NCBI RefSeq assembly: GCF_000013225.1
Contig: NC_007776.1
Location: forward strand, 2,424,501-2,488,500
Direction of reading: 5' to 3'
From: Synechococcus sp. JA-2-3B'a(2-13)
GTDB lineage: Bacteria; Cyanobacteriota; Cyanobacteriia; Thermostichales; Thermostichaceae
DNA length: 64,000 nt
Shown here in pieces: positions 1-64,000 of the stretch (position 1 is its first letter; every line of letters begins with the position of its first letter). The notes beneath the pieces are model-generated. The model searched no databases. It was not told the DNA's origin and worked only from the letters and a program-made list of their open reading frames with translations. The position numbers were made by a program, and so were the translations under genes.

Positions 1-371
1 CCAGCTCCCTTAAATCTGGGTTTCCCTGCCCGCTTGCCGTTACAGTCCCCCTTCAGCCAGCGGTCGAATGCTTTGTGCACTCGCTCTATGCAGTTTTGCA
101 GGACTTGCGAATGGACTGCTCTGTACTCCGGAAACAGGGCTTTCGTGCTCACCAAGTCCCGTTTCTGGGAGTAGAAATCGGGCTTGTCTTTCAGCTGGGG
201 CAAATGACAGACTAGGGGACAAGCATTGATGTCACAGCGATTGTGTTCCCACCACGCAAAGCGCTCTGCCAAGCGGTAGTTGTACTGCTTCCGTAACAAG
301 TCTAGCCACTCGCTCATCAAAGCAATCTGGCTGGGCGTAGGTCGCAAACGGTACTGGTAAGCAGTTCTCAT
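1..371 (-). CDS. tnpB: IS200/IS605-family TnpB, N-terminal part (cut by window edge)
   Basis: Reading down from an ATG at 371, the minus strand is open for 123 codons to the window edge. The protein begins [20 protein letters not shown], the N-terminal helix-turn-helix of OrfB/TnpB proteins, continues with a paired Trp (WWEHN) and a [10 protein letters not shown] segment typical of the family, and ends near a GKPRFKG stretch. TnpB proteins are RNA-guided nucleases carried by IS605-type transposons. The RuvC-like catalytic residues and the zinc finger would lie outside the window, so activity cannot be judged. No tnpA is seen upstream, so this may be a tnpB-only (IS1341-type) element. The family call is secure; intactness is unknown. 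Confidence 0.85.
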
Positions 372-534
372 TGAGGCAAGGGTAATCTACTGGAATGAAT
401 CCTACCTTATTGCTTCATGCGGTGGGGTTACCGTCTCGGTTTTAGGCCAGTCCATTGAAAACCAAAGTGTCCCCGCCTTTCATCCCGACCCTCACCCTGG
501 ATAGTGGTGAGTGGATAGTGACTAGCCACTATAT

Positions 535-548
535 AGAGGGCGGGGCTT
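535..548 (-). repeat. Dispersed AAGCCCCGCCCT element, copy 1
   Basis: On the minus strand this reads AAGCCCCGCCCTC and is followed about 65 nt further by GGCGGGGA (near 470-478), so the two could form a long hairpin. The same leading motif occurs at 8446-8470, 36306-36319 and 56312-56336. It resembles the structured 3' tail of IS605-type tnpB genes, from memory of such elements. It lies directly upstream of the tnpB at 1-371. Confidence 0.5.
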
Positions 549-731
549 CCCAGCGGTGTAGCTAACGGGGTGCAGGGGCAATCAGTCCCGCGCCCTGCCC
601 GCAGGGTGAGCACCGGGATACATGGATCCCCGCCATACCCCTGAGCAAAATCTGTAGTAAAACGTACCTGTGCTGGCGTACCCTACAAGCACCGGATTGA
701 TCCAGATGCCTCCCAGCAAGCCGCTCGCGTT

Positions 732-747
732 AGCGGGACAGAGTCCT
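732..747 (+). repeat. Dispersed AGCGGGACGGAGTCCT repeat, copy 1 (one mismatch)
   Basis: Reads AGCGGGACAGAGTCCT. Related copies lie at 1468-1487, 8185-8201, 18905-18923 and 46931-46947. All but the 18905 copy are outside genes. Confidence 0.6.
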
Positions 748-1136
748 CGCTGTTGACGTGGCTGGAGATTGGCCGGCGCGTATACAACTACGCTTTGCCA
801 GAAATCTAAGGAGTGGGTAGAATCTTGCTCTTGGCCACTGGACAGGGGTTCCTTGCTGCAGGAGTCCATCCTGCCTGCCGATGCACCCTTCCCTTCTGAT
901 TACCGTCAGCAGAACCCCTTGCCAGACAGCGTCTGCCGGGAACGGCCCAAGGGTTTCAAAGCCCTGCAAGGCCAGCTGAGAAGGCTGCAACCCAGGGGGG
1001 CGAGAAAACAGCAGGGGTCTTGCCACTGGAAGAGAGCACCACTGCAGGTTGCCAGGATGCAGCAGGGCATTGCCAATGGTTGCCAAAAGTTCCATTTCCA
1101 GAGGGCCCATTGGCGTTAGGACCGAGGGCAGACCCT

Positions 1137-1154
1137 CTTTATCTTTATCTTTAT
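1137..1154 (+). repeat. Short tandem repeat (CTTTAT)x3
   Basis: Three perfect copies of CTTTAT followed by a partial fourth (CTTTT), in non-coding DNA. A microsatellite-like tract with no evident function. Confidence 0.8.
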
Positions 1155-1467
1155 CTTTTCTTTGTGGAAGACCTCAAGGCCAAGGGCTGGGCAAGGGGGA
1201 TGTTGCCCAAGGAGTGCGTCGAGTCGGTTGCAAGTGCTGAGGGACGGTTAGCAACAGCTGGGCTGTCGGGGGGCCTCAGTGCCCTGAATGCCGGTACCGG
1301 GTGCATCGGGACTCAGCCTTGGGAACTGTGCTGGGTGGATTAGAGGTTGTTTTGCGAGCTGGCAGTAGCCAGGGAGGCTGGGGAAGGAGAACCGCCTGTC
1401 CAGTTGTTTTGTCGGGGGTTGTAGACCCAGGCAAGTGGCGTGGGGCAGGAATGCCCAACTGCGAGGT

Positions 1468-1487
1468 AAGGACTCCGTCCCGCTGAC
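1468..1487 (-). repeat. Dispersed AGCGGGACGGAGTCCTT repeat, copy 2
   Basis: The minus strand reads GTCAGCGGGACGGAGTCCTT, a perfect copy of the dispersed motif, located 49 bp beyond the cysM-like stop codon. Confidence 0.65.
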
Positions 1488-1535
1488 AGGAAGAGTAGCC
1501 CGCGCTCTGTCCACAGGACGAGCGCCGGGAGGATG

Positions 1536-2516
1536 TCACTCCTCTGTCCAGAAACGCTCGGAAAGATATTTGTCAGCCCCGTCGCAAAAGATGGTCACCA
1601 CCACTCCAGAGGAGAGCTGACGGGCCACCTCTAGGGCTGCCACCACATTGGCGCCGGCAGAGATGCCCACCAGCAGGCCTTCTTCCAACGCCAAGCGCTT
1701 GACCATTTTCTGGGCTGCTTCTGTGGAGATCTCAATGTGCTGGTCAGGCAGGGTGGGATCGTAAATCTCGGGTTTTAGAGCTGTGGCCATGTGCTTGAGC
1801 CCTTCCAGGCCATGGAAGGGAGAGTCGGGCTGCATGGCAATGATTTGGATATCCGGGCGATACTCTCGCAGGCGCCGCCCCACCCCCATACAGGTGCCGC
1901 TGGTGCCTAGCCCGGTAACAAAATGGGTGACCTGCCCCTGGGTTTGCTCCCAAATCTCCACCCCAGTGGTTTCGTAGTGGGCTTGCCAGTTGGCGGGGTT
2001 GCTGTACTGGTCAGGGTAGAAATAAAGCTCGGGGTTTTCCGCATAGAGGGCGCGGGCTTTCTCGATGGCCCCATCGGATCCCAGAGCGGGATCCGTCAGA
2101 ACCAAGTCCACGCCATAGGCAGCCAGGATCTTCTTGCGCTCCGGGCTGGCGTTGGCGGGAAGAGCCAGCTTGACCTTGTAGCCCAAGGCGGCCCCGATCC
2201 AGGCATAGGCGATGCCGGTGTTACCGCTGGTGGCATCGAGGATGATCTTGCCGGGGGTAAGCTTGCCCTGGCGTTCGCCAGCGCGAATCATGTTGAGGGC
2301 CGGGCGATCCTTGACTGAACCCCCAGGGTTGTACCACTCTGCCTTGCCATATACCCGTACCGATTCCGGCAAATCGGCAGCAACCCGCCGCAGACGGATC
2401 AGCGGCGTCCCCCCCACCAGCTCAATAGGGCTATCCACAGCAGGGAGTAACGGGCGAGAAGAAAATGCAGTCGGATACAAGGGGGATCCCTCGCTAGACA
2501 GGCATCGGCTGGACAA
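1536..2516 (-). CDS. cysM: Cysteine synthase (O-acetylserine sulfhydrylase), CysM/CysK family
   Basis: A PLP enzyme of the beta-replacing family making cysteine from O-acetylserine and sulfide (or thiosulfate for CysM types). Visible landmarks are ELVGGTPLIRL near residue 35, the PLP lysine in NPGGSVKDRPA near 70, the asparagine loop TSGNTGIA near 95, the phosphate-binding glycine loop TGLGTSGT near 200 and GISAGAN near 280. Length of about 326 aa fits. The frame opens at a TTG (2516). A GTG at 2438, giving VDSPIELVGG at the start, is an alternative closer to the usual family N-terminus, so the start is uncertain. It stands alone, divergent from the cobalamin adenosyltransferase gene. I cannot separate CysM from CysK with certainty. 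Confidence 0.88.
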   Translation of the reverse strand: MSSRCLSSEGSPLYPTAFSSRPLLPAVDSPIELVGGTPLIRLRRVAADLPESVRVYGKAEWYNPGGSVKDRPALNMIRAGERQGKLTPGKIILDATSGNTGIAYAWIGAALGYKVKLALPANASPERKKILAAYGVDLVLTDPALGSDGAIEKARALYAENPELYFYPDQYSNPANWQAHYETTGVEIWEQTQGQVTHFVTGLGTSGTCMGVGRRLREYRPDIQIIAMQPDSPFHGLEGLKHMATALKPEIYDPTLPDQHIEISTEAAQKMVKRLALEEGLLVGISAGANVVAALEVARQLSSGVVVTIFCDGADKYLSERFWTEE

Positions 2517-2648
2517 CCATTGCTCATCTTACCCCGGTCTTTCCGGCCTCTTGGGAGCTTTTTAGTTTCCCCCTCCTGCCCAAGTTCTGGCTAGGCTCCA
2601 AGTAGGCTCTAAGATGGGGGTAGAAAAGCGGGATTTTCCAACAGCAGG

Positions 2649-3797
2649 ATGACGCGGAGGGGCATGGCAGAAATTGGGATTGTGACTGCCCAGCAGTTTG
2701 ATCGGCGACGGGGCCAGATCCATGTCTACGACGGCGAGGGCAAAGGCAAGTCCCAGGCGGCCCTAGGGGTTGTGCTGCGTTCCATTGGCTTGGGGATCGA
2801 AAAGGCGGCCCCCAGCCGGGTGTTGCTGGTGCGGTTTCTCAAGGGGCCAGGCCGAACCTATGCTGAGGATGCGGCCATTGCGGCTCTGCAGCGAGGCTTC
2901 CCCCATCTCATCGATCAATTGCGCACCGGGCGGGGAGAGTTTTTCGGCCCAGATGAGATCACCAAGTTTGACCGTCAGGAGGCCCGCCGCGGTTGGGATG
3001 TGGCCAAAGGGGCTTTGGCGTCGGGGTTTTACTCGGTGGTGGTGCTGGATGAGCTCAACCCGGTGCTGGATCTGGGCCTGTTGCCTGTGGAGGAGGTGGT
3101 CAGTACCCTCAAGCAAAAGCCGGAGGCCATGGAGGTGATCATCACCGGGCGCGGCGCTCCCAAGGAAATTATCGACCTGGCGGATTTGCACTCGGAAATG
3201 CGCAGTGTCCGGCGGGCGACGGATCCCCAAAACGGCCAACCCCCTTGCAGCGGCATCGAGATCTACACCGGCAACGGCAAGGGAAAATCCACCAGCGCTC
3301 TGGGGCGGGCTCTGCAGGCGATTGGACGCGGCATCAGTAAGGATCTCTCCCATCGTGTACTGATCATGCAATGGCTGAAGGGGGGAACGGGCTACACCGA
3401 GGATGCAGCCATTCGGGCCCTGCGGGAAAGCTACCCCGATTTGGTGGATCACCAGCGTTGCGGTCGGGACGCCATTGTCTGGCGGGGCAAACAACAGGAA
3501 ATCGACTATGTAGAAGCGGAGCGGGGCTGGGAGTTGGCACGGGCGGCCATCGCTTCTGGCCTGTACAAAACCATCATCTTGGATGAGTTGAACCCGACGG
3601 TGGATCTGGAGCTGCTGGACGTGGAGCCGATTGTCCAGGCTTTGCTGCGCAAGCCGCGGGACACGGAGATCATCATCACGGGGCGGTGCCATGCCCCCTT
3701 ACCTTACTTTGAGCTGGCCTCTGTCCACTCGGAAATGGTGAGCCACAAGCACTATGCCGAGCAGGGGGCCGATCTGCGGCGCGGGGTGGACTATTGA
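2649..3797 (+). CDS. Tandem-duplicated cob(I)alamin adenosyltransferase (CobO/BtuR type)
   Basis: The 382-residue protein contains two successive CobA/CobO-type P-loop domains. Domain 1 has Walker A GEGKGKSQ near residue 30, VVLDELNPVLD near 133 and VIITGRGAPKEI near 163. Domain 2 has GNGKGKST near 212, IILDELNPTVD near 315 and IIITGR near 346. Single-domain family members are about 180-200 aa, so this is an in-frame duplication. The family attaches the 5'-deoxyadenosyl group of ATP to corrinoid cobalt. Both halves keep their P-loops, but the second Walker A is closer to canonical (GKST against GKSQ), so the halves may have diverged in role. The stop overlaps the ATG of the next gene by one base (TGATG), suggesting co-transcription. 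Confidence 0.85.
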   Translation: MTRRGMAEIGIVTAQQFDRRRGQIHVYDGEGKGKSQAALGVVLRSIGLGIEKAAPSRVLLVRFLKGPGRTYAEDAAIAALQRGFPHLIDQLRTGRGEFFGPDEITKFDRQEARRGWDVAKGALASGFYSVVVLDELNPVLDLGLLPVEEVVSTLKQKPEAMEVIITGRGAPKEIIDLADLHSEMRSVRRATDPQNGQPPCSGIEIYTGNGKGKSTSALGRALQAIGRGISKDLSHRVLIMQWLKGGTGYTEDAAIRALRESYPDLVDHQRCGRDAIVWRGKQQEIDYVEAERGWELARAAIASGLYKTIILDELNPTVDLELLDVEPIVQALLRKPRDTEIIITGRCHAPLPYFELASVHSEMVSHKHYAEQGADLRRGVDY

Positions 3798-4546
3798 TGG
3801 GATCCTTCGCAGCGTTCTCAGCCAATTCTGCTCTCTCTTGGCCTCCAGACCCCAGGACTCTGGCCCAGTTGTTGCTCACCCTTTTCCAGACGGAAGTGTG
3901 GGTGGAGGGCAAGGAGCACGTTCCCGCCGGCCCGCTGGTGGTGGTGAGCAATCACCGCAGTTTTCTGGATGCGCCGGTGCTGATCGCGGGGTTGGACCGA
4001 CCGATTCGCTTTGCCTGCCATTACTACCTGGCTCAGGTGCCGCTGCTGCGGGAAATCGCCCTGGCTTTGGACTGCATTCCCCTCAAGCAGGGATCCCGGC
4101 AGCAAATCCATTTTTTTCGCCAGGCGCAGGCCAGTTTGGCAGCGGGGGTGGGTGTGGGGATCTTCCCAGAAGGGGCGGAGCAGATCACCCGTGAGACCTC
4201 GCCTGGGGAGGTGGGGCGGTTTCAGCCGGGTTTTGCCCACCTGGCGCTGGCGGCAGCGGTGGATCCCTTGCCGATTCTGCCGGTGGCGGTGTGGGCGCAG
4301 GAAGAATGGCGGGGGATGGATATTCCCATGGCTTTTTTCCGCTGGTTTGACCCCACTGAACCCCGATTTCAACAGGAAGGGGGACATCCGGTGGTGTTGT
4401 ATCGGCGGGTGGTGCTCAGGGTGGGATCCCCCCTTTGGGTGGGCAGGAAGCAGCGCCAGGGATCCCGACGCGAGCGAATGCAGGTCATTCAAGAGCTAAC
4501 TGCAGCGGCCCGAGAACAGGTGCGATTGGGATTGGCAGAGAGATGA
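3797..4546 (+). CDS. PlsC-like 1-acylglycerol-3-phosphate O-acyltransferase family protein
   Basis: Acyltransferase of the LPLAT superfamily (249 aa). It has the catalytic HX4D box as NHRSFLDAP near residue 46 and the glycerol-phosphate binding motif as FPEGAEQ near 115. The family transfers acyl groups to lysophosphatidate or other acceptors at the membrane. I place the start at the ATG at 3797, which overlaps the upstream stop (TGATG). Its own stop overlaps the ATG of the alpha/beta hydrolase that follows (ATGA). Plant phytyl ester synthases join a hydrolase and an LPLAT domain in one protein, and this two-gene arrangement looks like an unfused counterpart; that link is an inference. The acceptor substrate is unknown. 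Confidence 0.82.
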   Translation: MGSFAAFSANSALSWPPDPRTLAQLLLTLFQTEVWVEGKEHVPAGPLVVVSNHRSFLDAPVLIAGLDRPIRFACHYYLAQVPLLREIALALDCIPLKQGSRQQIHFFRQAQASLAAGVGVGIFPEGAEQITRETSPGEVGRFQPGFAHLALAAAVDPLPILPVAVWAQEEWRGMDIPMAFFRWFDPTEPRFQQEGGHPVVLYRRVVLRVGSPLWVGRKQRQGSRRERMQVIQELTAAAREQVRLGLAER

Positions 4547-5358
4547 GAAAGTTGAGTGGCGAGCCGGTAGCATCTGCCTCTAGCTTGGTCAGCCCGGCAA
4601 CGGGAGCGGTCGGTCAGGAGCGGCCCCTGCTGCTGTATTTGCCCGGTATGGATGGCACAGGTACGTTGTTTTACCGGCAGGCGCAGGCTCTGCAGCGGGA
4701 GTTTCGCATTCGCCCCCTGAGTTTGAACCACCCGGAAGCGGGGGATAGCTGGGAAACCCTGGCCGATTGGGTGGGATCCCAGCTAGAAGCGGGGGCGTAT
4801 TTGTGTGGGGAATCTTTCGGGGCCTGCCTGGCCTTGTTGGTGGCTGCCCAATGGCCGGAACGGTGCCGTGGCCTCATTTTGGTCAATCCGGCCTCGTCGC
4901 TGCGACGCAGGCCCTGGTGGTGGGCAGGGCATGTTCTCCTGCCTTTTTTGCCGCCGGGGCTCTATCAGCAGTTGTCGGAGCGAGGGTTGGGGGCTTTGGC
5001 GGAGCTCAGCCAAATGGAGCCGCCGGATCGGGAGCGGCTGCGCCAGGCAGTTCACAGTGTTGAACCCACAGTGGCTGCCCAGCGCTTGGCTTTGCTGGGA
5101 TCCTTTGTTGTGGAGAAGCTGCCTCTGGAGTTGATGACCCTGCCGACTTTGCTGGTGGCAGGGGGCCGGGATCGCCTGTTGCCCTCGGTGCAGGAGGTGG
5201 GCTGGCTGGCGGAACGGCTGCCCCAGGCGCAGGTAGAAATCTCGCCCCAGAGCGGCCACGCTTGCCTGCTGGAGCGGCGGATGAACCTGCGGCGTTACCT
5301 GCTCAAGCCGGATGGCCTTTTTGCCCCTCTGCTGCTCAATTCTGCTTCGGCCCATTGA
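4543..5358 (+). CDS. Alpha/beta-fold hydrolase
   Basis: A 271-residue alpha/beta hydrolase. LLLYLPGMDGTGTLFYRQ near residue 28 gives the oxyanion-hole strand, GESFGA near 89 is the nucleophile elbow with the catalytic Ser, GGRDRLLPS near 208 supplies the likely acid, and SGHACLLERR near 238 supplies the histidine. The ATG at 4543 overlaps the stop of the upstream acyltransferase (ATGA), implying translational coupling. The gene converges on the HAD gene with a 23-bp 3' overlap. Together with the acyltransferase it could handle lipid or phytyl ester turnover; this rests on gene order and on resemblance to the plant phytyl ester synthase layout. Confidence 0.8.
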   Translation: MRKLSGEPVASASSLVSPATGAVGQERPLLLYLPGMDGTGTLFYRQAQALQREFRIRPLSLNHPEAGDSWETLADWVGSQLEAGAYLCGESFGACLALLVAAQWPERCRGLILVNPASSLRRRPWWWAGHVLLPFLPPGLYQQLSERGLGALAELSQMEPPDRERLRQAVHSVEPTVAAQRLALLGSFVVEKLPLELMTLPTLLVAGGRDRLLPSVQEVGWLAERLPQAQVEISPQSGHACLLERRMNLRRYLLKPDGLFAPLLLNSASAH

Positions 5359-6061
5359 GCATGGACAGGGATCCCCACAGATCTTCTATCCGCTCTGGGC
5401 AGGAGCTATCCTTCCCCTCTCGATCCAGCCAAAGGGCTCGCAAGCCTGCTGCTTTTGCCCCCTGATAATCGTCGCGGCGGCTGTCGCCAATGTGGCCGGC
5501 GGCTGCGGGGGGGATCCCGTGGGCTGCCAGGGCAGCTTGGAAGATGCGGGGATCGGGCTTGGCATAGCCCACTTGGGTGGAGAGGGTGAGGGTGGAAAAG
5601 TAGGGATCCAACTGCAACTGCTGCAGCACCCTGGGCAAGCGGCTGTCGAAGTTGGAGATCACCCCCAACCGGATCCCTTCCTGCTGCAGGGCCCGCAAAG
5701 CCGGCAGCGTCTCGGGATACAGCTCCCAGGGATCCGCCCCGGCAAAGTGCTCAAACAATTGGGCGAAAAAGTCTTCAAACCGGTGCTCTCCGAAGGCAGC
5801 CAGGGATCCCACCCGGGCAAAAGTCTCCCGCACCACCTGGCGCCACCAGGTCCGCTCCCACTCCCGCAAAGGGGATCCCGTCAATCCTGGGCAGGCCGGG
5901 GCTGGAGCCTGGGCAAAAACTTGGCCAAAAGCGCGATCCAAGGCCTGGGGATCCACCCTTACCCCATACTCCGCTGCCACCTGGCTGTAAACCTGGCCCA
6001 CGCTGCCCCGCACCCGAAACAAAGTGCCCACAGCGTCGAAAAAGAGCACCCTCAGCTTCAC
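5336..6061 (-). CDS. HAD-superfamily hydrolase (REG-2-like / dREG type)
   Basis: A 241-residue HAD phosphatase-like protein. Motif I is FFDAVGTLF at the N-terminus, where the second Asp of the usual DxDxT is replaced (D-A-V-G-T), as seen in REG-2-like members. Motif II is VISNFDSR near residue 130, motif III is KPDPRIF near 165, and motif IV is HIGDSRRDDYQGAKAAG near 190. The start is a GTG at 6061 that overlaps the stop of the phoH-like gene (GTGA), so the two are probably translated as a pair. A longer open frame continues upstream of this point but is a shadow of phoH. Substrate unknown. Confidence 0.82.
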   Translation of the reverse strand: MKLRVLFFDAVGTLFRVRGSVGQVYSQVAAEYGVRVDPQALDRAFGQVFAQAPAPACPGLTGSPLREWERTWWRQVVRETFARVGSLAAFGEHRFEDFFAQLFEHFAGADPWELYPETLPALRALQQEGIRLGVISNFDSRLPRVLQQLQLDPYFSTLTLSTQVGYAKPDPRIFQAALAAHGIPPAAAGHIGDSRRDDYQGAKAAGLRALWLDREGKDSSCPERIEDLWGSLSMLNGPKQN

Positions 6062-7041
6062 GACTGCCCCTCGTAGCGGGCGTAGGCATCGACAATCCGC
6101 TGCACCAGAGGGTGGCGCACCACATCCCGCTGGTCGAAGTAGCAAAAGGCAACCCCCTCTACCCCTGTCAGAATACGCTCTGCCGCTGCCAGGCCGGACA
6201 TGCGATGTTTGCCCAGATCCGTTTGGGTGAGATCCCCGGTAACCACCATACGCGACCGGAATCCCAGCCGCGTGAGGGCCATCTTCATCTGCTCGGGGGT
6301 GGTGTTCTGGGCTTCGTCCAAAATGATGAAGGCATTGCTCAAAGTACGGCCTCGCATATAGGCCAGCGGCGCCACCTCGATCACCCCCTGCTCCATCAAC
6401 TGCGGCAGCTTGGCCGGGTCGATAAACTCGAACAGGGCATCGTAAAGGGGCCGCAGATAGGGATCCACCTTTTCCACCAGATCCCCCGGCAAAAACCCCA
6501 GTTTTTCTCCCGCCTCCACAGCCGGGCGAGTCAAGATCAAACGCTCGTACTCCCGGTTTTGTAGGGCAGCAATGGCCACAACGGCAGCCAGATAGGTTTT
6601 TCCTGTGCCCGCCGGTCCAATGCCAAAGCAGAGGTCGTGGGTGCGAATGGCTCGCACGTACTCCTGTTGGCGGGGCGTTTTCGGTCGGATAAGCTCCCCT
6701 TTGCGGGTGCGGGCCAAAATCCCTGCTTGTGCTTGCTGGTAGGCGGCAACCTCTTGTCCGGAGAGGGCGCGAAAAGCTTGCTCTGCATCGATCACAGTGA
6801 CGGGGTGCCCAGTTTGCCAAAGCGGCCTCAGCAATTCTAGCCATTGCCGCACCTGCTGCCGCTGTTGGGGAGTGCCTTTCAGGTACAGGTCTTGTCCGCG
6901 CAGCGTTACAGAAGCACCGCTGGAGCGACTGATCCACCTCAGGTTGGCCTCCTGAGTGCCCGCCAAAGACATGGCCTGTTGAGGATTGGACAGAGAGATG
7001 ACTTCGAAATCAGAAGAGAGGGAAGTAGGGTTGTCGTGCAT
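6058..7041 (-). CDS. phoH: PhoH-like P-loop ATPase
   Basis: PhoH family NTPase of about 327 aa. Walker A is GIGPAGTGKTYLAAV near residue 140, followed by LTRPAVEAGEKLGFLPGD, Walker B FIILDEAQNTT near 230 and VVTGDLTQTDL near 258, all diagnostic of the PhoH/YbeZ group, which is linked to RNA metabolism and ribosome-associated functions. I use the ATG at 7041; a GTG at 7059 would add six residues and cannot be excluded. The 3' end overlaps the HAD gene start. Confidence 0.88.
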   Translation of the reverse strand: MHDNPTSLSSDFEVISLSNPQQAMSLAGTQEANLRWISRSSGASVTLRGQDLYLKGTPQQRQQVRQWLELLRPLWQTGHPVTVIDAEQAFRALSGQEVAAYQQAQAGILARTRKGELIRPKTPRQQEYVRAIRTHDLCFGIGPAGTGKTYLAAVVAIAALQNREYERLILTRPAVEAGEKLGFLPGDLVEKVDPYLRPLYDALFEFIDPAKLPQLMEQGVIEVAPLAYMRGRTLSNAFIILDEAQNTTPEQMKMALTRLGFRSRMVVTGDLTQTDLGKHRMSGLAAAERILTGVEGVAFCYFDQRDVVRHPLVQRIVDAYARYEGQS

Positions 7042-7059
7042 GCCGTGGGCGCCGGGCAC

Positions 7060-7596
7060 CCTGGGAGACCTGTAGGGGTGATCTTACCAAAAACGCTTGT
7101 CAGGGCGCTCTGGGCTGTGGAAAGCCGCTGCAGAGCCCAGGGGTCGAGCGCAAGAGTGCTTAACAGGCGATTACACCATTAATGTGTTCCAAAATACAAG
7201 CTTCTGGAAGATCTGCAGCAAACCTGGATTTGGGTTCTGGCCTTCATTCGCAGCCGAGTCACAGGGAATTAACAACTCCCTAAGGTTCCCTAAAAAAGTA
7301 TTGCAAAGGGCTATCTTTTCGGGAATAGCTTTTATTCATCAAGTAACGTTGATCTATCTGCTAAAGGAGCTTGAACTCCCAGTCTCTCGTCGGTCGGGCA
7401 AGAGCTTGAGGTTTTCAACTCCGTTGGTCATCGTGCATCTGACATTCTCCATCCAGCAGCAGGGATGTGGATGGGGGTCTCTTACAACCTTTCCCCAGGC
7501 TCCTCTTGAGGATCCCTGTGACTCCTCAATTTCTGAGCAAGAGGCTCATCCCTTCTGGAGTCACTTTGAAAAATCAGATGGAAAAAGGAGAGATAG
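7060..7596. other. Intergenic region with no recognised gene
   Basis: About 540 bp between the divergent phoH-like gene and a plus-strand gene. Open frames here are short and unconvincing. A purine-rich AAAAGGAGAGATAG just before 7597 provides a ribosome binding site for the next gene. Nothing else stands out. Confidence 0.5.
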
Positions 7597-8145
7597 ATGT
7601 TTACCCAATCTGCGTCTGATACCCTGGGGTTGGCACAACTGGATTTGGCGCAAATTCCGCGGCAGATCACCTGCGATGGCAGTGACTTGGATTGGAGCCA
7701 GGCCCTGGCCATCGAAGGGATCCAACCTGAAGAAGAAGCTTTACAGGCTTGGATGGCTTTCCGTGACCTGCGGGTGAACCAAGAGGCGGGCAACATTTTA
7801 CGCTGGCAAGGGCGTCCGTTGCGGGCCAGCCGTATCCGCTTTTTCCCCAGGAATGTGGCTTGGCGCTATGGCTTCTCATTTTCCACCAGCATTCGCTCGC
7901 CCCTTGGCAAAGGGATCCCGACCCCTGAGGAGTGGCGCTACCCGGGCCTCTGCCGCTACGGGATTGTGCTGTTTCAACCCAACGCCCAACTGGTGGCCCA
8001 TCAGGTTTTCGAGTCCTCGCCAGAGCAGCCCCAAGAGGTGGATCTGGATCCCAACCTGGATATTGCCTTCAACATCAATGACGCCAAGGGCAGCTACGGC
8101 GACAATAGCGGCAGCTTCGATATTTACCTGCAGGTGGTGAGCTAG
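7597..8145 (+). CDS. Hypothetical protein with C-terminal DN-S/G carbohydrate/Ca-binding-like motif
   Basis: A 182-residue protein that I do not assign to a named family. It starts at ATG 7597 behind a good ribosome binding site (AAGGAGAG). There is no signal peptide or membrane segment. The C-terminus, FNINDAKGSYGDNSGSFDIY, resembles the D-x-x-Y-x-DN-x-G-x-F-x-V end found in LecA-like and related calcium-dependent sugar-binding modules, so a lectin-like fold is possible, by inference from that motif only. It is monocistronic and followed by tRNA-Ser. Confidence 0.65.
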   Translation: MFTQSASDTLGLAQLDLAQIPRQITCDGSDLDWSQALAIEGIQPEEEALQAWMAFRDLRVNQEAGNILRWQGRPLRASRIRFFPRNVAWRYGFSFSTSIRSPLGKGIPTPEEWRYPGLCRYGIVLFQPNAQLVAHQVFESSPEQPQEVDLDPNLDIAFNINDAKGSYGDNSGSFDIYLQVVS

Positions 8146-8184
8146 ACTCACCCAACCCCAGGAGGGATCCCGGCTGATCGCGAT

Positions 8185-8201
8185 AGCGGGACGGAGTCTT
8201 T
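8185..8201 (+). repeat. Dispersed AGCGGGACGGAGTC repeat, copy 3
   Basis: Reads AGCGGGACGGAGTCTTT, one base from the consensus, between the gene ending at 8145 and tRNA-Ser. Confidence 0.6.
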
Positions 8202-8300
8202 GCAGGGCGGGTCAGGGGGCAGTTGCCGGGTGGGATCCCATCCCCTACAATGAGTGAACTGGTGGCTGGATCCCAGCTTGCCATTGCCCTTCCTGGCCCT

Positions 8301-8391
8301 GGAGAGGTGGCTGAGTGGTCGAAAGCGGCTTCCTGCTAAGAAGTTACGGGGCCCAAAAGCTCCGTCGAGGGTTCGAATCCCTCCCTCTCCG
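8301..8391 (+). tRNA. tRNA-Ser (GCU)
   Basis: The acceptor stem GGAGAGG (8301-8307) pairs perfectly with CCTCTCC (8384-8390), followed by discriminator G. The anticodon loop CTGCTAA gives anticodon GCT, reading AGC/AGU. The T-arm GGTTCGAATCC is canonical and the long variable arm is that of a class II tRNA. CCA is not encoded. Confidence 0.95.
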
Positions 8392-8445
8392 TCCATATTT
8401 GCTGACCAAGGTTGTTGACGTCCTCTGCGCGCCGTTAGCTTACTT

Positions 8446-8470
8446 CCCCATAGCGGTAGGGCGGGGCTTT
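8446..8470 (-). repeat. Dispersed AAGCCCCGCCCT element, copy 2
   Basis: The minus-strand sequence of 25 bases matches 56312-56336 at all but one position. It begins AAAGCCCCGCCCTACCGC and ends TATGGGG. It lies downstream of tRNA-Ser in a non-coding stretch (8392-8614). Confidence 0.6.
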
Positions 8471-8614
8471 TCTCAGTAGCTCGGGCGTCTCAGACTAACC
8501 TGAAACGACCATAGAGGCCAACTCCGCTACCAGTCATGGGTCGTGGAAGCAGGAAGAAATCAGAGACGTCACCTCCTATTGGGGTTTCGTAAGTTTTTCA
8601 GAGGGGTGTAGTCC

Positions 8615-8926
8615 TCAATCCAAATAGGCGCTCAACTCCTGCTCCAATGTAGGCAGTTGCACCTCTCCCTGCTCCAGCTCTTCCAAATCTTCCAGTTGCT
8701 TGCGCAAACGGGCGATCCGCTCTTGCAGGCACTCTTTGATGCCTTTGGCCCCCAAACCGAGGCAGCTGCGGCAGACTTCCCCGTAGATTTGCCCGCGGTC
8801 GTTATAGACCACCGCCAGCAACACTTGGTGCCCTTTTTTCTGGATGGGGTTGGCCCATCCCCCACAGATAATGCAGGGCACTCGGCCATTGCCCCCGTAA
8901 ATGCTGCGTTCCCAGACGATTCTCAC
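8615..8926 (-). CDS. Small zinc-finger protein, paralog of the gene at 9527-9847
   Basis: A 103-residue protein starting at GTG 8926. It contains CIICGG near residue 18, then YNDRGQIYGEVCRSC near 41, so four cysteines are arranged as two CxxC knuckles, followed by a helical, charged C-terminus rich in Leu and Glu (coiled coil). I chose the GTG because it makes the N-terminus MRIVWER align with MRIRWQR of the neighbour at 9847. A longer frame upstream is open to about 8992. Function unknown; likely metal binding. It is one of two related genes transcribed in the same direction within 1.3 kb. Confidence 0.65.
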   Translation of the reverse strand: MRIVWERSIYGGNGRVPCIICGGWANPIQKKGHQVLLAVVYNDRGQIYGEVCRSCLGLGAKGIKECLQERIARLRKQLEDLEELEQGEVQLPTLEQELSAYLD

Positions 8927-9051
8927 GCTCAGCCTCAATGCAACTTGTTGCCCACCAGCATAAAAACCCAGGGGGATCCCTTGCCACCCCAAGATGCCGC
9001 GTTCCTTCCCTTCCCATTGCGGTGAAACGGTTTGCTGGTTAAATGCCTGCC

Positions 9052-9074
9052 CCCCTCTCCCCCTGGGAGAGGGG
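9052..9074. terminator. Perfect 10-bp hairpin between minus-strand genes
   Basis: CCCCTCTCCC, a 3-base loop, then GGGAGAGGGG. It sits downstream of the minus-strand gene ending at 9109. There is no T-tract, so it may be a repeat-type hairpin rather than an intrinsic terminator. A closely similar hairpin is at 59789-59811. Confidence 0.45.
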
Positions 9075-9108
9075 CTTGGGGGTGGAGGCCAAAAAGGGAT
9101 CCCGGCGG

Positions 9109-9396
9109 CTAGGTGCTGGGCCGGGCAGATTGAGAGCGGTCGATGGTGCGATAGGTGAGGCTGGCAGCCACCTCTAGAGCTTTGGCGGCGTCGCGGAAAT
9201 AAAACCCCAACTCCTCATCCTTCTCCGTGCGGTTGGGCTTATTGAACTTGGCCTTGAACTGCACGTTGCAATACATGGCCAACCCCACCAGAACCTCTGA
9301 CAGTCCGTGCTGGTTGATCAGCCGCTCCACGTCCGTAAGCAGGCTTTTGATCAAGGCATCGGCTACTGGTTCTGGCAAACTGTCCAGGTCGTGCAT
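9109..9396 (-). CDS. Hypothetical small helical protein
   Basis: A 95-residue protein starting MHDLDSLPEPVADALIKSLL. It is soluble, mostly helical and acidic at its N-terminus, with a KAKFNKPNRTEKDEELGFYFRDAAKALE stretch of alternating charge. No known motif, no signal peptide and no membrane segment. It lies between the two zinc-finger paralogs, all on the minus strand. I do not recognise the family. Coding seems likely from the clean frame and local strand consistency. Confidence 0.55.
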   Translation of the reverse strand: MHDLDSLPEPVADALIKSLLTDVERLINQHGLSEVLVGLAMYCNVQFKAKFNKPNRTEKDEELGFYFRDAAKALEVAASLTYRTIDRSQSARPST

Positions 9397-9526
9397 GGGG
9401 GCTCCTCAACCAACGAGAGCAAACAAGCCAACGGGTCTGGAAAATCGAGATGGATCTGGGATCCCGAAGGCAACCTCTCCTGATTTTCCTGCATCTTTTC
9501 CAGAATGCCCAATCCCCTTGCCAACG

Positions 9527-9847
9527 CTACCACCACTGCCGCAGCCAGCCCCACAGGCCCGGATAACGAATGGAGCGCTCCCGGGCCGCTTGCTCCAGAT
9601 GATGGGCGTGGTCTTGGCTGCCGGGATCCCGCAGACGATTCAGGCGCATCAAATAGGCATAGCGGTGGATCTGTTCTCGCAACTGAACTGGGGGAAGGGC
9701 AAAGCACTCTGGGCAAATAGGGCCGAGATTCAGACCCCTATCGTTGAAAAGGCAACGAACTCGCTTCCCGCCCGCAAAACGCTTTCCGCAGGCGGCACAG
9801 TAGCAAGCTGAGGGCTGGTTGGCAAGGCGCTGCCAGCGAATTCGCAT
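9527..9847 (-). CDS. Small zinc-finger protein, paralog of the gene at 8615-8926
   Basis: A 106-residue protein from ATG 9847, MRIRWQRLANQPSACYCAACGK. It has CAACGKRF near residue 17 and CLFNDRGLNLGPICPECF near 31, so two CxxC pairs separated by an NDRG turn, as in the upstream paralog (NDRGQIYGEVCRSC). The C-terminal half is arginine-rich and helical. The shared features are the MRI-W start, the two CxxC pairs and NDRG. Nucleic-acid or protein binding is plausible, but nothing in the sequence proves it. Confidence 0.65.
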   Translation of the reverse strand: MRIRWQRLANQPSACYCAACGKRFAGGKRVRCLFNDRGLNLGPICPECFALPPVQLREQIHRYAYLMRLNRLRDPGSQDHAHHLEQAARERSIRYPGLWGWLRQWW

Positions 9848-9957
9848 GGTCTTCCCGACAAAAAGGCAAGCAACGTGCAGGCAATTCGCTGCAGCCATAA
9901 TAGGCTAGAAGCTGGTGAGCAGAACCCAGGATGGGGGGGCCTGGAGTATCGAAAACC

Positions 9958-11088
9958 ATGCCGCAACTCTACGACTGTGTCATCGTCGGCGCCGGCCCTG
10001 CTGGAGGATCTGCCGCCTACCATCTGGCCAAGCGGGGACGCTCGGTGCTGGTTCTGGAAAAGGATCCCTTGCCCCGCTACAAACCCTGTGGGGGCGGCGT
10101 TTCTCCTATGGTGGCGGCTTGGTTTGACTTCGACTTTGGCCCCGCCATTTCCCTCAAGATCCGGCAAATCCGCTACACCTGGCGCGGCGGCGATCCGGTG
10201 GTGGTCGATTTGGATTTGAAAGAGCCCGTTTGGATGGTGCGGCGGGATGTTTTCGACCACTACCTGATTCAGCAAGCGCAAAAGCAAGGGGCAGCGCTCC
10301 AGGCAGAATGCCCTGTCTCCGGCCTTGAGTGGCAAAGCGACCGCTGGCAAGTGATGACAACCGCCGGCCCGGTCTGGGGTCGGTACGTGATCGGGGCCGA
10401 TGGGGCAAAAGGCTCAATGGCCAAGTGGCTGGGCTTTCAGGAACGCCGCCGTCGCTTGGCTGCCGCCTTGGAAGCAGAAGTGCCTCTCCTGCAGCCGCAA
10501 ACTGCAGCCGCCCATTTTGACTTCGGCGCCGTCAGCAATGGCTACATTTGGAACTTCCCCAAGGCTGATGGCTACTCGATTGGAGCCGGCACCTTTCGGG
10601 GTGGAGAAAAACAAAACCTGCGGGAAATTGCCGCCCAATATGCCCAAAGCTTTGGCGTAGACTTGAAGTCGGTCAAGCCGTTTGGCCATCCCATCTGCCT
10701 CTGGGACGAAGATCAACCGCTTCACACCCAAAATGCCCTCTTGGTGGGAGATGCCGCCTGCGTTATCGATCCGTTTACCGCTGAAGGGATCCGCCCTTCC
10801 CTTCTCACCGGCATGTTGGCGGCCCAGGCCATCGATCAAGCTCTAGGCGGGGATACAGAAGCTCTGGCGAACTACTCTGCCCGCGTGCAGCAGGAATGGG
10901 GCTCAGAAATGCGCTGGGCTAAGCGGATTGCGGCGTTGTTCTATCGCTTTCCGGGCGTGGGCTACAGGGTGGGCGTCAAACGACCGGGAGCCACTCGGCG
11001 CATGGGCCAGATCTTGGCCGGTGAACTGCGCTACAGCGATGTGGCCAGCTCGGCCATTCGCAAGTTAAGCGGTGGTCTGCTCGCCTAA
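9958..11088 (+). CDS. Geranylgeranyl reductase-family FAD-dependent oxidoreductase
   Basis: A 376-residue flavoprotein starting at ATG 9958. DCVIVGAGPAGGSAAYHLAKRG is the dinucleotide-binding fold, KPCGGGVSP near 43 is the family Cys-containing loop, GADGAKGSMA near 145 and VGDAACVIDPFTAEGIRPSLLTG near 262 are the second and third FAD motifs. This is the GGR / ChlP superfamily that saturates isoprenoid chains. The length and C-terminus differ from the chlorophyll-pathway ChlP I know, so I treat it as a paralog of unknown substrate. It converges with the RsbW-like gene, with 24 bp of 3' overlap. Confidence 0.82.
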   Translation: MPQLYDCVIVGAGPAGGSAAYHLAKRGRSVLVLEKDPLPRYKPCGGGVSPMVAAWFDFDFGPAISLKIRQIRYTWRGGDPVVVDLDLKEPVWMVRRDVFDHYLIQQAQKQGAALQAECPVSGLEWQSDRWQVMTTAGPVWGRYVIGADGAKGSMAKWLGFQERRRRLAAALEAEVPLLQPQTAAAHFDFGAVSNGYIWNFPKADGYSIGAGTFRGGEKQNLREIAAQYAQSFGVDLKSVKPFGHPICLWDEDQPLHTQNALLVGDAACVIDPFTAEGIRPSLLTGMLAAQAIDQALGGDTEALANYSARVQQEWGSEMRWAKRIAALFYRFPGVGYRVGVKRPGATRRMGQILAGELRYSDVASSAIRKLSGGLLA

Positions 11089-11577
11089 GCCCGGCACCGA
11101 CAGACGCGGGCGAGATCCAGGATCGTCGAAGCGCTTGCCGATCACCAGGCAGTTGCGACCATCCGCTTGGCGGCTGTAGCTGAGGTGAGTAGAGAGAGCT
11201 TTCATCAGCAAAATACCCCGTCCCCCCTCGGACTCAAGATTGGCGTTGGGCGATGTGGGATCCGACAAGTTCCGAGCAAATTCCTCCAGATCAAACTCCT
11301 GCCCCTGATCCCAGATGCGCAACTCCAGCCCTTGCGGCATCAGCAGCAGCTCAATGTCGATGGGCGTACTTTCCGGCAGAGCGCGGTGGGCGTGGCGAAC
11401 GGCGTTGGTAAACCCCTCTACCAAAGCCAACTGACATTCCGCCCAAATGGGATCCGGGATGCCCGCATTTCGGAAAGACTCAAACCAGGTCAAAACCTGG
11501 TCAAGCGCGTCCAGGGTTGTGTCAACCCTCAGCGCAAACGTTTGCCTCTTGTCCAGAGGGATCCCTGCCGCGTTCAA
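11065..11577 (-). CDS. RsbW-like serine/threonine kinase / anti-sigma regulatory factor (HATPase)
   Basis: A GHKL-fold ATPase of about 170 aa. The N box is ALVEGFTNAVRHAH near residue 50, the G1 box IWDQGQEFD near 92, and the G2 box GGRGILLMKALS near 119. These are typical of stand-alone RsbW/SpoIIAB-type kinases that phosphorylate anti-anti-sigma partners. No STAS partner is encoded next door. The frame opens at a TTG (11577); the start is uncertain. Cytosolic. Confidence 0.82.
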   Translation of the reverse strand: MNAAGIPLDKRQTFALRVDTTLDALDQVLTWFESFRNAGIPDPIWAECQLALVEGFTNAVRHAHRALPESTPIDIELLLMPQGLELRIWDQGQEFDLEEFARNLSDPTSPNANLESEGGRGILLMKALSTHLSYSRQADGRNCLVIGKRFDDPGSRPRLSVPGLGEQTTA

Positions 11578-11675
11578 AACCGAACCCCAACGATGAGGAT
11601 TGAACTCAAGCCCATCAATCCTGGCCGGATTGACCCTACCAGATTCTAGACCAGAGCCCTGCTAGAACGTGTCAT

Positions 11676-11690
11676 CCCCCACTTTGGGGG
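11676..11690. terminator. Short GC hairpin after the OmpA-like gene
   Basis: CCCCC, a 5-base loop, GGGGG, located 7 bp beyond the stop of the minus-strand OmpA-like gene. It lacks a clear T-tract, so a terminator function is tentative. Confidence 0.4.
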
Positions 11691-11696
11691 GTGCAG

Positions 11697-12512
11697 CTAG
11701 GGAGCGATGACCAAATCCACACGGCGGTTCCGCTGCCGTCCGGCTTCTGTGTCGTTATCGGCAACGGGCAAGGTGGGACCAAAGCCAGAGGTTGTCCAAC
11801 TGATGGGATGGCCTTCCGGCAGCAGCTTCGTCAAATAGTCCTTAACCGCATTGGCGCGGCGCAGAGAAAGGGCCAAGTTGTAGTTTAAGGGCCCGATGTT
11901 ATCGGTGTGGCCATTCACTTGAACGCGGGCGCCGGGCATAGCTTCCAAGGACTTGGCCACCTGGGCCAACAGCGAGGCTGCTTCAGGTCGAATCTCGGCT
12001 TTGTCAAAATCGAACAGCAAATCGCCCGGCAGGCTGATGGTTTGGGTTCCCACCTGAAAAGAGGTCAGCGTTTTGGTCGGGGCTGGGGTGCTTTCTTCTC
12101 CTGGGACGATCTCGGCAGCAGTGGAAGATTCCCTGACAGGCTCAGGGGCTGTTTGAGAACGCAGCCGTTGCAGCCGCGACTCCAATTCCTCAATTCTGAT
12201 CAAGAGCTGGATCACCTGCTGGCGGATCTCCCGAATCTCTGCCTCCAGATCCGTGGGGCTCTCATGATTTTCCTCTGGATCTGCATCTGCTGTTGGGCTG
12301 GCCACCGGAGGATTGGCCTGGGGCGGAGCCAAGGTGGGCAGGATCGGTGGTGTGGGAGAAGCGGGTTGAGTGGGAGAGATGTTGGTCTCCGGCTGGGGCT
12401 GAGGTTGGGCCTGCTGGGGAAGCACCATCCCGACCCAGATTCCGCTGCTGACCAAGAGGATCCCGCTTAGGGAATGGAGAGCGACTGTTAGGAGCTGGGA
12501 CGAACGAGCCAT
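11697..12512 (-). CDS. OmpA-family peptidoglycan-binding membrane protein
   Basis: A 271-residue envelope protein. One N-terminal hydrophobic segment (LLTVALHSLSGILLVSSGIWVGMVLP) acts as signal anchor. It is followed by a Pro/Gln/Thr-rich linker, a coiled-coil stretch (LEAEIREIRQQVIQLLIRIEELESRLQRL near 87-115) and a C-terminal OmpA domain with DLLFDFDKAEIRPEA, VNGHTDNIG and SLRRANAVKDYL, including the Asp and Arg that bind diaminopimelate in this family. The ATG at 12512 follows GGAGG at 10 nt; an in-frame TTG lies 9 bp upstream. Probably links membrane and cell wall, as MotB-like and Pal-like domains do. Confidence 0.85.
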   Translation of the reverse strand: MARSSQLLTVALHSLSGILLVSSGIWVGMVLPQQAQPQPQPETNISPTQPASPTPPILPTLAPPQANPPVASPTADADPEENHESPTDLEAEIREIRQQVIQLLIRIEELESRLQRLRSQTAPEPVRESSTAAEIVPGEESTPAPTKTLTSFQVGTQTISLPGDLLFDFDKAEIRPEAASLLAQVAKSLEAMPGARVQVNGHTDNIGPLNYNLALSLRRANAVKDYLTKLLPEGHPISWTTSGFGPTLPVADNDTEAGRQRNRRVDLVIAP

Positions 12513-12663
12513 TGCAGGCAAACCTCCGGCTGGATGGGCGCAGGCAAGGAGCAGGAACTCCTCTCAACTCAACCCTCAAGACCCATCCTAACCGGCGACC
12601 CGATCTCGCCAAGGGGATTCTCGGTCGGTCCAACTGCCACTTCCCGCCATCTGCTGTGGGAGG

Positions 12664-13323
12664 CTAATCAAAACTGATGCGACCTCGATAACGCCCTATG
12701 AGGGTTAGGCCGTTGATGGGATCCGCCAAATCCGCCACAAAAGGGGGAAAGCGGGGATTGTCGCTGATCACCTTCACCTGGGACCCAGGCAGGCGCTGCA
12801 GCCGTTTGACCAACAGATCCCCATCCATCTGAAAGACGTAAATGCCTTCACAGCCCAGGTCTCCACCCTCTTGCCGCTCCACAAAGATCCAGTCGCCATC
12901 CTCCAACGTGGGAGACATGCTATCCCCCTGCACCCGAATCAGGCTCAGCTCGGCAGGATTTCCCTTCAAGTGCGTCCGCAGCCAGTTTCGCTCAAAAGCA
13001 ATCACCGATTCGATCGATTCTTCGCGCACCAACGCCCCCGCTCCGGCAGAGGCGGCCACATCGACAAAAGGCACATACACATACTCTGCTTTCGCGTCGG
13101 GATGCAACTGCGGGGATCCCTCCCCTGTAATCAGCCAATTGAGGTTGACCTGGCCCACTTGGGCAATTTTCACGGCCTTGTCAATGCTGGGCACGGATCC
13201 CTTCAGGTAGCTGCGCAAGGCCGTATCGCTAATTCCGGCCCGTCGCCCAAACGCATAGACGGCTTCATCGCCAATCACCCATCGCAAGCGGTCTGCAAAA
13301 GAAGAGCCAGAGGAGATGGACAT
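12664..13323 (-). CDS. XRE-type repressor with S24 (LexA/CI-like) self-cleaving domain
   Basis: A 219-residue regulator. The N-terminal helix-turn-helix is FGRRAGISDTALRSYLKGSVPSIDKAVKIAQ (about 24-55). The C-terminal S24 domain has an Ala-Gly pair in VAASAGAG (near 91) suited to self-cleavage, the catalytic Ser in GDSMSPTLEDGD (near 138) and the catalytic Lys in LLVKRLQR (near 175). CI/C2-type phage repressors and host SOS-like regulators share this layout. The start is ATG 13323; the frame is open further upstream. A perfect palindrome 49 bp upstream of the start is a likely operator. No phage genes flank it, so it may be a domesticated repressor. Confidence 0.85.
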   Translation of the reverse strand: MSISSGSSFADRLRWVIGDEAVYAFGRRAGISDTALRSYLKGSVPSIDKAVKIAQVGQVNLNWLITGEGSPQLHPDAKAEYVYVPFVDVAASAGAGALVREESIESVIAFERNWLRTHLKGNPAELSLIRVQGDSMSPTLEDGDWIFVERQEGGDLGCEGIYVFQMDGDLLVKRLQRLPGSQVKVISDNPRFPPFVADLADPINGLTLIGRYRGRISFD

Positions 13324-13371
13324 CGGCTTAACGCTACATATTGTGTATAAGTAGATTTTTGCCACTATATC

Positions 13372-13383
13372 TTGACAAGTCAA
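13372..13383 (-). promoter_or_regulatory. Palindromic operator-like site upstream of the S24 repressor
   Basis: TTGACAAGTCAA is a perfect 12-bp palindrome. On the minus strand the first half (TTGACT) could also serve as a -35 box, with AT-rich ACTTATAC further down. A repressor bound here would cover its own promoter. The position and symmetry suggest autoregulation, which is an inference. Confidence 0.45.
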
Positions 13384-13416
13384 CAACCGGTGCAGCCATT
13401 TGGGGACAATCTTCAA

Positions 13417-13642
13417 CCTGAGCTGACCAAGCGGCAGAAGGGAAATCTCACTTATTGTTAGCAGGCTGGCTGGGGAATCCTACTGGCGCTACCGTGGTTT
13501 TGGGTTGTGTTCACAGCGGGTCAGCAGCGGGCCGGCACAGCTTACTCTACCCAAAAAGGTGCACGTGGGATCTTCACCAAGTGCTGGGGTAAGCTACCCT
13601 GTCTGTTGAACTTATTCCGGCAGTCTGTCTGGGTGAAAGATG
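13417..13642. other. Non-coding stretch before the mobile-element remnant
   Basis: No convincing open frame or RNA gene. Together with the element at 13643-13885 it makes a gene-free interval of more than 500 bp between the divergent S24 repressor and the membrane-protein gene at 13966. Confidence 0.4.
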
Positions 13643-13885
13643 GTAAACTACCCGACTCAGACCGCTAAAGCGATACGGAGCGGGCTTTCAGTAGCCCTGC
13701 AGTTAGTAAACTAACCACGGACCTCTGGGCTGGTTTACGACAACCCCAATCGACCGTTACCAGTGCCCTAAAAAGCCGTTTCTGGTGTCCGCATTATTAT
13801 TATAACATAAAACAAATAAAGTCACGCATTCCTCCCAACACTGACTTTATGAGTACAGTGCGGGGCTCCTGCGATTTCTAGCTGA
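13643..13885 (+). repeat. Mobile-element remnant, copy A (inverted partner at 18622-18842)
   Basis: Begins GTAAACTACCCGAC and ends ATTTCTAGCTGA. The reverse complement of 18622-18842 follows it almost base by base, sharing blocks such as GGAGCGGGCTTT, AGTAGCCCTGCAGTTAG, CAATCGACCGTTACCAGTGC, CGTTTCTGGTGTCCGCA and GTACAGTGCGGGGCTCCTGC. Copy A has about 19 extra bases near 13809-13828. The block with CCCCGCACTGTAC resembles the hairpin at the 3' end of IS605-type tnpB genes, so this is probably a deletion derivative (MITE-like) of such an element. No transposase remains. Confidence 0.7.
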
Positions 13886-13965
13886 GATATCGGCATTAGC
13901 GGCCCAAAAGGTTCGGTTCCCAGATTGCCTCTGGGTCTACTTCAAGCTGTTCTGCCTCAATCCCT

Positions 13966-14214
13966 ATGGTTTCCTCTGACCTCAAGCGCTGGCTGGATAA
14001 CTTCCTGATTGCCGTTGTCTTTCTGGTGTTCGCCGGGTTTGTCTGGTTTGTCTTTTCCGTAACCGGGGCTTTTCTTGGGATCCCACTGGGCTACAAACTT
14101 TGGATGCGGCTCTGGCTGCCTTTGTTTCAGCCGGCTTTGGGGATCCTGATGGCCGGGGCGGTGGTGAGCGGAGTGTGGGGCTGGCTGGAAAAACGCCGCT
14201 CCCAACAATCATGA
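13966..14214 (+). CDS. Small two-helix membrane protein
   Basis: An 82-residue protein with two predicted transmembrane helices, about residues 12-36 (NFLIAVVFLVFAGFVWFVFSV) and 48-72 (LWLPLFQPALGILMAGAVVSG), and a basic tail. It lies upstream of ndhC on the same strand, about 100 bp away, with its own start ATG 13966. I do not recognise a named family. It may simply be a cyanobacterial conserved hypothetical. Confidence 0.65.
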   Translation: MVSSDLKRWLDNFLIAVVFLVFAGFVWFVFSVTGAFLGIPLGYKLWMRLWLPLFQPALGILMAGAVVSGVWGWLEKRRSQQS

Positions 14215-14314
14215 TCATCAACAGAACTGAAGATCCCGTGGCGCAGGGGAGCCCCAGACTGGCTCTATACTGGAAACGTATCTAAATGTTGAGCACCTGA
14301 GGCAGTCTGGCGTC

Positions 14315-14677
14315 GTGTTTGTTCTGTCCGGCTACGAGTATTTGCTGGTTTTTCTAATCGTCTGCTCTCTGCTGCCGATTTTGGCTCTGGGGGCTTCCGC
14401 ACTCTTAGCGCCAAAGCGGCGGGGATCCCTGCGGCGCAGCACTTACGAGTCGGGCATGGAGCCGTTTGGGCAAGCCTGGATCCAGTTCAACATTCGCTAC
14501 TACATGTTCGCACTGGTCTTCGTCATTTTCGACGTAGAGACGGTGTTCCTCTATCCCTGGGCAGTGGCGTTTCACCGCTTGGGGCTGTTGGCCTTTGTGG
14601 AGGCCCTGATTTTCATCGCCATCCTTGTGGTGGGTCTTGTGTACGCCTGGAGAAAAGGAGCATTGGAATGGTCATGA
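14315..14677 (+). CDS. ndhC: NAD(P)H-quinone oxidoreductase subunit 3 (NdhC)
   Basis: A 120-residue membrane subunit of the NDH-1 proton-pumping complex (Nuo A / ND3 homolog). It has three transmembrane helices and the invariant loop [33 protein letters not shown](V)E between helices 1 and 2. The start is GTG 14315 (product starts [11 protein letters not shown]). First gene of the canonical cyanobacterial ndhC-ndhK-ndhJ cluster; its end overlaps ndhK by 10 bp. Confidence 0.97.
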
Positions 14678-15408
14678 CGTCTGAGAAATCGCAAGTCTTG
14701 TTTCCGGGGGCTGCCCCCCAGGTGACTACCGACCTCTCCAACAACGTCGTTCTGACGACGGTGAACGACCTGTACAACTGGGCCAAGATGTCCAGCCTCT
14801 GGCCGCTGCTCTACGGCACTGCCTGTTGCTTCATCGAGTTTGCTGCCATGCTGGGATCCCGCTTCGACTTCGACCGCTTTGGCCTGTTGCCTCGTTCTTC
14901 GCCACGCACCGCTGATTTGATCATCACGGCGGGCACGGTCACCATGAAGATGGCTCCGGCGTTGGTCAAGCTTTACCAGCAAATGGCTGAGCCGAAGTAC
15001 GTGATTGCCATGGGGGCCTGCACCATCAGCGGTGGCATGTTCAGCTCCGATTCCTACACGGCAGTGCGGGGGGTGGACAAGCTGATCCCGGTGGATGTGT
15101 ACATTCCCGGCTGCCCCCCTCGTCCAGAGGCGATCATGGATGCCATTGTCAAGCTGCGCAAGAAGATCGCCGCCGAGGACATGCGGGAACGAGGCCGTCT
15201 GCAGCAAACCCACCGCTACTACACGGTTAAGCACAACCTCAAGCCTGTGCCGGAGATCATCACCGGCAAGTATCTGGAGAGCGAGACCCGCCAAGCTCCC
15301 CCGCCAGAACTGGCTGCGGCCATTGGCTTGCCAGTGCCCCCGGCTTTGCAAACTGCCGACTTTAAGCAGGCGGAACAGCAGCTCAAAGCCTTGCAGGGAG
15401 GAGTGTGA
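14668..15408 (+). CDS. ndhK: NAD(P)H-quinone oxidoreductase subunit K (NdhK)
   Basis: A 246-residue iron-sulfur subunit (NuoB/PSST homolog) that carries cluster N2. It shows [14 protein letters not shown] with the tandem Cys pair, [20 protein letters not shown] and [11 protein letters not shown], the four cluster ligands of the family. The ATG at 14668 follows AGGAG at a normal distance; a second ATG at 14674 also exists. Overlaps ndhC and sits just ahead of ndhJ. Confidence 0.97.
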
Positions 15409-15409
15409 G

Positions 15410-15961
15410 ATGGCAGAGGAAAATGCCCAGGAAAAACAAGCGCCGCCATCCGCAGGCGAGCAGTCGGAACCCTTGGTGACGTTGGAGCGGGGCCCGGTTT
15501 CCCAGTTTCTGGCCGACAACGGCTTCGAGCACCAGTATTTGGGGAGAGACGCAGCGGGGGTAGAGCTGTTGGAGGTGGAGCGGGACTTTCTCCTACCCTT
15601 GTGTACCGCCCTCTATGCCTACGGCTTTAACTACCTGGAGTGTCAGTGCGGATATGACCTGGGGGCAGGGCAGCCACTGGTCAGCCTTTACCACCTGATC
15701 AAGCTGTCAGACGGGGCGGATCGCCCTCAGGAGGTGCGGCTCCAGGTGAAGTTGCCTCGCCAGGATCCACGCCTACCTTCCGTATACTGGATTTGGAAGT
15801 CGGCGGATTGGCAGGAACGGGAAACCTACGACATGTACGGCATTGTTTTCGAGGGACACCCGAACCTGAAGCGGATTTTAATGCCGGAAGACTGGATAGG
15901 TTGGCCCCTGCGCAAGGACTACATCACGCCTGATTTCTATGAGCTGCAGGATGCCTACTGA
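15410..15961 (+). CDS. ndhJ: NAD(P)H-quinone oxidoreductase subunit J (NdhJ)
   Basis: A 183-residue subunit (NuoC / 30-kDa homolog) of the peripheral arm of NDH-1. Signature [38 protein letters not shown] is present near residues 131-170. An acidic, Gln-rich N-terminal extension precedes the conserved part. The ATG at 15410 lies 2 bp after the ndhK stop with GGAGGAG just upstream. Confidence 0.97.
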
Positions 15962-16008
15962 TTGGGGATCCCTGACCTGGTGAGCAGCGTTGAACAGGAT
16001 GGGTTGAG

Positions 16009-16182
16009 ATGTGGCCTTTTTTGCTCTTGGCAATCTACGCAGGAGGAGTTTGGTACTCGGCCCGCAAGGCGGATCGCATCTATTCGGGCTCCGGGAAGTG
16101 GCTGGTATCGGCCCTCTGGCCGGTGCTGCTGCTCTCAAACCGTCAGTTTCGCCAAAATTGGCGTCGTCCCCTGAACAAGTAA
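16009..16182 (+). CDS. Small membrane protein downstream of ndhJ
   Basis: A 57-residue protein, MWPFLLLAIYAGGVWYSARK... ending NRQFRQNWRRPLNK, with one N-terminal transmembrane helix, a second hydrophobic stretch (WLVSALWPVLLLS) and a basic tail. It begins 48 bp after ndhJ and ends 8 bp before the methyltransferase, in the same direction, so it is probably part of the same transcript. Coding is supported by the clean frame and membrane-protein pattern. Function unknown. Confidence 0.7.
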   Translation: MWPFLLLAIYAGGVWYSARKADRIYSGSGKWLVSALWPVLLLSNRQFRQNWRRPLNK

Positions 16183-16189
16183 GTTTGAG

Positions 16190-17473
16190 TTGAGTAAGTC
16201 TGGATCCCTGGAATCCTCACCTGTGATCGCTCCTGAGCAACACCTACGCGACCCGAGTCTTTCTCTATCGACACCTCAGGCCACGCAGAAGTTGCGGGAG
16301 TTGATTGTCAGCCGCATTCGCGCTCAGGGACCGGTGACCTTTGCCCAGTTTATGGAGTGGGCTCTCTACGAGCCAGGGTTGGGCTATTACGAGCAGGGAT
16401 CCCCGATTGGCCCCGACTACCTCACCTCTCCCCACCTGGCGGCGGACTTTGCCCAACTGTTGGCGGAGCAGATCCTTCAGTTCTGGCACATTTTGGGATC
16501 CCCCCCTGACTTCAAGGTGATCGAGATGGGGGCGGGCAGCGGTCGCCTGGCCCAGGATTGGCTGACCTACGTGCGCTCTGCAAGGCCTGCGGCCCGCTTA
16601 CGCGAACAGCCCTCTTTTTGGCAGGCGCTGGACTATGGGATCCTGGAGCGTTCTGCCCACCTGCGGCGGCTCCAACAGGAGCGATTGGCTCCTTTTGGGG
16701 AGAAGGTGCGCTGGTTGGATTGGGACGGGATCCCGGATGAGTCGGTCACAGGCTGTTTCTTCTCCAATGAGCTGGTGGATGCTTTTCCGGTGCATCGGGT
16801 GCAGGTACAGGATGGGGCTTTGCGGGAAATCTATGTCGATTGCAGCGAGGCTGCAGAAGCCGACTTCCGGGAAGTGCTGGGGGATCTGTCCACTCCTGAG
16901 CTGAGGGAGTATTTTGCCCGCTTGGGGATCCCTGTAGAAACTTATCCGTCCGGTTACCAAACCGAGGTGAACCTAAAAGCCTTGGAGTGGCTGCAGCTCC
17001 TGGCCCGCAAGCTCCGGCGAGGCTACGTGCTCACCATCGATTATGGCCACACCGCCCAGCGCTACTACAGCCCCCACCGCGCCCAAGGTACGCTCTTGGC
17101 CTACCGACAGCACGGCAGCTATACGGACCCCTATGTTCGGGTGGGATCCCAGGATCTCACCGCTCATGTGGACTTTACGACCCTAGAGCAAGTGGGAGAA
17201 TCTCTGGGGCTAAGATGTCTGGGGTTCACCCGGCAAAGCAGCTTTTTGGTGAACCTGGGATTGACCGAGCGGCTGGCCGCCCTTAGCCAAATGGGGAACC
17301 CGGTTGATGGCGAAGCTGTGGATGTGGGCCAAGTTTTGCGGCGGCGATCCGCTCTTCATGCGCTGCTGGATCCCATGGGGTTGGGGGGCTTTGGAGTATT
17401 GGTGCAGGCTAAGGGCCTGACCCCCTCAGAATATGCTCATCCTCTGCGGGGCTTTGGCGAGCCAGAGCTGTGA
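16190..17473 (+). CDS. MidA/NDUFAF7-type SAM-dependent methyltransferase
   Basis: A 427-residue class I methyltransferase of the DUF185 / MidA / NDUFAF7 family. Conserved marks are the FAQFMEWALYEPGLGYY start (residues 51-67), YLTSPHLAADFAQLLAEQI, VIEMGAGSGRLAQD as SAM motif I (110-123), CFFSNELVDAFPVHRV, LTIDYGHTAQRYY and LLAYRQH. Human NDUFAF7 methylates an arginine of complex I subunit NDUFS2. Here the gene follows ndhC-K-J with the small gene at 16009 between, consistent with a role in NDH-1 assembly. The frame opens at TTG 16190; GTG 16223 is a reasonable alternative start. Confidence 0.85.
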   Translation: MSKSGSLESSPVIAPEQHLRDPSLSLSTPQATQKLRELIVSRIRAQGPVTFAQFMEWALYEPGLGYYEQGSPIGPDYLTSPHLAADFAQLLAEQILQFWHILGSPPDFKVIEMGAGSGRLAQDWLTYVRSARPAARLREQPSFWQALDYGILERSAHLRRLQQERLAPFGEKVRWLDWDGIPDESVTGCFFSNELVDAFPVHRVQVQDGALREIYVDCSEAAEADFREVLGDLSTPELREYFARLGIPVETYPSGYQTEVNLKALEWLQLLARKLRRGYVLTIDYGHTAQRYYSPHRAQGTLLAYRQHGSYTDPYVRVGSQDLTAHVDFTTLEQVGESLGLRCLGFTRQSSFLVNLGLTERLAALSQMGNPVDGEAVDVGQVLRRRSALHALLDPMGLGGFGVLVQAKGLTPSEYAHPLRGFGEPEL

Positions 17474-17508
17474 ACCGTTTCGGTGCTATTGGGATGGGAT
17501 GTCTGCCC

Positions 17509-18408
17509 CTACCGGCTACCGTTGCCTTCCATCGATGCCAGTTCTGCCATTGCTCTGGCGCTATCTTCCAGGTTGTCGATTCGCTCCTCGAGGGTTGCAA
17601 AGACTTCGTCATATTTGTCGGCCCATGCGACGCCGGCGGCAGTTTTGGTCATGCGGACCGAGCCAAGAGATACGTCTGAAGATCCTTTCGCGGGCATAGG
17701 TGACCGTTTAATGGAGTTACTAGAGCCTGTTGACCGACAAGCCTGGGTTAAGCGGGCAATATCCTGCTTCAGGAGATTCTGTTTTGATTGGAGTTGTTCT
17801 ACCTTGGCTATGCCCTCCTTAAGGGACTGAATGAGTTTCTGTTTCTTGGCTTGTAAATCTCCAATCGAGGCTTTCAGACTTTGCTCTTCTGCGCGTAACT
17901 GAGGAAGTCGTTCTTCTTGAGATTGGATCTGGATCTCTGTTTCAAAATGAAGCTGAGGAGTTTGAGCTTGCGAACGAGCCTCATCATAAGGTTGGGCAGC
18001 AGCCACCCCCTTCTGCTGGACTTTTGCCCAATCTTCAAGGGCAGCACGCAGGTTGGCCAGTTCGCTTTGCAGTTGCTGTAGGTCTGAAGGAGTGATTTCG
18101 TTTTGCTTCTGTCGATTTTCGAGGTGCTGCAGAAGCTGGATTTTGGCTTTGGCCTCGCTTCCAGATAGAGCAGAAGCCACATAGCCCGTCATCCCCGTGG
18201 CCAAACCTGCTGCTCCTGCCTGCCACAGGGATCCTCCCGCCCCAAGGCCGCCAATAGCCACCGTAACTCCAGCCAACGCGGGAAAGGCAGTTATCCAAAG
18301 CTGGCGGCAGGAGAAAGGCAACATCATCGACCCCAGGGTGGAAGAGGAGATTGTCTTGAAGATTGTTTTGACCATAGGTAATGTTTGGGTAGGTTTTCTC
18401 TCACTCAC
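17509..18408 (-). CDS. Membrane-anchored coiled-coil protein, function unknown
   Basis: A 299-residue protein. Residues about 37-85 are hydrophobic and Gly/Ala-rich (LWITAFPALAGVTVAIGGLGAGGSLWQAGAAGLATGMTGYVAS), suggesting a membrane hairpin. They are followed by a long coiled coil rich in Gln, Leu and Glu to about 235, and a basic and Ser-rich tail. The start is GTG 18408 with GAGGAG upstream. It converges on the methyltransferase gene. Base composition is somewhat AT-richer than neighbours and it lies inside the pair of inverted element copies, so transfer is possible. I do not recognise the family. Confidence 0.6.
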   Translation of the reverse strand: MSERKPTQTLPMVKTIFKTISSSTLGSMMLPFSCRQLWITAFPALAGVTVAIGGLGAGGSLWQAGAAGLATGMTGYVASALSGSEAKAKIQLLQHLENRQKQNEITPSDLQQLQSELANLRAALEDWAKVQQKGVAAAQPYDEARSQAQTPQLHFETEIQIQSQEERLPQLRAEEQSLKASIGDLQAKKQKLIQSLKEGIAKVEQLQSKQNLLKQDIARLTQACRSTGSSNSIKRSPMPAKGSSDVSLGSVRMTKTAAGVAWADKYDEVFATLEERIDNLEDSARAMAELASMEGNGSR

Positions 18409-18482
18409 AACTCCTCTTTTTTTAAGGAGAAAGGGGAGCTAGAACCAACACAAAGAACAAAGAACGCCTTAGAGACAATTTT

Positions 18483-18521
18483 ACTGCACTATTTCACTGC
18501 ACTTCATCACTGCACTTCAAG
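18483..18521 (+). repeat. Three tandem 13-bp repeats (ACTGCAC...)
   Basis: Three consecutive 13-mers each beginning ACTGCAC: ACTGCACTATTTC, ACTGCACTTCATC, ACTGCACTTCAAG. Located upstream of the coiled-coil gene's start. Possibly iterons for a DNA-binding protein, or simple slippage. Confidence 0.65.
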
Positions 18522-18621
18522 ATGACTCTGGTGTACTGCTGAGGTTACAGTTCTTTACGCCATCCCTCCAGTATGGCCACAACTACAAGTCAATCGCCAC
18601 TCTAAACCTGCAAGAGCCACT

Positions 18622-18842
18622 TCAGCTAGAAATTGCAGGAGCCCCGCACTGTACCCGTAGGGTCGGTGTCGGGAGGAATGCTATAATAATACTGCGGACA
18701 CCAGAAACGGTTGTTTAAGGCACTGGTAACGGTCGATTGGGGGTGCTGTAAACCACCCCAGAGGCTCGTGGTTGGCTTGCTAACTGCAGGGCTACTAAAA
18801 GCCCGCTCCGTACCGCCTAGCGGTTGATGTCGGGTAGTTTAC
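18622..18842 (-). repeat. Mobile-element remnant, copy B (inverted partner of 13643-13885)
   Basis: On the minus strand this begins GTAAACTACCCGAC and ends CAATTTCTAGCTGA. It is shorter than copy A because it lacks the extra 19-base segment. In plus orientation, AGCCCCGCACTGTACCC and GGGTCGGTGTCGGG form an imperfect hairpin followed by AGGAATG, the pattern of an IS605-type tnpB 3' end. It lies 48 bp upstream of the GH3 gene start. Confidence 0.7.
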
Positions 18843-18890
18843 GCTCATCCTGACCGGCTTTCTTGGCAGCGACGCCCAAGGACATCTGCT

Positions 18891-20486
18891 TTGACATGCT
18901 CGATAGGACTCCGTCCCGCTGACGCGAAAGGACCCCGTCTCGCTGCCGCAGTGGATCCCAGGGCTTGGAGCCTTGAGGAGAAAGTGGGGCAACTGTTTCT
19001 GGTTTATTTTGAGGGAGCTGAGTTTTCCTCCGCTCTCGAGGAGATGATCCGGGACTACCACGTGGGCGGGCTGATCTTCTATTCGATTGCCGGCAACATT
19101 CAAACGTTGCCTCAGGTGGCCCAGCTCATTGCCGCGGCTCAGGCACAAGCCCTTGTCCCCCTGTGGATAGCCATTGATCAAGAGGGGGGGCCGGTGGTGC
19201 GCCTTACCGAGGGGGTGACGGTGTTCCCCAGCGCCATGGCAGTGGCAGCAGCGGGATCCCTGGCAAAGGCGGAAGCTATGGCCCGTGCGGTGGGAACGGA
19301 GCTGAAAAGTTTGGGGTTTAACCTCAACTTCGCCCCTGTTGTGGACGTGAACAGCAACCCCCACAACCCCATCATCGGCATCCGAGCCTTTGGGTCAGAC
19401 CCGAAACAGGTGACAGATTACGGCCTCGCTCTGTGGCGCGGCTATCGGCAAGCCGGGATCCTCTGCACGCCCAAACATTTTCCCGGTCATGGGGACACCG
19501 ATATCGATTCCCACCTGGGGTTGCCGCGGGTGGATCGTCCCCTGGAGGCGCTACAAACCACGGAATTGCGCCCGTTTCAGGCTTTGATCCAGGCAGGGGC
19601 AGAGGCGGTGATGACGGCGCATGTAGTGATGCCGGCTCTGGGATCCGTGCGACCGGCAACGCTGGCCCCTGAGGTGGTGTCGGGCTGGCTGCGGCAGAGG
19701 CTGGGTTTCCAGGGTCTCGTCCTGACAGATTCCCTGACCATGGGGGCCATTGCCCGCACCTACGGCATTCCCGAAGCGGCAGAACTGGCCTTTAGGGCAG
19801 GGGCCGATGTGCTGGTGTTTGGGGCAGATCCCGGCTTTAGCCCGGCCATCCAAAAAGAAGCCTATGCCCATCTGCTGCGGGAGTTCCGTGCCGGTCGTTT
19901 GTCGGTTGAGCAGTTGGATCGGTCAGTGGAGCGAATTTTGACCTTGAAGCGGCGCTACGGATTGGGATCCCCCTGCCCCCCTTTCCCCCCTGCCGGCTTG
20001 GAAAACCACCGGGCACTGGCCCGCCAAATCGCCCAAGACAGCATCACCCTAGTACGGGGATCCCTGCCTCCCTTGGCCCCTGACCCGCTGCTTATCACCC
20101 CTGTACCTTTGTTGGGGGAGCTGCTGCAAAAAGCCTGTCCCGCTGCCCAAGTGTTCTCCATCCCTCTGGATCCCACCCCCGAACAGCAGCGGATTGCCCA
20201 AGAAGGGGCTCAAAGGGCTGCGCAGGTGCTGGTGGGATCCCTGGAGACGTGGCGGCATCCGGCGCAGAGGTTGCTGCTGGGATCCCTTCCGCCGGAAAAG
20301 GTGATTGGGTTGGCTTTGGGATCCCCCTACGACGCCTTTGCCCTGCCCCAGATCCCGGTCTATTTGGCCTGCTACGGCACTACCCCCGTCTCTCTACAGG
20401 CGTTGCTGCAGGTGTTGTTGGGACAGATCCCGGCCCAGGGTCGCTTGCCGGTTGGATCCCACTTGGAGGGATCCTGGTCGCGTTAG
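18891..20486 (+). CDS. Glycoside hydrolase family 3 (NagZ-like beta-N-acetylhexosaminidase)
   Basis: A 531-residue GH3 enzyme. WSLEEKVGQLFLV near 25 opens the TIM barrel, IAIDQEGGPVVRL near 93, KHFPGHGDTDIDSHLGLP at 195-212 is the flexible His/Asp loop diagnostic of NagZ-type enzymes, and LTDSLTMGAI with the nucleophile Asp is near 280. NagZ removes N-acetylglucosamine from recycled muropeptides. About 190 extra residues follow the barrel. The TTG at 18891 has AAGGA 8 nt upstream; GTG 18951 is an alternative start. The first codons run through a dispersed repeat (18905-18923), so the N-terminus was probably rewritten by it. No signal peptide is visible. Confidence 0.85.
   Translation: MTCSIGLRPADAKGPRLAAAVDPRAWSLEEKVGQLFLVYFEGAEFSSALEEMIRDYHVGGLIFYSIAGNIQTLPQVAQLIAAAQAQALVPLWIAIDQEGGPVVRLTEGVTVFPSAMAVAAAGSLAKAEAMARAVGTELKSLGFNLNFAPVVDVNSNPHNPIIGIRAFGSDPKQVTDYGLALWRGYRQAGILCTPKHFPGHGDTDIDSHLGLPRVDRPLEALQTTELRPFQALIQAGAEAVMTAHVVMPALGSVRPATLAPEVVSGWLRQRLGFQGLVLTDSLTMGAIARTYGIPEAAELAFRAGADVLVFGADPGFSPAIQKEAYAHLLREFRAGRLSVEQLDRSVERILTLKRRYGLGSPCPPFPPAGLENHRALARQIAQDSITLVRGSLPPLAPDPLLITPVPLLGELLQKACPAAQVFSIPLDPTPEQQRIAQEGAQRAAQVLVGSLETWRHPAQRLLLGSLPPEKVIGLALGSPYDAFALPQIPVYLACYGTTPVSLQALLQVLLGQIPAQGRLPVGSHLEGSWSR
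18905..18923 (-). repeat. Dispersed AGCGGGACGGAGTCCT repeat, copy 4, inside the GH3 start region
   Basis: The minus strand reads GTCAGCGGGACGGAGTCCT, identical to copies 2 and 5 over the shared length. A degenerate second copy (AAAGGACCCCGTCTCGCTG) follows at 18927. It would encode part of the GH3 N-terminus if the TTG start is used. Confidence 0.65.
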
Positions 20487-20786
20487 CGGAGCTGATACAT
20501 TTACGCTGAACACTGCTGAACATCACTGTTCAACTATGCAGCGATAGCATTCTGTTTGTTTCCAACCAGAATGGCGGTATCCCGCAAAGCTTTGAGTAGA
20601 ATACCCAAAGCGCAGTTTCCGTGTCGTCTTACTACCAATTTTCTGCTTTGCTTTGGCTACCATGTTGGCAGACTCGAAAGTAAACAGAAAGATCAACTGG
20701 TAGTAATCCGTACTGAACATATTATACATTATTTTCAGTATAGTTGAGCTTATTATTGACTAGAGTCATGCTCCATAGCAGATCCC
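20487..20786. other. AT-richer intergenic region
   Basis: About 300 bp between the convergent GH3 and fabD genes. Overlapping short frames exist on both strands, none convincing. The composition is AT-richer than the surroundings, especially 20700-20765. No hairpin terminator with a T-tract stands out. Confidence 0.45.
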
Positions 20787-21653
20787 CTAGCTGCTGAGGT
20801 TGCTGAAATTGCACCGCGTCAGGGTCGGCACCGTTCGCCTCACCAAGCCCGTCAGCACGTTGCCGGGGCCGATTTCCCACACCTCTTGGATGCCGTCGGC
20901 GGCCATCTGCAACACGGTTTCTCGCCAGCGGACAGGGGCAGTCATCTGGGCCAGCAGCGCCTGCTTAAGGGCTTGCGGATCCCGGCTGGCGGTGGCAGTG
21001 CAGTTGCTGTAGACGGGCACTCGCGGCGGCTGAAAGTCAACAGCACGCAAGGTGTGGGCAAACTCCTCGGCAGCAGCCTGCATAAAGGGCGAGTGAAAGG
21101 CGCCGCTCACCTTGAGGGGAACGGTGCGCTTGGCCTGCAACTGCTCGCAGACGGCCCGCACCCCCTCCACTGAGCCGCTGATCACCACCTGATCCGGGCT
21201 GTTGTCGTTGGCAAGGGTGACGTCGGGGATCATCTGGCACAGGTGCTCCAGCTTGTCGCGGTCAAACCCCATCACTGCCGCCATGCTGCCCGGGGGATCC
21301 CCTGCGGCTTCCATCAGTTGGCCCCGCAGCGCCACCAGCCGTAGGCCGGTTTCGAAATCAAACACGCCGGCAGCGTAGAGGGCGCTGTATTCGCCCAGAC
21401 TGTGGCCGGCAGTGCAGGCAGGAGCCTGTCCCTGGGCGTAGAGATAGTCCGTCAACAGGGCCGATACGGTGAACAAAGCCGGTTGTGTGTAGCCGGTCTG
21501 GTGGATCTGGTCTTCCGACAGAGCTAAGGGATCCCATCCCAACATCTCACGGGCCAAAGCCAACTTCTGGCCTGCTCCCTGCCAGTTCCGCAAGTCCCTT
21601 CCCATGCCCACCGCTTGGGATCCCTGGCCGGGATAGATCCAGGCAACGGTCAT
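20787..21653 (-). CDS. fabD: Malonyl-CoA:ACP transacylase (FabD)
   Basis: A 288-residue transacylase that loads malonyl groups onto acyl carrier protein for fatty-acid synthesis. It begins MTVAWIYPGQGSQAVGMG, has the active-site Ser in GHSLGEYSAL near residue 92, the Arg in LRLVALRGQLM near 117, the His in GAFHSPFM near 200 and EIGPGNVLTGL near the end. Start ATG 21653 lies 4 bp after the fabH stop. Last gene of plsX-fabH-fabD. Confidence 0.95.
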   Translation of the reverse strand: MTVAWIYPGQGSQAVGMGRDLRNWQGAGQKLALAREMLGWDPLALSEDQIHQTGYTQPALFTVSALLTDYLYAQGQAPACTAGHSLGEYSALYAAGVFDFETGLRLVALRGQLMEAAGDPPGSMAAVMGFDRDKLEHLCQMIPDVTLANDNSPDQVVISGSVEGVRAVCEQLQAKRTVPLKVSGAFHSPFMQAAAEEFAHTLRAVDFQPPRVPVYSNCTATASRDPQALKQALLAQMTAPVRWRETVLQMAADGIQEVWEIGPGNVLTGLVRRTVPTLTRCNFSNLSS

Positions 21654-21657
21654 CAAT

Positions 21658-22659
21658 TCATTTCCCCCAACGAAACACAATCGCCCCCCAGGTAAGGCCG
21701 GCGCCAAAGCCCGCCATCACCCCCAGATCGCCGGCGCCAAAGCGTCCCTGCTCGATCCAAGTGGCCAAGGCAATCGGCACCGAAGCGCCCGAGGTGTTGC
21801 CGTAATGCTCTAAGACGCTGGCCACCCGCTGCGGATCCAGCTGCAGGCGCTTGGCTACCGCATCGAGAATGCGCTGGTTGGCCTGATGAATAAAATATCC
21901 CTGCACCGCCTCCGCCGGGATCCCGGCCCGAAAGAGAGCCTTCTCGATGATCTCCGGCACCGCCTGGACGGCAAACTTGTACACCTCGCGGCCATTCATG
22001 GTGATGGGGCAGCAGCGATACTGCCCCACCTGCAGGGATCCCACCAGGGGCTTGGCCTCTGTAGCCATGGACAAGCTGAGTAGCTCGCTGCCACTGCCAT
22101 CGCTGCGCAGCTCAATGCTGAGGATCCCGCCGGTTTCCCCCGCCTCTAGAACCACCGCCCCGGCCCCATCTCCAAACAAGACACAGGTGGTGCGATCTGC
22201 CCAGTCCACCGTACGGGAGAGCACATCCGCCGCCACCACCAAGGCCCGCCGATACAGCCCGGTTTGCAAAAACTGCGCTGCCGTGGCCACTGCAAAGACA
22301 AAGCCCGTGCAGGCTGCCGTCAGATCAAAAGCCACCGCCCGCGTTGCTCCCAGAGCTGCCTGCACCTGAGGGGCCGAGCCAAACCGATCGACACCGGTGG
22401 AAGTGGCCAGCAGGATCAAATCCAGGTCTTGAGGCAAGATCCCGGCCTGAGCCAAAGCGGCCTTGGCTGCCTGGACCGCCAAATCCACCAAGCTCAGCTC
22501 AGGGGGCAGAATGCGCCGCTGACGAATGCCGGTGCGGGGCCAGATCCATTCGTCGGAAGTTTCGACGATCTGGCCGAGATCGTCGTTGCTCAGGCAGGGA
22601 TCCGGCAGGGCAGCCCCTGCCCCCACCAGCCGCACGGTCGGGAGGCTATGGCTGGGCAT
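21658..22659 (-). CDS. fabH: Beta-ketoacyl-ACP synthase III (FabH)
   Basis: A 333-residue initiating condensing enzyme of type II fatty-acid synthesis. Catalytic Cys in LTAACTGFVFA near residue 116, His in FIHQANQRI near 260 and Asn in HYGNTSGASVP near 290 are all present. SDEWIWPRTGIRQRR near 41 matches the family N-terminus. I place the start at ATG 22659 (MPSHSLPTVRLVGAG), which overlaps the plsX stop by 14 bp; the open frame upstream of it is a shadow of plsX. Confidence 0.95.
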   Translation of the reverse strand: MPSHSLPTVRLVGAGAALPDPCLSNDDLGQIVETSDEWIWPRTGIRQRRILPPELSLVDLAVQAAKAALAQAGILPQDLDLILLATSTGVDRFGSAPQVQAALGATRAVAFDLTAACTGFVFAVATAAQFLQTGLYRRALVVAADVLSRTVDWADRTTCVLFGDGAGAVVLEAGETGGILSIELRSDGSGSELLSLSMATEAKPLVGSLQVGQYRCCPITMNGREVYKFAVQAVPEIIEKALFRAGIPAEAVQGYFIHQANQRILDAVAKRLQLDPQRVASVLEHYGNTSGASVPIALATWIEQGRFGAGDLGVMAGFGAGLTWGAIVFRWGK

Positions 22660-23770
22660 CTTCCACGGGTTCGGGACAGCGGGAGGAAGTCCTTTCCAGG
22701 GATCCCAACGGCAACACTTCCGGGCCAGAGCCAGAGTAGACCTGAAGGGGCCGGGTGCGCCGCCTGGGGTTGGATTCAGGTTCGCGAGGGTCAACCATTT
22801 CCGCCTGCAGCCGCTGTAGGATTTTCTGTTCTGCCGCCTCTTTGGCCAGGCGAATGGCGTGGTAGACCATCGGCGCCTTGGAGCTGCCGTGGGTAATCAC
22901 GCAGATGCCGTTGACGCCGAGCAGCAAAGCACCGCCATACTCCACGTAGTCCATGCGCCGCTTTACCTGCTTGAGGTTGGGCCGGAGCAGCCAGCAGCCC
23001 AACTTGCCGCGCCAGCCGCGGGGCAGCTCCTCCCGCAGCACCTGGGTGATCACCTGGCCAACACTTTCGGCAAACTTGAGGAGGGCATTGCCCACAAAGC
23101 CGTCACACACCACCACATCAAACTCCCCGGTCAGCACATCCCGCCCCTCGGCATTGCCGGCGAAATGGATCCCTGGCAACTGGGCCAGACGCTGGTGGGT
23201 GGCCAGAGCCAAATCATTGCCCTTGTTGGGCTCCTCGCCGATGTTGAGCAGGCCCACCCGCGGCTTCTCGATCCCCAGCACGCACTGGCAGTAGAGGGAT
23301 CCCATGCGGGCAAACTGCTCCAAAAAGCGGGGCCGGCAATCCACATTGGCCCCCACATCCAGCAGCAGCACCGGCTTGCCTTTCAAAGTGGGCAAAAGAG
23401 CGCCAATGGCCGGGCGATCGATCCCTGCCAGCCGGCCCAAATTCAGGTAGGCCGCAGCCATCGCTGCTCCGGTATTCCCGGCGGCCACCACGGCATCCGC
23501 TTGGTTGGAGCGCACCTGTTGCATCGAGATGTTGATGGAGGCTTTGGGCTTTTTGCGCACCATCAGCGGCTCTTCCGCCATGCCCACATCCTCTTCGGCA
23601 GGCACGATGGTGATCCCAGCAGGCAAGGGTTGGGGCAGAAAGGGCTTGAGGGAATCTGGACGACCGACTAGTGCAATCCCGACCCGGAGCTGCCGATGGG
23701 CCAGCAGGGCGCCCTTGATGATCTCTTCGGGAGCGTAGTCACCCCCCATCGCATCGACCGCAATTCGCAC
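22646..23770 (-). CDS. plsX: Phosphate acyltransferase (PlsX)
   Basis: A 374-residue enzyme producing acyl-phosphate from acyl-ACP, feeding phospholipid synthesis. It begins MRIAVDAMGGDYAPEEIIKGAL, with NTGAAMAAAYLNLGRLAGIDRPA near 99 and LLNIGEEPNKGNDLA near 174, all diagnostic. GTG start at 23770. The C-terminus has about 45 extra Arg/Pro-rich residues beyond the usual core, overlapping the fabH start. Confidence 0.94.
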   Translation of the reverse strand: MRIAVDAMGGDYAPEEIIKGALLAHRQLRVGIALVGRPDSLKPFLPQPLPAGITIVPAEEDVGMAEEPLMVRKKPKASINISMQQVRSNQADAVVAAGNTGAAMAAAYLNLGRLAGIDRPAIGALLPTLKGKPVLLLDVGANVDCRPRFLEQFARMGSLYCQCVLGIEKPRVGLLNIGEEPNKGNDLALATHQRLAQLPGIHFAGNAEGRDVLTGEFDVVVCDGFVGNALLKFAESVGQVITQVLREELPRGWRGKLGCWLLRPNLKQVKRRMDYVEYGGALLLGVNGICVITHGSSKAPMVYHAIRLAKEAAEQKILQRLQAEMVDPREPESNPRRRTRPLQVYSGSGPEVLPLGSLERTSSRCPEPVEDAQP

Positions 23771-23978
23771 AAGCTGACCTCACACTGGAATATCCTTGGC
23801 AACTGCAAGCAGGAAGCGGGGCAAAACGCACTAACCTCTGCAGTCCCCTCGCCCGAGAATTGGGAGCCCCAGTGGCTGCAGGGTGCTAGCGAATTTTACC
23901 AGATTTGTTTTCCTCAATTAAGGCCGCAGTTCCCCTTGCGCCGGTTCTCCCCACCCCCCACAGGAAACGTGAACTCCC

Positions 23979-25706
23979 TCACGCCTGCGCGAGGGTAGCC
24001 AAGAGAGAGTGTACCTGCTGGACGTGGTCGCGTGCGGTGGAGTTTCTGGCTTGGTGTTGGCTCAGCTCCGTCTCCAACTGCGCCAATTCTCCTGCCAACG
24101 CTGCCCACCGATCCCGCTCTGGGTAGAGGGTGGCCTGCAGGTGATTGAGGCGACCCCAGGTTTCTGCCATGGCCTGGGCGCGCGCCCGCAGGGATCCCTC
24201 CTCTTGCTCCAGGTGTTGCCACTGCTGCTCCAATTCCTGCCGTTGGCGGGCGAGCTGCTCCTGCTGAGAAGGCAAGGACGATTCCAGTTGTTGAATGAGG
24301 GTTTGCAGACGACCTTTTTCTTGGAGAAGATCCTGCTTCTGGCTGCCGATCTGTTCCAGGAGCGGCCCAATATCGACCTGAACCGGGGCAGCAGCTTGAT
24401 TTTGCAGCTGTCTAAGGCGGGCTTCCTGGCGGGTCAACTCTTCATACTCTCGCTGCAGGTTTTTTTCCTGAGGCAGCAGGGCTTCTTCCAAAGCACTGCA
24501 GGCAGACTGGGCATAGTCGATATCCATCTCGATGTCAAACCGCTCCTCTGGAGAGGCGCTGGCCAGCCGCTCTTGCAGCTCCCGCAGGGTTTGCCGGTTT
24601 TGCTCCAGTTCGGCCCGCTGCTGGCTGACCTGGGCCGCCCGCTGCTCGTAATCTCGGCGCAGTTGGCTGACCAAAGCCGCCAGCTCCTCGACCGAGATCG
24701 CCGGCTCCCCAGCCCTGCCGTTGCTGCTGCCATCGACGATAAAGTCGTACTCCTGCACCAGACGAGAGGCTTTCTGGTATAGGCTCTCTTGAGATTGCAG
24801 CTGCTGGAGAATCCTCTGCAGGTGCTCTTGATGGGCTCGCAGGGATCCCTGTCGAGTTTGCCACTCTGCTTGGCTTTGCTCCAGGGATTGTCGGGATCCC
24901 CACCAAGCGGTGTGGCGTTCTTGCCAAGCGCGGTAGTCCCGATCCAGCTCGTCTTGCCGGATCTGGGCCTGCTGACGTTCTGCTTCCAGTTGGGCAATCT
25001 GTTGATTCAAGTGCTCCTGCTGCTGCTGAATGTGGCTTTTCAAGCTTTGCAGAAGCGCCAAGGGATCCCCAGCCGGATGCAGACTCTCCTGGAGCTGTTG
25101 CATCAAAGCCTGTAGCTGCGCTGCTTCTGCCTCCCCCAAGCGGCTGGAGCGAGCTTCTTGCAACTGGGCTTCCAACTCTTGCCGCTGCCGATTCAGAGCT
25201 TCCCGCTGCTCTCCGATCAGGCGCTGTTGTTCAGCTAAGTAAGCTTGCTGGGCTGCCAGTTCCTCTTTGAGGCTGTCCAGAAGTTTGCGATCTTCCTCCA
25301 CACTCTTGTATTGCTCATACAGCCGCTGCACCTCTTCTTCTTGGGCTGCCAGATCCATCTCGCGGCGTTTAAGCTCATGGGCCTGAAAGGTGAGGGACTG
25401 TTTCCAAACCTCGATCTCCTCCTCCTGGCTGCGGGCTCTGAGCTGAAGTTGGCTGAAGTTTTGCAGATAGGTCACCAGTTGGCGAGCGGCTTCGCTGATG
25501 CGGGCGACCTGACGGTTGCCGGAGATTTCCGCCAGCACCAATGACCCATCCTTGAAGCGCCCAGCCTCCTGGGCGATGCGGCCTTCCAAAGTAATGGATT
25601 CTTCGTTCACGGCCACCCAGGTATTGTCCTGCTGCTGCTTGGCCAGCAATTGCAGAGACGACTTGGCAAATCCAATCGGCTTGGATAGCTCTGCTAGGTA
25701 CAGCAC
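23979..25706 (-). CDS. hmpF: HmpF-like coiled-coil pilus-motility protein
   Basis: A 575-residue protein with a short globular N-terminus, MLYLAELSKPIGFAKSSLQLLAKQQQDNTW, and then near-continuous coiled coil from about residue 80, with many Gln, Glu and Leu heptads. The N-terminal block (LVLAEISGNRQVARISEAARQLVTYLQNFS) and the QSLTFQAHELKRREMDLA stretch resemble HmpF of filamentous cyanobacteria and the unicellular homologs needed for type IV pilus motility, as I remember them. Start ATG 25706. It is divergent from trpC. No other pilus genes are nearby. Confidence 0.72.
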   Translation of the reverse strand: MLYLAELSKPIGFAKSSLQLLAKQQQDNTWVAVNEESITLEGRIAQEAGRFKDGSLVLAEISGNRQVARISEAARQLVTYLQNFSQLQLRARSQEEEIEVWKQSLTFQAHELKRREMDLAAQEEEVQRLYEQYKSVEEDRKLLDSLKEELAAQQAYLAEQQRLIGEQREALNRQRQELEAQLQEARSSRLGEAEAAQLQALMQQLQESLHPAGDPLALLQSLKSHIQQQQEHLNQQIAQLEAERQQAQIRQDELDRDYRAWQERHTAWWGSRQSLEQSQAEWQTRQGSLRAHQEHLQRILQQLQSQESLYQKASRLVQEYDFIVDGSSNGRAGEPAISVEELAALVSQLRRDYEQRAAQVSQQRAELEQNRQTLRELQERLASASPEERFDIEMDIDYAQSACSALEEALLPQEKNLQREYEELTRQEARLRQLQNQAAAPVQVDIGPLLEQIGSQKQDLLQEKGRLQTLIQQLESSLPSQQEQLARQRQELEQQWQHLEQEEGSLRARAQAMAETWGRLNHLQATLYPERDRWAALAGELAQLETELSQHQARNSTARDHVQQVHSLLATLAQA

Positions 25707-25969
25707 GCCTGAACTCCTCTAAAACAGCATGGACAGCACCAGCCTTGACCCCACCGAGCCATTGCCCCTGGCCGGGGAAAAATGGACGGCCGCCAGAACA
25801 TGGCTCGCCGAGGCGCATAAAGACTACACCACCTTTCTAGACTCAACCATAGGGTAAAAAAAACGCCTTCGCCAGATGAGTTTTGGGGATGTCCGGGGTA
25901 GCTATTCAAACCGGTGGCGGAGCACTAAGGTAGTCTAGGGTGTGGTGTAGGGTTCCGCTCAGGGTTTGT

Positions 25970-26890
25970 ATGGAGCTGCAAGGTGAGCCGCTTTCTATTC
26001 GTCGGCGTTCTCCTGCCCCGCCGGTGGTCGTAGCCTCTCAGGTGTACCAGACAACAGCGCCGGAAGCCAAACCGCGCCACATTTTGGAAGCGATCGTCTG
26101 GCATAAAGAGCAGGAGGTGGAGCGCCAACGGGAGCAGCTTCCCCTCAAGGAATTGCAACGGCAACTGGATCAAGCCCCGCCGGTGCGGGATTTTGTGGCG
26201 GCCCTCACCCAGTCGCCTCACCCTATCTCTGTGATTGCCGAGGTCAAAAAAGCCTCTCCCAGCCGCGGCGTTCTCCGGGATCCCTTTGACCCGGTGGCCA
26301 TTGCCCAGAGCTATGAGGCCGGTGGGGCCAGTTGCCTCTCGGTGCTCACAGATGAGCGGTTCTTTCAGGGCAGCGGCGAGTATCTGCGCCGGATCCGTCA
26401 GGCAGTAGGGATCCCCATCCTCTGCAAGGAGTTCATCCTCTACCCCTACCAAATCCTCTGGGCCCGCAGCCTGGGGGCAGATGCGGTGCTCTTGATTGCC
26501 GCCATTCTCTCCGATGCGGATTTGGGCTACTTTCTCAAGCTGATTCGGCAATTGGGCATGGCGGCTCTGCTGGAGGTGCACACCTCCCAAGAGTTGCAGC
26601 GGGTGTTGCGTTTGCCCCAACTGCAAGACTCCAGGGGGCAGGTGCTCATTGGCATCAACAATCGCGATCTGAGAACCTTTGCGGTGGACTTAAACACAAC
26701 GCGCAACCTGTTGGCCGCCCACTCGGAGCTCCTTGGCGATCTGCCTGTGGTCAGCGAGTCCGGCATCCATACCCCCGCCGATCTGCAGCAGTTGCGGGCC
26801 TGGGGGGTGCGCTCTGTGCTCGTGGGGGAAGCGCTGGTGACCCAGCCGGATCCCGGCCAAGCTGTGCGCCACCTGTTGTCATCTCAGTGA
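25970..26890 (+). CDS. trpC: Indole-3-glycerol phosphate synthase (TrpC)
   Basis: A 306-residue TIM-barrel enzyme of tryptophan synthesis. Motifs are [23 protein letters not shown] near 90 with the catalytic Lys, [56 protein letters not shown] and [13 protein letters not shown]. The cyanobacterial N-terminal extension is present. Start ATG 25970. Monocistronic or with the small gene that follows 63 bp later. Confidence 0.95.
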
Positions 26891-26953
26891 ATGAAAACCA
26901 TTTATCAATGGATCTCTGCGAGAACAATTGATCTCTAAGGATTGCTTGGATCG

Positions 26954-27193
26954 ATGAAACGTATTCCTGTGCCGGCTCATATCCACTACGAATTTCTGCT
27001 GCGGGTGTTGGAGCGGCAAACCTTTCCGGCAGTAGAGGAACAGGATTTTGGCAACCGAGGCCGCACGCAAGAGCTGATCAACTCCCTGCGCAAAGCCCTC
27101 ACCCAACAGGTGCAACTGGAGGAAGAGTGGCGACAGCGGGGCTATCAGGTGGACTACCGCTGGAATATGGACGAGCCTCAGCCTCCCTCTTGA
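26954..27193 (+). CDS. Small conserved cyanobacterial protein (DUF5340-like)
   Basis: A 79-residue soluble protein, MKRIPVPAHIHYEFLLRVLERQT, followed by a helical, Gln/Glu/Arg-rich remainder. The opening resembles small cyanobacterial proteins annotated DUF5340, from memory. Start ATG 26954; an in-frame TTG lies upstream. Downstream of trpC on the same strand. Confidence 0.65.
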   Translation: MKRIPVPAHIHYEFLLRVLERQTFPAVEEQDFGNRGRTQELINSLRKALTQQVQLEEEWRQRGYQVDYRWNMDEPQPPS

Positions 27194-27252
27194 CCTTCCA
27201 GCCCACTGTAAGGTTTAGCATCCTTTCAGTGGCATTGGGGGGGGTTTCCAAG

Positions 27253-27447
27253 ATGCAGGTTGTTTTGACGGTGCCCAAGCTGGCCTGTGGGGCTTGCGTG
27301 GACACCATTGCGCAAGCGGTGCGGCAACTGGATCCCCAGGCCCAGGTGGAAGGGGATCCCAAAACCAAACAGGTGCGGATTACTTCTGAGCGGCCTGTGG
27401 GCGATTTGCGGCAGGCCCTCACCCAGGTGGGATATCCCCCGGCCTAG
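27253..27447 (+). CDS. Atx1-type copper chaperone (single HMA domain)
   Basis: A 64-residue heavy-metal-associated domain, MQVVLTVPKLACGACVDTIAQAVRQL. The metal site is CGAC near residues 12-15; the usual Met of MxCxxC is a Leu-Ala here. Such proteins carry Cu(I) to P-type ATPases, which fits the copper ATPase gene that begins about 110 bp downstream on the same strand. The frame is open upstream; the ATG at 27253 gives the canonical length. Confidence 0.82.
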   Translation: MQVVLTVPKLACGACVDTIAQAVRQLDPQAQVEGDPKTKQVRITSERPVGDLRQALTQVGYPPA

Positions 27448-27559
27448 TCAATTTTGGGCCGGGAACGGTCGGGTGTCTGTTTTGAATTTCTGTACAGATG
27501 GCTGCCTTCGCCCTGCCCAGGGTGGAGAGTAGCTGTCGTTTCATCAACAAGGTGTTGCC

Positions 27560-29875
27560 ATGTCTGCCCATAAAGGGTCATCGGCTGCACTATCGGCCTC
27601 TGCGCCTTCTCCTGAGGGCACTTGGCAGTTGGCCTTACAAGGGATGAGCTGTGCCTCCTGCGCCCGCAGCATCGAACAGGCCCTCGCTCAGGTGCAGGGG
27701 GTGTCCCACGGATCAGTGAATTTTGCCAGTGAGCAGGCCACCGTCAAAGGGGATCCCAGGCTGGTGGATCCGCAGGCGCTGATTCGGGCGGTGGAGCGGG
27801 CGGGGTATCGGGCGCGCCTTATCCAGGAGGATTGGCAGCTGGACGATCTGTCGGATCCAGAGCGGATCGCCCAACGGGCCGCAGAACGGGAACTGAAGCT
27901 CAAGGTGGCGATAGGGGTGGGCATCAGCACGGTGCTGGTGATCGGATCCCTGCCGATGATGCTGGGGATGGACATCCCGGGCTTTCCCATGTGGCTGCAC
28001 AATCCTGGGTTGCAGTTGCTGCTGACGGCTCCGGTGCAGTTTTGGGTGGGCAAGCATTTTTATCGAGGCGCTTGGGCCGCTTGGCAACGGCGCTCGGCGG
28101 ATATGAACACGCTGGTGGCCTTAGGGACGAGCGCGGCTTTTTTCTATTCTGTTTTCCCAACGGTTTTCCCCGACTATTTTCACCGGCAAGGACTGCACCC
28201 GGATGTCTATTATGAGGTGTCGGCGGTGGTCACCACCCTGATTCTGGTGGGCAAGTGGATGGAGCAACGGGCTAAGGGGCAAACCTCCGAAGCCATTCGC
28301 AAGCTGATCGGGCTGCAACCGAAAACGGCAAGGGTAATTCGCCATGGGGTGGAGCAGGATATTCCGATTCGGGAAGTGCAGGTGGGGGATCGGATCCGAG
28401 TGCGCCCCGGAGAGAAGGTGCCGGTGGATGGGGTAATCCTAGAGGGATCCTCCACCCTCGACGAGTCCATGGTGACCGGCGAGAGCCTGCCTGTACTCAA
28501 GTCGGCGGGGGATGAGGTGATTGGGGCAACGCTGAATCGGACGGGCAGCTTTGTGATGGAGGCGCGGCGGGTGGGCAAAGACACGGTTCTGGCCCAGATC
28601 GTGCGCCTGGTGCAGGAAGCCCAGGGATCCAAAGCCCCAATTCAACAGGTGGCGGATCGGGTGACTGCCTGGTTTGTGCCGGCAGTGATCGGGGTGGCAG
28701 TTCTAACTTTCGTGCTCTGGTGGGTGTTGGCGGACAACCTGACGCTGGCCTTGGTGAACACGATTGGGGTGCTGATCATCGCCTGCCCTTGTGCGCTGGG
28801 GTTGGCAACCCCCACCTCGATCCTGGTGGCCACGGGACGAGGGGCAGAATTGGGGATCCTGGTGAAAAGTGGCGACAGCCTGGAATTGGCCCACCACTTG
28901 CGCACGGTGGTCTTGGACAAAACCGGCACCCTGACCGAAGGTCGCCCTACCGTCACCGATATTTGGGCCCACGGCTCCTCTCCCCTGGCGGTGTTGCGCC
29001 TGGCAGCGGCGGTGGAGCGGCACTCGGAACATCCTTTGGCCCAGGCGGTAGTGCAGAAAGCCGAAGCCGAAAAAATTGTGATCCCTCCTGCCCAGCATTT
29101 TCAGGCAAGGATAGGCAGTGGGGCAGAAGCCTGGGTGGAAGACCAGTGGATCTGCATCGGTCGGCTGAGCTGGCTACAGGAGATGGGGATCCCTTGGGAT
29201 CCCTCTTGGTCAGAGCGGGTTCAGACCTGGGAAAGCCAGGGCAAAACGGTGATCGGCGTAGCCCAATCCCAGAGCCTGGTGGGGCTGTTGGCCATTGCCG
29301 ATCCGCTCAAACCCACCTCTCCTGAGGCAGTGCAACAGCTGCAACAGATGGGTCTAGAGGTGATCCTGCTAACCGGGGATAACCCCACCACGGCCCAAGC
29401 GGTTGCTCGGCAAGCAGGCATTCAGCGGGTAATTGCCCAAGTCCGTCCGGATCAGAAGGCAGCTTACATACGCAGCCTAAGACAACCGCGACGGCGGGTG
29501 GCGATGGTGGGAGATGGCATTAACGATGCTCCGGCTCTGGCAGAAGCGGATGTGGGGATCGCCATCGGTACGGGTACGGATGTGGCGATGGCCGCCAGCG
29601 ATATTACCCTCATGTCGGGAGATCTGCGCGGAGTCGCCACAGCCATTCAACTCAGCCGGGCCACCCTCAACAACATCCGCCAGAACCTCTTCTTCGCCTT
29701 TATCTACAATACGCTGGGGATCCCGATTGCCGCTGGGGCGCTCTATCCCTTTACAGGCTGGTTGCTCAACCCTATGCTGGCGGGGGCAGCCATGGCCCTG
29801 AGTTCCGTTTCGGTGGTCGCCAATGCCCTGCGCCTGCGACACTTTCAGCCCCCCAGACCAGCGGGCCGGCGTTAG
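27560..29875 (+). CDS. Copper-transporting P1B-type ATPase (CopA/CtaA/PacS family)
   Basis: A 771-residue membrane ATPase moving Cu(I). One N-terminal HMA domain with GMSCASC near residue 28, eight transmembrane helices, TGES in the actuator domain (MVTGESLPV near 308), CPC in [13 protein letters not shown] (near 412), the phosphorylation site DKTGTLTEG (near 452), the HP motif SEHPLA, and [18 protein letters not shown] (near 650). The CPC and single HMA domain mark it as Cu(I) type. The GxG of the ATP pocket reads IGSGAEA instead of the usual GxGV, a mild oddity. Cyanobacteria use such pumps for thylakoid copper supply (PacS) or import (CtaA); I cannot tell which. Confidence 0.93.
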
Positions 29876-29921
29876 GCCCTCTCCCAGGGGCAAGGGGGAT
29901 TAGCGCGGCAACAGTTTTGCT

Positions 29922-29964
29922 GCCCTTTGAGCATGAGTCTGCCGTACCGCTCATGCCTCAGGGC
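29922..29964 (+). terminator. Strong hairpin downstream of the copper ATPase
   Basis: GCATGAG (29931-29937) pairs with CTCATGC (29950-29956), and flanking GCCCT...GAG pairs further out with CTC AGGGC. The stem is long, but no T-tract follows. It likely terminates the ATPase transcript or insulates the riboswitch start just downstream. Confidence 0.45.
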
Positions 29965-29970
29965 TATCTT

Positions 29971-30130
29971 CTGGCAGACAAGGACATCCCCCCCAGGGGG
30001 CTTGGTGAACGACAAGCGGCAAGCTAACCTAAAAGGCTCAGGCAGACTGGGGAAAGCGCGGTGCAAGTCCGCCACTGTGACGCAACTGTGATGGGATCCC
30101 TCCCTCAGCCAGAACACCCACCTGCCGTTG
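29971..30130 (+). promoter_or_regulatory. Cobalamin riboswitch upstream of cbiX
   Basis: The core GGGGAAAGCGCGGTGCAAGT, followed by CCGCCACTGTGACGCAACTG and then AGCCAGAACACC...CCTGCC, is the conserved B12-box architecture. The outer GGCAG (29973-29977) can pair with CTGCC (30122-30126). The gene that starts 40 bp later is a sirohydrochlorin cobaltochelatase, a textbook target. The 3' half probably controls access to the ribosome binding site near 30155-30165. Boundaries are approximate. Confidence 0.88.
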
Positions 30131-30169
30131 TCCTGTACCCCTTGCGATTCACAAGGAACGGAGTTTTTT

Positions 30170-31213
30170 GTGTTGAATACCCTCAGTGTTTCCCCTCCGC
30201 TTGCGGTTGGGCAGTCTCCTGTTGTCCCCCTGCCCCTGTTGCTCATCGGCCACGGATCCCGCGACCCCCAAGGGCAGCAAGCCTTTCTGGAGCTAGCCCA
30301 GGCTTACCAAGCTCTCACCCCCCATCGACCGGTGATCCCCTGCTTTCTGGAGCTGACCCAGCCAACCATTGCCCAGGGGGTAGAGCAGTGCTTGGCCCAA
30401 GGGTGGCAAGAGATTGTGGTCCTGCCGCTGTTGCTGTTTGGGGCCCGCCACAACAAGTTCGATGTGACGATGGAATTGGATCTCCTGCAGACCCTCTATC
30501 CCCAGTTGCGCATTCATTACGGTGGGCCGTTGGGGATCCGCATCGAGATCCTGCAACTGCTGCGAGACCGATTGGCCGCTTTGATGGCCGCCCAACCGCA
30601 GCGGATCCCAGAAGCAGAAACCGTGCTCCTGTTTGTGGGTCGCGGCTCCAGCGATCCCGAGGCCAATGCCGAAGCCTGTAAACTGGCCCGGTTGCTTTGG
30701 GAAGGATCTGGGTTTGCCGCTGTGGAAACTTGCTTTATCGGCATTACCCATCCCCGCCTGCCCGTGGGATTGGAGCGGGCCTTGTCCTGGCATCCGCGCC
30801 GGGTGATCGTGCTGCCCTACTTCCTGTTTACCGGAGTGCTGGTGAAAAAAATTGAGGCGGCAGTGGAACAACAACGACAACGACAGCCGGAAATCGACTG
30901 GCTGATGCTGCCGGAATTGGGCCTTGTGGACACGGTGCTGCACAGCCTGCAGCAACTGGAGCAGGAAGCCCTGCAGGGCCAAACCCCGATGAACTGCCAC
31001 CTGTGCAAGTTTCGCCTGGCCGTGAGCGCAGAGGTCAGAGCTGGATCCAGCCATCACCACCCTCACGAGCCTCATGACCACCATCACGGGCATGGATCCC
31101 ATCACCACCCTCATTCTCACCATCACCCTCAGCACGGCCACACCCACGCAGCGGCTGGGGATCCCTGGGCCCAATTAGAGGGCTACCACCAACGGGCATG
31201 GCAGGTGCCCTAA
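30170..31213 (+). CDS. cbiX: Sirohydrochlorin cobaltochelatase CbiX, long form with His-rich tail
   Basis: A 347-residue chelatase inserting cobalt into sirohydrochlorin at the start of anaerobic cobalamin synthesis. It has two CbiX-like halves: LLLIGHGSRDPQGQQAFLEL near residue 24 with the metal-binding His, VLPLLLFGARHNKFDV near 89, then a second half with LLFVGRGSSDPEANAEA near 155 (the His of GHGS is Arg) and VLPYFLFTGVLVKKI near 210. The C-terminus, about 297-335, is very His-rich (HHHPHEPHDHHHGHG), probably a metal store. The GTG at 30170 follows AAGGAACGGAG. Expression should fall when B12 is plentiful, through the upstream riboswitch. Confidence 0.9.
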   Translation: MLNTLSVSPPLAVGQSPVVPLPLLLIGHGSRDPQGQQAFLELAQAYQALTPHRPVIPCFLELTQPTIAQGVEQCLAQGWQEIVVLPLLLFGARHNKFDVTMELDLLQTLYPQLRIHYGGPLGIRIEILQLLRDRLAALMAAQPQRIPEAETVLLFVGRGSSDPEANAEACKLARLLWEGSGFAAVETCFIGITHPRLPVGLERALSWHPRRVIVLPYFLFTGVLVKKIEAAVEQQRQRQPEIDWLMLPELGLVDTVLHSLQQLEQEALQGQTPMNCHLCKFRLAVSAEVRAGSSHHHPHEPHDHHHGHGSHHHPHSHHHPQHGHTHAAAGDPWAQLEGYHQRAWQVP

Positions 31214-31310
31214 GAGGGAAACAGAGGCTGCTGGCGGGATAAACTGAGTGCAGACAGGCAATTTTTGAACCTGGTTTTCCCGCTCTAGCGGTTGTGATGA
31301 CGAAAAAACG

Positions 31311-32210
31311 ATGATGCTCTCCCGCTCCTCTTGGGTTTCAGGTGCCGCTGCCGTGGGGAGCGGGATCTTTGTTTTCGCCCTGGTGGTGGGGCTGCTGGAT
31401 CAGATCCTGCCCACCCTGCCCAAGGTTTCCCTCTCCCTGGCCGGGATCCCTGGGATCCTGGCTGCCGCTGGGGCCTCCTATGGGGCCTGGCGGGTGGTTC
31501 AGATGGGTCTGCAATCGGCTTCCTGGAGCGACTTTCGAGAATCGCTGGTGGCGACCCTATCTCCCTTTGATCCTGCCGACCACGGCGGCGAGCCACGACA
31601 ACCTAAGGGGGATCCTCGCCCTTGGCAGGTGGCTCAGGAGATCCGGCAAACCCAGCTCCGCCATCAAAAGATCCTTGACCGCATCAAGCAGCGGGTGAAA
31701 GCCGAAATCCAGACCTGTGAACGCGCCCAAGCCCAACTGCGCAGCGAGCAGCAACGGTCTCGAGTCCTGCAGGCCCAAGCCCAACAGTTACAACAGCATC
31801 TGCAAAACCTACAAACATCTTCCCCTTCTCCAAGCTCCGAGTCGACCAAACCCACGCCAGAGCAAGCGCTGCGCCAAAAGCTCCGCCAACTTCAATCCCA
31901 GGTCACCACCCTGAAAATAGAATTGGAACGCCAAAGGACCCAACTGCAACACGCAGAAGCAGAGCGGGCTCAACTCCAGCAGCAGCAGCAAAAACTCAAG
32001 CGCATCCTGCAGCGCAAAAAATTGGAAAATCGAGAGTTGCGCTCCCAACAGGCAGAATGGGCCCGGCAACTGGAGCAAACTCAACAGGAGCTGCAAACTT
32101 TGCGAGAGTCCTACCGCGCCTTGCAAGTTCTCCAGGAAATAGGCTTCACCCTAACCCAAAACCCATCTCACGAAAGGGCGGAAACGGAGTCCTCTGGATC
32201 CTCCGACTAG
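31311..32210 (+). CDS. Membrane-anchored coiled-coil protein, function unknown
   Basis: A 299-residue protein with two hydrophobic segments near residues 9-28 (GAAAVGSGIFVFALVVGLLDQ) and 42-62 (SLAGIPGILAAAGASYGAWRV), then a long Gln/Arg/Leu-rich coiled coil from about 100 to 275. No recognised domain. The 3' end overlaps the convergent fibrillin-family gene by 4 bp. ATG 31311 with a second ATG right after. The overall plan (membrane hairpin then coiled coil) resembles the protein at 17509-18408, but the sequences are not obviously homologous. Confidence 0.62.
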   Translation: MMLSRSSWVSGAAAVGSGIFVFALVVGLLDQILPTLPKVSLSLAGIPGILAAAGASYGAWRVVQMGLQSASWSDFRESLVATLSPFDPADHGGEPRQPKGDPRPWQVAQEIRQTQLRHQKILDRIKQRVKAEIQTCERAQAQLRSEQQRSRVLQAQAQQLQQHLQNLQTSSPSPSSESTKPTPEQALRQKLRQLQSQVTTLKIELERQRTQLQHAEAERAQLQQQQQKLKRILQRKKLENRELRSQQAEWARQLEQTQQELQTLRESYRALQVLQEIGFTLTQNPSHERAETESSGSSD

Positions 32211-32824
32211 CCGACCCGCTTTAGAACAAATACACTCCCCTCGCTGCCCCGACCCAGCCGCAAGTCTTCATCTAAATAGGTGATATCCAGCCAACCCGTT
32301 GGCTCGCGGCGGCGAATATCGATTTGAATAGCCGGGATCCGCTCCGGAGCCTGCTCGAGCAAATCGAGAAAACTCTCGATCTCGTAGCTCATCAAAGCTT
32401 GGGATCCGAACACCAATCGCTCGAAAATCACCCTCACCCGACGCTCCGATTCGGGGTAAAAGCGTGCCGATACCGCCAAGATTCCCCGTGGCACCCAAGC
32501 CCCCAGCCAGCCGGATCCCTGGATCTCCGCCACGTTGAAGACCCGTCCAGCCTTGGCCCGAATACACTGGTAGATCTCGCCGGTGGTCAAAAAAGGCAAC
32601 TGTGCCAGCCGCAGCAGAGCTGTGCTCGTGGTAAATAGGGTGAGCCAGTTCCCCTCCAACCCTTCAGGAGCCGATGTTGGCTTGGGGGTGGGGTTGAGCG
32701 CTTCTAGGACGGCAATTTGAGACAAAATCTGGGCTTTTTGGTCAGGGGAAACTTTCCGGCCCCGGTCGGTCGCCTCCAGTAGGTGCAGCAGAGCCGATTT
32801 TTGCTGAGCCAGGGCCTCAGACAT
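32207..32824 (-). CDS. PAP/fibrillin-family protein
   Basis: A 205-residue plastid-lipid-associated-protein family member. Marks are GNWLTLFTTSTALLRLAQLP near residue 60, GEIYQCIRAKAGRVFNVAEI near 80 and the C-terminal GWLDITYLDEDLRLGRGSEGSVFVLKR. In plants and cyanobacteria these proteins associate with thylakoid lipids and plastoglobule-like structures and protect photosystems. Start ATG 32824; a GTG lies 6 bp upstream. Confidence 0.9.
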   Translation of the reverse strand: MSEALAQQKSALLHLLEATDRGRKVSPDQKAQILSQIAVLEALNPTPKPTSAPEGLEGNWLTLFTTSTALLRLAQLPFLTTGEIYQCIRAKAGRVFNVAEIQGSGWLGAWVPRGILAVSARFYPESERRVRVIFERLVFGSQALMSYEIESFLDLLEQAPERIPAIQIDIRRREPTGWLDITYLDEDLRLGRGSEGSVFVLKRVG

Positions 32825-32879
32825 GGGCACACTCCGAAGGCACTGACCCTATTTTAGAGAACGCGGGATCCCTCTGCCC

Positions 32880-33593
32880 TTAACCGTCTTCTCCCACCAG
32901 TTTCAGGTTCAGATCTGCCACCTGCTCATACCCCAGCCCGGCCCGCACCACCAGCGGCTCGGATCCCGTCAAGTCAATTACCGTAGAGACCTTGGCCCGA
33001 CGGGGGGCATCGTCATCCAGCACCAGATCCACCTGTTTTTCCAACTGCCGCATCTCTTCAGCCGCAAAGATCCCACCCTCATCCCAGGGGTCGCTCTCCC
33101 ACTCCCAGGCTTGCCCAGAACTTAAGTCCAGGGATCCGACGGGATCCCCCCCCAGCTTGGCAGAGGTGGAGACAATTGGATTGCCCAACTCTTCCAGCAA
33201 AGCCTGACAAATGGCCGAGTCGGGCACGCGGATGCCGGTGGTTTTCCGTTTGGGCTCCATCACCAACTTGGGCACCAGCTTGGTGGCCGGCAACAGAAAC
33301 GTAAACGGGCCCGGGATCAGCCGCCGCATCAGCCGATAGGCCGAATCGGTTACCTGGGCATAGTGGGCAATGCGTGAGAGAGAAGGGCACAAAAAGGTAA
33401 GAGGCTTGTCGTTGGAGAGCTGCTTGATACGGCGTACCCGCTCCACTGCTTGTTTGTGGGTCGCGTCGCAGCCAATGGCGTAAACCGTATCGGTGGGGTA
33501 AAGCATCACCGCCCCCTCCCGCAAAGCCGCCGCAATCCGCCGGATGGAACGGGCCTGGGGCTGTTGCGGATGCAGCTTAAAGTACTCGGCCAT
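32880..33593 (-). CDS. Sua5/YciO/YrdC-family protein (threonylcarbamoyl-AMP synthase type)
   Basis: A 237-residue member of the YrdC-like superfamily. It shows LREGAVMLYPTDTVYAIGCDA near residue 25, RIKQLSNDKPLTFLCPSLSRIAHYA near 54, RLIPGPFTFLLPAT, TGIRVPDSAICQALLEELGNPIVSTSA near 116 and the C-terminal VSTVIDLTGSEPLVVRAG. The family makes threonylcarbamoyl-adenylate for tRNA t6A or, in the YciO branch, has a less clear role. An acidic insert (WEWESDPWDEGGIFAAEE) sits near 157. I cannot assign TsaC versus YciO with confidence. Confidence 0.85.
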   Translation of the reverse strand: MAEYFKLHPQQPQARSIRRIAAALREGAVMLYPTDTVYAIGCDATHKQAVERVRRIKQLSNDKPLTFLCPSLSRIAHYAQVTDSAYRLMRRLIPGPFTFLLPATKLVPKLVMEPKRKTTGIRVPDSAICQALLEELGNPIVSTSAKLGGDPVGSLDLSSGQAWEWESDPWDEGGIFAAEEMRQLEKQVDLVLDDDAPRRAKVSTVIDLTGSEPLVVRAGLGYEQVADLNLKLVGEDG

Positions 33594-33611
33594 CGGGCAG
33601 ATGGGAAGAGG

Positions 33612-33986
33612 TCAAGACTGGGAGCAGCTACCCCCCAGGGGGTTTTCCACAAGAGGGCGGGGGGTCGGTGGCACCGACGCGGGCGGGGATCCCTGAGATT
33701 CGGGCCAGTCCTTCAGTTGTTGCATCAGGGCTTGGATGTGCAGACGGGGCAGATAGGGCCAGTCGCCGGCTTCTTCCAAATCCTGAAGCACCCGATACAG
33801 AGCTTGACGGGTGTTGGGCAAAGACTCCCGAAAGGCACCTTCCAGGATCGCGCGGTGCAACTCCTCCAGCAGCCGCAGGAGCATCAGCAGCTCCACACAC
33901 GCTCCCGCCCTCGCCTGGGCCGCCTGTTCAACAGCCAACATGATCTGACGCAAATCCGGTGGCAGATCCTCCGCCGAGATATACAT
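33612..33986 (-). CDS. Hypothetical helical protein
   Basis: A 124-residue protein, MYISAEDLPPDLRQIMLAVEQAA, predicted mostly helical with a Pro/Ser-rich tail. No motif recognised. It is transcribed between obg and the YrdC-like gene, all in the same direction, so it may be part of a larger transcript. Start ATG 33986; an in-frame GTG lies 6 bp upstream. Confidence 0.6.
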   Translation of the reverse strand: MYISAEDLPPDLRQIMLAVEQAAQARAGACVELLMLLRLLEELHRAILEGAFRESLPNTRQALYRVLQDLEEAGDWPYLPRLHIQALMQQLKDWPESQGSPPASVPPTPRPLVENPLGGSCSQS

Positions 33987-34046
33987 AGCCACTCGTCTCT
34001 GGGTTCTGGGAAGGCAGGGGCTTTCCCATTCTAAGATTCTTCTGCC

Positions 34047-35090
34047 CTAGGACTGGATGGATTTTGCCCCCACAAGATCCAACTGCGCAGGCTGTTGGGA
34101 TCCCCGACCCAGGCACTGCCACACCCGCTGCAAGAGGGGATCCAGCCCCTGCTTGGCAATCGCAGAAATGGTCACCACCGAAGTGCCGGCAGCAGCAGAC
34201 AGCCTCTGGGCGCGCTCGGCAACCTGCTGGGGATCCAGAACATCGATCTTGTTCAAAACCAGGATTTGTGGCTTATCGATTAACCCGTGGCCGTAGGCGC
34301 GCAGCTCCTGCTGAATAACCTGGTAATCCTTGACGGGATCCGCCGCCGTGCCATCCACCAAATGAATCAGTACCCTGGTACGCTCCACATGGCGCAAAAA
34401 CTCATGGCCCAGCCCCACCCCCAAGTGCGCCCCCTCGATCAGCCCCGGAATATCGGCAAACACCACCCCATCTCCCGATGGATGGGGCACCACCCCCAAA
34501 TTGGGCTGCAACGTGGTGAAGGGGTAGTCAGCAATCTTGGGCCGGGCAGAGGAGACCACCGAAATCAGAGTGGACTTGCCCGCATTGGGCAGGCCGACAA
34601 TGCCCACCTCGGCAATCAACTTCAGCTCCAGGCGCAGGCGCACCCGTTCTCCCGCTTCGCCCTTGGTGAATTGGCGGGGGGCGCGATTGTGGTTGCTCAA
34701 AAAATGGGCATTGCCTAAGCCGCCTTTGCCCCCACGGGCTACCAGCAATTGATCCCCCTTGCCCACCAGATCGCCCAACAATTCCCCCGTCTCCGCATTG
34801 AACACCACAGTACCGCAGGGCACCCGCACCAGCCGATCCGCACCACTGGCCCCGCTGCGATGGTTGGGCCCCCCTTTGGCCCCGTGTTCCGCCTTGATCA
34901 CCGGTTGAAAGCGAAAATCCAACAGAGTTTGCAGGCCAGGATCTGCCACCAGGATCACTGAGCCGCCCCGCCCTCCATTGCCGCCGGATGGCCCCCCAGC
35001 CGGCACATACTTCTCACGGCGGAAGGCAACGATGCCATCCCCGCCATTTCCCCCTTGCACTTCAATTTCGGCTTGGTCGATAAAGTGCAA
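34047..35090 (-). CDS. obg: Obg/CgtA GTPase
   Basis: A 347-residue essential GTPase for large-subunit ribosome assembly. The N-terminal Obg fold is glycine-rich ([33 protein letters not shown]). The G domain has [12 protein letters not shown] (G1) near 168, [11 protein letters not shown] (G2), [10 protein letters not shown] (G3), LNKIDVLDP (G4) and TISAIAKQG (G5). I place the start at TTG 35090 (product starting with [10 protein letters not shown]), with GGAG 8 nt upstream; a TTG at 35129 adds 13 residues and is less like the family. It diverges from rpsA. Confidence 0.93.
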
Positions 35091-35285
35091 TCGTTCTTCT
35101 CCCAAATCTTCTATCTTCCAGCTTGGCAAGATGCCGGGAAACTTGCCACAAAAGACGCTCCTCTAAGCTACGATGGTATTTCCCAGCCACATCCTCCCCA
35201 GGTGGGAAAGTGGAAGTGGGATCCTGCCAAACTCGATTGGCCTTCTACCCTTTATCCCGCGCAACTGATCTGTTACTGCACCCCT

Positions 35286-36254
35286 ATGAGTCGATTCACT
35301 GCTGCCGATGTAGGTTTTACCACTGAAGACTTTGCCGCCCTTCTGGATAAGTACGACTATCACTTCAGCCCTGGCGAAATTGTGGCGGGTACAGTATTCT
35401 CGGTGGAGCCACGCGGTGCTTTGATCGATATTGGGGCCAAAACGGCTGCCTTTCTGCCGCTCCAGGAGATGTCGATTAGCCGCCTGGAAGACCCGCACGA
35501 GATGCTGCAGCCGGGAGAAACCCGCGAGTTTTTTATCCTCACCGAAGAAAACGAAGAGGGACAGCTGACCCTCTCCATCCGCCGCATCGAGTACATGCGG
35601 GCCTGGGAACGGGTACGGCAGCTCCAGAAAGAAGATGCCACCGTTCGCTCAACCATTTTTGCCACCAACCGAGGTGGAGCCCTGGTGCGGATTGAGGGGC
35701 TGCGGGGCTTTATCCCCGGATCCCACATCAGCACCCGCAAGCCAAAAGAAGAGCTGGTGGGCGAAGAGCTGCCCCTGAAGTTTTTAGAGGTGGACGAAGA
35801 CCGCAACCGCCTGGTGTTGAGCCATCGCCGCGCCTTGGTGGAGCGGAAGATGAACAAGCTGGAAGTGGGCGAGGTGGTGGTTGGCACGGTGCGGGGCATC
35901 AAGCCCTATGGTGCCTTTATCGATATTGGCGGCGTCTCCGGCCTGCTGCACATTTCCGAGATCTCCCACGATCATGTTGACACGCCCCACAGCGTCTTCA
36001 ACGTCAACGACGAAGTGAAGGTGATGATCATCGATCTGGATGCGGAGCGGGGGCGGATCTCGCTGTCCACCAAGCAACTGGAGCCCAATCCCGGCGACAT
36101 GATTCGGGATCCCAAACTGGTTTACGAGAAGGCTGAGGAAATGGCAGCCAAGTACCGTGAGCAACTGCTGGCCGCTAAGCAAGGACAAGCGGCAGAGGCT
36201 CCACCGGAAGTGGTGGAAGAGGAGCTGGAATACGCGGCGACGGCTGTGGAATGA
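35286..36254 (+). CDS. rpsA: 30S ribosomal protein S1, three S1 domains
   Basis: A 322-residue protein, MSRFTAADVGFTTEDFAALLDKYDYHF, with three S1 RNA-binding domains at about 31-102 (GEIVAGTVFSVEPRGALIDIGAKTAAFLP), 117-183 (RSTIFATNRGGALVRIEGLRGFIPGSHI) and 198-267 (GEVVVGTVRGIKPYGAFIDIGGVSGLLHISEIS), then an acidic tail. Cyanobacteria and chloroplasts have this shorter three-domain form instead of the six of E. coli. Start ATG 35286; the open frame upstream is not coding. Confidence 0.94.
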   Translation: MSRFTAADVGFTTEDFAALLDKYDYHFSPGEIVAGTVFSVEPRGALIDIGAKTAAFLPLQEMSISRLEDPHEMLQPGETREFFILTEENEEGQLTLSIRRIEYMRAWERVRQLQKEDATVRSTIFATNRGGALVRIEGLRGFIPGSHISTRKPKEELVGEELPLKFLEVDEDRNRLVLSHRRALVERKMNKLEVGEVVVGTVRGIKPYGAFIDIGGVSGLLHISEISHDHVDTPHSVFNVNDEVKVMIIDLDAERGRISLSTKQLEPNPGDMIRDPKLVYEKAEEMAAKYREQLLAAKQGQAAEAPPEVVEEELEYAATAVE

Positions 36255-36584
36255 TCACAAACTTTGCGTATTTCTGCCTGCTACAAGGCTTAGCTAGGCC
36301 GCCGAGAAGCCCCGCCCTCTCTCGCTTTAGCGGCGCGGAGCGCTTTGCATCAGCATGAGTGCGGGAGTATGTCACGGCATGAGCCTTTGGTTCCATCAGT
36401 GTAAGTGGGGAGCTGAGGAGCGATCCATAAGCCCGTGGGGGCGGGGGCAGTCCAAATGTCCGAAGAGACGGGTACTGCTGCTGTGGCGAGGTAGGCTAAA
36501 ACAGGAAGTGCGGCTGGCGTTCACGTAGTGTTGCCAACCTGCGCCAGTAACAGGAGTCCCCCACTTCTGAGCTTGAGGATCCTG
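36255..36584. other. Non-coding stretch after rpsA
   Basis: No open frame of note. It contains the IS605-like tail remnant at about 36306-36385. The two flanking genes converge here (rpsA and the HTH protein). Confidence 0.5.
36306..36319 (+). repeat. Dispersed AAGCCCCGCCCT element, copy 3
   Basis: GAAGCCCCGCCCTCTCTCGC followed by TTTAGCGGCGCGG and, about 35 nt later, GCGGGAGTATGTCACGGC. This matches my memory of the tail of an IS605-type tnpB (AAGCCCCG ... GCGGGAGTATGTCAC). It sits just downstream of rpsA in a gap of 330 bp (36255-36584) that contains no gene. Confidence 0.55.
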
Positions 36585-37469
36585 TCAAAGACTGTAGATC
36601 TGCCCATCCATGAGCAGATGGGTGATGCCTTTCTTTTGCAGTTGGGTGCGCACAATCTCCAGAATGTAGCCGGGAAACTGGATTACCCGGTAGGGTGGGT
36701 AGGTGTTGCTGCCCCGACGGCTCATTTCGGAAAAGCGACGGGCCACCTTGTGGTTGTCGAAAATGGGCAGCGTATTGGCGTTGTCGATCCCTTCGATGGG
36801 CAGGGATCCCGAGCCAAAGAATTCTTTGAGAGGGCGGGTGGTCAGTTCTTGGTAGCGGTCAACAACGACATAGCAGGTTTCCGGTAGGGTGAGCTCTTCC
36901 AGGGGTAATACCTGAATTTGATAGCCGGGATCGGTGAGGGGATCCTTTTCTGGCCCATCTTCATCTTCTAGGAGATAGTCAGGGTCGTCCTCATCCTCGT
37001 CTTCGAGGTCACGGTCTTCTTCGGTCTCTTCCTCATCCTCTTCCCCGACATCCTCCACATCTTCCTGAAGCTCAGCCGCCAACTGCAGTTCTTCTGGGGG
37101 CAGTTCTGTCAGAGACTCCGTTCCAGCAGTGTTATCCTCGCCTTCCTCGTTTGCGTTCGGCTCTGCGGGGGGCTCCGGCAAGGGAGATGGAGAAGGCAAC
37201 TCCGGTTCCAGCGGCAAGATCTGCTGCTCCAAGGCTGGGATCCTGCCAACAACAGCTTTTTCCCCCATGTCTTTGCGGCGGGCAGCCGAGCGTTTGAGAT
37301 GGATCAACCGCTGGTACTCATCGGCGGCGATATTTTCCTTCAACACGCGGGTGATGGTGGTGATGCTCACCTGAAATTGCTCCGCCAATTCGACGGCGGT
37401 CGCTGCCGAGCCGCGGTAGGCGCTAACAATTTGCTGTTGTTCTTGCTCTGAAAGTTTGCTGCGAGCCAT
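36585..37469 (-). CDS. HTH protein with acidic linker and conserved C-terminal domain
   Basis: A 294-residue protein. The N-terminal helix-turn-helix is QQQIVSAYRGSAATAVELAEQFQVSITTITRVLKE (10-45). A Pro/Glu-rich linker leads to a very acidic stretch, roughly 135-180 (EDVEDVGEEDEEETEEDRDLEDEDEDDPDYLLEDEDG). A compact C-terminal domain follows (LPLEELTLPETCYVVVDRYQELTTRPLKEFFG ... GYILEIVRTQLQKKGITHLLMDGQIYSL). I recognise the plan as a conserved cyanobacterial hypothetical but not a function. Regulatory or nucleoid role possible; the acidic tract could mimic DNA or bind cations. Confidence 0.72.
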   Translation of the reverse strand: MARSKLSEQEQQQIVSAYRGSAATAVELAEQFQVSITTITRVLKENIAADEYQRLIHLKRSAARRKDMGEKAVVGRIPALEQQILPLEPELPSPSPLPEPPAEPNANEEGEDNTAGTESLTELPPEELQLAAELQEDVEDVGEEDEEETEEDRDLEDEDEDDPDYLLEDEDGPEKDPLTDPGYQIQVLPLEELTLPETCYVVVDRYQELTTRPLKEFFGSGSLPIEGIDNANTLPIFDNHKVARRFSEMSRRGSNTYPPYRVIQFPGYILEIVRTQLQKKGITHLLMDGQIYSL

Positions 37470-37523
37470 CCCAGGTCACCCAATCTAGAAATTGAAAGAA
37501 ATAGGCAGTGGTGAAGAGGATCT

Positions 37524-38492
37524 CTAGCCAGCGGCGGTTGCCCCGCACACCCGGCTGAGGCCGGCAGCCAGCTGTTCCGGCTCCAGCCCCTTGCCGATCA
37601 ACACAATTTTGGACAAGCGGGGCTCCTCGGGATCCCAGTCCCGTTCCAGAAAAAGGGTTTGCCGCTGGCCCACCTGATGAAAGATAACCCGCTGCGGCTC
37701 ATCCACAACCCACAGCACCCCCTTGGCGCGAAAAAGGGTCTCGGGCATGTCTTGTAGCCAATCGCGAAAAGCCGCCAAATCCAGCGGCTGCTGCAGTTGA
37801 AAGCTCACCGATTGGATCCCGTCTTCCTCGAGGTGATGGCTATGGTGGGCCTCAGTCTCTGCATTGGGGAGCCTGGGATCCCACAATTCTGGGCGGAAGG
37901 CATGCACATCCAAGATGCGGGCCAGAGGCACCTGGGCATGGGTAGTGAGCAGGCAAGGGGCGGCGGGGTTGTAGCGGCGCAGATCCAGGAGGATCCGCTC
38001 TCGTTCGGCTTCGTCGATCAAATCCACCTTATTGAGCAACAAAATGTCAGCGCTGCCGATCTGGTGGGCGGCGGTTTGCGAGCGCTGGAAATTGCGCCAG
38101 TATTCGGCCCCATCCACCAACGTCACCACGCCATCCAGGCGCAACTCCTCATGAAAGACCCTCTGCACAAATAGCTCGGTCACCTGCCTGGGATCCGCCA
38201 CGCCGCTGGTTTCCACCACCAGATAGTCCAACGCCTGGGCATGCTGGAGCAGCTGGCGGGCCGCCCGTTCAAAATCCTCTCGCACCGTGCAGCAGAGGCA
38301 ACCATTGTTGAGCTGCATCAGCCCCCCCTCGGGCATGTTGACCAACTCGCCATCGATGGAAATCTCGCCAAACTCGTTGAGGATAACCCCAATGCGCAAC
38401 CCATGCTCCTCTTCCAAGATGCGCTTGAGCAGCGTGGTTTTGCCACTGCCCAAAAAACCTGTCAAAATCGTCACCGGAAGCTGAGCTTTCAT
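37524..38492 (-). CDS. CobW/COG0523-family G3E GTPase metallochaperone
   Basis: A 322-residue P-loop GTPase. Walker A is [15 protein letters not shown] near residue 12, the metal-binding CxCC is [12 protein letters not shown] near 62, [10 protein letters not shown] is near 92, and NKVDL is near 152. The region HHSHHLEED near 210 adds His residues, and the C-terminal CobW_C domain is complete. These proteins deliver zinc, cobalt or other metals to targets. Given cobO-like and cbiX genes nearby, a cobalamin link is possible but not proven; zinc-responsive ZNG1/YjiA-type roles are equally likely. Confidence 0.9.
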
Positions 38493-38658
38493 ATCAGGTG
38501 AGGCTGAACTGACAAGCGGCCAACAAACCCTTCTCTCAAGTTCCCCAGAAGCTCTACTAGCTTAGCTTTAGGGTTGGCTCTCCAGGATCTGGACAAGGGG
38601 GAACGACCGCTCCCACCCAAATTAGATCCTCTAACCCATCAACTAGTTATCCAACTAT

Positions 38659-39117
38659 TTATTTATTAATGTCATTAATGTCCTCTGGGCGTTGGGGCAG
38701 ACTCTCTCCTGAGGATCCCTGGGGACGAATGAGCTCGATCGGTAGGCCATCGGGATCGGCGATGAACGCCACTTCATAGACCTGGCCCCCAATTTGCTGG
38801 AGCTGGGGCGGCAGCAGCAGGGTAAGGGGCACTTGCGCTCGCAAATGTTCTAGGTAGTTGGCCAGGGATCCCCATTCGGGGCCCACCTCAAAAGCGGGGT
38901 GATAGTAGCCCACATAGTGGGGATCCCCAAAGGGATCCGGGGCAGGATGGGGCTGCGGCACTTGCATCAGCTCCAAACGCCCCCAGGGGCCGCGCATCCA
39001 GCAGGCCAGCGTGATCCCGGCAGTAAAGCGTTCTTCCACCGCAAAGCCCAGCCCCTCGTAAAAAGCGATGGAGCGGAAGATATCGGCGGTGCGAATGGAA
39101 AAATGGTGTAGTTTCAT
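38659..39117 (-). CDS. Glyoxalase/VOC-superfamily protein
   Basis: A 152-residue single-gene VOC fold. It opens MKLHHFSIRTADIFRSIAFYEGLGF and later has the second half ending VAFIADPDGLPIELIRPQ. His-4/5, Glu-54-like (GRLELMQV) and the terminal Glu fit a metal site shared by glyoxalase I and dioxygenases of the family. Substrate unknown. Start ATG 39117. Confidence 0.8.
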   Translation of the reverse strand: MKLHHFSIRTADIFRSIAFYEGLGFAVEERFTAGITLACWMRGPWGRLELMQVPQPHPAPDPFGDPHYVGYYHPAFEVGPEWGSLANYLEHLRAQVPLTLLLPPQLQQIGGQVYEVAFIADPDGLPIELIRPQGSSGESLPQRPEDINDINK

Positions 39118-39312
39118 CGTCCTGCAAAGCAGCCAGATGGGGCCAGACCGCTCGGATCATCGCCGATGACGGCTGGTCAAGCGCAGGTAGACTTGCTACG
39201 CTCCAGAAAAGTAGGCTGTCTATCTTAAGCACCTCTTGCAGTGTATGCTGGCCCGCCCAATCCTTGGGGCGGGAAATGCGACAACCTAAGCCGATTGCTG
39301 CCAACCTCAATT

Positions 39313-42114
39313 ATGCCTAAGCTGGTCATTGTCGAATCTCCCACCAAAGCCCGTACCATCCGTGGGTTCTTGCCTGCGGGGTATGAGGTTCAGGCCTCGA
39401 TGGGACATGTGCGGGATCTTCCCGATTCGGCATCTGAAATTCCAGAAGAATTGAAAGGAGAAGAGTGGAGCCGCCTGGGGGTCAATGTCCACGCCGACTT
39501 TGAGCCCCTCTACGTCATCCCCAAGGACAAAAGAAAGGTGGTCAAGGAGCTGAAGGAAGCGCTCAAGAAGGCGGACGAGCTGATCCTGGCCACCGACGAA
39601 GACCGCGAAGGGGAAAGCATTAGCTGGCACTTGCAGCAGGTGCTGCAACCCAAAGTGCCCACCCGCCGCATGGTGTTCCACGAGATTACCCGCGAGGCCA
39701 TTCAGGAGGCGCTGCAAAACTGCCGTGAGGTGGATGAACAACTGGTGCGTGCCCAGGAGACCCGCCGCATCTTGGATCGCCTGGTGGGCTATACCCTGTC
39801 GCCGCTGCTGTGGAAAAAAATTGCCCCCAAACTCTCGGCAGGGCGGGTGCAGTCGGTGGCGGTCAAGCTTTTGGTGGATCGAGAGCGGGAGCGGCGCGCC
39901 TTCAGAAAAGCCTCCTACTGGGATCTCAAAGCGGAGCTGCAGCCCAAAACGACCGTCGCCGGCCAGCAGGCTGTCTTTCCAGCAGAGCTGGTGAGCTTGG
40001 GTGGCAAACGCCTGGCCAATGGGCAAGACTTCGATCCCAGCACCGGCCAGCTCATTGCCGGGCGGGATGTGGTGTTGTTGGATCAGGCCCAGGCCGAGGC
40101 CCTGCGGGATCGCTTGCTGGGAAAAGCCTGGATCGTCAGCTCTGTGGAAGAGCGCCCCTCCACCCGCAAACCTGCCCCTCCCTTTACCACCTCCACCCTG
40201 CAGCAGGAGGCCAACCGCAAGCTGCACCTGTCGGCCCAGCAGACGATGCGCATTGCCCAAAAGCTCTACGAAGAGGGCTACATCACCTACATGCGCACCG
40301 ATTCGGTCCACCTGTCGGAGCAGGCCATCCGCGCTGCCCGCGCCTGCGTGGAGTCGATGTACGGCAGAGAATATCTCAGCCCCGAGCCCCGTCAGTACAC
40401 CACCAAAACCAAAGGGGCGCAAGAAGCCCACGAGGCCATTCGTCCTGCTGGATCAGAGTTTCGCCTGCCCAGCCAAACCCCCCTCTCCGGCCAGGAGCTG
40501 GCCCTCTACGACCTGATCTGGAAGCGCACCGTCGCCAGCCAAATGGCTGAGGCGCGGCAGACCTACACCATCGTACTCATCGCCGTAGACGATGCGGTGT
40601 TCCGGGCCAGCGGCAAGCGCATCGATTTTCCCGGCTTTTTCCGCGCCTATGTGGAGGGATCCGACGACCCAGAGGCGGCTTTGGAAGATCGGGAGGTGCA
40701 TCTGCCTCTGTTGCGGCAGGGGGATCCCCTCCGCTGCCAGAAGCTGGAACCCGTTGCCCACGAAACCCAGCCCCCGGCCCGATATACGGAAGCCTCCTTG
40801 GTCAAGGTGTTGGAAAGTGAGGGCATTGGCCGCCCCAGCACCTACGCCACCATCTTGAATACGATCATGAGCCGTGGCTACGTCAGGCCGATGGGAAGTG
40901 CCCTCGTGCCCACCTACACGGCTTTTGCAGTCACCGAGCTACTGGAAAAATACTTTCCCAACCTGGTGAATACCCGCTTCACCGCCGAGATGGAGCAAAC
41001 GCTGGACGACATTGCTTCTGGACAGGCGGAGTGGTTGCCCTATCTGCGCCATTTCTTCTTGGGCGAGCAGGGTCTCGAGGGACAGGTGAAGGCGCGCGAG
41101 CTGGAAATTGATTCCGGCCTGGCCCGCTCCATCCATCTGGAGAACCTGCCTGTCAAGATCGGCATTGGCCCCTATGGCCCCTATGTGGCGGTCGAAACCG
41201 AGTCCGGAGAGGTGCGCGCCAACCTGCCGGAGGATATTCCCCCCGCCGATCTGAGCGCAGAACACATCGCGGAGCTGATCCAGCGGAAGCAGGAAGGCCC
41301 CAAGCCCATTGCCTTTCACCCGGAAACCCAAGAGCCCATCTACGTGATCCCGCAGGGCCCCTATGGCCCCTATGTGCAGTTGGGGGAAGTTTCTGAGGAC
41401 AACAAAAAACCCAAGCGCACCTCTCTGCCCAAAGGGCTGAAACCGGATCAGGTTACGCCAGAGATCGCCTTGGGGTTGCTGAGCTTGCCCCGCACCTTGG
41501 GGGAACACCCGGAATCGGGGAAAAAAGTGCAGGCCGGCATTGGCCGCTTCGGCCCCTACGTGGTCTGCGATGGCGATTTTCGCTCTCTGCCCGCCGATGA
41601 GGATGTGCTGACCATCAGCCTGGAGCGGGCGCTGGAGTTGTTGGCCCAGCCCAAGAAAAGCCGTGGGCGCGCCTCGGCCAAGCCGCTGCGGGAGCTGGGA
41701 TCCCATCCTGAGGATGGTGAGCCGGTCAATCTGCACGACGGCCCCTACGGGCTGTATGTCAAACATGGCAAGGTCAATGCCTCTTTGCCCAAAGGGATCC
41801 CTGCCGAAGCGGTTACCCTGGAAATGGCTCTGCAGGTGCTGGCCGAAAAGGAAGGCTCTTCTGCAGAGGTCAAGGGGAAAAGCCGCTCGACCGGCAAAGC
41901 GGGCTCCTCGGTCAGTAAAACCCAAGCCAAAACTGCCTCCAGCAGCCATACAGCCCAGCAGGCCGGAAATGCTGTGCCGCAGAAGCGGCGTAAAGCGCAA
42001 ACCACTTCCACTGGCAGCGGGATGGCCAAAGAGCCGCAAGCCCAAGCGAATGGGTCAGCCCAGGTGGGATCCCGTCCCACTATTGTGAGGATCACGCCCA
42101 AAGCTCGCGCCTGA
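39313..42114 (+). CDS. topA: DNA topoisomerase I (TopA)
   Basis: A 933-residue type IA topoisomerase. [21 protein letters not shown] opens the Toprim domain, with [16 protein letters not shown] near 98, the DNA gate [20 protein letters not shown], the catalytic Tyr in [20 protein letters not shown] near 325 and EAHEAIRP near 375. The C-terminus lacks the usual zinc ribbons; it has instead several repeats containing GPYGPYV(A/Q) or GRFGPYV, as in cyanobacteria, and a Lys/Ser-rich tail. Start ATG 39313; the short upstream extension of the frame is not needed. Confidence 0.95.
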
Positions 42115-42408
42115 AGTCAGCTTTTCTGCCACAGCCCAAGGTCGCCTGCTCAGGGTGGCTTAGGGGTTAGCCATGTAACAGTTTTGCTGACGACACAACT
42201 GCTTCAAGGGCCGCAAGCAGCGGCCACGGCGGCTTCCTGATTGGCAATGCAACCCATTGCTTCTGCAAACGGCAAGGGATCCTGCTGCTGGCGCTTGGGA
42301 ATCTGGGCGTGTTCCAGCTCACTGCAGTAGCAGTAGGCAGGATGGCGACGATGGGGGTGTGCAAGGGACACGGGAGTAAATGAGAGTTGGAGTCGGGGCC
42401 AACAGCCT
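42115..42408. other. Intergenic stretch between convergent topA and SpoIID-like gene
   Basis: About 290 bp with no convincing gene or hairpin with T-tract. Frames that cover it extend from coding shadows of the SpoIID-like gene. Confidence 0.4.
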
Positions 42409-43578
42409 TCAGCTCAACGTTATCACCTGGGTGCCGGGGAAGTAGTGATTGAGAATTTGCGGCGCTGTGTAGCCCTTCTCGGCCAAGCCACGGGATCCCC
42501 ACTGACACAGTCCCACCCCATGCCCGGCTCCGCGATAGGTAAAAAGGTACACTTCCTGCTGGCCGGCCTTTGGCTGGAGACGTTCCCACGTGAAGCGGTT
42601 GCTGGGGAGGATCCCCCAACCCAGGGTTTGGCCAAGGCGCAGCACAAACTCTTGGCCAGTCAACAGTTGGGATCCAACGCGGATGCGCAGGGGGCGACCC
42701 CAGGGATCCGACTGCACAATCTCCAGATCGCCGTTGCCCAAGGCTGGCTCCAACTCCCGTCGGCTGAGCCGGACGCTGTGAGGGCCATAGAAGGGAGAGG
42801 CGCGACACCCGTCACAGATCACCCCTTGTAGGTAGGGGCGGGCGGGTGGGGCAAAAATATCCTGGTTGGCACTGGTGTGACCGCCGCAGGTGGAGTGAAA
42901 CAGAACCTCTATCGGCTGGCCGGCATGGGTTAGGATCTGCCCTCGGGTTGCCCGCACCGCAGCAGTGGTCGCCGCCGTCTCATAGGCCAGGCCACCATAG
43001 AACTGGTGGGCGGTGGAGTCTTGCAATGGCCTTATCGGGGCAGAGGGCCATTCTCTTCTGGGGCCGGGGCACAGATGGGGAACGGCCAAGGTACGGGCCA
43101 AGATGGCTTGCGCCTGCAAGGCGGCAGCTGGCCAATCGGCGGGCATTTCGCTGGGCACCAAAGCCAGCAGATAGTCTTCCAACTTCACCCAATTCACCAG
43201 ATGCAGGCGACCTAAACCCTTGGGACGAATCTGTACCCAGCCCCGATAGCGACGCTCCTCCCCTGCGAGGGAGCGCAGAGCTCCCCCCTGTAGCCAAAGG
43301 GATCCCTGGTAGCGACGAGGATGTCCCGGCCCGGTCAGCAGGAGCTCTTGGCGGCGAACCTGTAACTTCCAGGTGCCTGTTGGAAAAGGCTGCTGATTCA
43401 AAACAAAAGGGCCCATCAGCTCCAACTCGACCAAGGGATCCGCACTCCAGCGGCTGAACAGCTCCACGGCCAGCCAATCTCCGCGCCCGGACGTTTGGGC
43501 CTGCCGAGAGCCTCCCCAAACAGCCCACAGGGATCCCAGCACCATCGCCCCCAACTGTCGTCGCCGCATAGGCCCCAT
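42409..43578 (-). CDS. SpoIID/LytB-domain protein
   Basis: A 389-residue exported protein. The N-terminus, MGPMRRRQLGAMVLGSLWAVWGGSRQAQ, is a signal-peptide-like (possibly Tat-like twin-Arg) sequence. The SpoIID domain includes VNWVKLEDYLLALVPSEMPADWPAAALQAQAILARTLA near 128-165, FHSTCGGHTSANQDIF near 226 and the end GAGHGVGLCQWGSRGLAEKGYTAPQILNHYFPGT. SpoIID is a lytic transglycosylase in Bacillus; cyanobacterial relatives are thought to act on peptidoglycan during division or septum remodelling. The catalytic Glu-equivalent in SEMP is present. Confidence 0.88.
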   Translation of the reverse strand: MGPMRRRQLGAMVLGSLWAVWGGSRQAQTSGRGDWLAVELFSRWSADPLVELELMGPFVLNQQPFPTGTWKLQVRRQELLLTGPGHPRRYQGSLWLQGGALRSLAGEERRYRGWVQIRPKGLGRLHLVNWVKLEDYLLALVPSEMPADWPAAALQAQAILARTLAVPHLCPGPRREWPSAPIRPLQDSTAHQFYGGLAYETAATTAAVRATRGQILTHAGQPIEVLFHSTCGGHTSANQDIFAPPARPYLQGVICDGCRASPFYGPHSVRLSRRELEPALGNGDLEIVQSDPWGRPLRIRVGSQLLTGQEFVLRLGQTLGWGILPSNRFTWERLQPKAGQQEVYLFTYRGAGHGVGLCQWGSRGLAEKGYTAPQILNHYFPGTQVITLS

Positions 43579-43620
43579 CCGGGCATCCTCTATCGATAGA
43601 CCATTCCCCCAGAAATACTG

Positions 43621-45177
43621 TCAAGATGAGCTGGCCAGCAAAGGATTGTATCCCAGTTGCTGGGTAAGCCGGGCGCGGGCCAATTCCCGATATTCCCAAA
43701 AGTGTTCTCCTGCAGCGCAGAGGCCCAAATACAAGTTCAGCAGGCTGGGCTTGCGCCGCCAAATCGTCCATAGCTGCCGCCAAAATTGGGCGCGGATTTC
43801 GGGATGAAGGATCCCTTGCCGCCAGATGAGTTGTAGAAGCAGGTGGATCCCTTTGCGAAGGGGCAGCTTCATCATTTGCCGTCGGCCATCTTTGATGCCG
43901 ATATTCAGGCACTGTTGCAGGCAGCGAGATAAATATCGCGCAGGATCATACAGTTTCCAAAAACTTTCCAGATACTCTCGGGCAATCTCCGATAGAGAAC
44001 GGGTGGGAATGAAATTCATCAGCGTATTTTGATCGCCGAACTCAGTCACGCCGATCCCTTCCAGCAACCGTTCCTCTTTCTTCAAGCGATTCCAGAGTTG
44101 CGTGTTTGGCAAAGCCTGTAAAATGCCCAGCATCGGCTGAGGAATACCGGTTTGCTCGACAAAAGCCTGGATGCGATCCCCTGCTCCTGGCCGCTCTCCA
44201 TCAAAGCCCAGAATAAACCCAGCATAGATCAGCAGTCCAGCATCGTTGATCTTGCGACAGGCCTCCACCAAAGGGTGGCGGGTATTCTGGAGCTTTTGGG
44301 TCATCTGTAGGCTGTCTTGGTCTGGAGTCTCAATGCCCAAAAAGACCGCATAGAAACCCGCCTCTACCATTAACCTCATCAGTTCTTCGTCTTCGGCCAG
44401 GTTAACCGAAGCCTCTGTCATAAAGGTAAATGGGTAATTGCGCTTTTGGCTCCAAGGGATCAGCTCTCGCAAAAATCGCTTGACGTTGCGCTGATTGCCG
44501 ATAAAATTGTCATCCACTACAAATACCGAACCCCGCCAGCCCAAGTCATAGAGGGCCTGTAGCTCAGCTAGCATTTGACTTGGCTCTTTGGTTCTTGGCT
44601 TGCGTCCGTAAAGAGAGATGATATCGCAAAACTCACAATTAAAGGGGCAACCTTGTGAAAACTGGACTGACATCATGAAGTATTGATCCATGGGCAGCAG
44701 ATCAAACCTTGGCAAAGGACTTTGGGTTACATCCGGTTTTTCCGCAGCCCGAAAAATGCCCGACTCTTGCCCAGCTTCTAGAGCCTTGACAAAGGCCGGT
44801 ATGGTCACTTCCCCTTCATCCAAAACCAAATAGTGAGCACCAGATTCCAGGGCATCCTGTGGCACAGAAGTTGGATAGGGTCCGCCCACAGCTACTTTTT
44901 TGCCCAACTGCACCGCTTTGCGAATGAGGGCGTGGAAATCCTGCTTCTGCACCAACATGGCTGACAAGATCACCAGATCGCACCACTGCCAATCGGCTTC
45001 TGTTTCATCAGCTACATTGCGATCCACAAAGCGAATCTCCCAGTGTTGGGGCAGCAAAGCAGCAACGGTGATCAAGCCAAGAGGTGGCATTAGCGCTTTT
45101 AGCCCCACCATCTTAATGGTGCGATTGTAAGACCAGAATGATTGAGGAAAACGCGGATAGAGCAGCAACGCCTTCAT
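43621..45177 (-). CDS. B12-binding-domain radical SAM protein (DUF4070 type)
   Basis: A 518-residue enzyme. An N-terminal cobalamin-binding-like Rossmann domain (PPLGLITVAALLPQHWEIRFVDRN; VAVGGPYPTSVPQDALESGAHYLVLDEGE) is followed by a radical SAM core with QFSQGCPFNCEFCDI near residue 174 (CxxxCxxC) and a C-terminal helical DUF4070-type region with TRSLSEIAREYLESFWKLYDP. The usual DxHxxG B12 motif is not evident. Relatives include HpnP/HpnR-like methylases of hopanoids and bacteriochlorophyll-pathway enzymes. The specific substrate is unclear. Base composition is less GC-rich than neighbours. Confidence 0.85.
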   Translation of the reverse strand: MKALLLYPRFPQSFWSYNRTIKMVGLKALMPPLGLITVAALLPQHWEIRFVDRNVADETEADWQWCDLVILSAMLVQKQDFHALIRKAVQLGKKVAVGGPYPTSVPQDALESGAHYLVLDEGEVTIPAFVKALEAGQESGIFRAAEKPDVTQSPLPRFDLLPMDQYFMMSVQFSQGCPFNCEFCDIISLYGRKPRTKEPSQMLAELQALYDLGWRGSVFVVDDNFIGNQRNVKRFLRELIPWSQKRNYPFTFMTEASVNLAEDEELMRLMVEAGFYAVFLGIETPDQDSLQMTQKLQNTRHPLVEACRKINDAGLLIYAGFILGFDGERPGAGDRIQAFVEQTGIPQPMLGILQALPNTQLWNRLKKEERLLEGIGVTEFGDQNTLMNFIPTRSLSEIAREYLESFWKLYDPARYLSRCLQQCLNIGIKDGRRQMMKLPLRKGIHLLLQLIWRQGILHPEIRAQFWRQLWTIWRRKPSLLNLYLGLCAAGEHFWEYRELARARLTQQLGYNPLLASSS

Positions 45178-45504
45178 ACCAACCAGCTCCTGAGTTGCAG
45201 ATCGACCAACTTGATCCCCTACTGGTTTCCCATCGATTTGCTAGGCTTAGATAAAGCAGCCACAGATCAAACGCCTGCTCGCAATATCCTGCTGATGTTA
45301 GCCATTGGCAGATCTTGTGCAGGCTATCTGTGGAGAATCCTATGGTTCTGCGGCAAAAACTTAGCGGGCAGGGCCAATGGAGTAAAGCTTATCGGGATCC
45401 CTTAAAGTTGGTTTTGGTTATCGTCGGGCTGAGTGTTGACGTTCCCCTAGCGTACCCCCTGCAATCTTGAACCAAACCCTGCCCTCTCACGGCTGGGGAC
45501 GAAG
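45178..45504. other. Intergenic region with no recognised feature
   Basis: About 330 bp upstream of the radical SAM gene and downstream of the holin-like gene. One short frame (45142-45405) is unconvincing. Probably carries the radical SAM promoter. Confidence 0.4.
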
Positions 45505-45861
45505 TCAGTTCGGCGCACCTTGCTCAAAAACCTGCTGAACCAAGCCGCTGACGATGGAAAGTACAATTGCGCCGATAAACGCCCAGCCGAAATTATCGAT
45601 GTTGAAAGCATTCCCGGCCAGCTTATCGGCAATGGCTAGACAAATGCCGTTCAAAATCAGCCAAAACAAACCCAGGGTAAGAACCGTAATCGGCAGGGTG
45701 ATCAGCCGGAGAATCGGCCTAACCAAACCATTGACCAGACCAATGGCCAGAGCCGCCACCAAAGCCCCGCCAAACCCGGAGACGTGGATCCCGGGCAAAA
45801 GCCAAGCCAGGATCATTACACTCAAGGCTGACATCAGCCAGGTGGCCAAAAGAGTTGCCAT
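45505..45861 (-). CDS. Phage holin family (DUF360-like) membrane protein
   Basis: A 118-residue protein with four predicted transmembrane helices and the family motif ALAIGLVNGLVRPILRLITLPITVLTLGLFWLILNGICL near residues 38-75. This cyanobacterial and bacterial family is called phage holin family 4 superfamily IV, but usually sits in chromosomes without phage genes and its role is unknown. No phage context here. Confidence 0.85.
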   Translation of the reverse strand: MATLLATWLMSALSVMILAWLLPGIHVSGFGGALVAALAIGLVNGLVRPILRLITLPITVLTLGLFWLILNGICLAIADKLAGNAFNIDNFGWAFIGAIVLSIVSGLVQQVFEQGAPN

Positions 45862-45905
45862 GCTCCCTCCTCTGCCCTGATGGGGCCGCGATTTTGCCCT
45901 CTATG

Positions 45906-46196
45906 CTAGCTGATCTCCTCAGGGATCCCTTGCGCAGAAACCTCTTCAGGGCTGTAAGTTTGCAGGGCCAAAGCATGAATGCTCCGCCCCATGTGTTCCG
46001 CCAGAGCGGCATACACCAGGCGATGTCGCTGTAGGGTCGTTTTGCCGACAAACAGAGGCGACACCACTTGAACTCGGTAGTGCCCTCCTGTCCCGCCCCC
46101 GTGGCCGATGTGAAGGTGGGACTCATCCTCCACCTGCACATGAAGAGCCTGCAGCTTCTCCATCAGGTGCTGCCGAAGGTAGTCGGGGGTAAGCAT
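45906..46196 (-). CDS. bolA: BolA-family protein
   Basis: A 96-residue protein with the BolA fold: VQVEDESHLHIGHGGGTGGHYRVQVVSPLFVGKTTLQRHRLVYAAL. The invariant C-terminal His of HALALQT and the loop with HIGH/GGGTGGH fit Fe-S cluster-coordinating BolA. It lies 29 bp downstream of a CGFS glutaredoxin gene in the same direction, the usual functional partner. The couple is thought to traffic Fe-S clusters and sense iron. Confidence 0.9.
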   Translation of the reverse strand: MLTPDYLRQHLMEKLQALHVQVEDESHLHIGHGGGTGGHYRVQVVSPLFVGKTTLQRHRLVYAALAEHMGRSIHALALQTYSPEEVSAQGIPEEIS

Positions 46197-46225
46197 GGCA
46201 ACCCCTCTGGATGAGATGGGATCCC

Positions 46226-46567
46226 TTAAGATTGAGCCGTGGCCTTAGCAAAGGCTGCCTCGACCAGCGGACGCAGCTCGTTGCGGGCGTGCATCTCTTG
46301 GATGATGTCGCAACCGCCCACAAACTCCCCATCAATATAAATCTGCGGGATAGTAGGCCAGTTGGAAAACTCTTTAATCCCCTGGCGGATCTCAGGATCC
46401 TCGAGTACGTTAATCGCCGTGTAGGGGAAGCCCAAACTATCCAGCACACGAACGGCGGCATAGGAAAACCCACATTGGGGCATTTCCGGGGTGCCCTTCA
46501 TGTAGATGAGCACCTTGTGGGTGCGGATTTGCTCACGGATTTTCTCTTCCAAAAGGGGATCCAGCAT
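46226..46567 (-). CDS. grxD: Monothiol glutaredoxin (CGFS type, Grx4/GrxD)
   Basis: A 113-residue monothiol glutaredoxin. The active site is MPQCGFSYAAV near residue 29-39, KGTPEMPQ precedes it, and WPTIPQIYIDGEFVGGCDII is the glutathione-binding end. CGFS glutaredoxins bind [2Fe-2S] with glutathione and pair with BolA, whose gene follows. Start ATG 46567. Confidence 0.95.
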   Translation of the reverse strand: MLDPLLEEKIREQIRTHKVLIYMKGTPEMPQCGFSYAAVRVLDSLGFPYTAINVLEDPEIRQGIKEFSNWPTIPQIYIDGEFVGGCDIIQEMHARNELRPLVEAAFAKATAQS

Positions 46568-46858
46568 GGTGTTCAGCCACTATAGCGACAACAGTCGATA
46601 GGCAAACTGGCATCCTATCGAGATCTCATTTTCGTCTACTTTTAACATGCTCGACACTTTTCCCGCGGTTGGGCCGAGAGATTCTCTCATAGACTCTGTT
46701 CTACGGACGCCACCAGCAAGCCCCATTGCCCAGGGCTGGCCCAAGCCCCCAACCTATCCAGGCAGCGACCCCAGGATCCATGTTAATTTCTACACCAACA
46801 TGGTTAGCGACAGGGTCGGCGACAAACCTCAAACCCTGATTCTTCCGTTGACCCGGTC

Positions 46859-46998
46859 GATCCCGCTCTGGGCAAGGGTTTCAGGCCCCTCGGCGGAGAA
46901 AAATAAGGGGAAATTGCAGCCGTTCGCGCCAGCGGGACGGAGTCCTTAAACGAGACCCTGTCGATCTAGGCCCCTGGATCCCGCTCTGGGCAAGGGTT
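46859..46998 (+). repeat. 22-bp direct repeat in the CRISPR leader region
   Basis: GATCCCGCTCTGGGCAAGG plus GTT occurs exactly at 46859-46880 and again at 46977-46998, 118 bp apart. The second copy runs into TATAAT (46998-47003), a good -10 box 8 bp before the first CRISPR repeat. A dispersed AGCGGGACGGAGTCCTT copy lies between them at 46931-46947. Confidence 0.7.
46931..46947 (+). repeat. Dispersed AGCGGGACGGAGTCCTT repeat, copy 5
   Basis: A perfect copy of the 17-bp consensus, located in the putative CRISPR leader. Confidence 0.65.
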
Positions 46999-47068
46999 AT
47001 AATCGGGGGGAGTCGCTTCCCTTCGGGGAAGTGGAATTAATGGAAACGCTGTAATTAAATTTCAACCC

Positions 47069-48079
47069 ATGAAGTTTTTTGAAAAATACCTTACCGTTTG
47101 GGTCTCGCTATGCATTGCTGCAGGCATTGGTCTTGGGAAAATACTGGGGAATTCTGTTTCGGTGCTTGAAAGCTGGCAGATATATACCATCAACATTCCG
47201 GTAGCGGTGTTGGTTTGGATGATGATCTACCCGATGATGGTACAGATTGATTTTTCATCGATAGGCGGTGTTTCAAAAAATTGGAAAGGGCTGGCGCTGA
47301 CAGTTACTGTAAACTGGCTGATCAAACCTTTCACCATGGCATTGTTTGGATGGATTTTCTTTAAAAATCTGTATGCTACCTGGATCACTCCGGAAGATGC
47401 AGACCAGTACCTGGCAGGCGCCATTCTGCTGGGTGCCGCACCCTGCACAGCCATGGTGTTTGTGTGGAGTTATTTGGTAAGAGGCGATGCCAATTATACG
47501 TTAATACAAGTTTCAGTCAACGATCTTATTCTGCCGGTTGCATTTGTACCCATTGTAAAATGGCTGCTGGGAGTAACCAACATACAGATACCGTATGAAC
47601 TACTGATTACTTCGGTGGTTGTTTTTGTTGTTATACCGCTAACTACGGGTTATCTGACCAATCGGATATTGCTTCAACGAAAAGGAAAGGATTGGTTTGA
47701 ACAAAAATTTCTTCCGGCACTTCGTCCTGTTTCCATACTAGCATTGCTTTCAACCCTGGTTTTACTCTTTGCCTTTCAGGGCGAACACATACTGGATCAT
47801 CCATACACCATTTTGTTGATAGCCATACCACTGACCATTCAAACCTACTTCATATTCTTTATAACCTGGCTGGGTGGAAAATTGCTCCGTTTATCACATC
47901 CGGTTTGTGCACCGGCTGCGATGATTGGTGCCAGTAATTTTTTTGAACTCGCAGTTGCCGTGGCCATATCACTTTTTGGTCTTAATTCAGGTGCGTCGTT
48001 AGCCACGGTGGTTGGTGTACTCATAGAAGTACCCATCATGTTATCGTTGGTAGCCATCGCTAACAGTTGGAGGTATTAA
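47069..48079 (+). CDS. acr3: Arsenite efflux transporter ACR3
   Basis: A 336-residue membrane protein with ten predicted helices. Family marks are the conserved Cys-containing segment AGAILLGAAPCTAMVFVWSYL (about residues 117-137), SVNDLILPVAFVPIVKWLLG, and GASNFFELAVAVAISLFGLNSGASLATVVGVLIEVPIML near the end. ACR3 expels arsenite with the proton motive force. Start ATG 47069, 21 bp after the CRISPR repeat, with no clear ribosome binding site, as is usual in Bacteroidetes. The stop (TAA) abuts the arsC ATG. Composition is AT-rich and unlike the rest of the window. Confidence 0.95.
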   Translation: MKFFEKYLTVWVSLCIAAGIGLGKILGNSVSVLESWQIYTINIPVAVLVWMMIYPMMVQIDFSSIGGVSKNWKGLALTVTVNWLIKPFTMALFGWIFFKNLYATWITPEDADQYLAGAILLGAAPCTAMVFVWSYLVRGDANYTLIQVSVNDLILPVAFVPIVKWLLGVTNIQIPYELLITSVVVFVVIPLTTGYLTNRILLQRKGKDWFEQKFLPALRPVSILALLSTLVLLFAFQGEHILDHPYTILLIAIPLTIQTYFIFFITWLGGKLLRLSHPVCAPAAMIGASNFFELAVAVAISLFGLNSGASLATVVGVLIEVPIMLSLVAIANSWRY

Positions 48080-48496
48080 ATGAAAAAAATCTTGGTTTTA
48101 TGCACAGGTAATAGCTGCCGTAGTCAAATGGTACATGGTTATTTAGAAAATCTGTTACAAGGTAAAGCTCATATTTACAGTGCCGGTATTGAGATACATG
48201 GCGTAAATCCGAGAGCCATACAAATCATGAAGGAAGATGGAATTGATATCAGTCATCATACCAGCAACCATGTAAATGAATACTTAAACATACCCTTTGA
48301 TTACATCATCACGGTATGTGATCATGCCAGAGAAAACTGTCCGTACATACCAGGTAATTCCATTCGCATACATCATAGTTTTTCTGATCCTGACAAAGCA
48401 ACCGGAAGTGAAGAAGAAATTATGCATGCATTTCGTATGGTTCGAAATGAGATACGCACATTCTGCGAAGAATTTTCAAAGACTATCATTGCTTAA
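48080..48496 (+). CDS. arsC: Arsenate reductase, thioredoxin-coupled (LMW-phosphatase type)
   Basis: A 138-residue ArsC of the low-molecular-weight tyrosine-phosphatase fold. The N-terminal CTGNSCRSQM is the CX5R arsenate-binding loop (Cys near residue 8), and CDHARENCP (about 82-89) supplies the two Cys of the thiol relay used by pI258-type, thioredoxin-dependent enzymes. It reduces arsenate to arsenite, which ACR3 exports. The ATG directly follows the acr3 stop with GGAGG 6 nt upstream. Confidence 0.94.
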   Translation: MKKILVLCTGNSCRSQMVHGYLENLLQGKAHIYSAGIEIHGVNPRAIQIMKEDGIDISHHTSNHVNEYLNIPFDYIITVCDHARENCPYIPGNSIRIHHSFSDPDKATGSEEEIMHAFRMVRNEIRTFCEEFSKTIIA

Positions 48497-48520
48497 TCCT
48501 AGTAAGAAAACACAAACAAA

Positions 48521-48545
48521 AAAGCCCCGTAACCGGGGCTTTCTG
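48521..48545. terminator. Intrinsic terminator between arsC and the truncated T9SS gene
   Basis: AAAGCCCCGTAACCGGGGCTTT: an 8-bp stem with a 4-base loop, flanked by A-tract and T-rich sequence on both sides, suited to terminate both convergent transcripts. Confidence 0.85.
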
Positions 48546-48547
48546 AT

Positions 48548-49550
48548 TTATTTTACAACCATGATGCGTTGTGTTATCGCTTGTTTTCCGTCAGATATTC
48601 TAAGAAGATAAATTCCAGAAGACAATCCGTCTGTGATCAAAGTTATTTGCTGCTGAGATGGAGCAATGGTAAATTGCTGCAACACCTGACCCAGTGTTGT
48701 CATCAGTTCTCCTTTCAACGGTTCGGCAGAAGCCAATTGCAGAGCAATGGTAATCATATCAGTAGCCGGATTGGGATACACCAAAAAGTTGGAGGTATTC
48801 ATCACTTCATCCAGCGAAGAACAGTTAAGTACTGTAACCGATGCAGTGGCAGTTGCTGTACATCCGTTAGTAGCTGTGGCTGTAACGGTATAGGTAGTAG
48901 TGGATGCAGGGCTTACATTGATGGAAGCAGTATTAGCACCTGTATTCCAAGTAAAACTATTACCACCAGAAGCAGTAAGATTTACAGAGCTTCCCTGACA
49001 AATAGTACCGCCACCACTTATAGTAGGTGTGGGCAAAGGATTCACCACAATACTGGCTGTTGCCGTGTTTGTTCCGTTTAAATTGCTAGCTGTTAATGTT
49101 ACAGTATATGTCCCCGCTGAATTAAATGTTACAGTAGGACTGGCAGCCGTACTTGTTGAAGGAGTTCCGCCGGGGAAGGACCAGCTATAGGAAGTAGCAT
49201 TGGTAGATGTATTGGTAAATGTAATACTTTGCCCTGCACAGATGTTAGTTGATGAAACATTAAAAGAAGCGCTTGGTGGTGTATTGGTTGCAGCACTAAT
49301 GTTTATATCATCCAGATAAGTAACATTTCCCCATCCACTTCGCAATTGGAATCTGATTCCGGCGGCGGTTTGAGAAGCATACGGGCTTAAATCTATTGTC
49401 TTGGTTGCCCATTGTGATGGGGTAGGTACAAATGCAGTGGTCATATCAGGTGCTGTAGCCAATGGACTCGGGCCTGTATTATTACCATAAGATGCTAATC
49501 GTATCCAAGTATTGCCACAATCAGTGGTGATACTTACTATTAATGAATCA
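48548..49550 (-). pseudogene. 3' part of a PKD/T9SS-sorted secreted protein, truncated at the CRISPR repeat
   Basis: About 333 codons remain. From the cut end: a MAM-like jelly-roll stretch (DCGNTWIRLASYGNNTG ... FQLRSGWGNVTYLDDINIS), a PKD domain (PSASFNVSSTNICAGQSITFTNTS ... SYSWSFPGG ... GTYTVTLTASN), an Ig-like Thr/Ser-rich repeat and a C-terminal type IX secretion sorting domain (NFLVYPNPATDMITIAL ... GIYLLRISDGKQAITQRIMVVK). T9SS is known only in Bacteroidetes and relatives, so this gene is not cyanobacterial. The frame continues into repeat 2 and beyond, but that part translates the CRISPR repeat and is not genuine. The original 5' end is absent. Confidence 0.88.
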
Positions 49551-49659
49551 GTCGCTTCCCTTCGGGGAAGTGGAATTAATGGAAACTGGAAGGTGGAGAG
49601 GGGAGAGATGACGGATCGAGTGGTTGCTTCCCTTCGGGGAAGTGGAATTAATGGAAAAA

Positions 49660-50643
49660 TTAATGGAAACAAACCAAGTGATCCCCTTTCACTTCCAGCC
49701 AGTGCCCACCTGGATAATCGGGGCTACGGCTGCCTCGGTCTGCTTTTAAGAGCTGGATCCCGGCTTCTACCTGTTCAAAGGTGGGGTGGTGGGGCAACAC
49801 CAGGGACAAAAACTGGAACATTACCTGCCGCTGCAGAGCCAAGGGGGCAGCCCGCAAGGGATCCCGTCGCAGCCCTGGCAAAGCGGGCTCATATACCTGT
49901 GGCCATAGCTGAGCTGCTTGAGCTACCACCAGCTCATGTTCTGCTTGCAGCAGTGTGGCAGCCCGATTCAGGGCCGCTTCCAGTTGCGGGTTGAAGTGCT
50001 GTTTCAAGTAAGGCATCACCTCCAGGCGGAGACGGTTGCGGCCATGGGCCAGATCTTGGTTGCTGCGATCCGGCCAGACCGGCAATTGGTGCTGCTGGCA
50101 AAATTGTTCGGTTTCCCAACGGTATAGACCCAGCAGGGGTCGCACCACCTGGGCAGAGGTGGGATCCCGGTCGTCTAGGTGCCGCTGCCAATCCAGGCTG
50201 CTCAGCCCGGCGGCTCCTGTCCCTCGCAGCAAGTTCCATAAAAATGTCTCGGCCCGGTCGCTGGCCGTATGCCCCATCACCACGGCGCTGCAGTCCCAGG
50301 TGCGGGCCCATTTCTCCAGTTGTTGGTAGCGCCAAGCCCTGGCCCCTGCTTCGTCTCGGCGGATGGGATCCGCAGTCTCAACGGCATGAGGTAGTCCCTG
50401 CTGCTGCAGCCACCCCTGCAAAAAGCGGGCACACTCCGTTTCATCTGCCGACCAGCGGTGATCACAATGCAGAACAAATATCTGCCAGCCCCAGCGAGGC
50501 TGCAAATCCCGCAAGATCTGGAGCAGGCAAAAAGAATCTTGCCCGCCCGAAAAAGCCACCAGCAGTCGCTGGCCAGGGTGAAGAAGTTGCTGCTGCCGAA
50601 TGGCGCACTGTACCCGCAGGTGGAGAGGAGAGAGCCTGGCCAC
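49660..50643 (-). CDS. tilS: tRNA(Ile)-lysidine synthetase (TilS)
   Basis: A 327-residue enzyme that makes lysidine at the wobble position of the CAU anticodon of tRNA-Ile. Signature PP-loop is LLVAFSGGQDSFCLLQIL near residue 28, with the HCDHRWSADE and VVMGHTASDRAETFLWNLLRGTGAAGL motifs and RPLLGLYRWE. Start GTG 50643. The last residues and the TAA stop are encoded by the reverse complement of the duplicated end of the terminal CRISPR repeat, so the C-terminus was set by the array. Confidence 0.92.
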   Translation of the reverse strand: MARLSPLHLRVQCAIRQQQLLHPGQRLLVAFSGGQDSFCLLQILRDLQPRWGWQIFVLHCDHRWSADETECARFLQGWLQQQGLPHAVETADPIRRDEAGARAWRYQQLEKWARTWDCSAVVMGHTASDRAETFLWNLLRGTGAAGLSSLDWQRHLDDRDPTSAQVVRPLLGLYRWETEQFCQQHQLPVWPDRSNQDLAHGRNRLRLEVMPYLKQHFNPQLEAALNRAATLLQAEHELVVAQAAQLWPQVYEPALPGLRRDPLRAAPLALQRQVMFQFLSLVLPHHPTFEQVEAGIQLLKADRGSRSPDYPGGHWLEVKGDHLVCFH

Positions 50644-50696
50644 AGCTTGTTATTGCTCAGGTGCAACCCAGACCCTGCCTGCCTTCATGGGATCCC

Positions 50697-51866
50697 TTAG
50701 GCAAGAGCTCGGGTCAGATGAGAGGCCACCGCCTGCACAGCAGCAATGCTGCGCTCGTAGGCCATTCGGGTCGGCCCCAGCAAGGTGACCGTACCCAGAG
50801 GAGCCGAGCGACGGTGGTAAGTGGAGGCGATAACCGTGCAGTGGTGCAGAGACTCCAGTGGATTCTCGCTGCCAATGTAGATGATCACCGGGGTCTTGCG
50901 GGCAGACTGTCCTGACTCTTGATCCATCTCCGTTGAGCTCGGCAGAGGAGGCAGATACGCCAACTGCGGATCACCCCCATCGGCAAAATGGAGCCCAATC
51001 ATCCCCTGAAGTTGCTTGGCTCCCTCCTCGATCAACTGCATCACTGCCTGCACCTGCCGGGCCTGGGAAAACTCCGGCTGACGCATCAACTCGGCCATAC
51101 CGGCACTGAACACCTGCCCCAGAGAGGGCTGTAGACAGCGTTGCACCACCGAGCGCAGCAGTTGCTGGAGCCAATGGCCGTAGGTACGAAATTCTTCATC
51201 CAGTTTCAGCCAGCTCAGATCCTGCAACTCGGCAAAGGTTTTGCCCCGCAGCTTCAGGGTGAGAAAGTTGCTGAGCAATTGCAATTCATCTTCCAAATCC
51301 TCTCGGGAGTCGCTGGGCCAGTCGGGGGGGCTGACCAGAGCTGAATGGGTTTGATAGGAGTCGGTTACCACCAACACCATCACCCGCCCTGGCGCTACCG
51401 ACACCAACTGCACATGATGAATGGCTACCACCGGCCCCTGAGGAGGAGTAATGAGAGCAATGCAACCGCTCAGATGGGCCAAAAGCTGAGCTACCCTTTG
51501 CAGGAGGCTGTCTAGGTCGTCTCCCAGCTCACGGCCAAGCTGATCCATCAACTGTTGCAGAGCGGGATGGGGATCCGGCTGAGGAGCATCGTGGGGGATC
51601 CCACCGCTGTTGGCAGAGGTCAACAAATCGTTGACATAAACCCGATAGCCAAAGTCGGAAGGAACCCGTCCGGCGGAGGTGTGAGGCTGAAACAGCAATC
51701 CCACTTGCTCAAGGGTGGCCAAGTCGTTGCGAATGGTGGCCGTGCTTACCCCAAAGTTGTAGGACTGGGCCAAGGTTTTGGAACCGACAGGTTCAGCTGT
51801 AGCAATGTAGCTACGCACTGTCGCCCAGAGAATCTTCCGCTGGCGGGGAGTCAGTTCGAGTTTCAT
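50697..51866 (-). CDS. hrcA: Heat-inducible transcription repressor HrcA
   Basis: A 389-residue repressor. The N-terminal winged helix has LTPRQRKILWATVRSYIATAEPVGSKTL and YNFGVSTATIRNDLATLEQVGLLFQPHTSAGRVPSDFGYR. The C-terminal IDVD/GAF-like region includes IIYIGSENPLESLHHCTVIASTYHRRSAPLGTVTLLGPTRMAYERSI. HrcA represses groESL/dnaK operons by binding CIRCE. I see no CIRCE element in the window. Its start ATG 51866 is isolated; it ends 53 bp before tilS begins. Confidence 0.95.
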   Translation of the reverse strand: MKLELTPRQRKILWATVRSYIATAEPVGSKTLAQSYNFGVSTATIRNDLATLEQVGLLFQPHTSAGRVPSDFGYRVYVNDLLTSANSGGIPHDAPQPDPHPALQQLMDQLGRELGDDLDSLLQRVAQLLAHLSGCIALITPPQGPVVAIHHVQLVSVAPGRVMVLVVTDSYQTHSALVSPPDWPSDSREDLEDELQLLSNFLTLKLRGKTFAELQDLSWLKLDEEFRTYGHWLQQLLRSVVQRCLQPSLGQVFSAGMAELMRQPEFSQARQVQAVMQLIEEGAKQLQGMIGLHFADGGDPQLAYLPPLPSSTEMDQESGQSARKTPVIIYIGSENPLESLHHCTVIASTYHRRSAPLGTVTLLGPTRMAYERSIAAVQAVASHLTRALA

Positions 51867-52293
51867 AGCCGATCAAAAGAACCCAGTCAACGCCTATCAA
51901 AGGAAACTGTTAATACAGAGCCGGTAAATTGCTCCAGGATAAACCAACTCAGAGCTGAGATAGGAATCCAGACAGACTTTTACATCTTCTAATCTATATG
52001 CATCTATTGTTACTCTTTATATAGCGGGTTGCCTAGGAAGGAAGTTGCAAAACCCGATGTCGGAAGAGGTTGAGACTGCTGCTTGTGCAGGAGAGAGTGA
52101 AATCTCTTGTAGCCTGGGCTCCCCTTTTTTGCCCAGAGGTGGTAGAAGATGAACTACGGCTAGCCACCTTGTTGCGTAGCAACAGTCCGCTGCGCCAAGA
52201 CTGGGGATTTCTGCGCATGAGTTCGGTCAACTCTAGGCCAACTGGGCCTGCTGCTGTCCTCTTTGTATCCTTTTTTATCTTTGAGGTTGCCCC
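51867..52293. other. Intergenic region upstream of ureA and hrcA
   Basis: About 430 bp between divergent hrcA and ureA. Short frames on both strands are unconvincing. There is an AT-rich patch near 51980-52030. No clear NtcA site (GTA-N8-TAC) was found ahead of ureA by eye. Confidence 0.4.
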
Positions 52294-52596
52294 ATGTACT
52301 TATCCCCCCAGGAGAAAGACAAGTTGTTGATCTACCTGGCTGCCCAGTTGGCTCGGGATCGGCGGCAGCGGGGCCTCAAACTCAATTACCCTGAGGCGGT
52401 GGCCTACTTGAGCGCAGCAGTCTTGGAAGGGGCGCGGGAGGGGAAAACAGTCGCCCAATTGATGAGCGAGGGGCTGACGTGGCTGACCCGCGAGGACGTA
52501 ATGCCCGGGATCCCAGAGATGATCCCGGAAATTCAAGTGGAGGCTACTTTCCCCGACGGAACCAAGCTGGTTACCCTACACCATCCCATTCGCTAG
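52294..52596 (+). CDS. ureA: Urease subunit gamma (UreA)
   Basis: A 100-residue subunit, [57 protein letters not shown], followed by [30 protein letters not shown]. Complete for the gamma family. It forms the urease complex with UreB and UreC, hydrolysing urea. ureB follows 49 bp later; ureC is not in this window. Confidence 0.96.
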
Positions 52597-52645
52597 GGAT
52601 CCCCCAGATGCTCCAAAGACCCAGAGACTTCAGGAGGTCGTCCCC

Positions 52646-53068
52646 ATGGCTCGCCAATCCAGAACCAACCCTGCTGCCAACGCAGAGCCGGCCCTGATCC
52701 CAGGGGAACTGTTGCTGGCAGAGGATCCCATCCAAGCCAACGTCGGACGGGCCACCGTGACCCTGGAGGTTACCAACCGAGGGGATCGGCCCATTCAGGT
52801 GGGATCCCATTTTCACTTTTTTGAGGTGAACCGAGCCCTGGTTTTCGATCGCGCCGCCAGCTTTGGCATGCGCCTCAACATCCCTTCCGGCAATGCGGTG
52901 CGTTTTGAGCCAGGCCAAACCCATCGGGTGACGCTGGTGGCTTTGGGGGGCAAGGGGTTGGTGCATGGCTTCAATCGGCTCACGGAGGGTACGGTACGCT
53001 CTGCCGCCCAAAAGCGGCTGGCCCTGGCCCGATTGCAGGAGTGGATGGGTCAAGCAGCCAATCCCTAG
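52646..53068 (+). CDS. ureB: Urease subunit beta (UreB)
   Basis: A 140-residue subunit with the core [85 protein letters not shown] typical of UreB. It has an 18-residue N-terminal extension relative to the usual start. Start ATG 52646. Confidence 0.96.
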
Positions 53069-53189
53069 GGAGTACCGCCCCCCCCAAGTGTGCAGCTTTG
53101 GGCAGCCGTGCCAAGGTTCAACCCCATCCCCGTCTCTGCTCAGATTCAGGACAGTAGGGCTATCCTATTTCTCCTCTAGGAGCTGACAG

Positions 53190-53444
53190 ATGTCAGAGCG
53201 CGAGACTGTCTTGTGGATGTGGGTGCAAGGCTTGGGGCTAAATCTTTCTGGGTTGGCGCTGTTGGCAGCAGCAGGCGCCGCCTTTGGGCCTCTCAGTTGG
53301 ACAGGTGCAACGGTGGCGGTGATGTTGAAGCTCATTGGGGATAGCCAACTGGTGCGGGGCTACTGGCTCTGGCAAAGCCAGCGGCAACAGAAGGGATCCC
53401 AGCCCGTCAGCTCAGCAGCGGCAGTGCTCCACAGTCAAGCTTGA
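53190..53444 (+). CDS. Small two-helix membrane protein
   Basis: An 84-residue protein with two hydrophobic segments (about 8-30 and 36-50) and a Gln/Ser-rich tail. Start ATG 53190 with AGGAG upstream. It follows ureB by 121 bp on the same strand. Unknown family. Confidence 0.6.
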   Translation: MSERETVLWMWVQGLGLNLSGLALLAAAGAAFGPLSWTGATVAVMLKLIGDSQLVRGYWLWQSQRQQKGSQPVSSAAAVLHSQA

Positions 53445-53539
53445 GACATTGCCCGGCACTTGTCCGGTCTCCGACTCGAGAATGCCAACGCGACCACCCC
53501 TACTCCCTTCTGGCACTGGCAAGCCTCACTGTACAAGCC

Positions 53540-55975
53540 TCACTGTAAATGAGCCACGGTCACTCCAGTACCGCCGTCTTCGGGATCAGCGGCTGAAAAA
53601 CGCTGAACGCGCGGGTGATTTTGGAGATAAGCCTGGACGCCGGCTTTCAGGCGCCCTGTGCCGTGGCCGTGGATGATCCAAACCGGGCCGGGAGGAGCTT
53701 GGGCAAAGTGCTGTTCCAGAATGGCCTCAGCATCAGCAACGGTTTTCCCCCTCAGATCGAGGGTGTTCTGGCTGGTGCGCAGGTTCAGGGGAGCGGTGGC
53801 TGCAGGGGAGGGAGGTGGGGCTTTGGGGCGTTGGCGTTGCTTAGCCTGGTGTTCGTCAATGGGATCCAACTGCCCCCGTGGCACTGTGAATTTGAGGATG
53901 CCGCTGCGCACCACATACACATCCCCTTCGATGGCGATCACTTCCCCCGTCTGACCCAAGCCTCTCAGCCGCACCCGATCTCCCACCTCTGGCACAAACT
54001 CCATATCCACGGGCGGCGGTGGGGGAGAGTAGCGCTGCTGGATTTGCGCCAGCTCGGCAGTAATGCGTTGGGGATCCTCTCCCTGCTGCAATCTGCGGAT
54101 GGCGGCAGCCACTTCCTGACGGGCAGCAGCCAACAGGGCTTGCAGTTCTTGGTTTTGCTTCTGCTCCAGCCGGGCTTCTCGCTCGGCGATTTGGCGGCTA
54201 CGCTGTTGCATTTGTTGATATAGGCTCTCCAGCTCTCGATGCAGGGATCCCACCTGGGCCGCCCGCTCTTCCAATTGAGCCCGCTGCGCTTCCAGGCCGG
54301 CAATGACCCTATCCACCTGGCTTTCCCCTTGCAGGTGCCGCTGGGCCCGCCGCAGAATCTCTGGATCCAACTGCAGCCGTTGGGCAATGGCCAAGGCGTT
54401 GGAGCGGCCTGGGATCCCCCACAAGAGGCGATAGGTGGGGGCCAGGGTGACCTCGTCGAACTCCACCGAGGCATTTTCAAAGCAGGGATGTTGGTATTTC
54501 AGGGCCTTTAGCTCGCCGTAGTGGGTGGTAGCCAGGGTGAGCAGTGCCCTTTCCGAGAGGTACTCCAATAGCCCAGCCGCCAGGGCAGCGCCTTCGGTGG
54601 GATCCGTGCCCGCCCCCACCTCATCCAACAGGACAAGGGCCGGCTCCGGAGCAGACTGCAGGGCCTGCACGATGCGGCTGATGCGGCGGATGTGCCCCGA
54701 AAAGGTGGAGAGATTTTGTTGCAGCGACTGCTCGTCCCCAATGTCGGCGTAAACCCCGTCGAACCAAGGCAGCTGGGGCGGATCCTGAGCCGGCAGGAAG
54801 ATCCCCGCCTTGGCCATGAGCACCAGCAGGCCCAGGGTTTTCAGGGCAACGGTTTTGCCGCCGGTGTTGGGGCCGGTGATAACCACGACACGAATGGAGT
54901 CCGCGAGGGTGAAGTCGATAGGGACAACGGCAGAGCCTTGACCCTCCGAAGGGGCGGCGGCGCGGGACTGCCAGAGCAGCAGGGGGTGCTTGGCCTGACG
55001 CAGGCGCAATCCTGCCGAGACAAACTGGGGACGATTGCCCTCCAGCCAGAGGCTGTAGCGACCCCGAGCCAGAGCCACATCCAACCCCACCATCACCCCC
55101 TGCAGATGCTCCAGATCGGTGGCCACGGCTGCCACCTGAGCCGAGAGCGCGGCTAAGATCCGCTCTTCCTCCGCCTGAATCTGAACTTGGGTTTCTCGCC
55201 AGCGGTTGCCCAGTTCCACCACGGCGTAGGGCTCCACATAGAGGGTGGCCCCACTGGCAGAGCTGTCATGCACAATGCCGCGGATGAGATCCCGATGGGT
55301 GGCCTTGACCATCAGGACAAACCGCCCCTGCCGCTGGCCAATCAGGGTATCCTGCAGCGCCTGGGGATACTGGCTCATCAATTGTTGCAGCTGCTCTTGG
55401 ATCTGGCTGCGTTGCCGCCGCTGCTGCTGGCGCAGATCCGCAAGGGTAGGGCTGGCGCTGTCCCGCACCTCGCCATGTTCCTCCAGGCAGCGGAAGATCT
55501 CCTGCTCCAGCTCCGGGTAGGTGCGCAGGGTGCTCACCCAAGTTTGCAAGCGTGGCAGATGGTCGTGGTCGTCGATCAGGCGGCGGATGCGGCGGGCTGC
55601 CCCCAGAGTTGTAGCGATCTGCACCAGCTCTTCCCCGCTCAGGATCCCCCCCCGTTCGGCCCGTTCCAAAGCCGGCAGCAAGTTGTGGATCCCTGCCATA
55701 GAAAGTCCCCCGGCCTGTGTGCGATCGAGGCGGATCGCCTCTTCCGTCTGCTCAAGGTAGGCTTCGCTGTCGGCGCGGCTCTGCCAGGGATCCAGCTCCA
55801 AGCAGGCGCGGCGGCCCAAGGGTGTGGCCGCAAAGGTGGCCAAGTGCTGACAAAGGCGGGGCCACTCCAGCAATTCCAAGGTTTCTTGCCGTTCGCCTTG
55901 GCAGGCCGTAGGCCTTGGGGAGGGATCGGGCTTGGAGAAGACTGGCAGCGGGTGCAAGGTGGGGACGGTGGGCAT
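53540..55975 (-). CDS. mutS2: Endonuclease MutS2
   Basis: An 811-residue MutS-family ATPase with the Smr endonuclease domain. Walker A is VVITGPNTGGKTVALKTLGLLVLMAKAG near 366, followed by ADIGDEQSLQQNLSTFSGHI near 412, Walker B LVLLDEVGAGTDPTEGAALA near 448, a coiled-coil clamp, a KOW-like segment (VGDRVRLRGLGQTGEVIAI) and the C-terminal Smr domain LDLRGKTVADAEAILEQHF ... VWIIHGHGTGRLKAGVQAYL. MutS2 suppresses homologous recombination and rescues collided ribosomes in other bacteria. Last gene of a minus-strand pair with the small gene upstream. Confidence 0.95.
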   Translation of the reverse strand: MPTVPTLHPLPVFSKPDPSPRPTACQGERQETLELLEWPRLCQHLATFAATPLGRRACLELDPWQSRADSEAYLEQTEEAIRLDRTQAGGLSMAGIHNLLPALERAERGGILSGEELVQIATTLGAARRIRRLIDDHDHLPRLQTWVSTLRTYPELEQEIFRCLEEHGEVRDSASPTLADLRQQQRRQRSQIQEQLQQLMSQYPQALQDTLIGQRQGRFVLMVKATHRDLIRGIVHDSSASGATLYVEPYAVVELGNRWRETQVQIQAEEERILAALSAQVAAVATDLEHLQGVMVGLDVALARGRYSLWLEGNRPQFVSAGLRLRQAKHPLLLWQSRAAAPSEGQGSAVVPIDFTLADSIRVVVITGPNTGGKTVALKTLGLLVLMAKAGIFLPAQDPPQLPWFDGVYADIGDEQSLQQNLSTFSGHIRRISRIVQALQSAPEPALVLLDEVGAGTDPTEGAALAAGLLEYLSERALLTLATTHYGELKALKYQHPCFENASVEFDEVTLAPTYRLLWGIPGRSNALAIAQRLQLDPEILRRAQRHLQGESQVDRVIAGLEAQRAQLEERAAQVGSLHRELESLYQQMQQRSRQIAEREARLEQKQNQELQALLAAARQEVAAAIRRLQQGEDPQRITAELAQIQQRYSPPPPPVDMEFVPEVGDRVRLRGLGQTGEVIAIEGDVYVVRSGILKFTVPRGQLDPIDEHQAKQRQRPKAPPPSPAATAPLNLRTSQNTLDLRGKTVADAEAILEQHFAQAPPGPVWIIHGHGTGRLKAGVQAYLQNHPRVQRFSAADPEDGGTGVTVAHLQ

Positions 55976-55982
55976 TAACCAT

Positions 55983-56153
55983 TCAGCGATGCAAGGAACC
56001 CTGGAGACGCAGTTGCTTCATCTCTTGCAAAAACTGCTGTTGATACTTGAGGAAGGCAGTGTGCCACTCGCGGAAGCGACGTTCGCCATCCCGCACCAGC
56101 ATCTGGCGGTACTGCTCTGAGTTGAGACGGGGCTGAGCAAAAGATGGGTTCAT
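55983..56153 (-). CDS. Small basic helical protein upstream of mutS2
   Basis: A 56-residue protein, MNPSFAQPRLNSEQYRQMLVRDGE, then RRFREWHTAFLKYQQQFLQEMKQLRLQ and a short end. It starts at ATG 56153 and stops 7 bp before the mutS2 start, so it is probably co-transcribed. The pattern of helical amphipathic residues is plausible for a real small protein. Family not recognised. Confidence 0.6.
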   Translation of the reverse strand: MNPSFAQPRLNSEQYRQMLVRDGERRFREWHTAFLKYQQQFLQEMKQLRLQGSLHR

Positions 56154-56311
56154 AGGGATCGGGGACGCTCTCCATCCTATTGTGGCAGGCTCTGGGTCGG
56201 CTTCCACAGATAGCTTTTGGTGAGAGGGGCACGCTGATAATGGCGCCGTTGTCTCACGCGCTGCCTCTGGTGATCTTCCCAAGAAGCTGAGCTCACCGAA
56301 AAACTGGGTTC

Positions 56312-56336
56312 AAAGCCCCGCCCTACCGCTGTGGGG
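56312..56336 (+). repeat. Dispersed AAGCCCCGCCCT element, copy 4
   Basis: AAAGCCCCGCCCTACCGC followed by TGTGGGG matches the copy at 8446-8470 (minus strand) except for one base. It lies in the divergent intergenic region between the small gene at 55983-56153 and the NIL-ferredoxin. Confidence 0.6.
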
Positions 56337-56448
56337 TTCGCCTTGGGTGTCCTGTGGAGGGTGGAAGTGAGCTGCATTCACGGCCAAACTGAACCTCACA
56401 AGCCTGCCATACTGAAGGAAGTTGCTGCACTCAAAACACTCAAGATCC

Positions 56449-56853
56449 GTGCGCAAACGAGTCACCCTCATTTTCCCCCGCCATTTGGTGAATGTGCCTC
56501 TCACCTATCGGTTGGCCAAAGACTTCGATGTGGCTGCCAATATCGTGCGCGCCAGGGTAGCCCCCAACGAAGTGGGTACTTTGGTGGTGGAGCTGTCGGG
56601 GGATATCGACCAGGTGGAAGCAGGATTGGAATGGGTACAGTCTTTGGGCATTGAGGTGACTGAACGGGCCAAGGAAATTCAAATCGACCCAGACTTGTGC
56701 GTGGACTGTGGATTGTGTACGGGAGTTTGCCCAACCGAGGCCTTGAAGATTTCTGCTCCCAACTGGAAGCTGGAGTTCTCTCGCAACCGCTGTGTCATGT
56801 GCGAACAGTGTGTTGCCACCTGCCCCGTTGGGGCGATCAGCACCAGTTTGTAG
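56449..56853 (+). CDS. NIL-domain 4Fe-4S ferredoxin
   Basis: A 134-residue protein: an N-terminal NIL domain (RVTLIFPRHLVNVPLTYRLAKDFDVAANIVRARVAPNEVGTLVVELSG) followed by two 4Fe-4S motifs, CVDCGLCTGVCP (near 93) and CVMCEQCVATCP (near 122). NIL domains are otherwise found in methionine ABC transporters, and the NIL-ferredoxin fusion is common in cyanobacteria. The GTG at 56449 gives the usual length; a TTG at 56422 would add nine residues. Confidence 0.88.
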   Translation: MRKRVTLIFPRHLVNVPLTYRLAKDFDVAANIVRARVAPNEVGTLVVELSGDIDQVEAGLEWVQSLGIEVTERAKEIQIDPDLCVDCGLCTGVCPTEALKISAPNWKLEFSRNRCVMCEQCVATCPVGAISTSL

Positions 56854-56965
56854 TCAGTTGGCCGAGTTACCGACTTCCTTCAGCCGACAAATCTCTTCAC
56901 AATGCCGTTAACAATGCTGTTAGACTTGTTGGACACAGGTCAAATAGCTGCAGGACGCACTCGAC

Positions 56966-57187
56966 ATGGCTTCTACTCCATCGTTGATCGGGTTAACTTA
57001 TGCCGGTTTGGCTGTTCTCTATCTGCTGGTGCTGCCTCTGTTGTCTCTGCTGTACGTGGACAAACGCTGGACTTCAGGCAGTGCTTGGGAAAAGGTGCTG
57101 ATGTTTTTCTTGGTCTTGTTTTTCTTTCCCGGCATGGTGCTCTTGGCTCCCTTCATGACGTTTCGGCCCAAGCCCCGGTCGCTGTAA
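56966..57187 (+). CDS. ndhL: NAD(P)H-quinone oxidoreductase subunit L (NdhL)
   Basis: A 73-residue membrane subunit specific to oxygenic phototrophs. It begins MASTPSLIGLTYAGLAVLYLL with two hydrophobic helices and the conserved YVDKRWTSGSAWEKVLMFFLVLFFFPGMVLLAPF(M). Needed for NDH-1 dependent CO2 uptake and cyclic electron flow in cyanobacteria. A DUF3007 gene follows 28 bp later. Confidence 0.95.
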   Translation: MASTPSLIGLTYAGLAVLYLLVLPLLSLLYVDKRWTSGSAWEKVLMFFLVLFFFPGMVLLAPFMTFRPKPRSL

Positions 57188-57215
57188 GGTCAGCCGTTTG
57201 TCGGTTCACTGAGCC

Positions 57216-57551
57216 ATGCGCAGATTGGATGTTCTTGCTATAGGCTTAGCCCTGCTGTTGGGGGGAGGGATCCTCTATGGCCTGCTGCTTTGGGCGGGCT
57301 TGGATACGAGGGCCGCGCAGCAGATATCGAGCGTGGTGCTTCTATTGGCCTGCTTGGGGTGGACTTTTGGCTACCTGAAGCGGGTGCTGCGTGGGGAAAT
57401 GACCCTGAAGGCTCAATGGGCCAGCTTCGAGACCCAGCAGATTCAAGAGAGGCTCCGCTCCCTCTCCCCAGAAGAGTTGCAGGCCCTGCAAGCTGAATTG
57501 GAAAGCGAGAAAGAAGGGATCCCAGATTGGGTTGAGCAGGAGAAACATTGA
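57216..57551 (+). CDS. DUF3007-family membrane protein
   Basis: A 111-residue protein with two transmembrane helices (VLAIGLALLLGGGILYGLLLWAG and QISSVVLLLACLGWTFGYL), then FRVLRGEMTL-like basic part and a helical C-terminus (RSLSPEELQALQAELE). The family is shared by cyanobacteria and chloroplasts and often sits beside ndhL. Start ATG 57216. Confidence 0.85.
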   Translation: MRRLDVLAIGLALLLGGGILYGLLLWAGLDTRAAQQISSVVLLLACLGWTFGYLKRVLRGEMTLKAQWASFETQQIQERLRSLSPEELQALQAELESEKEGIPDWVEQEKH

Positions 57552-57733
57552 GGCCATTGGACAGGCCGCACCCAGAAATGGGCTGTCGGCTGCTGGGGAT
57601 CCAGGTTTAAGGGTATGGAGCGTCGGGCTTAAACCGCAATACTTGTATATCTGTATATCCGGTTACCATTTGCTTCCCCTAAGAATGCTACATTGCGCCC
57701 CGCACAAGATTCTGGCGTACGACGGATTATTAA

Positions 57734-58390
57734 GTGGTGCAAGCCTTTGCCTTTCCTTCTACTCGCATATCTCCATCCACTGTGAGAAAAACCATACTGC
57801 TAGCTCAGGGCCAGCCCTTGCAATCTCATCTCTGGCAGTTGGGGCTGGAGTCTCAGGGGCACTCTGTGGTGCCGATTTCCCCACGTGAAGATCTGCTGGA
57901 GGTGGCAGCAAGTCAGCCTCTGGATTTGGATCTGATGGTGGTGGACATGACGACGGGGCTGTTTAACCCCTATGCCTTTTGTCGAGAGTGTCAAAGCAAG
58001 CTGCCCAACATCCCTGTTATCCTGACTCATCACCCCCGCCGCCACATCGAGCCCGCAGAGCGGCGCTGGGCAATCTACCAGGGGGCAGCAGATGTGATCC
58101 CTGGCTTGGCGGAGGCCGGCGACCTTCTCCACTCCCTCGAACGGATTTACGAGGCTGCCAGGTGGTTTTTGCCTATTGACACGGAGGCGCTCCACAGGGC
58201 TCTGAAGCAAGCGGGCTTATGGCCGGCGGAGGTCAGCCGTACATCTTCTTCCACCCCTCCCCCGCAGCCGAGCGCCCACTCTCCCACCGCCCCTCCACAA
58301 CCCATCACCGCGGAAGGGGATCCAGGGCAAAAAGACTTGACCCCGCAGGTGAAGTACCGACTGATGTACCGGGGTCGCCCTGTCGATTGA
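57734..58390 (+). CDS. Receiver-like (pseudo-response-regulator) protein with DUF4278-like tail
   Basis: A 218-residue protein. The N-terminal two-thirds looks like a degenerate CheY-like receiver (ILLAQGQPLQSHLWQLGLESQGHSVVPISP ... LDLDLMVVDMTTGLFNPYAFCRECQSKLPNIPVILTHHP ... GAADVIPGLA), with Asp in VVDM in place of a phospho-acceptor position, followed by a Pro/Ser-rich linker and a C-terminal YRLMYRGRPVD that resembles the YRG motif of DUF4278. Start GTG 57734 or GTG 57782. Signalling role inferred only. Confidence 0.65.
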   Translation: MVQAFAFPSTRISPSTVRKTILLAQGQPLQSHLWQLGLESQGHSVVPISPREDLLEVAASQPLDLDLMVVDMTTGLFNPYAFCRECQSKLPNIPVILTHHPRRHIEPAERRWAIYQGAADVIPGLAEAGDLLHSLERIYEAARWFLPIDTEALHRALKQAGLWPAEVSRTSSSTPPPQPSAHSPTAPPQPITAEGDPGQKDLTPQVKYRLMYRGRPVD

Positions 58391-58663
58391 GGTACTCGTT
58401 CCAACCTGCCGTCACTCGTTTTTCCTCGTAGCTTCTCGTAGCTTCTTGCCCTGCCAGGGTTGAGCTGCCGATTGGCAACGAGCAGGATGCAATCGCTGCA
58501 GCCCCGGGCAGCAGTGTATGGCCTCGCCATGCAAGCTACCCGTCTTGTTCAGCGTCAATGTATCAGCGAAGTCTGCTGGCAGAAATTGTGGAATGGATCA
58601 CCTGGCCAGCAGAGGGGCCTGCAGAACTGATAGAGTTTTGGCACCTCTGCCTTCCCATTGCCC
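58391..58663. other. Intergenic region upstream of nadK
   Basis: About 270 bp with no recognised gene or hairpin. Confidence 0.4.
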
Positions 58664-59587
58664 ATGACCAAGCCCAAAGCCGGGATCCTCTACAACGACG
58701 CCAAACCCGCCGCCAAACGCAGCAGCGAAACCCTAGCCCGCTGGTTTCAGGAGCAGGGCTGGGAAGTCTGTGTGGCCCCCAACTGGGGCGGTATCCTCGG
58801 TTATGCCAAGCCCGACAGCCCCATCTGCCTGACCAAAGTAGATAGCCTGGCCCCGGCTGGATTTGATCAAACCATGAAGTTTGCGGTGGTGTTGGGGGGA
58901 GATGGCACCGTCTTGGCAGCAGCACGGCAACTGGCCCCCAAAGGGATCCCCTTGTTGGCGGTGAATACGGGCCATCTGGGCTTTCTGACGGAGACCTACC
59001 TTCCTCACCTAGAAGAGGCAGCCAGTGCCGCCATTGCCGGGGAATACACCCTGGATCGCCGCAGCATGTTGCTGGTGCAAGCCTACCGAGGGCAAGAATT
59101 GCGCTGGGAGGTCTTGAGCTTAAACGAGATGGTGCTGCACCGCGAGCCTTTGACCAGCATGTGCCACTTCGAGATCACCATCGGGGATCACTCACCTCTG
59201 GATGTGGCTGCCGACGGAGTCATCTTGGCTACTCCCACCGGCTCGACGGCCTATGCCCTCTCGGCGGGTGGGCCGGTGATCACACCGGGGGTGCCGGTTT
59301 TGCAGCTGATTCCCATCTGCCCCCATTCCATGGCGTCGCGGGCCTTGGTCTTCCCCGATTCGGAGGAGGTATGGATTAGCCCCGTTACCCCTCAGCCACT
59401 GGTTTTGGTGGTAGATGGAAATGCCGGCTGCTACATCATGCCGGAAGACCAGATTCGGGTGGTACGTGCCCCCTATTGGACAGATTTGATGCGCCTGCGC
59501 CGACCGGAATTTTTCCGGGTTATGCGAGAGAAGTTGGGGTGGGGACTGCCCCACGCTTCCAAGCCCACGTCGGTGGAGTTGCCTTAA
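58664..59587 (+). CDS. nadK: NAD kinase
   Basis: A 307-residue ATP-NAD kinase. Signature [38 protein letters not shown] near residue 70, LNEMVLHRE near 153, and the C-terminal [40 protein letters not shown] near 180. Makes NADP from NAD. Start ATG 58664. Confidence 0.94.
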
Positions 59588-59677
59588 CTTTGCCGAGGCA
59601 GGACAAGCCATAGCTGCAAAATGGCCAATGCCCTTAACAACTCCACCCCTCTGTCGCTATGATGGTTAGGCTCGGAA

Positions 59678-59758
59678 GCGGATGTGGCGGAATTGGTATA
59701 CGCGCACGTTTGAGGGGCGTGTGGCTTTGCCTTGCGAGTTCGAGTCTCGCCATCCGCA
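59678..59758 (+). tRNA. tRNA-Leu (GAG)
   Basis: Acceptor stem GCGGATG (59678-59684) pairs with CATCCGC (59751-59757), followed by discriminator A. The anticodon stem CACGT/GCGTG encloses TTGAGGG, giving anticodon GAG, reading CUC/CUU. The variable arm is long (class II) and the T-loop GAGTTCGAGTCTC is canonical. CCA is not encoded. Confidence 0.94.
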
Positions 59759-59788
59759 TTACGCAATTAGTACGCGTTATTCATTAGT

Positions 59789-59811
59789 CCCTCTCCCAGA
59801 GAGGGAGAGGG
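59789..59811. terminator. 9-bp hairpin between tRNA-Leu and the pentapeptide gene
   Basis: CCCTCTCCC, loop AGAGA, GGGAGAGGG. Located between the convergent tRNA-Leu and the minus-strand pentapeptide-repeat gene. No T-tract. Related to the hairpin at 9052-9074. Confidence 0.5.
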
Positions 59812-59834
59812 GAAGCTGGCTTCGGCCTTTGGCA

Positions 59835-60326
59835 CTATTCCCGAACGGCACCCTGCAGGCGTGCGCCCCAGGTGCGAGCAAAGCGCAGGTCAGCCCCAAC
59901 CAGGTTGGCGTCGCGTAGATCGGCCCCCCGCAAGTCGGCGCCGTACAGGGATGCAGAAGAGAGATCGGCCCCCCGCAGGTTGGCCCCCCGCAAGTCTGCC
60001 CCCTCCAGGTAAGCGCCACTCAGGTTGGCTCCCCCCAATTGAGCCCGCCGCAAATTGGCCCCCACCAGGTAAGACTGGCTGAGATCGGCGCCCGTCAAGA
60101 TGGTGCGCTCCAGATTGGCCTCGATGAGATCGGAACCGCTGAAATTGGCCTCCGCCAAATCCAGATTGCTCAGCTCAATGGATCCCAGGCGGCAGTTGGG
60201 ACAGGTGCGGGAAGCCATGAGGTAGCGCATAAAACAAGAGTTGTAGGTTGTGGCTGCGGCAGAGGAAGCCAAGGCTGCCGTGGCCAGTAGTGCCCAAATG
60301 GCGGGAACTTTGAGATTGAGGTTCAT
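59835..60326 (-). CDS. Secreted pentapeptide-repeat protein
   Basis: A 163-residue protein. Signal peptide MNLNLKVPAIWALLATAALASSAAA is followed by a Cys-rich neck (SCFMRYLMASRTCPNCRLG) and about twenty A(D/N)LxX pentapeptides (GADLSQSYLVGANLRRAQLGGANLSGAYLEG), which form a right-handed quadrilateral beta helix. Likely periplasmic or thylakoid-lumen. Cyanobacteria have many; functions are mostly unknown. Start ATG 60326. Confidence 0.9.
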   Translation of the reverse strand: MNLNLKVPAIWALLATAALASSAAATTYNSCFMRYLMASRTCPNCRLGSIELSNLDLAEANFSGSDLIEANLERTILTGADLSQSYLVGANLRRAQLGGANLSGAYLEGADLRGANLRGADLSSASLYGADLRGADLRDANLVGADLRFARTWGARLQGAVRE

Positions 60327-60493
60327 GGTTACCAAGCCTCACAATTTTGAAGGTTTACGTGAAGGGACACAGCAGAGGGGGATGGTTCTGCGCTGGTCAC
60401 ATGATAGTGGCATCTTCTGGCTTCGGCCACTCCGCAGGTCTGTCTGGCCCACCTGATAGCAGGCTCTCTCAGGGCGGGATGACGTTTGGAGTC

Positions 60494-60790
60494 CTATCGT
60501 CCCGAAGCTGCCGGGCCGTTGCCAACACTGGGAAGGGGTGGATCTTTGAGCAGCGGCTGCACCCAATGCCAAGACAGTTGCCCCAACCCCACCAAAACCC
60601 CGAGTATTGCCGAGGAAGTCAGGACGCGATCCCAGCGGATTTCCCGCCAGCCGGCAGGGCTGGTTGTTGGCCTTCTTGGGTTGAGTTTCTCGGCAACAGG
60701 AAGCGGGCGATGGCGCAAAAAGTGCCCACAGCGACGACAGCGATAATCGGAGTTGGAGTTGAGCCAGTAGCAAGCTGGGCAGCGAAGCAT
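60494..60790 (-). CDS. Zinc-ribbon protein with one transmembrane helix
   Basis: A 98-residue protein, MLRCPACYWLNSNSDYRCRRCGHFLRHRP: two CxxC pairs form an N-terminal zinc ribbon. A linker leads to a hydrophobic segment (VLTSSAILGVLVGLGQLSW near 58-76) and a Pro-rich tail. A membrane-tethered zinc-ribbon sensor-like layout. Function unknown. Confidence 0.75.
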   Translation of the reverse strand: MLRCPACYWLNSNSDYRCRRCGHFLRHRPLPVAEKLNPRRPTTSPAGWREIRWDRVLTSSAILGVLVGLGQLSWHWVQPLLKDPPLPSVGNGPAASGR

Positions 60791-61053
60791 GGGAAGGCCA
60801 GGGATCCCCTAGTGAAATGATCCCATTTTGAGGGGGGCGAGCAGTTGCCGTGAGCTATGAGAACCCCATTAGGGATCCCTCCAGTTGGCTTGAGAGGGAT
60901 CCACTTTGCCTACACTCCCCTGGATTGTGGGCGGGGTTTGGGGCATCTTTGAGGAAGTAGCCTGTGCGCTGCGGCAGCCGGGATCCCTGTCGGTTGGAGA
61001 GAATCAGCCCTACAGAATCAGTAAGCATTGATCAGCAGCCCTGTGCCGGCCCT
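60791..61053. other. Intergenic region upstream of lptB
   Basis: About 260 bp. A frame (60964 onwards) runs into lptB but is not needed for the domain. No recognised site. Confidence 0.4.
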
Positions 61054-61782
61054 ATGCAGATCTACTTAGAAAACATCTGTAAGCGCTATGGCCGCCGTGA
61101 GGTGGTGAGCGACGTTAGCCTGAACATTCAGCAGGGGGAAATCGTGGGGCTCCTGGGCCCCAATGGGGCGGGGAAAACCACCACGTTCTACATCATGACT
61201 GGCCTGATCCAGCCCAACCGCGGCCATGTCTGGTTGGATGACCAAGACATCACCCACCTGCCCATGCATCGCCGGGCCCAATTGGGGATCGGCTACCTGG
61301 CCCAGGAGCCGAGTATTTTTCGTCGCCTCAGCATCCAAGACAACCTGCTGCTGATCATGGAGCAAACGGGGGTGCCTCGCCGCCTCTGGCAGCAGCGGCT
61401 CAACCAACTGCTGGAGGAGTTTCGCATCGCCCACGTGGCCCACAGCCTGGGCCTGCAGGTATCGGGGGGGGAGCGTCGCCGAGCGGAGATCGCCCGTGCC
61501 TTGGCCGCTGGGATCCACGGGCCGAAATTTCTGCTGCTGGATGAGCCCTTTGCGGGGGTGGATCCCATCGCGGTGGCGGATATTCAGGAGGTGGTGGCCA
61601 AGCTCAAGCAACGGGGCATCGGTGTTTTGATTACTGACCACAACGTGCGGGAGACGCTGGAGATCACCGACCGGGCCTATATCCTCAACGACGGGGCCAT
61701 TTTGGCCAAGGGCACGGCGGCGGAGCTGGCGGCGGATCCCTTGGTGCGCAAGTATTACCTGGGGGAGAAGTTCCGTCTCTAG
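61054..61782 (+). CDS. lptB: LPS export ABC transporter ATP-binding protein (LptB)
   Basis: A 242-residue ABC ATPase, [51 protein letters not shown] (Walker A), Q-loop [16 protein letters not shown], signature [18 protein letters not shown], Walker [21 protein letters not shown] and H-loop [19 protein letters not shown] instead of LSGGQ is typical of LptB. It powers LptBFG transport of lipopolysaccharide. An LptF/LptG permease begins on the same strand at about 63519, on the far side of the pyruvate-kinase-like gene. Confidence 0.94.
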
Positions 61783-61794
61783 GGCAGCTCCAGG

Positions 61795-63264
61795 TCACCT
61801 CCAGGAGTACAGAGCTCGCAGGCGTTGGCTTTTCTTGTGCTGGTGGGTCTGCATCCGAGCCAGCAGCTCGTCCAGGAGGGCAACCGCCTCCAGCAGGTAG
61901 GGGCCCTTGTTGAGCATCACACATTCGGCGCGGGCAGACATCACCGCATCGGAAAGCTCAGGCCGCGAGGGCAAGCCCTCCTTGGTGAGCTGATCCAGCA
62001 CCTGGGTAGCCCAGACCACCGGCACCTGGGCTGCCTCGCAGATCCACAGCAGTTCCTCCTGGATCTCGCCCAAGCGCAGCCAACCGATCTCCACGGCCAG
62101 ATCGCCGCGGGCAATCATCACCCCCAGGGGCCGGCAGCCGGCAACGGTCGCGATCAAGGCCGGCAGATTTTTTACCGCCCGCTGCGTTTCCATCTTGAGG
62201 ATCAAGCCCAAATCGGGGCGAGCCTGCCGCCGCTCCAGCTCAGAAACCAGCAACTGCAAGTCCGCGGGCTGCTGGACAAAGGAATAGCCCACTAAGTCGG
62301 CATGCCGCACCACAAAGTCCAGGTCTTGGCAGTCTTTGTCGGTAAGGGAACGGATCTGGAGCTGACTGTCAGGAAAATTGAGGCCTTTTTCTGCTCGCAA
62401 CTTCTTGCCCTGAGGGGCAACTTTGTCCACCTCCAGCACCACGCCTGCCGGCTCGATCCTTACCACGCGGGCGCCGATTTTGCCGTCGTCGATCCAAACG
62501 GTTGCCCCCACTTGCAGGTGCGCCAAAACCTCCGGCAGGCTGCAGGTCACCTGGCAGGAGATATCGGCGCTGGCCTCAGGAACCTTCGCGGTGAGCAGGA
62601 TGCGATCCCCGCGGTACACCTTGGTTTTGCCGGGGGGCATGGCCACTGGGCCGGTGCGGATCTTGGGGCCGGCCAGGTCCAGCAAAATCTTGCAACGCCG
62701 TTGGGTCTGGGCTTCGGCCTGGCGCAAGTGGGCCACCATTTTCTCCCACACCGAGGGCTCGTCGTGGGCGCAGTTGATGCGGGCCACGTTCATGCCCCGC
62801 TCCAACAACTGCAGCAACAGCTCCGGCTGCTCGGCGGCTTCGCTGGGCAGGGTCACCATGATGCGCGCGCGGCGATGGGGAGAAGGGGGGCCAAACAGCG
62901 CCTCGGCGTGCTGCTCTAGTGCCGTATCCCCGGCGTAAAACTCTTCATAGCTGGGTGCCGTATGGGTCAAACCCTGGGTGGCTGCCAAAATAGCAATCAC
63001 CGCATCCAGGCTCTCCAGAACCCGCGACTCACAGCGCCCCAGCGAGGACAGCCCCGCAGCCGCCAGCTCCAGTTGCAAGCTGCGCAGATCCTGTTGGCGC
63101 AGCGCCAGGTAGCGCGCCAGGTTGTGGATGGCCGCAGGAGGGCTCGTAAGGCAGCCCCAAGCGGCCAAGTATTTCTGGGATCCCTCTACAACCTGCTGCC
63201 GCAGCTCCAGGAGCCGCTCCAGCAAACTCCTAAGATTGCAGGAGGGGGAAGAGGAGGAAACCAT
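61795..63264 (-). CDS. Atypical pyruvate-kinase-like protein
   Basis: A 489-residue protein with an N-terminal helical extension of about 145 residues unlike classical pyruvate kinases, then a pyruvate-kinase barrel: RARIMVTLPSEAAEQPELLLQLLERGMNVARINCAHDEPSVWEKMV, ILLDLAGPKIRTG, a B-domain-like insert, DLVGYSFVQQPADLQLLVSELE, LGLILKMETQRAV, VMIARGDLAVEIGW and AECVMLNKGPYLLEAV. The usual C-terminal allosteric domain is missing; the protein ends shortly after the last motif. The substrate loop NVARINCAHD replaces the classical NVARLNFSHG. Start ATG 63264 (MVSSSSPSC). It may not be a true pyruvate kinase. Confidence 0.8.
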   Translation of the reverse strand: MVSSSSPSCNLRSLLERLLELRQQVVEGSQKYLAAWGCLTSPPAAIHNLARYLALRQQDLRSLQLELAAAGLSSLGRCESRVLESLDAVIAILAATQGLTHTAPSYEEFYAGDTALEQHAEALFGPPSPHRRARIMVTLPSEAAEQPELLLQLLERGMNVARINCAHDEPSVWEKMVAHLRQAEAQTQRRCKILLDLAGPKIRTGPVAMPPGKTKVYRGDRILLTAKVPEASADISCQVTCSLPEVLAHLQVGATVWIDDGKIGARVVRIEPAGVVLEVDKVAPQGKKLRAEKGLNFPDSQLQIRSLTDKDCQDLDFVVRHADLVGYSFVQQPADLQLLVSELERRQARPDLGLILKMETQRAVKNLPALIATVAGCRPLGVMIARGDLAVEIGWLRLGEIQEELLWICEAAQVPVVWATQVLDQLTKEGLPSRPELSDAVMSARAECVMLNKGPYLLEAVALLDELLARMQTHQHKKSQRLRALYSWR

Positions 63265-63518
63265 GTCGAAAGTCTTCCCAAGACAAACCCGGCCCAATTC
63301 TATGCCTGAGCTTACTTGGGGTCGATCATAGGCGGGTTAGGTTGAGAAAGGAAGGCGATAGCCTTTCATTGCCCAGTGTTCCGGTCTAGAGTCGTTAACA
63401 GCCTTCGGCTGTCCTGCCTACTACTTCCTTGGGTTGCGTGAAACTTCATTCTCTCCCTCCTGCCCGTTCCCGCGAGCGGCCTGACCACAGGCTCTCCCTC
63501 GTTTGCGCGGTGGGCCTG
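63265..63518. other. Divergent intergenic region between the kinase-like and LptF/G genes
   Basis: About 250 bp; a frame upstream of 63519 is open (a GTG near 63437 could extend the permease by 27 residues). No other feature recognised. Confidence 0.4.
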
Positions 63519-64000
63519 ATGGATCGCTATGTCCTCTCGGAGATGCTGCTGCCGTTTCTCTTTGGGGTGGGAGCTTTCACAACCTTGGTGATGGCGGTGG
63601 GATCCCTGTTTGAGCTGGTGCGCCTGGTGGTGGAAGCGGGTCTGTCGCTTTCGGCGGCGTTACAGGTGTTTGTGTTGCGGGCGCCGGGGATCATCGTTTT
63701 GACGTTCCCGATGTCCATGTTGCTGGCGACGTTGCTGGCCTATGGGCGCTTGTCTGCCGACAACGAGATCACGGCCTTGCGCGGATGCGGGGTGAGCCTT
63801 TACCGCCTCATGGTGCCTGCCCTCGTCCTCAGCTTGCTGGTGACGACGTTAACGTTTCTGTTCAATGAGCTGGTGGTGCCGGTGAGCAATCGCCAAGCGG
63901 CCACGACTTTGAATCGAGCTTTAAATCGGGATCCGGACTTCCGGCGGGAGAATATCCTCTACCAAGAATTTGGCGAGATCCTCATGCCTGAGCCGGACGG
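63519..64000 (+). CDS. LptF/LptG-family permease, N-terminal part (cut by window edge)
   Basis: The plus strand is open from ATG 63519 to the edge, about 160 codons: MDRYVLSEMLLPFLFGVGAFTTLVMAVGSLFELVRLVVEAGLSL and so on, with three hydrophobic helices and the family's FPMSMLLATLLAYGRLSADNEITALRGCGVSLYRLMVPALV. YjgP/YjgQ permeases pair with LptB to extract lipopolysaccharide from the inner membrane. LptF versus LptG cannot be resolved from this part. GTG 63510 and 63437 are alternative starts. Confidence 0.9.
   Translation, partial: MDRYVLSEMLLPFLFGVGAFTTLVMAVGSLFELVRLVVEAGLSLSAALQVFVLRAPGIIVLTFPMSMLLATLLAYGRLSADNEITALRGCGVSLYRLMVPALVLSLLVTTLTFLFNELVVPVSNRQAATTLNRALNRDPDFRRENILYQEFGEILMPEPD

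What the first reader, a model, noticed from the sequence alone, without database searches (positions are those of the whole stretch)
47012..49586. A 2.5-kb Bacteroidetes-like arsenic-resistance segment sits between two CRISPR repeats
Repeats 1 and 2 are identical, including a GTCGC variant not shared by the terminal repeat. What lies between them is not a spacer but 2503 bp starting and ending exactly at repeat boundaries: acr3, arsC, a terminator, and a T9SS-sorted gene cut at the second repeat. Seen directly: repeats, genes, cut ORF, change of composition. Known: CRISPR adaptation duplicates the leader-proximal repeat, and T9SS sorting domains belong to Bacteroidetes; arsenic is common in hot springs. 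Inference: a giant capture by the adaptation machinery, recombination using repeats, or an assembly join of two organisms. If real, a CRISPR array would have been a landing site for a selectable operon, which I have not seen described.
Basis: partly seen in the sequence, partly recalled or inferred. Interest (0 to 1): 0.93.

Follow-up and report, generated by a model that had tools for sequence, protein, structure and literature searches.

The report
Arsenic genes captured in CRISPR array
In a complete hot-spring cyanobacterium genome, a 2.5-kb piece of Bacteroidetes-type DNA carrying two predicted arsenic-resistance genes lies in a CRISPR array exactly where a short spacer belongs, likely inserted by the CRISPR integrase itself, which would make CRISPR adaptation a route by which bacteria gain whole genes.

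Summary
At 47012-49658 a CRISPR array reads leader, repeat 1, 2,503 bp, repeat 2, 36-bp spacer, degenerate repeat 3; repeats 1 and 2 are identical. The genome is a single contig whose other arrays match published coordinates of Synechococcus JA-2-3B'a(2-13), an isolate, so a metagenome-bin chimera is unlikely. A Bacteroidia genome (G244) aligns to insert bases 1-2502 at 74%: the insert is one contiguous chromosomal slice (end of an ArsI/CadI-type gene, acr3, an arsC-type gene, last third of a convergent T9SS gene), cut inside genes at both ends, without terminal inverted repeats. A relative (G002) has the same leader joined to one repeat before tilS. In six other arrays of this genome the 117 gaps found are 33-47 bp. 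Best reading: adaptation-type (Cas1-Cas2) integration of a gene-sized fragment at the leader-proximal repeat. The integrase step is inferred: the apparent cognate cas1 is truncated here; a sister cas1-cas2 with a similar leader motif is intact. Recombination through repeats is the main rival. The genome has no other close Acr3. No precedent appeared in the searches named. New variant of a known kind; read-level proof is needed.

The parts
46226..46567 (-). monothiol glutaredoxin gene, left chromosomal flank
   Evidence: TIGR00365 148.5 bits; this side is 92% identical in G002:C13
46774..47011 (+). CRISPR leader, ending TTATAATCGGGGGGA at repeat 1
   Evidence: 97-98% identical copies before a repeat at G000:C1:380101-380491 and 591142-591415; a similar end before a repeat in G002, G004, G006, G007
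47012..47047 (+). CRISPR repeat 1 (leader-proximal)
   Evidence: predicted to fold to a hairpin with a UUCG loop
47048..49550 (.). 2,503-bp foreign insert in spacer position 1
   Evidence: positions 1-2502 aligned to Bacteroidia G244:C80 at 74%; composition
47048..47058 (+). last 11 bp, stop included, of a cut gene matching the 3' end of an ArsI/CadI-type gene
   Evidence: alignment with G244 and G378; the G244 gene hits NF041414 ArsI/CadI
47069..48079 (+). acr3, predicted arsenite efflux transporter, 336 aa, intact
   Evidence: TIGR00832 391 bits; PF01758
48080..48496 (+). arsC-type gene, predicted thioredoxin-type arsenate reductase, 138 aa, intact
   Evidence: PF01451; TIGR02691 best but below cut-off; 99% and 96% relatives, the second named arsenate reductase by its source
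48519..48544 (.). two-way terminator-like hairpin between the convergent genes
48548..49549 (-). C-terminal 333 aa of a T9SS-sorted PKD protein, cut by repeat 2
   Evidence: PF18962, PF00801; 82% identical to residues 671-1003 of the 1003-aa protein of G244
49551..49586 (+). CRISPR repeat 2, identical to repeat 1
49587..49622 (+). normal 36-bp spacer
   Evidence: no exact match of its inner 29 bases in viral contigs
49623..49658 (+). terminal degenerate repeat 3
   Evidence: 2 mismatches and a following partial copy of the repeat end, as in G002
49660..50643 (-). tilS, right chromosomal flank
   Evidence: TIGR02432 170 bits; 92% identical next to leader and single repeat in G002:C23

Best explanation
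A contiguous 2,503-bp slice of Bacteroidia-type chromosomal DNA, with complete predicted acr3 and arsC-type genes and the cut ends of both neighbouring genes, occupies the first spacer position of a CRISPR array in a complete Synechococcus genome, and was likely put there by a Cas1-Cas2 integrase that joined a gene-sized fragment, instead of a prespacer of about 36 bp, to the leader-proximal repeat and so duplicated that repeat. Shown: the anatomy, the exact 36-bp repeat duplication, the leader-proximal place, the contiguous foreign origin, the leader with a single repeat and no insert in a relative. Inferred: (1) linear Bacteroidetes DNA entered the cell; (2) its two ends were joined to opposite strands at the two borders of repeat 1, perhaps as two half-site reactions, and gap filling made the second repeat; (3) the enzyme was either the cognate Cas1-Cas2 of this repeat, whose cas1 is now truncated here, or the intact sister Cas1-Cas2 at 867.8 kb acting on a similar leader; (4) the operon, which came without its upstream regulator gene, would be read from the CRISPR leader, and arsenic selection would have kept it in a genome that has no other close Acr3.
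For: Repeat 1 = repeat 2 exactly; leader immediately to the left; degenerate terminal repeat to the right, so the insert sits where new spacers enter. G244 matches insert positions 1-2502 in one piece, and the native reading continues past both borders in G244 and G378, so both ends lie inside genes with no leftover of an older spacer. No inverted repeats at the ends: longest shared 5 bases, reached by 419 of 500 random internal pairs. The three long non-overlapping ORFs are acr3, an arsC-type gene and a T9SS fragment, none a recombinase. Array without the insert: G002:C23 has leader, one repeat, tilS. The insert's Acr3 is in 1 of 8 family genomes (own); the best in the other 7 are 49-51% identical, apart from a 52-residue piece at 69% in G007. 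Spacing is otherwise normal: 117 gaps in six own arrays, 33-47 bp (repeats within 9 mismatches); 132 gaps of the same repeat family in G005, 34-48 bp. Intact cas1 and cas2 at 867.4-868.7 kb; the leader there ends GGGTTTAATAGGGGTAGA, ours GGGTTATAATCGGGGGGA. Precedent for size: the Cas1-family casposase of A. boonei integrated 1.2-kb DNA with terminal repeats, and less efficiently a bla gene without them, in vitro (PMC7786333, passages).
Against: Cas1-Cas2 measures its substrates: trimming to one size was needed for full-site integration in the Megasphaera system (PMC10284694, passages). The cas1 most like those of the two genomes with multi-spacer arrays of this repeat keeps only about 75 codons in this genome. 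Use of the sister Cas1 on this leader rests on resemblance alone. One clean case only; a second long gap (G000 591416-592144) is older and ambiguous. The left flank of the G002 array differs from ours by a rearrangement, and leaders here share sequence among loci. No reads were seen. The donor's own sequence, and so any PAM, is unknown: the closest match over the whole length is 74%.
Confidence: 0.6

Rival explanations
1. Recombination through repeats: a molecule that already carried the 2.5 kb next to one copy of this repeat, for example a circle or another array, crossed over with the array by homology.
For: Leader and repeat copies exist at several places, and the three leaders of this genome share a 118-bp unit absent from the two G002 leaders aligned, so they seem to exchange sequence. 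Two of these places are joints of a rearrangement against G002.
Against: It needs an earlier event that put Bacteroidetes DNA exactly beside this cyanobacterial repeat. G244 and G378 continue natively where the insert ends, with no repeat there. No exact 31-base core of the repeat in viral contigs; plasmids and metagenomes were not searched for it.
Confidence: 0.18
2. Assembly or culture artefact: Bacteroidetes DNA from the culture was joined into the finished genome.
For: Composition is Bacteroidetes-like; no reads were available; 99% Acr3 and ArsC relatives exist in public assemblies.
Against: One contig of 3,046,682 bases, called fully sequenced in PMC5017753 (passages). Both joins fall exactly on borders of the same repeat, in the position and orientation that adaptation uses. 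A false join would need the repeat on both sides of the foreign DNA.
Confidence: 0.08
3. An undescribed mobile element that targets CRISPR repeats and makes a 36-bp duplication.
For: Exact target-site-like duplication.
Against: No recombinase among the three long ORFs scanned (short overlapping ORFs were not scanned), no inverted ends, ends inside two different genes of the source.
Confidence: 0.04
4. End-joining repair: a break in the array trapped a stray fragment.
For: Both ends of the insert look random.
Against: Simple repair of a break does not duplicate precisely one repeat unit; no remnant of an older spacer is left at either side.
Confidence: 0.08

Closest known systems
CRISPR spacer acquisition by Cas1-Cas2
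   Same: Leader-proximal position, exact duplication of the first repeat, foreign source DNA.
   Different: 2,503 bp instead of 33-48 bp; chromosomal genes rather than a short protospacer; would not be expected to act as a normal guide.
Casposon integration (Cas1-family casposase)
   Same: Kilobase DNA joined by a Cas1-type enzyme with duplication of the target site; A. boonei casposase integrated 1.2-kb DNA in vitro (PMC7786333, passages).
   Different: No terminal inverted repeats, no cas1 in the insert; the duplication is the 36-bp CRISPR repeat, against 14-15 bp.
Insertion sequences within CRISPR arrays (recalled)
   Same: Large DNA inside an array.
   Different: No transposase among the ORFs scanned; borders are the repeat borders, not a point inside a repeat or spacer.
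Integron gene cassettes (recalled)
   Same: Promoterless genes would be read from a fixed upstream promoter.
   Different: No integrase among the ORFs scanned; attC sites were not searched; the landing site is a CRISPR repeat.
ACR3-ArsC arsenic operons of Bacteroidia
   Same: Gene order acr3, arsC, then the convergent T9SS gene as in G244 and G378.
   Different: The ArsR-type regulator and most of the ArsI/CadI-type gene that precede acr3 in G244 are absent.

Membership tests
CRISPR array | Direct repeats of a known array family in one orientation with a leader | tested here: met
   Three repeats; leader copies; 133-repeat array of the same family in G005
Complete CRISPR-Cas system | Intact cognate cas genes in the genome | tested here: not met
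   The cas1 nearest to those of G005 and G007 keeps about 75 codons in G000; that they are cognate rests on co-occurrence. Filed as an orphan array only
CRISPR spacer | Duplication of the leader-proximal repeat | tested here: met
   Repeats 1 and 2 identical, next to the leader
CRISPR spacer | Uniform short length | tested here: not met
   2,503 bp against 33-47 bp in 117 own gaps; so it is not filed as a spacer
CRISPR spacer | Exact foreign protospacer with PAM | tested here: inconclusive
   Contiguous foreign source shown at 74%; the true donor and its flanks were not found
Casposon | Terminal inverted repeats | tested here: not met
   Longest shared 5 bases, as chance
Casposon | Own cas1 gene | tested here: not met
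   The only Cas1 matches in G000 lie at 572.9 and 867.8 kb, not in the insert
Insertion sequence or transposon | Transposase gene | tested here: not met
   Three long ORFs scanned with Pfam; short overlapping ORFs not scanned
Integron cassette | attC site | not tested
   no search made
ACR3 family arsenite transporter | Match above the curated cut-off | tested here: met
   TIGR00832 391.4 bits, cut-off 282.8
Thioredoxin-type ArsC (TIGR02691) | Match above the curated cut-off | tested here: not met
   148.2 bits, cut-off 174.3; called arsC-type from its operon, its best model and relatives named so by their sources

The most novel reading that the evidence does not exclude
CRISPR adaptation can work as a gene-capture system: Cas1-Cas2 integrates gene-sized foreign DNA at the leader, the leader promoter reads the promoterless cargo as part of the pre-crRNA, and here it gave an arsenite pump to a cyanobacterium that has no other close Acr3. 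Orphan arrays whose effector is gone, served by a sister integrase, would be where such captures survive.
Probability: 0.3. Interest if true: 0.95.

Novelty: new variant of a known kind. Interest (0 to 1): 0.83.

Why it matters
If the integrase did this, the size limit of CRISPR adaptation is not absolute in nature, and CRISPR arrays can serve as landing sites for useful genes, a bridge between spacer acquisition and the casposon-type transposition from which Cas1 is thought to derive. It is directly testable with two Cas1-Cas2 pairs from sequenced genomes. It also suggests a cheap survey: look for arrays with kilobase gaps that hold genes, which spacer-finding programs would be expected to pass over.

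Tried and rejected
Metagenome-bin chimera: set aside, one contig of an isolate. Insert as a plasmid piece: 46 plasmid records matched, 0 with 80% of the query; the 20 of 46 listed match within the acr3 part at 63-70% identity; one unlisted record has a best place in the 80-90% band. Phage origin: 14 IMG/VR loci encode an Acr3 relative, best full-length one 59% identical. Repeat core and spacer in viral contigs: 0 exact matches each. Intact T9SS gene of the true donor: best relative of our fragment 83% (only 7,992 candidates were scored), so not found. Capture by reverse transcription of one mRNA: disfavoured, because the genes converge on a terminator-like hairpin. A sigma-70-type promoter at the leader end: the scan listed none there on the + strand; the TATAAT at 46998-47003 is read by eye, so the leader promoter is inferred. 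The second long gap beside type III-D genes (L035, L031) was weighed as another capture, but the segment is shared by G000 and G002 and its repeats are diverged, so it is left open. An ArsB in this genome: best hit 18.6 bits, under the cut-off of 22.2. I did not test whether arsC or acr3 is expressed or works.

Literature: nine of the ten paper searches looked for precedents or for this locus (one search asked about arsenic in the springs). Going by titles and abstract openings in the listings, none is about kilobase inserts between CRISPR repeats; one search listed 20 of 150 papers. Most subscription papers are not in that library.

Full report
What is there. The window holds, from left to right: a monothiol glutaredoxin gene, a CRISPR leader (46774-47011), repeat 1 (47012-47047), 2,503 bp (47048-49550), repeat 2 (49551-49586), a 36-bp spacer (49587-49622), repeat 3 (49623-49658) and tilS. 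Repeats 1 and 2 are identical; repeat 3 differs at 2 of 36 positions and is followed by a partial copy of the repeat end, as is the single repeat of relative G002. The repeat is predicted to fold to a hairpin.

Which genome. The window is part of a single contig of 3,046,682 bases. Heidelberg et al. 2009 (PMC2612747, passages) list arrays of the isolate Synechococcus OS-B' (JA-2-3B'a(2-13)) ending at 867,185 (IIA) and starting at 156,596 (IID) and 2,016,367 (IIG); the arrays I read in G000 have these same borders. PMC5017753 calls this genome fully sequenced (passages). So this is not a metagenome bin. In the passages that I read, the 2009 paper counts two Type I and four Type II arrays for OS-B' and does not list the array of this window.

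The insert. It differs from the host in GC (42.1% against 59.0%), in lacking GGATCC sites and in tetranucleotide use (0.051 against 0.014-0.020 for 23 host windows). Its three long non-overlapping ORFs encode Acr3, an ArsC-type protein and the C-terminal 333 residues of a T9SS-sorted PKD protein. In genome G244 the order is an ArsR-type regulator, an ArsI/CadI-type gene, acr3, arsC, and a convergent 1003-aa T9SS gene; blastn aligns insert positions 1-2502 to it in one piece at 74%. G244 was drawn from the class of G008, the genome of locus L042, which is titled Flavobacteriales; that this class is Bacteroidia is recalled. G378 matches in two pieces, 76% and 74%. At both borders the native reading continues in G244 and G378 past the place where our insert stops. 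The left border lies 11 bp before the end of the ArsI/CadI-type gene, the right border cuts the T9SS gene. The insert therefore looks like a random slice of a chromosome, with no element borders. Its ends share no inverted repeat beyond chance. Near-identical relatives of both proteins exist: Acr3 99% (4 differences in 336; cluster of 75 members, longest contig 243,674 bases) and ArsC 99% (12 members). These clusters seem to include the window's own proteins, their sources are not shown, and which organisms hold the other members could not be seen.

The site without the insert. In G002 (92% identical around tilS) the same leader is joined to one repeat and then tilS. Its left flank is that of another CRISPR leader of G000 (380 kb), and its glutaredoxin gene lies elsewhere next to the 380-kb right flank without a leader: a rearrangement has exchanged flanks at these leaders in one of the lineages. 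The three leaders of G000 share a 118-bp unit that the two G002 leaders lack. So recombination between leaders seems to occur, which is the main support for the rival reading.

Is the length exceptional? In six other arrays of G000 the 117 gaps between neighbouring repeats (found within 9 mismatches) measure 33-47 bp. In G005, which has 133 repeats of our repeat family, the 132 gaps measure 34-48 bp. A gap of 2,503 bp is far outside both.

The machinery. A search for Cas1 in G000 gives one complete gene at 867.8 kb and a fragment at 572.9 kb. The fragment is about 90% identical over 75 residues to Cas1 of G005:C67 and G007:C17, the genomes with multi-spacer arrays of our repeat family, and 62% to the complete gene. 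By family models G005:C67 has cas2 beside cas1 and G007:C17 a Cmr2-type Cas10; similar ORFs stand on the other contig too. No repeat of our family was found on these two contigs, so their link to our repeat is by co-occurrence. The complete sister locus has cas1, cas2 and a gene with a sub-threshold Cmr6 match; its leader ends in a motif like ours. Hence either the insertion predates the loss of the cognate cas1, or the sister enzyme did it.

Mechanism. In a type II system Cas1-Cas2 joins the first end at the leader-repeat border, then the second at the repeat-spacer border, with half-site intermediates (PMC6895254, passages). A long linear DNA whose two ends were joined in this way would give exactly the observed structure. 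Against it stands the size ruler (PMC10284694, passages). For it stands that the related casposase integrates 1.2-kb DNA with terminal repeats, and less efficiently a bla gene without them, in vitro (PMC7786333, passages). I put 0.6 on adaptation-type integration.

Function. Of the 8 family genomes, G000 has no second close Acr3 (next hit 24% identical), G002 and G003 show none, G001, G004, G005 and G006 have one at 49-51% identity to the insert's, and G007 shows a 52-residue piece at 69%. ArsB is not above its cut-off in G000. So the insert plausibly supplies the arsenite pump of this strain; other exporters were not searched, and expression and activity were not tested. The genes that precede acr3 in the G244 operon, regulator included, are missing; reading from the CRISPR leader is inferred. 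The promoter scan lists no + strand pair there.

Verdict. Observation confirmed; artefact readings mostly set aside; the most likely process is a known reaction on a substrate some 70 times too long.

Noticed in passing
G000:C1:591416-592144 (L035 3417-4145) and G002:C71 (L031 2926-3450): A second long gap between two repeats of this family, 729 bp and 525 bp, holding an unassigned ORF (167 aa in G000; no Pfam, NCBIfam or PADLOC match) beside type III-D cas genes; shared by both genomes, repeats diverged. Perhaps an older capture, perhaps two neighbouring solo repeats.
   Followed up: partly
G000:C1:572913-573188 and 574991-575026: A truncated cas1 (about 75 codons kept), then a helicase-like ORF (by eye, not scanned) and a short ORF that runs into a solo CRISPR repeat: likely remains of a lost type III-B locus.
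   Followed up: partly
G000:C1:380101-380493, 591142-591415, window 46774-47047: Three near-identical copies of a CRISPR leader plus repeat in one genome; two of them lie at the joints of a flank exchange relative to G002.
   Followed up: partly
G000:C1:1692611-1692646, G002:C83:40561-40596, G004:C52:44381-44416: Repeats of this family standing alone, without spacers; the G004 copy has a leader-like end before it.
   Followed up: no
G005:C19, about 50009-59761: Array of 133 repeats of this family running almost to the contig end; ORFs on the preceding 20 kb were listed but not scanned for cas genes.
   Followed up: no
window 47040-47054: The repeat end plus the first insert bases read ATG GAA ACG CTG TAA, four codons and a stop shortly before the acr3 start; possible help for translation, untested.
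   Followed up: no
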